From a virus, in the IMG/VR virus record IMGVR_UViG_3300017782_000284, positions 1 through 20,965 of that record: a stretch of DNA of 20,965 bases; one strand, given 5' to 3'. The translations under genes were made by a program, and so were the position numbers. Within the stretch, counting starts at the first letter, position 1. The number at the start of each line of letters is the position of its first letter. Below, piece after piece: positions 1 to 20,965 of the stretch. The notes under the pieces are model-generated. The model was not told where the DNA came from and did no database searches. It saw only the letters and a list, made by a program, of their open reading frames with translations.

Positions 1-81
1 AATTACCGCAAGTATGACACGGATGAAATGATGTTATTGCTGCATAAGATTAAACAGGAGCTAGGGTTAGATGAACAATAA
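1..81 (+). CDS. 3' end of an unidentified rightward gene
   Basis: Frame 1 is open from the window edge to a TAA at 79-81 and gives the last 26 residues of a protein, ending in MLLLHKIKQELGLDEQ. The tail is charged and looks helical. The true start lies outside the window, so the family cannot be named. Its last 11 bases overlap the start of the next rightward gene, which is typical of a compact phage operon. It and the next two genes run opposite to the large late operon, so they probably belong to the early or middle transcription unit (inference). Confidence 0.6.
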   Translation, partial: NYRKYDTDEMMLLLHKIKQELGLDEQ

Positions 82-247
82 GATAGTAGAGGATTTGTTT
101 AGCGCAGACAAAGCTGAGAGGCGCAGAATATTATATGAAGAGATGTACAGGATTAAGTGGGAAGCTCTGAGAAAGGACGAGCGAGATGATCAGCGAGAGA
201 AGCGCAACCTGCATAGACCAGCAGGGTTTGTTGCGGCAAGGGAATAA
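71..247 (+). CDS. small charged protein of unknown function, 58 aa
   Basis: ATG at 71 opens a 58-residue frame ending at TAA 245-247. An AGGAG at 56-60 lies 10 bases before the start, and the gene overlaps the end of the preceding one by 11 bases, suggesting translational coupling. The product begins MNNKIVEDLFSADKAERRR, is dominated by Arg, Lys, Glu and Asp, and looks like one long amphipathic helix. There is no signal peptide or membrane segment. It may be a small early regulatory protein or a host-takeover factor, but nothing in the sequence shows which. I do not recognise the family. Confidence 0.65.
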   Translation: MNNKIVEDLFSADKAERRRILYEEMYRIKWEALRKDERDDQREKRNLHRPAGFVAARE

Positions 248-305
248 TCGTGGGGCAGCCACGGGGAAACGCGGTCAACCAGAGTAGTGACGAAAACTGC
301 CCCGA
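248..305 (+). other. intergenic segment with nested inverted repeats, possible structured RNA or terminator
   Basis: A 7-bp perfect stem pairs GGGGCAG (252-258) with CTGCCCC (297-303). Inside it two shorter hairpins can form: 259-263 with 270-274 (one mismatch, loop GGGAAA) and 274-277 with 288-291, though they compete for base 274. Together they suggest a three-way-junction RNA of about 55 nt between two small rightward genes. AT-rich DNA with a run of four T follows at 311-314, so a weak terminator or RNA-processing site is also possible. I could not match it to a tRNA, a hammerhead ribozyme or a riboswitch I know. Confidence 0.35.
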
Positions 306-337
306 CATAATTTTATTAAACCAATGAGGAGATTACA

Positions 338-562
338 ATGATTAAATACTTCACCTTCATGGTGCTCACTTATTTTATCCAGGGTGAGCAAACCACGCAT
401 AACATAGTATTCCCTAGCTACGACGCTTGCAGCCATTCTAAGGAGGCTATGTATGCTATAATGGAATATCAGCATGATGATGTGCTAATTTACTGTAAGG
501 GCACTCAGGTGGCTTCTAACGAGCTTGTGAAGCCTAAGCCTAGACCCTATCTAAGCCATTGA
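338..562 (+). CDS. small secreted-type protein with two cysteines, 74 aa
   Basis: A GAGGAG at about 325-330 precedes the ATG at 338 by 7 bases. The first 14 residues (MIKYFTFMVLTYFI) are hydrophobic after one Lys and look like a short signal peptide or membrane anchor. Two cysteines, C31 and C53, lie 22 residues apart and could form a disulfide if the protein is exported. The tail is polar and Pro-rich (KPKPRPYLSH). The layout resembles the 53-residue product at 2281-2442 on the other strand. The last 16 bases overlap the end of the converging endolysin gene. Function unknown; a small periplasmic or membrane factor is the best guess. Confidence 0.65.
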   Translation: MIKYFTFMVLTYFIQGEQTTHNIVFPSYDACSHSKEAMYAIMEYQHDDVLIYCKGTQVASNELVKPKPRPYLSH

Positions 563-1161
563 TAGATTTTCTTAGTTTCTTTATTCCGATGGTCCAAGCC
601 AGTATAGCCACCGTTGACGCGCTTAGTGATTTTCTTAATCACCTCATCGTTTACGCCCTCTCTAGCAAGTTTGAACAAGCCATTGCTATTGAAGAACCAT
701 ATAGCTGTCTCAAAAGCATACTCTTTTTCTAGCAAAGATGGATCATTGATAACCTCTGGCTTACCCATGTCTGCTGCAAATGCTTTCGTATTATTATAGC
801 CAGTTAATTGTAAAAATCCGCGTCCAATATATAAGCTTGCCATGCTAGGTGTTTCATTGCCCATTCTGCCCACGTAAACCTTTTCAGCGAGTGCCTTGGG
901 GTTGCGTGCATACGGCTCTGCGCTTTCTTCAGTTGGGAAGCGACTAGGCCAAACCTTCATCATGGCTTCGACTGAGTAATTTAGATTCTCTTTGACATAC
1001 TTGAACGTACCGCTTTCATGCACAACTTGACCCAACAGGTGCGCACCTTCCTTTGGCGATAGATCATAGTGCTGCACAATAGCTCTAGCCGTGTTAGGCC
1101 CAAATGAGCCATCTGGTTTACAGCCGCACTTATCTTGCAGTAGTTTTAGCGCTTCACTCAT
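547..1161 (-). CDS. endolysin, glycoside hydrolase family 19 (chitinase-like lysozyme)
   Basis: This is the phage endolysin, expected to cut the glycan strands of peptidoglycan at the end of infection. Counting from the upstream ATG at 1167, residues 5-32 look like a short peptidoglycan-binding repeat (DGSFGPNTARAI) and the rest is a GH19 catalytic domain. HESGTF holds E51, the likely general acid; ENLNYS holds E60, the likely second acid; GRGFLQLTGYNN (116-127) and RVNGG (184-188) are typical of the family. There is no signal peptide, so release must depend on the holin. I chose the ATG at 1161 because GGAG sits 7 bases upstream; the ATG at 1167 would add two residues. It overlaps the spanin-like gene and is the last gene of the late operon. 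Confidence 0.93.
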   Translation of the reverse strand: MSEALKLLQDKCGCKPDGSFGPNTARAIVQHYDLSPKEGAHLLGQVVHESGTFKYVKENLNYSVEAMMKVWPSRFPTEESAEPYARNPKALAEKVYVGRMGNETPSMASLYIGRGFLQLTGYNNTKAFAADMGKPEVINDPSLLEKEYAFETAIWFFNSNGLFKLAREGVNDEVIKKITKRVNGGYTGLDHRNKETKKIYQWLR

Positions 1162-1426
1162 TGTCATTCTCCACAGGCTTCATTCCCCACTGCCTAGTAT
1201 AGCCGTATTCCTCATAAGCTGCAGCCCAGCGATTTTCTGTAAACGTGGCAAACGATATAAGCATCTCAGTATCTGTGTATAGCTGATCTACCCATTCGCT
1301 ATTCTCTGCGACTTGTTTCTCAAGATGCTCTATCCTGTGCGCTTGGTCTGACACCCACCACACACCAGCTACGATTTGCGCGATCATCGCTATAACAAGC
1401 GCTAAAGGTACTTTTAGATCACTCAT
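1154..1426 (-). CDS. small membrane protein with coiled coil, spanin-like candidate, 90 aa
   Basis: Residues 5-26 form one transmembrane segment or uncleaved signal anchor (VPLALVIAMIAQIVAGVWW), followed by a short heptad-like helix (HRIEHLEKQVAENSEWVDQL) and a polar C-terminal part. One N-terminal membrane segment with a periplasmic helix is the layout of an inner-membrane spanin (Rz type), and the gene lies between holin and endolysin, where spanins often occur. No lipoprotein partner (Rz1-like, with a lipobox Cys) was seen. The start overlaps the holin stop as ATGA. The spanin role is inferred from layout and place; an accessory holin regulator is an alternative. Confidence 0.75.
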   Translation of the reverse strand: MSDLKVPLALVIAMIAQIVAGVWWVSDQAHRIEHLEKQVAENSEWVDQLYTDTEMLISFATFTENRWAAAYEEYGYTRQWGMKPVENDNE

Positions 1427-1827
1427 TTGGCTACACCCTTAAACTTCTCAAAGCTACGCATACCGCCAAGCCCAAGCATACCAAGCAGAACAGTCATTAA
1501 GCTGTTCATGTCAAACTCAGGTAATGGTGGGTGCTGCACATCCAGCCAGCCCGTTATAAACAGCGTAACTGGTAAGCCTAGAAAGTGCCAAAATAATGCA
1601 AGGCCGCATGTCCACCCCACAAAAGGACGCCAGCCAGCAATAAATATATTGCGAGACTTAGCTTCCTCTTTGTTAATCTCAATTTGCCCACGGGCAAGTT
1701 CTTGGGCATGTCTTTCAGCCATTGTAGATATTTCATGTGCGAGCCTCGCTTTCTCATCTTTATCTTCAATTACTTTGTCTAAAATTCCACTGACAGGGCC
1801 AACCAGTTTACCTAATAGGTCCATCAT
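1423..1827 (-). CDS. holin, GTA-type three-TM family
   Basis: The holin should open the inner membrane at a set time so that the endolysin can reach the wall. The 134-residue product has an amphipathic N-terminal helix rich in Glu, Lys and Arg (16-58), then hydrophobic stretches near 62-82, 83-95 and 108-124. The sequence NIFIAGWRPFVGW followed by an aromatic membrane segment is characteristic of the family known as GTA_holin_3TM, and the C-terminal segment ends in a basic patch (RSFEKFKGVAK). GGAGG lies 7 bases before the first ATG, and the ATGA overlap with the EF-hand gene suggests coupled translation. A second ATG follows directly at 1824, so the start is uncertain by one codon. Confidence 0.88.
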   Translation of the reverse strand: MMDLLGKLVGPVSGILDKVIEDKDEKARLAHEISTMAERHAQELARGQIEINKEEAKSRNIFIAGWRPFVGWTCGLALFWHFLGLPVTLFITGWLDVQHPPLPEFDMNSLMTVLLGMLGLGGMRSFEKFKGVAK

Positions 1828-2174
1828 TGTTCGTCCTCCATTTTTATACTAGCTTTCTTGCTCTCAGCCTTTGCAGAGTAGGCATTGAAGCCCATAAACG
1901 CTGCAACCACGCCACTAGCTGCAATAACATAAACTGATGCAATATCTGTGATGAGGCTTGCAGCTTTGTCGAAACCAAGCACTGAGGCAAGCAAGATGAT
2001 GAACGGATAGATCAACATACCAGCCAATGCAAAACCTGTGAAACGTCTTTCTGCATTGCGCTTTAGGTCACGGTCAATCATCTCAAGTCTGCGATCTTCA
2101 AGTGCAATCTTATTCCACTCAGAACGCTCTATAACGCCATTACCGTTAGTATCTGCCTTATCAAACTCTGTCAT
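1824..2174 (-). CDS. EF-hand membrane protein, 116 aa
   Basis: The N-terminus carries a canonical EF-hand calcium-binding loop: D8, N10, N12, G13, I15 and E19 fill loop positions 1, 3, 5, 6, 8 and 12. A charged helix rich in Arg (21-45) follows, then two membrane segments at about 47-66 and 78-99 and a polar Lys/Glu tail. With only one EF-hand, the protein may pair as a dimer to bind calcium. It sits directly before the holin with an ATGA overlap, and its own start overlaps the stop of the 37-residue gene, so it is made together with the lysis proteins. A role in sensing Ca2+ or tuning holin triggering is an attractive inference but not shown; it may also be a structural membrane protein. Confidence 0.88.
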   Translation of the reverse strand: MTEFDKADTNGNGVIERSEWNKIALEDRRLEMIDRDLKRNAERRFTGFALAGMLIYPFIILLASVLGFDKAASLITDIASVYVIAASGVVAAFMGFNAYSAKAESKKASIKMEDEQ

Positions 2175-2284
2175 TTATTCGCCCTCGCATACGCAATTGC
2201 TATTCTTTTTTCTCGTGTGATTATAACAACTTTTCCCGATTTGTCATATATTACAATTTTTCCACGCCATTCTCGTAAAATCAC
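2171..2284 (-). CDS. 37-aa basic peptide with GTG start
   Basis: A GTG at 2284 opens a 37-codon frame ending in TGA at 2173-2171. The start overlaps the previous gene's stop as GTGA, and the stop overlaps the EF-hand gene's start as ATGA. It therefore fills exactly the gap between two genes, which is strong though indirect evidence of a real gene. The product starts MILREWRGKIVIYDKSGKVV and ends in a basic helix-like part (REKRIAIAYARANK). It looks like a beta hairpin followed by a helix and has no membrane segment. I do not recognise the family. There is no clear Shine-Dalgarno, so translation would depend on coupling. Confidence 0.6.
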   Translation of the reverse strand: MILREWRGKIVIYDKSGKVVIITREKRIAIAYARANK

Positions 2285-2442
2285 AGTTCTATTTTAATAC
2301 ATACCACTTTTGATTTATCGCTTGTGACAAGAACATTAGCTTCTTCTTTTGCCAATTCACACACTTCTTGCTTGGTGTAGCTGCCAATATGATAGTGCTC
2401 AAAGCCTTGCGTTGCTAACTGAACCCAGAGTAAAACCCACAT
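2281..2442 (-). CDS. small two-cysteine protein with hydrophobic N-terminus, 53 aa
   Basis: The ATG at 2442 follows directly on the TAG of the preceding gene and gives 53 codons to TGA at 2283-2281. The N-terminus MWVLLWVQLATQG is hydrophobic, like a short signal or membrane anchor. C28 and C48, 20 residues apart, and a KEEA stretch follow. The pattern (hydrophobic start, Cys, KEA/KEEA, then Cys near a beta strand) resembles the 74-residue protein at 338-562, so the two could be distant relatives. Its place among the membrane and lysis genes suggests an envelope role. Function unknown. Confidence 0.65.
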   Translation of the reverse strand: MWVLLWVQLATQGFEHYHIGSYTKQEVCELAKEEANVLVTSDKSKVVCIKIEL

Positions 2443-2919
2443 CTACCACCTACCTTGCTTACTACCCCAAAGATAGAAAAGGCCAAATAATAAAGCTGCA
2501 CCTATACCAAATATAACAAAACCTATCGCAAAGTTAATCATAGCATCTATTTGCTCTTGCTTGCGGTAAAGCTCATCTTTTCTTTGTTTTCTCATTTGTG
2601 CCTCTATTGACAGGACTTCTTTCCATGCGCTAGGACCATACGTCCAACTGATATGGTCCTTTATCTCAGCCCTCATTTGCTCCATCTTTTTCTTATTTGC
2701 AAATATCTCAATTGCTGTTTCTTCATCAGAGCCTTTGAAAGTCTTTTTCCAAAATGGAGGATCTTTTTCTCGCTTTTCTATTTCATTAAAGTCGCTGAAA
2801 GCCTTGCCCCAAGTTGACAGTTGGCTTGTCATATCTTGAAAGTCACGCCCCGCTGCGACTGCTCCCTTAAGTGCTTTGAACGCTCCTGTGGCTAAAGCTA
2901 CGCAGCTAACGGGGTCCAT
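2443..2919 (-). CDS. conserved phage protein with C-terminal membrane anchor, 158 aa
   Basis: The product begins MDPVSCVALATGAFKALKGA, a short Ala/Gly helix, followed by a charged helical middle region (45-125) rich in Lys, Glu and Arg and a single membrane segment at about 129-151 with a short basic tail (GSKQGRW). From memory, proteins of this type are common beside the structural and lysis genes of marine podoviruses, usually without assigned function. It could be a holin-like or membrane-anchored protein acting in late infection, or a minor virion protein. The start lies only 3 bases after the preceding stop, without a clear Shine-Dalgarno, which points to coupling. Confidence 0.85.
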   Translation of the reverse strand: MDPVSCVALATGAFKALKGAVAAGRDFQDMTSQLSTWGKAFSDFNEIEKREKDPPFWKKTFKGSDEETAIEIFANKKKMEQMRAEIKDHISWTYGPSAWKEVLSIEAQMRKQRKDELYRKQEQIDAMINFAIGFVIFGIGAALLFGLFYLWGSKQGRW

Positions 2920-2922
2920 ATC

Positions 2923-3114
2923 TTAGCTCATAAAGGTCATTCGCAGCAAGAGTAGTAAGCTTGCACCGCTAATGCCTATCATAATCGCTTCCATGCGCTT
3001 GATACGGTTATATAAATCTTTAAACTGTATTTTCATTTCAGTCTTTATCTCCGCAACTTGAATTTGCAGTTCGTCTATACGCTCATGCGCTGATGATACT
3101 GTACGCTTATCCAT
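2923..3114 (-). CDS. small coiled-coil membrane protein, haemolysin XhlA/holin-like layout, 63 aa
   Basis: Residues 8-42 form a heptad-patterned helix (ERIDELQIQVAEIKTEMKIQ and on), followed by one membrane segment at about 44-58 (IMIGISGASLLLLL). An N-terminal coiled coil plus a C-terminal membrane segment is the layout of XhlA-type proteins, which help phage or prophage holins; the match is by layout, not by clear sequence identity. I chose the ATG at 3114 because it overlaps the TAA of the upstream gene as TAATG; an in-frame ATG at 3132 would add six residues and overlap that gene by 19 bases. It is the first of six small membrane-type genes leading to the endolysin. Confidence 0.75.
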   Translation of the reverse strand: MDKRTVSSAHERIDELQIQVAEIKTEMKIQFKDLYNRIKRMEAIMIGISGASLLLLLRMTFMS

Positions 3115-3416
3115 TAATATGTCCCTTCCCAAACTCTTAGGTCACGAAATTCATTACTCATAAGTTTGCGTTTTAACACATCTTTCACCGCTTGTGTATC
3201 TGTCCACTGCACACCAGCTTCCTTTAGCCACACATTGAGCAACGCCATATCTACATTCCCGACATGCTTATAGTCAGAGCCAAAGCTATTCTGTGTCACT
3301 TCTCTGGCCTGCTGAGCGTCTTTAAGCATGTGAGAAGCATCATACGTCTGCTTTATGATGATCTTATCATCTTCAAACGTATACTTCTCGCTAACTTTGG
3401 TAGACGTATTAGCCAT
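3114..3416 (-). CDS. conserved phage protein of unknown function, 100 aa
   Basis: The product starts MANTSTKVSEKYTFEDDKII and is soluble, with a beta-rich N-terminal third and helices after it (MALLNVWLKEAGVQW, then VKDVLKRKLMSNEFRDLRVW). Proteins with this layout (DASxML, then HVG, then a WLKEAGV helix and an aromatic C-terminus) occur, as far as I recall, near the capsid genes of podoviruses, but I know of no set function. The ATG at 3416 overlaps the upstream gene's end by 8 bases; an in-frame ATG at 3431 would add five residues. A head-completion or minor structural role is possible from its place two genes after the capsid protein. Confidence 0.8.
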   Translation of the reverse strand: MANTSTKVSEKYTFEDDKIIIKQTYDASHMLKDAQQAREVTQNSFGSDYKHVGNVDMALLNVWLKEAGVQWTDTQAVKDVLKRKLMSNEFRDLRVWEGTY

Positions 3417-3672
3417 CTTCCCATGCCTCATTTACATCAGGTGTGCTTGGGTCATCTGCTTTTAGTGTGCCATTTGCATTTCTAGCGCGCTTCTTCTTTG
3501 CAGGCGCTTTCTTCTTTTTCGCTGGTTCTGTCTCTATCTCCAGCACAGTTACCGCATGTGGGCGAAACGCTATGATCTTTCTTATTTCTTCTTCTGGTAG
3601 ATCAACAATATCACCATTTCTTATCATGCCCTGTGATGTTGATAAGCTCCGTAGATTTACCTGTACTTTCAT
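3409..3672 (-). CDS. small protein with Lys-rich tract after the capsid gene, 87 aa
   Basis: The N-terminal 47 residues look like a compact beta/alpha domain (MKVQVNLRSL, then GDIVDLPEEE). They are followed by a strongly basic linker at 51-64 (AKKKKAPAKKKRAR) and an acidic C-terminal tail (DPSTPDVNEAWEDG). The ATG at 3672 has a perfect AAGGAG six bases upstream, so an in-frame extension to 3717 is unlikely. Directly after the major capsid gene one often finds a head-decoration or head-completion protein; the basic tract could touch packaged DNA or the capsid lattice. That role is inference. A hairpin lies between it and the capsid gene. Confidence 0.78.
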   Translation of the reverse strand: MKVQVNLRSLSTSQGMIRNGDIVDLPEEEIRKIIAFRPHAVTVLEIETEPAKKKKAPAKKKRARNANGTLKADDPSTPDVNEAWEDG

Positions 3673-3678
3673 TTTTAG

Positions 3679-3684
3679 CTCCTT
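3679..3684 (-). promoter_or_regulatory. Shine-Dalgarno AAGGAG that fixes the start at 3672
   Basis: AAGGAG on the minus strand lies six bases before the ATG at 3672. It supports this start over the in-frame ATG at 3717, whose frame would run through the hairpin and this site. Confidence 0.75.
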
Positions 3685-3690
3685 AAGTAA

Positions 3691-3714
3691 GTAGGGGCAG
3701 TTACCCACCCCTAC
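3691..3714 (-). terminator. hairpin just after the major capsid gene, attenuator or processing site
   Basis: GTAGGGG (minus strand, 3714-3708) pairs perfectly with CCCCTAC (3697-3691) around a 10-base loop. The stem begins 10 bases downstream of the capsid stop and is the clearest hairpin in the leftward operon. The bases after it are TTACTTAAGG, not a U run, so it is not a standard intrinsic terminator. It may instead protect the 3' end of the capsid message or partly stop transcription, so that more capsid than lysis protein is made (inference). Confidence 0.45.
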
Positions 3715-3723
3715 CATATGTTA

Positions 3724-4680
3724 TTATGAAGTTGTGTTGTCGGCAATAATACCGTTAGCAGCTTCATTTTTAGCGCAGAGTGTTAGCTCAGTCACAACCT
3801 GTCTAGTTGTGTTATCGCCTGTTTTCGCTAATGCAACGTTCTTAGTTGGACGTAGCACAGCGATTTCCCACATATCATCTTGCATGATGAATACGTCACG
3901 CGAACGGTTCTCACGGCTTGGCATGAACTCTACAGTTCCCCAAGGTGTGACATACACCGCGAGCGACTTGATAACAGCTTCATCGCCAGCTTGTACTGCT
4001 GAGCGCTGATTGTTGTTACCTGTGAAACCTAGAGCAACATTCATTTGAAATGCTGATAGGTACACAGTGTCTGGATTACCGCCATTTTCCCAGATTGACT
4101 GCATTACTGTGTCAAACTTGGTTTGTGAGAAAGCTGTTGCTGTACCATCGTCTGTACGAGCATCAGTACCGTCACCAGTTGGGTTAGCACCTGAGTTACC
4201 TGACTGAAAGCTTACGTTAGTAGTCATCCATGCAGGCGCACCAGCTAGTTCACGCGCAGTTGAAGCATTACCTGCAACTTTTGCGTTGTTATCGAAAAGT
4301 GCTTTTTCGATGTCTAGCTTTTGCTCCTTGGCGATCTTCAAGGTCTGATATGCAACCTCACGCGCACGCCCTGCTTTATCCAGACCCTCATCAGTATCTG
4401 GCACAACAACCGCATTTTTAAAGATTTGCGTTCTGTTGTTAAGCCTGCTGGTTGCAGTCATCGCAGATGCTGCAGTTGCGTCCCCTTCGATGTGTGCGTT
4501 TGCAGCACTTGATCTGAGCGAGTCAGTTTGCCATTCCACCAAAGTATTACTCGCAGTAGTTTTGCGAGATTTGGTATGAAATGGAGTTTCTTCTGGGGAG
4601 ATGTTTGTGATAATATCACTCAAATCTTCCCGAATCCCGACAGCATCATAACTGTCGAACGTATTTGCTGGCTGAGCCAT
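3724..4680 (-). CDS. major capsid protein, SU10-type (DUF5309)
   Basis: This 318-residue protein forms the icosahedral head shell. Its N-terminus (TFDSYDAVGIREDLSDII, then NISPEETPFHTK) and the stretch TLVEWQTDSLR match the HK97-fold capsid family known as DUF5309 or SU10 major capsid protein. The length is usual for that family. The middle (145-185) is rich in Gly, Thr, Asn and Asp, likely an exposed loop. AAGGAG eight bases before the ATG is among the best ribosome sites in the window, in line with a highly made product. The scaffold gene lies directly upstream and a hairpin directly downstream. No separate protease gene or delta domain was seen. Confidence 0.9.
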   Translation of the reverse strand: MAQPANTFDSYDAVGIREDLSDIITNISPEETPFHTKSRKTTASNTLVEWQTDSLRSSAANAHIEGDATAASAMTATSRLNNRTQIFKNAVVVPDTDEGLDKAGRAREVAYQTLKIAKEQKLDIEKALFDNNAKVAGNASTARELAGAPAWMTTNVSFQSGNSGANPTGDGTDARTDDGTATAFSQTKFDTVMQSIWENGGNPDTVYLSAFQMNVALGFTGNNNQRSAVQAGDEAVIKSLAVYVTPWGTVEFMPSRENRSRDVFIMQDDMWEIAVLRPTKNVALAKTGDNTTRQVVTELTLCAKNEAANGIIADNTTS

Positions 4681-4698
4681 GTTTTGTTCTCCTTAGAA

Positions 4699-5727
4699 CT
4701 AAAGGTTAGAGTCAATCATCAAGCCAATAGCATCATCTATTGAACCTGACTTACGCAGCTTTTGCTGCGCTTTACTACGAGTTGCAGCTTGACCATCTGT
4801 TCTGCGTTTAGCACCAGCTTTTACGACAGGTCTGACATTTTCACCCTTTGCCTTTGCTTTACCCTTGTTGGCTTGTAGCTGACGCCACTTGCTTGCATCG
4901 TTTAAAGCACGAACATAGCGGTGATCTATGACATTCGCCATTTCATCCTCGCTAAATCCATAAGACACACCAGTATCAACCAAATTCTTCTTGATCCTAT
5001 CGCCCTTTTCGGGATGGATAATATCAGGAATATGCTCTGCAAGCAGCCTAGCCTGTTCTTGCAAATATGATTGTCTTTGTGTTTCGGTTTCCTGTTGACG
5101 CTGTTGCGCCACTTGTCTTAACTGTCCAACTTTAGCGTTATACGTTTGCACCGCCTCGTCATAATTCATTTTTTCTTCCATGTATCCAATTGGATCATTT
5201 TCAAAAAGTTCCTTATTAGGAGGGGTAGGTGCTTGTAATCCACCTTGTTGTACTTGCTGAGCCATCTGCAAAACTTGCTCTTGCTGCTGAGCTACTTGCG
5301 CTTTGAATGCTTCTAACTGCTGGTTCGCTTCTTGAACCTTTTTTGCAGCTTCTGCATTCTCACGCATTTTTTCCTGAATATAGCTCTGACCTGCGTAGCC
5401 TTGCTTTAGTTCACTCAGGGTACGACGCTCTTGCTTGCCGTTACTGGTAACGTCATACAAGATTTCTTCGTCGGCTTCATGAACGGCCTCTACTTCTTCA
5501 GTATATTCAGTTGCATCATCTTCGTATTCGATTTCATCGCTGTCATCTGATGCATCGACAGCATCTGCGTCTTCCACCGCTTCTTCTACAGCCTCACTCT
5601 CATCCTGAGTTGGTTCAACCATAGCGTCTGCAGCTTCTTGCAGATTTTCTTCTTGAGATGCTTGAGCACCTTCTTGTGGGGCAAGTAGACTATCTACTGC
5701 GCTTTCAAGTGTAGTCGCTTCATTCAC
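4699..5727 (-). CDS. scaffolding protein
   Basis: The 342-residue product has the layout of a phage scaffold: a very acidic N-terminal part (12-90, Glu/Asp/Ala rich), a Gln/Glu-rich coiled-coil region (110-235, for example VAQQQEQVLQMAQQVQQ), and a basic C-terminal part (290-325) able to bind the inside of capsid subunits. It sits between portal and capsid genes, as expected. The start is GTG at 5727, with AGGAG seven bases upstream and no in-frame ATG nearby. Scaffolds direct procapsid assembly and leave before or during DNA packaging. The assignment rests on layout and place; sequence is poorly conserved in these families. Confidence 0.85.
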   Translation of the reverse strand: MNEATTLESAVDSLLAPQEGAQASQEENLQEAADAMVEPTQDESEAVEEAVEDADAVDASDDSDEIEYEDDATEYTEEVEAVHEADEEILYDVTSNGKQERRTLSELKQGYAGQSYIQEKMRENAEAAKKVQEANQQLEAFKAQVAQQQEQVLQMAQQVQQGGLQAPTPPNKELFENDPIGYMEEKMNYDEAVQTYNAKVGQLRQVAQQRQQETETQRQSYLQEQARLLAEHIPDIIHPEKGDRIKKNLVDTGVSYGFSEDEMANVIDHRYVRALNDASKWRQLQANKGKAKAKGENVRPVVKAGAKRRTDGQAATRSKAQQKLRKSGSIDDAIGLMIDSNL

Positions 5728-5734
5728 GGTGCTA

Positions 5735-5739
5735 CTCCT
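5735..5739 (-). promoter_or_regulatory. Shine-Dalgarno for the GTG-started scaffold gene
   Basis: AGGAG on the minus strand lies seven bases before the GTG at 5727 and overlaps the stop of the preceding gene. It decides the unusual GTG start of the scaffold. The ATG at 5723 is in another frame. Confidence 0.65.
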
Positions 5740-5974
5740 ATTGTTTGCGATCTAATAATGTTTCAGCAGCGATTGTTGCATCTAACACCATTTCGATCTG
5801 GTTTAACGCACGCATTATAGCGTGAGCTTCTTCTCTAGCCTCAATATCTGAGGCCGCGCTATCCATGAAAGCCTTTATTTGACCGTCACGAACATACTGT
5901 ATGAACTGCAGAAAAGCAGTGTCTGTCTTTAATCTCTTGGCTTCATCAGCCTGTATTCTAATATCTGTGCTCAT
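5738..5974 (-). CDS. small conserved head-module protein, 78 aa
   Basis: A helical, soluble 78-residue protein (MSTDIRIQADEAKRLKTD at the start, ALNQIEMVLDATIAAETLLD near the end) encoded between portal and scaffold. Its start overlaps the portal stop as ATGA. Small helical proteins occur at this place in many phages with P22-type portals, usually without known function. A role in packaging, as a scaffold cofactor or in connector assembly is possible. No membrane segment, signal peptide or metal-binding motif is present. Confidence 0.8.
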   Translation of the reverse strand: MSTDIRIQADEAKRLKTDTAFLQFIQYVRDGQIKAFMDSAASDIEAREEAHAIMRALNQIEMVLDATIAAETLLDRKQ

Positions 5975-8046
5975 TGTTGCTGTGCAATCCCTGCAACTGT
6001 TCTAAGCTTATCTTGCTCTGCCTTTACTCTCTGCACATCAACGGCTGTGCCGTATTGCCCTGCAATTCTAGCAGTATCTACGAACAAATCTTGCGCCATT
6101 TTATCACGCTCTCTGTCATCCTGTGCTGCAGCTTTCTGCGCATCTAGCTGTAGCTTCATCATGTCAGACTGCATCTTGCCTTGAGCTTTCATCTGTTCAG
6201 CCGCTAGAAATGCTTGATTAGGATCAGTGCCTTGCGCTGTCTGAGCCTGTGCCTGTTGTTGCATTGCGAGAAGCTGTTGCTCTATCTCTGGCGTAATTGG
6301 TGCATAGTATCTATCAGAATTACGAATGCCAGAAGCTGCAAGCATGTCAGTTAGCGTATTGCGAATATTAGTTAAGCTCACCATACCGTTAAACGGACCA
6401 TACTGAGTGTATATCTGCTGCTGAACTTGGAAAGCCTGTTGCAAGGCCATCATCTTTTCTTCTTCTCTGCCAGTGCCCAGCCCCACGTTGATATTCACAT
6501 CCATATCTGAGTTCCACACACGCGGATCAACTGGCACAAACTGGCCCTGCATACGCATCATCTGTTCTTCATCTGTATTCTTCACATGCAGATCAAGCAT
6601 AATCTTAAATAAGCTTTTCATGCCATCAGCAAGGTTTCTGGTCATTACCTCTACCTGCCCTGCTGCAGCTTGCACCGTAGCCTGTACAGCAGCTTTTGTT
6701 GTGCTTTGCATAGAGTCTGGGTCTAGCCCCATACTTGCTCTGGTAACACCTGTTTTGCCCTCAACAAGCTGATCCATGTAGCCTAATGCACCCAGCGTCT
6801 GCCCTGCAGTAAATGGCACAGTTAGCTCTTGCACAGAGCCAGGCTGCCTCATGCGCACAATCGCGCCTATCTCATTGTTAAGTACGTCATCTATGTTCAC
6901 TGAGCCATCCACAATACCTATCCTTGGATTGTTGGTCATGGCTACGTTATCAAGAATACCCCTGAGTATTGCTGTGGCTGCATCTTGGTCATCCATCACA
7001 AGCTCAGCTAGGCTTCTGCCATAGAATGTGTGTGGCTCTGGGTCTACCTCAAACACTGCAAATGGGATATGGTCAATTGGCTCTAAGTCTAATAGCTTGT
7101 ATCCAGTACCGCCACAGATGAACCTATGCAGCACAGGTATTCCTGTGCCATCTACATCAATCTTCATATAGGCTTCTGTGATAGCTACAGAACGCATTGA
7201 AGCATCGCCCTCTTGATCCTCATAGTCATCCTGAGAATAGCCCCTGCGCTCTATATCCTCTGCTTCAGATATATCAGATGCACCATATAGACCATCTAGG
7301 TCCACAACTTCCTCAAAATCAAAGCCCATCTCTACTAGCTCACCCACACGCATTTCTGTGCGGTGCGCTACTATATATGCATCATCTATATTGCGTGCCT
7401 GCGAGTTAATGAAAAACTCCTCTGGCGGCACGCTTTCCAGCTTCATGCACCCCTCTGGCATTTGCCTGCTGATCTTTAAGTCATGCATGGGCATTTCTAC
7501 CTCTGTGCCAAAGTCATCCATGCTCATGCTGGCGGTCATGGTGTGCTCTAACACAGTTACGTCATCGTCTGACACGATAAGCGTATATTCTTCCTCAGTC
7601 AGATTGGTGTATGTAAATATCTCTGCACGATAGCTGGTCTGCCAATATGCCTTGAGAATGCCTGTTTTCTTTACTAGCGCATCGTGAAATGCATCGTTTA
7701 GCACGCGATACCCGTCATTCTGGTTAAACACGTAATGCATGTATTCTGTGGCCTGATCTGCCATAGCTACATCTTCTGGGCCACGCGGCACAAACTCAAC
7801 TGGCCTGCCAGTAGACATAAACACCCTCATCAGGCTGGGCTTGACTGCACGAACTACATCCCTGACTTTGGTGGCAACCACCTTGCTTCTGCCATCCTCA
7901 TAGCCAATGTCTACTTCACCATCAAAGTAACGCTGTGCCTTTATTCTGTCTTGCGTAATTTCGCTCTCAACAAAGTCTACAGCCTGTGCAATAGCATCCT
8001 GTAATATGCCCTCTATTTCACGTTTAGTCTTTTCTTGTGGCTGCAT
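5971..8046 (-). CDS. portal protein, P22 gp1-like
   Basis: The portal forms the dodecameric ring at one head vertex through which DNA enters and leaves. The 691-residue product is of usual length for P22-type portals. Its N-terminal region (FVESEITQDRIKAQRYFDGE, then GRSKVVATKVRDVV and VKPSLMRVFMSTGRPVEF) is characteristic, and the middle holds GRSLAELVMDDQDAATAILR and GVTRASMGLDPDSM, often seen in this family. The C-terminal 110 residues are Gln/Ala-rich helix, as in the barrel of P22 gp1. The ATG at 8046 has AGAGGAGC upstream and begins one base after the preceding stop; an in-frame extension to 8082 would overlap that gene. No terminase gene is adjacent. Confidence 0.93.
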   Translation of the reverse strand: MQPQEKTKREIEGILQDAIAQAVDFVESEITQDRIKAQRYFDGEVDIGYEDGRSKVVATKVRDVVRAVKPSLMRVFMSTGRPVEFVPRGPEDVAMADQATEYMHYVFNQNDGYRVLNDAFHDALVKKTGILKAYWQTSYRAEIFTYTNLTEEEYTLIVSDDDVTVLEHTMTASMSMDDFGTEVEMPMHDLKISRQMPEGCMKLESVPPEEFFINSQARNIDDAYIVAHRTEMRVGELVEMGFDFEEVVDLDGLYGASDISEAEDIERRGYSQDDYEDQEGDASMRSVAITEAYMKIDVDGTGIPVLHRFICGGTGYKLLDLEPIDHIPFAVFEVDPEPHTFYGRSLAELVMDDQDAATAILRGILDNVAMTNNPRIGIVDGSVNIDDVLNNEIGAIVRMRQPGSVQELTVPFTAGQTLGALGYMDQLVEGKTGVTRASMGLDPDSMQSTTKAAVQATVQAAAGQVEVMTRNLADGMKSLFKIMLDLHVKNTDEEQMMRMQGQFVPVDPRVWNSDMDVNINVGLGTGREEEKMMALQQAFQVQQQIYTQYGPFNGMVSLTNIRNTLTDMLAASGIRNSDRYYAPITPEIEQQLLAMQQQAQAQTAQGTDPNQAFLAAEQMKAQGKMQSDMMKLQLDAQKAAAQDDRERDKMAQDLFVDTARIAGQYGTAVDVQRVKAEQDKLRTVAGIAQQQ

Positions 8047-8047
8047 G

Positions 8048-9493
8048 TTATTGCTCCTCTGGCCCTTCTGCCTGCAATCCAAGCAAAATTCTTATTTCTC
8101 TATCAGTAATAAGCTTGCGTTTCTCTGGCTTAACTCCTGTAATTATAGTATTTCTTACCTTCTCAAGCTCTTTTTTACCAATAGACTTTGAGATCATCTT
8201 GCCACCTGTTGCTGCGCCTGTAGCTAAAAGAAAGGTTGGATCAAGGTAAAAAGCACCAAGATTCAAGAACGTACCATATCCTGTACCGCTAGGCGCAAGA
8301 TTGCCTGCAAAGCCAAGAACTTTCTCTGATATTTTACCAGCAAGAAAAGCCTCCATAACCTCTATTTCTGGAGCATCAAATTTAGCTCTTTGAGATTTGC
8401 TATTGAGAATATTGCGCGTTGCTGTTCTGTACTTCTTAACCACGTCACCGCCAGCCCTTTCAGCTTTTTGCATTGCTTCCTCAAAGGCTTCTGTTTTTTT
8501 ATACCTACGATTACTTGTTCTTGCGGCTGACAGCAAATCAGAAGCTTTCTCTGCACCTAAAACTGGCGCAGTATCAATCACCTCATCAAGCTGATCCCTA
8601 ATAAACTCTACTTTTGGATCAAATCCACTATTCTTATATGTTCTGCCAAGAGCTGCTCTTAACTTATCGACCTGCGCTAAATTAAGCTCTTTCCCCGTGT
8701 GCTTTATAATTGCCTGTCTTGCAGCGTCCACATACTGATTTGTGCCAGTAGTATAATCAATAAAAACATCGGAATCGTCTATAGCACGTTCAACTTTAGA
8801 AACTACCTCATTCATATTTACATTTACTTTGCCGCCAGCATTAGTAAACGCATTATAAGCTGCATTTTTTGCAGCCTTTGCTGTCTCAACATTTGGCTTT
8901 TCTATTGATCTTTTAGTTAAAGCCTGCACTGTTTTGTTTTTAATTCCAGAAATAGCTGATGGCGCTGCAAATGCGCCCACAACTCTTGCAACTGGCTCTA
9001 AGCTAGTTCCCTCAGTTGCCTGACCTGCGGCCTCGCTACCCAGACCAGCAACAGCAGCCGTAGCGCCACGCCTTAATAAACCAGCAGGTCCACCGACAGC
9101 AGCAGGTAAAAATTCACCCACAGTGCCAGCATATTTACCTGCAGTGGTTTGCGCTTGGTAGTCATCTGCTGTGGTTGCTTCTCTTAAAGTGCGGCCTGTA
9201 ACGGTGTCAAATATTGGAGTTTCCTCTTCAACTTCACCGCCAAGCAACTGTTTAGCTTCTTCATAGCCCCTTACACCAAGCCTACCTAGTAGTTCTGGCG
9301 TTTCTGCTAATGCTATGCCACCCCTTACAAGGCCACTTCCTAAAGATTTAGCAACATCAACTGCAGTAGAAACTTCTTGCTGTGGTTCTGCTCTTAACCT
9401 TTGTGCAGCTTGAACAAGTTTTCTAGCTGCACCCTCATCTCCAGCAGCATCTGCGTTTCTTGCCGCATTCATATATTCTTCATACGTTGCCAT
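8048..9493 (-). CDS. internal virion (DNA ejection) protein candidate, 481 aa
   Basis: Likely carried inside the head or tail hub and ejected into the host envelope to help DNA cross it. The N-terminus (MATYEEYMNAARNADAAGDE) is a short helical repeat-like part. Residues 121-185 are rich in Gly and Ala with weakly hydrophobic helices (YAGTVGEFLPAAVGGPAGLL, then LGSEAAGQATEGTSLEPVAR), a pattern I associate with ejection proteins of podoviruses. A long charged helical region follows, then a Gly-rich hydrophobic segment at about 415-435 and a basic tail (KPEKRKLITDREIRILLGL). No transglycosylase or peptidase motif was found. It is last of four such genes and directly precedes the portal gene. Confidence 0.75.
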   Translation of the reverse strand: MATYEEYMNAARNADAAGDEGAARKLVQAAQRLRAEPQQEVSTAVDVAKSLGSGLVRGGIALAETPELLGRLGVRGYEEAKQLLGGEVEEETPIFDTVTGRTLREATTADDYQAQTTAGKYAGTVGEFLPAAVGGPAGLLRRGATAAVAGLGSEAAGQATEGTSLEPVARVVGAFAAPSAISGIKNKTVQALTKRSIEKPNVETAKAAKNAAYNAFTNAGGKVNVNMNEVVSKVERAIDDSDVFIDYTTGTNQYVDAARQAIIKHTGKELNLAQVDKLRAALGRTYKNSGFDPKVEFIRDQLDEVIDTAPVLGAEKASDLLSAARTSNRRYKKTEAFEEAMQKAERAGGDVVKKYRTATRNILNSKSQRAKFDAPEIEVMEAFLAGKISEKVLGFAGNLAPSGTGYGTFLNLGAFYLDPTFLLATGAATGGKMISKSIGKKELEKVRNTIITGVKPEKRKLITDREIRILLGLQAEGPEEQ

Positions 9494-9495
9494 TG

Positions 9496-10644
9496 CTACC
9501 CTTCTGGTTCTTCGGTGCCACTACCATATTTTTTTAATAAATCATCATCTGACGCACCAGTAGGACCGCCACCACTAGCGCTTATATTTAAAGGCGAGTA
9601 GCCTGCTGCCTTCATAGCTTCCTCTGGGTAAGCATTAAACTTTTCAATAATATCAGTATATCTTTTCTCAACTTGGCCTAACGCTTGCAAAAACTGACCT
9701 TCTGTTTGCGCCTGATCTAAGCTAGATAGCGTTGACATAAGCAAATCAAGCTCTCTTTCACTAACCTGACCTAACGCGCCGCCCGTAGGACTTGCGTCTC
9801 TCATTCTTTGCAGCCTATCAAAGCCAATACTTGCTTGAATTGGAGATATTAAAGCCTTAATATCAAATGCTGCCGTTCCCCCCACATTTCGCAAAGCCTG
9901 ACCAAATATTCCCGTAGTGGGTAAAAATGAATTTTCCATTCTTTTTCTAATTTTATCAATGTTCCCAATTACAACACCGCTTGTTACAATAGTTTCTTCT
10001 TCAACTTTTTCTTCTTGCCCAGAAACTTTGCTGGTTTGATCGAAAAGCTTCGTTCCCTGTATTGGCAATGCAATTGGCACACCCCTATCATCAAGCTTTA
10101 CATTTCCCTGATCATCTCTAGCCCATGCAGTGTCTTTAGGAGGATTACCCACTGGCGCTCCTGTTGGACCCACATTTACAGTTGTGCCCGCTTTTGTTTG
10201 GCTTAAAGCCATTTGCAAGGCTTCTTTCTCAGTTTTAGCTATTCCTCGATTTAATAAGTCTCTTGCAAGTGCTTGATATTGGTATGTTTTTTCACCCTTA
10301 AGCCCAGCCAACTCCTTCTGTCTCGCAAACTGTCTCTCCTCTGCAGCCAACTGAAACATCTGTGACGCTGCAGATTTTGCATCTAGTGTGCCAGCTTTGA
10401 CCAAGTTAGCTAACTCAGTTTGCCCAGCTTGCTCTAGCATATTGACTGTGCGGTTTTTGCGTAAGCCCTCTACCCTCTCACCCCTAGCAGCCTGTAGCTG
10501 TGCAGGTAGGTTAGGGTCTGGTCTTATAGTCATGCTGTTAAGCCAGCTTGCAAAAGCACCTGCTTGGTCCTGTCTTTTTGCTTTGCGCTCCTGACCTGCT
10601 AAATCTTCTGGGCTAAAACTTAGGTTTTTTGGTGGTATTGCCAT
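9496..10644 (-). CDS. internal virion protein candidate with conserved TGGALGQVSE block, 382 aa
   Basis: The N-terminal half is charged, Gln/Ala/Lys-rich helix (SPEDLAGQERKAKRQDQAGA and on to about 150), followed by a Gly/Pro linker and a compact C-terminal domain. The block RMRDASPTGGALGQVSEREL (281-299 region), followed by a helix with DQAQTEGQFLQAL, recurs in structural or injection proteins of many podoviruses and prophages (from memory). The C-terminal tail is Gly/Asp/Glu-rich and disordered. I chose the ATG at 10644, with GGGGTGA five bases upstream, over the GTG at 10653, which overlaps the previous stop. Role in DNA ejection is inferred from neighbours and composition. Confidence 0.75.
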   Translation of the reverse strand: MAIPPKNLSFSPEDLAGQERKAKRQDQAGAFASWLNSMTIRPDPNLPAQLQAARGERVEGLRKNRTVNMLEQAGQTELANLVKAGTLDAKSAASQMFQLAAEERQFARQKELAGLKGEKTYQYQALARDLLNRGIAKTEKEALQMALSQTKAGTTVNVGPTGAPVGNPPKDTAWARDDQGNVKLDDRGVPIALPIQGTKLFDQTSKVSGQEEKVEEETIVTSGVVIGNIDKIRKRMENSFLPTTGIFGQALRNVGGTAAFDIKALISPIQASIGFDRLQRMRDASPTGGALGQVSERELDLLMSTLSSLDQAQTEGQFLQALGQVEKRYTDIIEKFNAYPEEAMKAAGYSPLNISASGGGPTGASDDDLLKKYGSGTEEPEG

Positions 10645-10649
10645 TTCTA

Positions 10650-11378
10650 TCACCCCATTCCAGCCGCCATAAACGGTAATTTAAGATAATCAAACAAGCC
10701 TAGCTGCCTTGATTGCGTCGTTGTAGATTGATTAGGCACAACGCCAAGCGCTGCCAATGGTGCAGTTAGTGAAGCCATTGGTGATCCTGTGTAGCCTGCG
10801 TATTGCTGTCTTGCAGCATCTATAAGCTGTTGATTTAGAGCTTGCTGCATTAAACCCTGCTGCATTTGCTGCTGTGATATATCTCTGCTAATGCCAAATG
10901 CTTGACCGCCAAGCTGACCAAGCTGACTTGCAGCAGCAGCGCGTGCAGCGCGATCACGCATTGCAGTGTCTAGCGCTTGTCCGTATCCAGCTTGACGTTG
11001 CTGCGCTGCAACATCTGCACCCATTCTGCCGAACTCACCTGCAAGCACACCCTCTGCAACACCTTGCCTTGAGCCGCCAAATGCATTTGCTGCAGTTGCT
11101 CTTGCGCCTAACTGCTGAGATGCTAACTGGCGCTGCCTTTCTATGTCTTGCTGGGTTCTATCAATAACTTGGCTTGTGTATGGGTTCATATATGCGCCAA
11201 CATTAAGAGGTGCTTGCATTGCTCTTTGCGTACCACCTAATGCACCCTGCAATGCCCCTGCTGCTGCTTGGTTTACATTAAAACCCTGCTGTGGCTGCAT
11301 TGGCATAGGTTGATACGTTGCGCCTGCTTGCATTGCAGGTTGTGCTGCCATTGTTGGTGCTGGTGCTGCTGCGCCCAT
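10650..11378 (-). CDS. internal virion protein candidate, Ala/Gln-rich, T7 gp14-like layout, 242 aa
   Basis: The product is rich in Ala, Gln and Gly and almost free of Trp and Cys. The stretch MNPYTSQVIDRTQQDIERQR (64-83), followed by LGARATAANAFGGSRQGV, is a signature that I recall in many podovirus structural proteins. The C-terminus ends in a Thr/Gln stretch and LGLFDYLKLPFMAAGMG. Helical Ala/Gln-rich proteins of about this size, such as T7 gp14, leave the head first and form an outer-membrane channel; equating the two is inference from composition, size and order. A ribosome site AAAGGA precedes the ATG at 11378, just after the stop of the collagen-like gene. Confidence 0.75.
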   Translation of the reverse strand: MGAAAPAPTMAAQPAMQAGATYQPMPMQPQQGFNVNQAAAGALQGALGGTQRAMQAPLNVGAYMNPYTSQVIDRTQQDIERQRQLASQQLGARATAANAFGGSRQGVAEGVLAGEFGRMGADVAAQQRQAGYGQALDTAMRDRAARAAAASQLGQLGGQAFGISRDISQQQMQQGLMQQALNQQLIDAARQQYAGYTGSPMASLTAPLAALGVVPNQSTTTQSRQLGLFDYLKLPFMAAGMG

Positions 11379-11382
11379 TTTA

Positions 11383-13071
11383 CTATCCTTTCGCTGCTGC
11401 GATTTTTTCTATGTCTTTTAGAGTTGCGCTACTTATTCCTGTTTTCTCTTGGAAAGTGTTTAAGTTGCCGCCAAATTTTTCCATAAAGCTATCCACGTAA
11501 GCTCCTAAATTGCCGTCACGAGCCGCTTGATCTAAAACCTTGCGAGTTTCTTTTACACTACCTTTGCCAGTAGGTATGCTTTTCTGATCTAAATTAGCCT
11601 GATCTACTACATCTGAAGTTGTTAACGTGCCGAATTGACGCTCAAGAGCCATTATTTGATCCCCAGCTAAATTCGTGCCCTCGTCAAGCAACGCTTGACC
11701 GCCAAATGTCTCAATTGCGCTATTAAGCTCGCTTGCCCTTCTTTGCGCTGAATTTTCAGTACTTGCAGCTCTAGCCGCTATTTCATCTACAAGCCTTGCT
11801 TCAGCCTCTGGGGTTGCAGGGCCAAAAATGCTAGATAAAACACCAGGCTCAGGAGTATTGTAGCCTGCCGCCGCTGCAAGTGCAGGGTCAACCTGGCCTG
11901 CGCCATAACCCACACTTACGCTTGATCCAAATGGATTTGTGAATGTATTGTTACGACCCTGCTTGGATGGGTCTGCGTAGGTTGAAAAATCGTAACCTTG
12001 CGTTGATAGACCTACAGGAAAATCACTAGCTGATCTAATACCATCGTAAAAATCATCTGCCATAGGTGTAAGACCTTCTGCGCCAGACTGACTTCGCAGA
12101 TACTCTTGACCAATTTGTGCTGCCTCTAAACCCTCTGCACTTGGGTCTAGCGTGCCGACGTATTGCGCTGTGCTTGGGCTAATAAACTGAGGCGTGCCAT
12201 CTGGATTTAAATAATCAATGTCAGGATTGTAGAACTGATACTTTTGCCCTGGCACGTCTGGTATTTCAAAACCAGTGCCAATGAGGTTTGCGTTTAGTGC
12301 ATCTAAATTCGTCTCTGCAATAGCGTCACCAGGCTGGGCTTCACTCAACGGCACAATCGGAGGCGTTGGGTCTGGCCCAAAAATTTCTCCTAAAATTGGA
12401 ATTTCTGGTAAAAATGGAATGATAGGCACTGGAAACTCTGGCGGCGTATACGGGATCACGGGAACCTCTGGAGGACCACCTGGGCCACCTGGACCGCTCG
12501 GACCGCCTGGACCACCTGGGCCGCTCGGACCGCTCGGGCCGCCTGGACCGCTCGGGCCGCCTGGACCGCTCGGACCGCCACCACCTGGGACGCTCGGGCC
12601 GCCGCCTGGGCCTGACCCACCTGGGCTACCACCACCTGGGCCGCCTGGACCGCCTGGAATACCTGGAACGACAGGACCAACTGGGGGCAATCCATATAAA
12701 GGCGCACCTGGGTCGATAAACATATCATTTATTGCAGCAAATTGGTTTGGTCTACGTCTGCTAAGCTCATATAAAGATTGCTCAAACATGGGGACCGATG
12801 AATAACCTCGCACACCACCTGCAAAAGTTTGTGGTGCAGGTACACCCATGTCCGTTGATGTAGGTGTGCCAAATGCACCAGCTAACTGCTGAGTGCCAGC
12901 AAATGCTGCTTCTTGCTGTGGAGAAAATGCAGCCACTTCTGGGCCGTAATAAGGCACATACCCTAAATCACTTATGAGCTCCGCCCTACGTAAGTTTTCT
13001 TTAGCCGCATCCTCAATGTACTGTGGTACTTCAACGCTTGTAGTTGTTGAACCGCCTTTACCGCCTGACAT
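11383..13071 (-). CDS. structural/internal virion protein with collagen-like tract, 562 aa
   Basis: Residues 1-60 carry the signature [20 protein letters not shown] and [20 protein letters not shown], known to me from virion proteins of marine podoviruses. Residues 137-200 are a Gly-Pro-Gly/Gly-Pro-Ser tract able in part to form a collagen-type triple helix. Residues 201-241 are a Pro-rich hydrophobic part ([20 protein letters not shown]), and the rest is a mixed, Ala/Ser-rich domain ending in a helical part. AAGGAG lies eight bases before the ATG, which overlaps the previous stop as TAATG. It is the first of four presumed ejection-type genes. The tract could trimerise the protein or act as a spacer; an external fibre role cannot be excluded. 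Confidence 0.78.
12475..12672 (-). repeat. 9-bp tandem repeat coding the Gly-Pro-Gly/Ser tract
   Basis: On the plus strand, units such as ccgctcgga, ccgcctgga, ccgctcggg and ccacctggg follow one another with small changes and a few interruptions. Each unit codes Gly-Pro-Ser or Gly-Pro-Gly on the minus strand. It is the most repetitive and GC-rich DNA in the window and should be prone to slippage, so copy number may vary between related phages. Confidence 0.85.
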
Positions 13072-13448
13072 TATTCGATCTCCTTAATAAATGACGCGTG
13101 CATTGGTTTCCAACCGTGTGCTTTTAAAGGTTTCTTCCATCCAAAACGCCCTGTTATCGTTATAGCTTCGCATCCTTGTGCTTTAGACCATGCTATCACA
13201 TCTTTGTGCATATCCAAAAGTTGATCTAGTTCACCACCACCTAAAAACACATTTAACATCTTTTTTCTAGGATATACCACAATTTCTGTCACTATGCACC
13301 CCTTTGGAGAAGGCCACAACTGCATCTTGCCAGAAGTGATACCATTAATCACATCAGAAAGGCTATGTGTACCGCCAGAATACTCAAGCGCTGCCTCTAT
13401 CCAAGGCTGGCATCTGTCTATCTCGGTTATTTGTGAGTACATGTTCAT
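13071..13448 (-). CDS. GNAT-like small virion-assembly protein, T7 gp13 position, 125 aa
   Basis: The product has a beta-rich core (GCIVTEIVVYPRKKMLNVFL) followed by a helix and GCEAITITGRFGWKKPLKAHGW, a layout that fits a short GNAT acyltransferase-like fold; a clear acetyl-CoA pyrophosphate loop is not obvious, so enzyme activity is doubtful. It lies just upstream of the internal virion genes, where T7 has gp13, a GNAT-like protein needed for correct assembly of the internal core; calling it a counterpart rests on place, size and fold guess. The start overlaps the previous stop as ATGA; a second in-frame ATG at 13442 is an alternative. Confidence 0.75.
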   Translation of the reverse strand: MNMYSQITEIDRCQPWIEAALEYSGGTHSLSDVINGITSGKMQLWPSPKGCIVTEIVVYPRKKMLNVFLGGGELDQLLDMHKDVIAWSKAQGCEAITITGRFGWKKPLKAHGWKPMHASFIKEIE

Positions 13449-14095
13449 CCGTGCAGCCTCGTTATAGATAATGTAGATGAAGGTATATTTGGAACAGGAG
13501 AAGACGCAGCGGTGGCATTAAGAAAACCATCTGTGCTGTCCACCATCCAATTTACTTCTAAGTAATCATTTGCCGCTACCGTAAAAATTTGAGTTCGTGA
13601 CGTTACAAGAGTAGCGTTGTTCTGATGTAAAGCTGTAGTCATTGCACTATTATTTATATCTGTGCCATTAACGCTAGGCCAGAAATAAAAATGAACAGTG
13701 CTTGCAGATGTAGAGGATATTTGCGCTGAAAACGCTATGACGTATTGCCCTGCTTCTCCAAACACAATTCTGCTTGCAGGACTTCCTAAAGTAATCCCAG
13801 AATTACTCGCCTCTGCTGTGTATGTAAGCTGATACTCTGTGTTTGGGCTTGCGGCTGTTATATCTGAATTAATATAAAAATCGCCATGCCCATCTTCTAA
13901 AACAATCTGCCTAAACTCGCCGTTTTTACTAACAACTGGGTAACCATTTACTCTATCATACAAAATAACACCATCTTCTGCAGCCACAGAACTAGCGTCT
14001 TTTGCATCTAGTTGATTAAGAGCGCTTGCAAGGTAACGTCTTAGATTCTCACCCCATTGCGATAGGTTTTGCGTAATTGGTGGGATAACCCTCAT
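13445..14095 (-). CDS. tail/fibre protein with C1q/TNF-like jelly-roll, 216 aa
   Basis: The N-terminal 70 residues (MRVIPPITQNLSQWGENLRR and on, then GVILYDRVNGYPVVSKNGEF) look like an attachment part found in several marine phage proteins. Residues 85-214 have the strand pattern of a C1q/TNF-like beta sandwich: RIVFGEAGQYVIAFSAQIS, then VHFYFWPSVNGTDI and FTVAANDYLEVNWMV. Such domains form trimers and often bind host surface glycans. I chose the ATG at 14095, which overlaps the previous stop as ATGA, over an in-frame ATG at 14143 that would overlap that gene by 52 bases. Likely a receptor-binding or tail-tip trimer, from place after the tail hub gene. Confidence 0.78.
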   Translation of the reverse strand: MRVIPPITQNLSQWGENLRRYLASALNQLDAKDASSVAAEDGVILYDRVNGYPVVSKNGEFRQIVLEDGHGDFYINSDITAASPNTEYQLTYTAEASNSGITLGSPASRIVFGEAGQYVIAFSAQISSTSASTVHFYFWPSVNGTDINNSAMTTALHQNNATLVTSRTQIFTVAANDYLEVNWMVDSTDGFLNATAASSPVPNIPSSTLSITRLHG

Positions 14096-15573
14096 CTGCG
14101 CCCACCAGCTTTGGCATTTATTCTCATAATTCCAACACGCCAATCTGCACTTCTTGCACCCTCAACGCGCATCCTAACCTGTCTACCAGTAAAGCGAACA
14201 TCTGTAGGGTTAGACATGGTAAATGGTCCATGCTCTGTCTCGCTTGCGTTTGGATGAAATCTTGTTTTAAACTTTGCCGTTACGTCACCTTGCGTTTTCT
14301 CATCAGGTATTAAGCTGGTTACACGCATTAGCCTGTCACCTGCACCTATCGCAATCGGGCCTGTTTCTGCAAATGGTGTTCCGCCACTATAACTATGACC
14401 GATCTCATGCTCAAAAACATCGCCATCAGCGTCAACCCATAGCGGCTCTCTAAACACGCCACTATCTACGCCAGATGTTCTATCTAGCTGACCTATTGTC
14501 CATATGTTTTCTACATAATCATAAACGACATAACGATCACATTCTATTGAGCCGCTGCTGGGGTAAAACCACCATATTTCATTCCATTGTGAATTTGGCA
14601 CAGCAGCTATCTTGCTGCGCTGGTCATTGTTCATATCGCTAAATACATAATCACCAACTTCGCATGGTATCTCTGTTACAGCACCACCTGAGTAAATAAA
14701 GAAACTTCTGCGCCCCATCCAGATAACGCCAGCGTCAATAGAAGCTGCTGCTTTGGGTGCGATTAATCCGCAAGATGTACCAACACGCTCAAAGCCATAT
14801 ACAAAGGGTGGCCCTTGATATGTTGCGGAATGTGCGTCTTGATCCGTTAGAATAAGCGCTTGTCCTCTGGTTCTTAATCCAGCCAAGATTGTGCCGTTTG
14901 TCTGTAGCTCAATATCACCAGCTTGATTGGTCGCTGCTGCTGCCCATAGCGTATTATTTTCTCTATCAGAAAACTGAACTTTTCTAGGATTGCCCCCAGC
15001 ACCTAGCGCAAACACAAATCTTTCTTCAGTTACCATCATGGCAGTATTGCTGGTTGGTGCATTAGCTAGCGCTGCAGCATCTGCACCTGATCCTAGCTGC
15101 CATTCCAAAATTTTACCGTCATCTGGAGAGCAAGCTAGTAAATACTCACCCCAGTTATCTAATGACCAAGTTGTTGCTGTTTGGATAACACCAGTATCAG
15201 AACGTGGCGTGCCGTAATACTCATTACCATATGTGCCACCGCCAAAGCCTGCGTTAGTTGACGCTGTAACTCTGCCAGAAGTAAATCCAGAAGTAGGCGT
15301 TATGTCATATATCGCATTGCCAGAAGTCATGACCTTTAGCGCGTCATGCATACCTGCAGCAACATACCGATTGCCTGAGTTATCTTCCCAAGCAAGCATC
15401 CCTCTTACTGCTCCGCTAAAATCTACTGTGCCACGCTCTTGCCAACCACCGATAGGACGCAAGGCATCTTCATGCCATCTGACTAGGTTTGCGTCACGCC
15501 ACCTGCCTTGAGCCATATACTCAGTGCCGTTGCGATACACTCCTTTTGGTATCTGTAGGGGTATTAAAGGCAT
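14092..15573 (-). CDS. tail hub/DNA stabilisation protein, P22 gp10-like
   Basis: The product begins MPLIPLQIPKGVYRNGTEYM, followed by WRDANLVRWHEDALRPIGGW, the well-known N-terminal signature of gp10-like proteins that close the portal after packaging and form the tail hub or nozzle. The rest of the 493 residues holds repeated strands with Trp/Gly-rich turns, as in a beta-propeller. GVIWMGRRSFFIYSGG and NEIWWFYPSSGS are typical. A GGGGGAG site lies upstream of the ATG at 15573. With the portal and the SU10-type adaptor it should make the short tail. Confidence 0.88.
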   Translation of the reverse strand: MPLIPLQIPKGVYRNGTEYMAQGRWRDANLVRWHEDALRPIGGWQERGTVDFSGAVRGMLAWEDNSGNRYVAAGMHDALKVMTSGNAIYDITPTSGFTSGRVTASTNAGFGGGTYGNEYYGTPRSDTGVIQTATTWSLDNWGEYLLACSPDDGKILEWQLGSGADAAALANAPTSNTAMMVTEERFVFALGAGGNPRKVQFSDRENNTLWAAAATNQAGDIELQTNGTILAGLRTRGQALILTDQDAHSATYQGPPFVYGFERVGTSCGLIAPKAAASIDAGVIWMGRRSFFIYSGGAVTEIPCEVGDYVFSDMNNDQRSKIAAVPNSQWNEIWWFYPSSGSIECDRYVVYDYVENIWTIGQLDRTSGVDSGVFREPLWVDADGDVFEHEIGHSYSGGTPFAETGPIAIGAGDRLMRVTSLIPDEKTQGDVTAKFKTRFHPNASETEHGPFTMSNPTDVRFTGRQVRMRVEGARSADWRVGIMRINAKAGGRR

Positions 15574-15590
15574 CTACCATGTCTCCCCCA

Positions 15591-16091
15591 TTAAGGTTTC
15601 GTAGGCCAATCAGCATCTTCCAAATTAGGCCAGTTTTCATGCGCTGTAATATCTCGCAAGGCTTGGCGATACGTGGTCATTTCGCTAGACATTGTAACGT
15701 CTGACATGCCATGCCAATCTGTCTCTGCAAGCTTGCTGTCTCTGGTTGATCTGTTTGCACTTGCAGTATTAGCATCTAGCGTTGCCTGATACGCAGTTTC
15801 ATGTTGAGCTTTTGTTGTCTTTACACCATCATCATCTGTGGTATCAGCAAACATATCTTTAGCTACGTATTTCTCAACCCAGTCACCGTTGCTATTCTTC
15901 TCTACACCATCACGCACACTTGTTTGGTATGCTGTGGTTGTAGCAGCAGGGCTTGCCAGTACTGGATCAATATTCATTGCGTCACAGACGCCACTTGTCC
16001 ATACTCTAGGCAGAGACATATTCTTAAAGGCTGCCCTCCACTCACCTTGGCTTTTAACTTCGCCTGTTGTTCTTTCACGATATTCTGACAT
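15591..16091 (-). CDS. tail fibre assembly chaperone-like protein, 166 aa
   Basis: The C-terminal 50 residues hold the typical phage tail-assembly chaperone motif: SKLAETDWHGMSDV, then MTTYRQALRDITA and WPNLEDADWPTKP (Phage_tail_APC-like). The N-terminal part (SEYRERTTGEVKSQGEWRAA) and the middle are less familiar and helix-rich. Such proteins help fibres fold or trimerise and often follow the fibre gene, as here. AAGGAG nine bases upstream of the ATG supports the start. Some family members remain in the virion, so a structural role is possible. Confidence 0.8.
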   Translation of the reverse strand: MSEYRERTTGEVKSQGEWRAAFKNMSLPRVWTSGVCDAMNIDPVLASPAATTTAYQTSVRDGVEKNSNGDWVEKYVAKDMFADTTDDDGVKTTKAQHETAYQATLDANTASANRSTRDSKLAETDWHGMSDVTMSSEMTTYRQALRDITAHENWPNLEDADWPTKP

Positions 16092-16121
16092 TAGTTGATA
16101 CTCCTTTTTGTCAGTTGATTG

Positions 16122-18080
16122 TTACGCTATTGCGTAGAAGATGTATGTTCCAGTGTTGGCGTTCAGTTGAGAGTCACTTGTCAGCTTAAATCCAGAGTTA
16201 TCTGGTTGAATCATATCGTAGCCAACCCAACCTGCTTCAGTATATTGTGCTTGATTTGAATTTAATCTTAATACGCCATCGTTGGATGTTGTTGTTATTC
16301 CTCTAACGGTGTCAAAAATATACCATTCATTACTAGCATCTGCGCGTTTTATTAAAACAAATCTCGCACCTGACGAAAACCCACAGTCAATAGTTTTTGT
16401 AGCGCCACTTCCAGTATAGCTTCCCACCTTGGATACACCTGCTACGGTAGCGAACAGGTAGGCTATGTAGGTTAAAGGAGACTGTCTGTTAACAGATGTA
16501 TCATTGCTTACTGTAAATGTTGTAGCTGTTGGAGTTCTTACTCGACCACTGTAATCTGATGATCCACCAGTGCTATTAAGAATTAAGTTATGATTTGTTG
16601 CTAAATCTTTGTGAAACACCATCCACTCAGCAGAATAAGTATCTCTCAGTTTTACCCATATCATTTCTGGTGCAACACCTAAATTATGAGTTACAGTTCT
16701 TCCATCAGTGTAATTACCTGTGTAACAAACAACGTCAAAATAGCCAGGTGCTCTTTTCCAAGTCCATGAGATTAAAGTGTTTAGTGTAGAGCCAACAGGA
16801 GTTACACCAAGCATATTATCCCAACTACTGTTTGTTGTTATCTCTGCACCAGTGCTAGAGGTAACTAATGCTTTATTGTTTGGGGTTAAGCGACTATAAA
16901 CAACAGCGTTTTGACTGTTACCACTAAGATAGCCAAGCATACTCATATCCGCAGGTGCGCCTAAGTATCCAACGTAGCCACTTGTGCCATAATAGTTTGG
17001 AGCAAAAACCTTAGTGGCATCTTCTGGTACAGCTAGTGGACCTCTGCGTATTGCCATGTAGATGTAGGTGTTGCCGTTTGTATTTACTTGACTGTTACTT
17101 TGCCTGATTTGAAATCCAGTTGGTGTAATATTTGCACGTTTTACTGTAGTGTACTCTGCGTCACTAGTATTAGCCCAAAGCATATGATCATTATATGTAA
17201 CATCATCTGTGACAGGCCAACCTCTCATATTGTCTAACATAACCCAAGGGCCACTTGATGATGCATTCTTAATCATAAGCCACTGAGGTTCAAACCCTAG
17301 ATCAACAACAGGGCCAGTAGAAGAACCATTTCCACTATAACTACCACACTTAATAATGTCTTGGTCACTGTCTGGGCCAAAGTCTCCAGAACCATAATCT
17401 GAGTCACTACCGTCATGGTGTGCGAAAACGTAGGCAATATAATCTCCAGGGCTATTTGTTCTTGTACTGAAAGAAGTGTCCGTAATATATTGGAAAACAT
17501 AAGTGTAACTTTGCACATTAGCAGTGCTGTCTAGCCCTAGCCATTTTCCATGTCCATTACTTTGGTGGTACACATACCAGGGAATACTATCATCTTTACA
17601 TTTCAAAAGTATCATGCCTGGTCTGCTACCAAGGTCATGATTTACTACAACAGAACCACTTGACGGCATTGTAATATTGTCAACAATTGTAAAAAACTTT
17701 TTGGCTTTGCGAAATGTCCAACTTACGTAGTCAAGTCCAGTTTGATTTTCGTTCCAGTAATTACTGTTACCTACTGTAAAACCATTATTGTTAAATGAAG
17801 TTACGCCTGCATTGCTAGTTGCAACCTCTGCACTATCTGCGTTTGATCGTAGTACTTTTTCAGTACCTCTTTCAGTATCGTGCAACCAATGAGATTTATC
17901 GCTATTTCTTGCTTTACCCCAGACCAGACCGCCTTCTGTAAGATCAACACCATTTACAAAAGTTTGAGCAGTACCTGTTGATCCTTCATACAAAAACGTG
18001 CTGAAAACTTCATCTACATCAAGCCCTGCGCCACCTCCTGCACTAGAGGCCGCTGCTGCTACTATTTTAGAAGCTGTCAT
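16122..18080 (-). CDS. tail fibre protein with tandemly duplicated beta modules, 652 aa
   Basis: After an Ala/Ser/Gly-rich N-terminus (4-20), the protein consists of two similar halves. VNHDLGSRPGMILLKCKDD (147-165) matches VTHNLGVAPEMIWVKLRD (463-480); VDLGFEPQWLMIKN (259-272) matches IDCGFSSGARFVLIKRA (564-580); TGFQIRQSNSQVNTNGNTYI (321-340) matches SGFKLTSDSQLNANTGTYI (629-647). WTFRKAKKFF and WTWKRAPGYF mark the matching inner edges (121 and 439). Such modules are common in marine phage fibre or receptor-binding proteins. It is rich in Ser, Thr, Asn and Tyr. The chaperone-like gene follows directly, supporting the fibre role. Confidence 0.82.
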   Translation of the reverse strand: MTASKIVAAAASSAGGGAGLDVDEVFSTFLYEGSTGTAQTFVNGVDLTEGGLVWGKARNSDKSHWLHDTERGTEKVLRSNADSAEVATSNAGVTSFNNNGFTVGNSNYWNENQTGLDYVSWTFRKAKKFFTIVDNITMPSSGSVVVNHDLGSRPGMILLKCKDDSIPWYVYHQSNGHGKWLGLDSTANVQSYTYVFQYITDTSFSTRTNSPGDYIAYVFAHHDGSDSDYGSGDFGPDSDQDIIKCGSYSGNGSSTGPVVDLGFEPQWLMIKNASSSGPWVMLDNMRGWPVTDDVTYNDHMLWANTSDAEYTTVKRANITPTGFQIRQSNSQVNTNGNTYIYMAIRRGPLAVPEDATKVFAPNYYGTSGYVGYLGAPADMSMLGYLSGNSQNAVVYSRLTPNNKALVTSSTGAEITTNSSWDNMLGVTPVGSTLNTLISWTWKRAPGYFDVVCYTGNYTDGRTVTHNLGVAPEMIWVKLRDTYSAEWMVFHKDLATNHNLILNSTGGSSDYSGRVRTPTATTFTVSNDTSVNRQSPLTYIAYLFATVAGVSKVGSYTGSGATKTIDCGFSSGARFVLIKRADASNEWYIFDTVRGITTTSNDGVLRLNSNQAQYTEAGWVGYDMIQPDNSGFKLTSDSQLNANTGTYIFYAIA

Positions 18081-18084
18081 ACTA

Positions 18085-18945
18085 TTATCCCATCGCCTGA
18101 CCTAGAGTGAAGCCGTAGTAATTAGTACCACCATCCACCGTAATAAAAGCAAACACATCCACCCCTGCATTTGTAGCTGTTATCGTGGGTGCAGTTGCTG
18201 CTGCCCAGTCAACAGTTCCAGGCCAAGTGATTGTTCTTGCGCTACTGTCTTGCACCACCTTCAAGATAAAAGCTGAAGCTCTACCAGATGCAGCAGGGTT
18301 GCTAAACGTATAAGTTACATTCTCAGAGAGGGTGTGTGTAAACACGTTGCCATCACGTAGGTTTATTGTAGCTGCGTTGGAGCTAGAGGTTACGACTGTG
18401 CTTTCTTCAGTTGTGCCGTTGTCAAACCCCACCACACCATTTGCGTCTGTGGTTACAACCGCGCTTGCATTTGTTAAGCCCAAGGCGTTTGGCAGTGCCA
18501 CTTCATATGTTGCGCTCGCGCTGTGTGGTGGGCTTGCAAGAGTTACGCCGTGTGAGTTGTTCTCACAGTTTAGCACAATCTTGCCTGAGTTTGTATTGCC
18601 TCGCACAACAACTTTACCAGTGCCGTTGGGCGCTAAATCTAAATCTGCGTTGGATGTGGTAACGAGGTCAAAGCCATTTGTGCTAAGATTAGCCGCAAGG
18701 CCAGTGCTTAGATTTAACGTTGTGCCAACTATTGTGCTAAACGCGCCAGTGCTTGCTGAGTTTGCGCCAATGGGCGTGCCATCAATCGCGCCTGAGTTTA
18801 TGTCTATGCCTGTAACTGGCGTTGTGCCGTCTAGTAGATTATCAATGGAATCTAAATTTGTATTAATTTTAGTACCCCATGTGTCCTCTGAAGCACCTAC
18901 CTCTGGTTTCACCAAGGTATAAGTTGTTGTCGTTGTATCTGCCAT
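18085..18945 (-). CDS. tail fibre protein with phage-attachment N-terminus, 286 aa
   Basis: The N-terminus holds [20 protein letters not shown] followed by [12 protein letters not shown], a signature of fibre proteins in podoviruses and related prophages that probably joins the fibre to the tail. The middle is a repetitive Thr/Ser/Asn/Gly-rich beta region. The C-terminal part ([13 protein letters not shown], then [20 protein letters not shown]) is also typical of fibre tips or trimer ends. AGGATAGGATT precedes the ATG at 18945. The next gene, the larger duplicated fibre protein, starts four bases after this stop, so the two are likely made and assembled together. Confidence 0.85.
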
Positions 18946-18955
18946 AATCCTATCC

Positions 18956-19615
18956 TTATGCTGCCTCTCTTACAGGGGAGTCCGTCCACGTAACAATACC
19001 ATCATCTGTTGCATCTGTCCATGTATCCGTAGGTTCTGCATCATCTTGCCATTTTAATCTACCACTTGCAGTTAAACTTGCTGCAATAGCAATAGCAGAT
19101 GTTGCGTTGCGTGTGACAGATGAACCTGCTGTAACTGTAGAAGTAAGCGCCATAGTCACTGCACCAACAACGCTAAACTCACCGCTTGAAGTTAAACTAG
19201 ATGTTGCAGCAATTGTAGCAGCACCAACAGCCGTTACATTCGCACTCGCTGTCACGCTAGAAGTTGCAGAAATAGCAACAAGGCCAGCTTCTACGCTTTG
19301 GTTCTCACCATATATGCTTGTGCCGTAGGTGCGTAAACCATAGCCTGTCCTGTAACCATCTGATTGTGCATACTTTTCTGCACTTGCACTAACGCTAGAC
19401 GTAAGAAAAACATTTATCAGAGCATCACTTACAACATCAGCACTTACAGTAATGCTTGCACTTGCAGCAACTGTAGATGCACCAACCTTAATAACCTGTG
19501 CACTTGCAGAAACACTAGACGTTAAGCTTGCCGTTACAGAACCGTCAATAGCACCTGTAACACCGAATACACCAGTGCCAAATGTGCCAATGCCGAATCC
19601 TGATCTATACGGCAT
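18956..19615 (-). CDS. Ala/Ser/Thr/Val repeat tail protein, 219 aa
   Basis: About seven copies of a short beta-type motif are visible, each near [11 protein letters not shown]: at 28-41, 48-61, 68-80, 114-127, 134-147, 154-167 and 174-187. The last four are spaced 20 residues apart. Two copies of a second, Tyr/Gly-rich motif occur: [16 protein letters not shown] (3-18) opens the protein, and [16 protein letters not shown] (88-103) divides it. The C-terminus is acidic with three Trp. The composition suggests a fibrous, perhaps beta-solenoid or beta-strand-stacked, tail appendage. It lies in the fibre cluster, overlaps the preceding gene by one base, and has no enzymatic motif. Family not recognised beyond this. 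Confidence 0.72.
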
Positions 19616-19998
19616 TAATCAAGCGTAATGTCTATATCGCCAGCAGGGATACGGAAAACATCTCCTGTGCCAATCGCTTTTGATGCAGATAAACTACTAT
19701 GCGCAATTAAATTACCGCTAGAGGATGCATCGAATATACCAATGTGGCTTATCGTGCCCCAAGAGCCCGTTGCAGCAGCAAACTCAATCGCGCCTGATGT
19801 TGTTGCAGCATTGCCTGATACAGTAAATGCAGCAACCTTGCGTACATAACTATTACCAGATATTTCAGTTGCGCCTGATCCAGTATCGGTTGGGTCTGCA
19901 GTAAATAGGCCAACATACCAAGCTGTAGGCCGCGTTACGCTTGTTGTCGTAAACACATAGTTTAAAACATGCGTTTCAAATGTATTGCTAAAACTCAT
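19615..19998 (-). CDS. conserved phage tail-fibre-associated protein, 127 aa
   Basis: The N-terminus MSFSNTFETHVLNYVFTTTS, followed by PTAWYVGLFTADPTDTGSGA, is typical of a small conserved phage protein found among tail fibre genes. The rest is beta-rich (GNSYVRKVAAFTV, then GTISHIGIFDASSSGNLIAH) and ends in IPAGDIDITLD. It is probably a small beta-sandwich structural protein of the tail or fibre base. GGAGTGATTT precedes the ATG at 19998. No set function is known to me. Confidence 0.78.
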   Translation of the reverse strand: MSFSNTFETHVLNYVFTTTSVTRPTAWYVGLFTADPTDTGSGATEISGNSYVRKVAAFTVSGNAATTSGAIEFAAATGSWGTISHIGIFDASSSGNLIAHSSLSASKAIGTGDVFRIPAGDIDITLD

Positions 19999-20028
19999 AA
20001 ATCACTCCATTAGATGCATCTGCGCCAC

Positions 20029-20057
20029 ACTATAGCGCATTTTTTTAATTTTAGTAA
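20029..20057 (-). promoter_or_regulatory. weak promoter-like sequence in the 52-base gap before the fibre cluster
   Basis: On the minus strand TTACTA (20057-20052) and TATAGT (20034-20029) are 17 bases apart with an A-rich spacer. The -10 part matches the sigma-70 consensus at five of six bases, the -35 part at only three. This is one of the larger gaps in the leftward operon, so a secondary late promoter is possible. A 5-bp inverted repeat (TGCGC 20021-20025 with GCGCA 20035-20039) overlaps it and offers another reading. Confidence 0.25.
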
Positions 20058-20671
20058 GCGGCTATCTTCATTCTTAAATTGCCACTGGATTGTCGCGTTC
20101 TATCGCTAGAACTATTCAAGCTTGCAACTGCCCCTGCGTATAGTCCTGTCCATATAGGAATGCGCTCATCTTCAGATAAATAAGGTGCAGCCTGCAATAA
20201 TGACCCATACAAATATGCATCTGGGGCTGTATCAAGCAACCAATTAGAGGTGTTGCTATCTGACAACGGATCAATCTTTTCATAATACACAAGCTCAGTT
20301 GCATAAGATGTATCGGGTGTGGGGTGTAGCTCAAACGTATCACCAACATGCGCGTAATACTTTGGCCTACCTGCAGTATCTAAATTAGTCTCACGCCTCG
20401 CGCTAAGATCATCAATGCTTACCATCTCCAACCTATGCGTATCACCTGTGTTCAAAGTAAACCTGATTGTCTCAAGCCAACCACTCGGCACTTGGCTATA
20501 TCTACTATCTAAACTGGCATTGCTGCGCTCTATCATTTTATAATGCCGAACCTCACGCTCCATCTGATGCTCGGCAAGCGTAATAAAATCAGGAATAACA
20601 GCAGTTAAATCACTCCTGTTTAGCCAATCAGCTATGCTTGTTTTAAGTTCTGCGAATGTTGTAAGTGCCAT
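20051..20671 (-). CDS. head-tail adaptor protein, SU10/gp4-like
   Basis: The product begins MALTTFAELKTSIADWLNRS, followed by IPDFITLAEHQMEREVRH, the signature of a family of phage adaptor proteins (SU10-type adaptor, similar in role to P22 gp4 and T7 gp11). These bind below the portal as a ring and link it to the tail hub. The middle (VPSGWLETIRFTL, then LHPTPDTSYATELVYYEKID) is beta-rich, and the C-terminal part is helical with YLYGSLLQAAPYL. GGAG lies seven bases before the ATG, which follows directly on the previous stop. Length of 206 is usual for the family. Confidence 0.88.
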   Translation of the reverse strand: MALTTFAELKTSIADWLNRSDLTAVIPDFITLAEHQMEREVRHYKMIERSNASLDSRYSQVPSGWLETIRFTLNTGDTHRLEMVSIDDLSARRETNLDTAGRPKYYAHVGDTFELHPTPDTSYATELVYYEKIDPLSDSNTSNWLLDTAPDAYLYGSLLQAAPYLSEDERIPIWTGLYAGAVASLNSSSDRTRQSSGNLRMKIAAY

Positions 20672-20962
20672 CTAGCATCTCCATCGTTTTCTAGCTTGCC
20701 GCAAACGACTATTAGGATTCTTGGCTGCTTTGGGAAACTTCTTCATCTGACCTGCTGACCTAGCGCAATATGACTTACGCCTAGCTTTTTCTTTCTCAGT
20801 CAAGTTCTTTTTCTTTGTCACTGCACCTTTTAACTTAGATTTTGGATTAGCTGCCCTGTGTCGCTTAATCCCATCTGGGGTCATACCTGCACCGTCTTTT
20901 GTCTTACGATAATTAGGACTTTTACCTGTCGTAGTCCTACTTATAGCCTTTTGTCGAGGCAT
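20672..20962 (-). CDS. small very basic phage protein (DUF6321-like), 96 aa
   Basis: The product is very rich in Lys and Arg and holds GAGMTPDGIKRHRAANP, then KSKLKGAVTK and KARRKSYCARSAGQMKKFPK. From memory this is the pattern of a widespread small phage protein family (DUF6321) of unknown function, found near structural genes. The CARS stretch (67-70) and C-terminal WRC hold its only two cysteines. It may bind DNA or RNA. The gene seems complete: the ATG at 20962 overlaps a TAA in another frame (TAATG at 20964-20960), so an upstream leftward gene probably ends at the window edge. Confidence 0.75.
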   Translation of the reverse strand: MPRQKAISRTTTGKSPNYRKTKDGAGMTPDGIKRHRAANPKSKLKGAVTKKKNLTEKEKARRKSYCARSAGQMKKFPKAAKNPNSRLRQARKRWRC

Positions 20963-20965
20963 TAC

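Follow-up and report, generated by a model that had tools for sequence, protein, structure and literature searches.

A 116-residue membrane protein encoded in a virus record carries a canonical EF-hand loop, kept under selection, ahead of two hydrophobic helices, and its gene heads a run of four overlapping genes that includes those for a holin and an endolysin. We consider it a holin-like class II lysis protein, or else a holin partner, whose cytoplasmic Ca2+ site is under selection and would let Ca2+ sharpen the triggering of lysis, and give this reading a probability of roughly 45%. It draws on the conservation of the loop, the predicted membrane topology and the gene neighbourhood of relatives. 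The sequence itself shows the selected loop, the two hydrophobic helices and the position of the gene; topology, holin or partner activity, Ca2+ binding and a regulatory part for Ca2+ are inferred from these.

Gene layout in the window

The studied stretch (the window) comprises all 20,965 bases of the virus record. It encodes SU10-type portal and capsid genes, recognized by Pfam profiles. The features discussed here are as follows, each with the evidence for it.

1824..2174, minus strand: EF-hand/two-transmembrane (TM) membrane protein, 116 aa (open reading frame; Pfam EF-hand_5, E 2.1e-5; family profile)
2118..2153, minus strand: 12-residue EF-hand loop, residues 8-19, DTNGNGVIERSE (conservation in relatives)
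1881..2042, minus strand: two-TM hairpin, residues about 45-98 (hydropathy, charge counts, AlphaFold2 helices)
1423..1827, minus strand: GTA_holin_3TM family holin, 134 aa (PF11351, phrog_3427)
1154..1426, minus strand: 90-aa protein with one N-terminal TM (phrog_19911, phrog_26926, phrog_8909)
547..1167, minus strand: GH19-type endolysin, 206 aa (phrog_181 endolysin, E 6e-47)
2443..2919, minus strand: 158-aa protein with one C-terminal TM (phrog_32327)

The EF-hand protein, which starts MTEFDKADTNGNGVIERSEW, is encoded by the first of four overlapping genes and is followed by the GTA-type holin, the one-TM protein and the endolysin. The holin scored 71.8 bits against a curated GTA_holin_3TM cut-off of 24.8 (E 9.4e-20) and matched the phrog_3427 holin family at E 3.1e-34. 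The endolysin also matched PF00182 at E 2e-4, under the cut-off for that family. The 90-aa protein matched the Rz-like phrog_7686 at E 0.004, which weakly points to a possible inner-membrane spanin. Elsewhere in the window, a Gly/Pro-rich, collagen-like stretch lies within a 562-aa open reading frame (11383-13071, minus strand).

The original prediction had the stop of the EF-hand gene overlapping the start of the holin gene, and this overlap is present in the minus-strand sequence as ATGA/ATGATG (...GGAGGACGAACAATGATGG). It had further proposed that both proteins are made from the same message. The overlap makes a shared message likely. Obligate translational coupling is unsupported, since the holin carries its own Shine-Dalgarno-like GGAGGA just upstream of its start and its translation need not depend on that of the EF-hand gene.

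The EF-hand loop and the membrane hairpin

The loop (D-T-N-G-N-G-V-I-E-R-S-E) is canonical at every defining position, with ligands at positions 1, 3, 5 and 12, Gly at position 6 and a hydrophobic residue at position 8. The residues involved (D8, N10, N12, G13, I15 and E19) are exactly those first claimed for a complete EF-hand loop, and two hydrophobic helices follow it as described. With 24.2 bits, the single protein fell just short of the Pfam EF-hand_5 gathering cut-off of 25.9. That cut-off is a limit on scores and not a trait of the protein, and its filing as an EF-hand rests on the profile match together with conservation. A profile built from 36 family members matched calmodulin at E 3.6e-10.

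Conservation was assessed on at least 395 family open reading frames, collected by scanning viral contigs with different family members (five scans) and with the holin (one scan). Loss of the loop in most homologues was looked for as a refutation, and the opposite was found: 261 of 267 distinct homologues keep it, all 261 of them with Glu at position 12. Glu at this position is a Ca2+-type rather than Mg2+-type residue. The six exceptions comprise two proteins cut by contig ends, two in which the loop lies behind an over-extended start, and two with a Gly-to-Asp change at position 6. Among 72 relatives sharing less than 90% identity, no residues of the protein other than D8 and E19 (loop positions 1 and 12) are fully invariant; 71 of them retain G13 (position 6), and only Asp or Asn occurs at positions 3 and 5. 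In 225 distinct DNA sequences of the loop, synonymous codons at the conserved sites vary freely, a sign that selection acts on the amino acids. In this family, Ca2+ binding has very likely been selected.

A search with the TM region only served as a check that was not biased by the loop. The loop was found in 77 of the 80 loci listed; one of the others was cut by a contig end, leaving 77 of 79 complete relatives listed with the loop. The remaining two (L486, near 4001, and L504, near 1170) keep the TM hairpin and have no EF-hand loop, making them natural loop-less comparators. In unrelated open reading frames of the same loci, the strict loop pattern occurred twice in 1.98 million residues, and shuffling the window EF-hand protein reproduced it in 23 of 200,000 trials. 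The TM-only profile also found 18 loci among genome contigs, nearly all of them from records whose titles name metagenome-assembled genomes or bins; these are probably phage contigs. Fourteen of them matched the loop, three were cut by contig ends and one had an unreadable base within the loop. A search of genome contigs with the family profile A4 returned no match.

The two hydrophobic helices span residues of about 45-66 and 76-98. By hydropathy and charge counts, positive charge flanking the hairpin exceeds that in its loop in 71 of 72 relatives, and an N-in/C-in topology with cytoplasmic ends is predicted. AlphaFold2 placed a short helix at residues 3-7, the loop, a helix at 17-66 that runs from the EF-hand into the first TM segment (TM1), and a helix at 69-115. 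Confidence in this model was moderate (mean pLDDT 74.7, with 54-63 over residues 1-20; pTM 0.40). Structure comparison was uninformative: the PDB yielded a single match (E 9.8), and the sole hit in BFVD was an unnamed viral protein (E 3.7e-4, 48% identical) that we took as a family member.

These predicted features resemble those of class II holins, which have two TM segments and both termini inside (PMC9636201). Like S21 of phage 21, the protein is small, has two hydrophobic helices with a predicted N-in/C-in topology and is, in three of the five clades described below, encoded among lysis genes such as those for endolysin and spanin. Unlike such holins, it bears an N-terminal EF-hand and a long, predicted cytoplasmic helix, and its own holin activity is putative. 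The window protein matched no curated holin family above cut-off. For Phage_holin_3_6 (PF07332; Holin-X, holin superfamily III) it scored 15.8 bits, where the cut-off is 28.4. Weak matches to the same profile, over the TM region, occurred in 16 of 42 family members (E up to 0.05, best 2.3e-4). We know of no EF-hand in PF07332.

Part of the family has already been clustered, without a name, as phrog_27150. This cluster was matched by 22 of 42 members (best E 7e-12), with no match for the window protein itself at E 0.05, and PHROGs attaches no function to it. Isolate records label family members as hypothetical proteins.

Gene neighbourhood across five clades

We then sorted relatives according to the query that had detected them, kept loci having 1.5 kb or more of downstream sequence, and counted lysis families with purpose-built profiles. 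The fractions below describe sampled sets, with no more than 80 loci per clade and the clades sampled by query. Linkage to lysis genes held in three of the five clades, and linkage to a holin was not general.

In the window clade, lysis genes were nearby in all 57 loci, with a holin-family gene directly downstream in 56 and an endolysin in 53. The holin slot was filled by GTA_holin_3TM (5 loci), a 126-aa family (44) or a 152-aa family (7). Profile comparison related the 126-aa family distantly to the GTA-type holin at 96-97% probability, against 16% at most for other neighbour clusters. The usual slot gene of this clade (L001:4348-4728) belongs to phrog_2524, a cluster of unknown function, and seems to be distantly related to GTA_holin_3TM. 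The 152-aa family matched PF11351 weakly (E 0.015), a match unconfirmed by profile comparison.

The CRP-345 clade had lysis genes in 36 of 36 loci, the next gene being holin-family in 25 and spanin-like in 11. All 74 loci of the CRP-9 clade likewise contained lysis genes (endolysin, spanin-like), with no GTA-type holin within the fetched flanks; here, absence of a holin means that none of the three profiled holin-slot families lay within roughly 4 kb. The cassettes of the CRP-9 and CRP-345 isolates encode no two-TM protein other than the EF-hand protein and the spanin-like one. Other tiny two-TM open reading frames are present in CRP genomes outside the cassette. Among isolates, the roseophages CRP-1, CRP-9 and CRP-345 carry the EF-hand gene beside or near endolysin and spanin genes, and the freshwater Limnohabitans phage DC31 carries it two genes ahead of the endolysin.

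The remaining two clades differed. In the T4-like clade, a tape-measure gene lay immediately downstream in 44 of 55 loci and a lysis gene was found in 1 only. In T4-like pelagiphages and methylophages (L082:3962-4294; L083:3980-4309), the EF-hand gene is flanked by a baseplate-hub assembly gene on one side and the tape-measure gene on the other; in HTVC008M, these neighbours are annotated as such. For the CRP-207 clade, a recognized lysis gene was nearby in none of 73 loci. The tail region of the CRP-207 genome encodes a multi-TM protein built like a holin (L536:23764-24180), so the EF-hand protein is not the only holin candidate of that phage. Its gp73 (L084:3292-3873), annotated as 'putative lysozyme', matched the tape measure only weakly and has a single TM at its N-terminus, and the annotation looks doubtful.

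Homologues lying far from holin genes would have counted against the original prediction, and here the outcome was mixed. Linkage to a holin-family gene is almost complete in the window clade and partial in the CRP-345 clade (25 of 36 loci). Universal coupling to the GTA-type holin is ruled out by the fetched CRP-9, T4-like and CRP-207 neighbourhoods. Viewed in reverse, 61 of the 80 loci nearest to the window GTA-type holin had no EF-hand gene in the fetched DNA, which indicates that this holin does not need the EF-hand protein.

The 158-aa phrog_32327 protein (also L456:3478-3960) was encoded upstream of the EF-hand gene in 64 of 65 window-clade loci and also in DC31. It was found as well in 32 of 52 holin loci without an EF-hand gene, and CRP-345 encodes it among its tail genes.

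Calcium, lysis and competing explanations

The neighbourhoods of three clades make a role in lysis well supported there; those of the T4-like and CRP-207 clades speak against it. Where no other holin adjoins the endolysin, as in the CRP-9 clade, the EF-hand protein is possibly the holin itself. In the window phage, a holin-like or partner function would most likely be that of a co-holin or antiholin acting alongside the GTA-type holin. The T4 antiholins RI and RIII regulate holin timing in response to conditions (PMC9636201); they differ from the EF-hand protein in architecture and signal, and its antiholin activity is conjectural.

Control of lysis timing by Ca2+ could operate as follows. In a healthy cell, low cytosolic Ca2+ would leave the EF-hand loop empty. 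Once the membrane begins to leak or depolarize, Ca2+ would bind the loop and order the exit helix that runs into TM1. Because the predicted cytoplasmic EF-hand sits on a helix continuous with TM1, Ca2+ entry into a leaking cell may change oligomerization. Against this proposal, a lone EF-hand is often a weak Ca2+ binder unless paired. Bound Ca2+ could let the EF-hands of neighbouring subunits pair, and the altered oligomerization would give sharper lysis triggering. Calmodulin-type EF-hands (PF00036, PF13202) share the canonical 12-residue loop, but here a single hand rather than a pair is fused to a membrane hairpin. The phage lysin LysGH15 also has a calcium-binding, EF-hand-like site within a lysis protein (PMC4022735); its calcium dependence belongs to the CHAP domain of the endolysin, whereas the site described here is on a separate membrane protein.

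A real if minor possibility is that the EF-hand of this lysis-cassette membrane protein serves a structural purpose only, with Ca2+ stabilizing the N-terminus or the oligomer and taking no part in regulating lysis. Conservation of the loop and proximity to lysis genes are equally expected in that case, and DC31, a freshwater phage, keeps the loop, which therefore does not track sea-level Ca2+. A constitutive site is less natural, though, at a predicted cytoplasmic N-terminus, where Ca2+ is normally scarce, and the two relatives without the loop still have the hairpin.

The gene order of the T4-like clade bears on an unlikely alternative, a virion- or tail-associated membrane protein, for example an aid to DNA ejection, with a secondary or coincidental link to lysis. 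In HTVC008M, Melnitz and most of that clade, the gene immediately precedes the tape measure and comes after baseplate-hub genes. Three clades instead embed it among lysis genes, with start/stop overlaps with holin, endolysin or spanin genes, and a two-TM inner-membrane architecture is unusual in virion proteins.

A superinfection-exclusion protein of the T4 Imm type, blocking incoming DNA with Ca2+ as a cue, seems improbable. Proteins of this type are small, have two TM segments and block incoming DNA, so size and architecture would be similar, and the gene lies outside recognized lysis cassettes in two clades. Against this, none of 42 members matched the Pfam superinfection-immunity family, and linkage to lysis genes is strong in three clades.

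That an unrelated membrane protein came to resemble an EF-hand by chance, for which the single-sequence Pfam score slightly under the curated cut-off might speak, has next to no probability; this is ruled out at the sequence level by loop conservation, the profile and its calmodulin match, codon variation, the TM-only search and the rarity of the pattern, including in shuffles.

Our main reading also has a stronger form, which we hold tentatively and consider rather doubtful: a Ca2+-gated holin or partner in which Ca2+ from the first leak triggers collective hole formation, and which would be a candidate holin for T4-like pelagiphages and methylophages that have none annotated. The paper describing Melnitz does not contain the word holin and puts forward a curli pore as the counterpart of a pinholin (PMC9004378); in HTVC008M, no gene is annotated as a holin. 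With no holin named or annotated in these two phages, the EF-hand protein is a candidate there. It would offer a holin candidate for phages whose lysis is unexplained.

The family is common in aquatic phages, with several scans giving at least 400 relatives. Literature searches on EF-hands together with holins, roseophages or membrane proteins encoded by phages turned up no description of it, nor any account of an EF-hand on a holin-like membrane protein, many subscription papers lying outside their reach. If Ca2+ binding controls the EF-hand protein, phage lysis would gain an ion-sensing input, which to our knowledge has not been described. Should the Ca2+-gated reading be true, aquatic phages would possess a calcium-sensing lysis clock.
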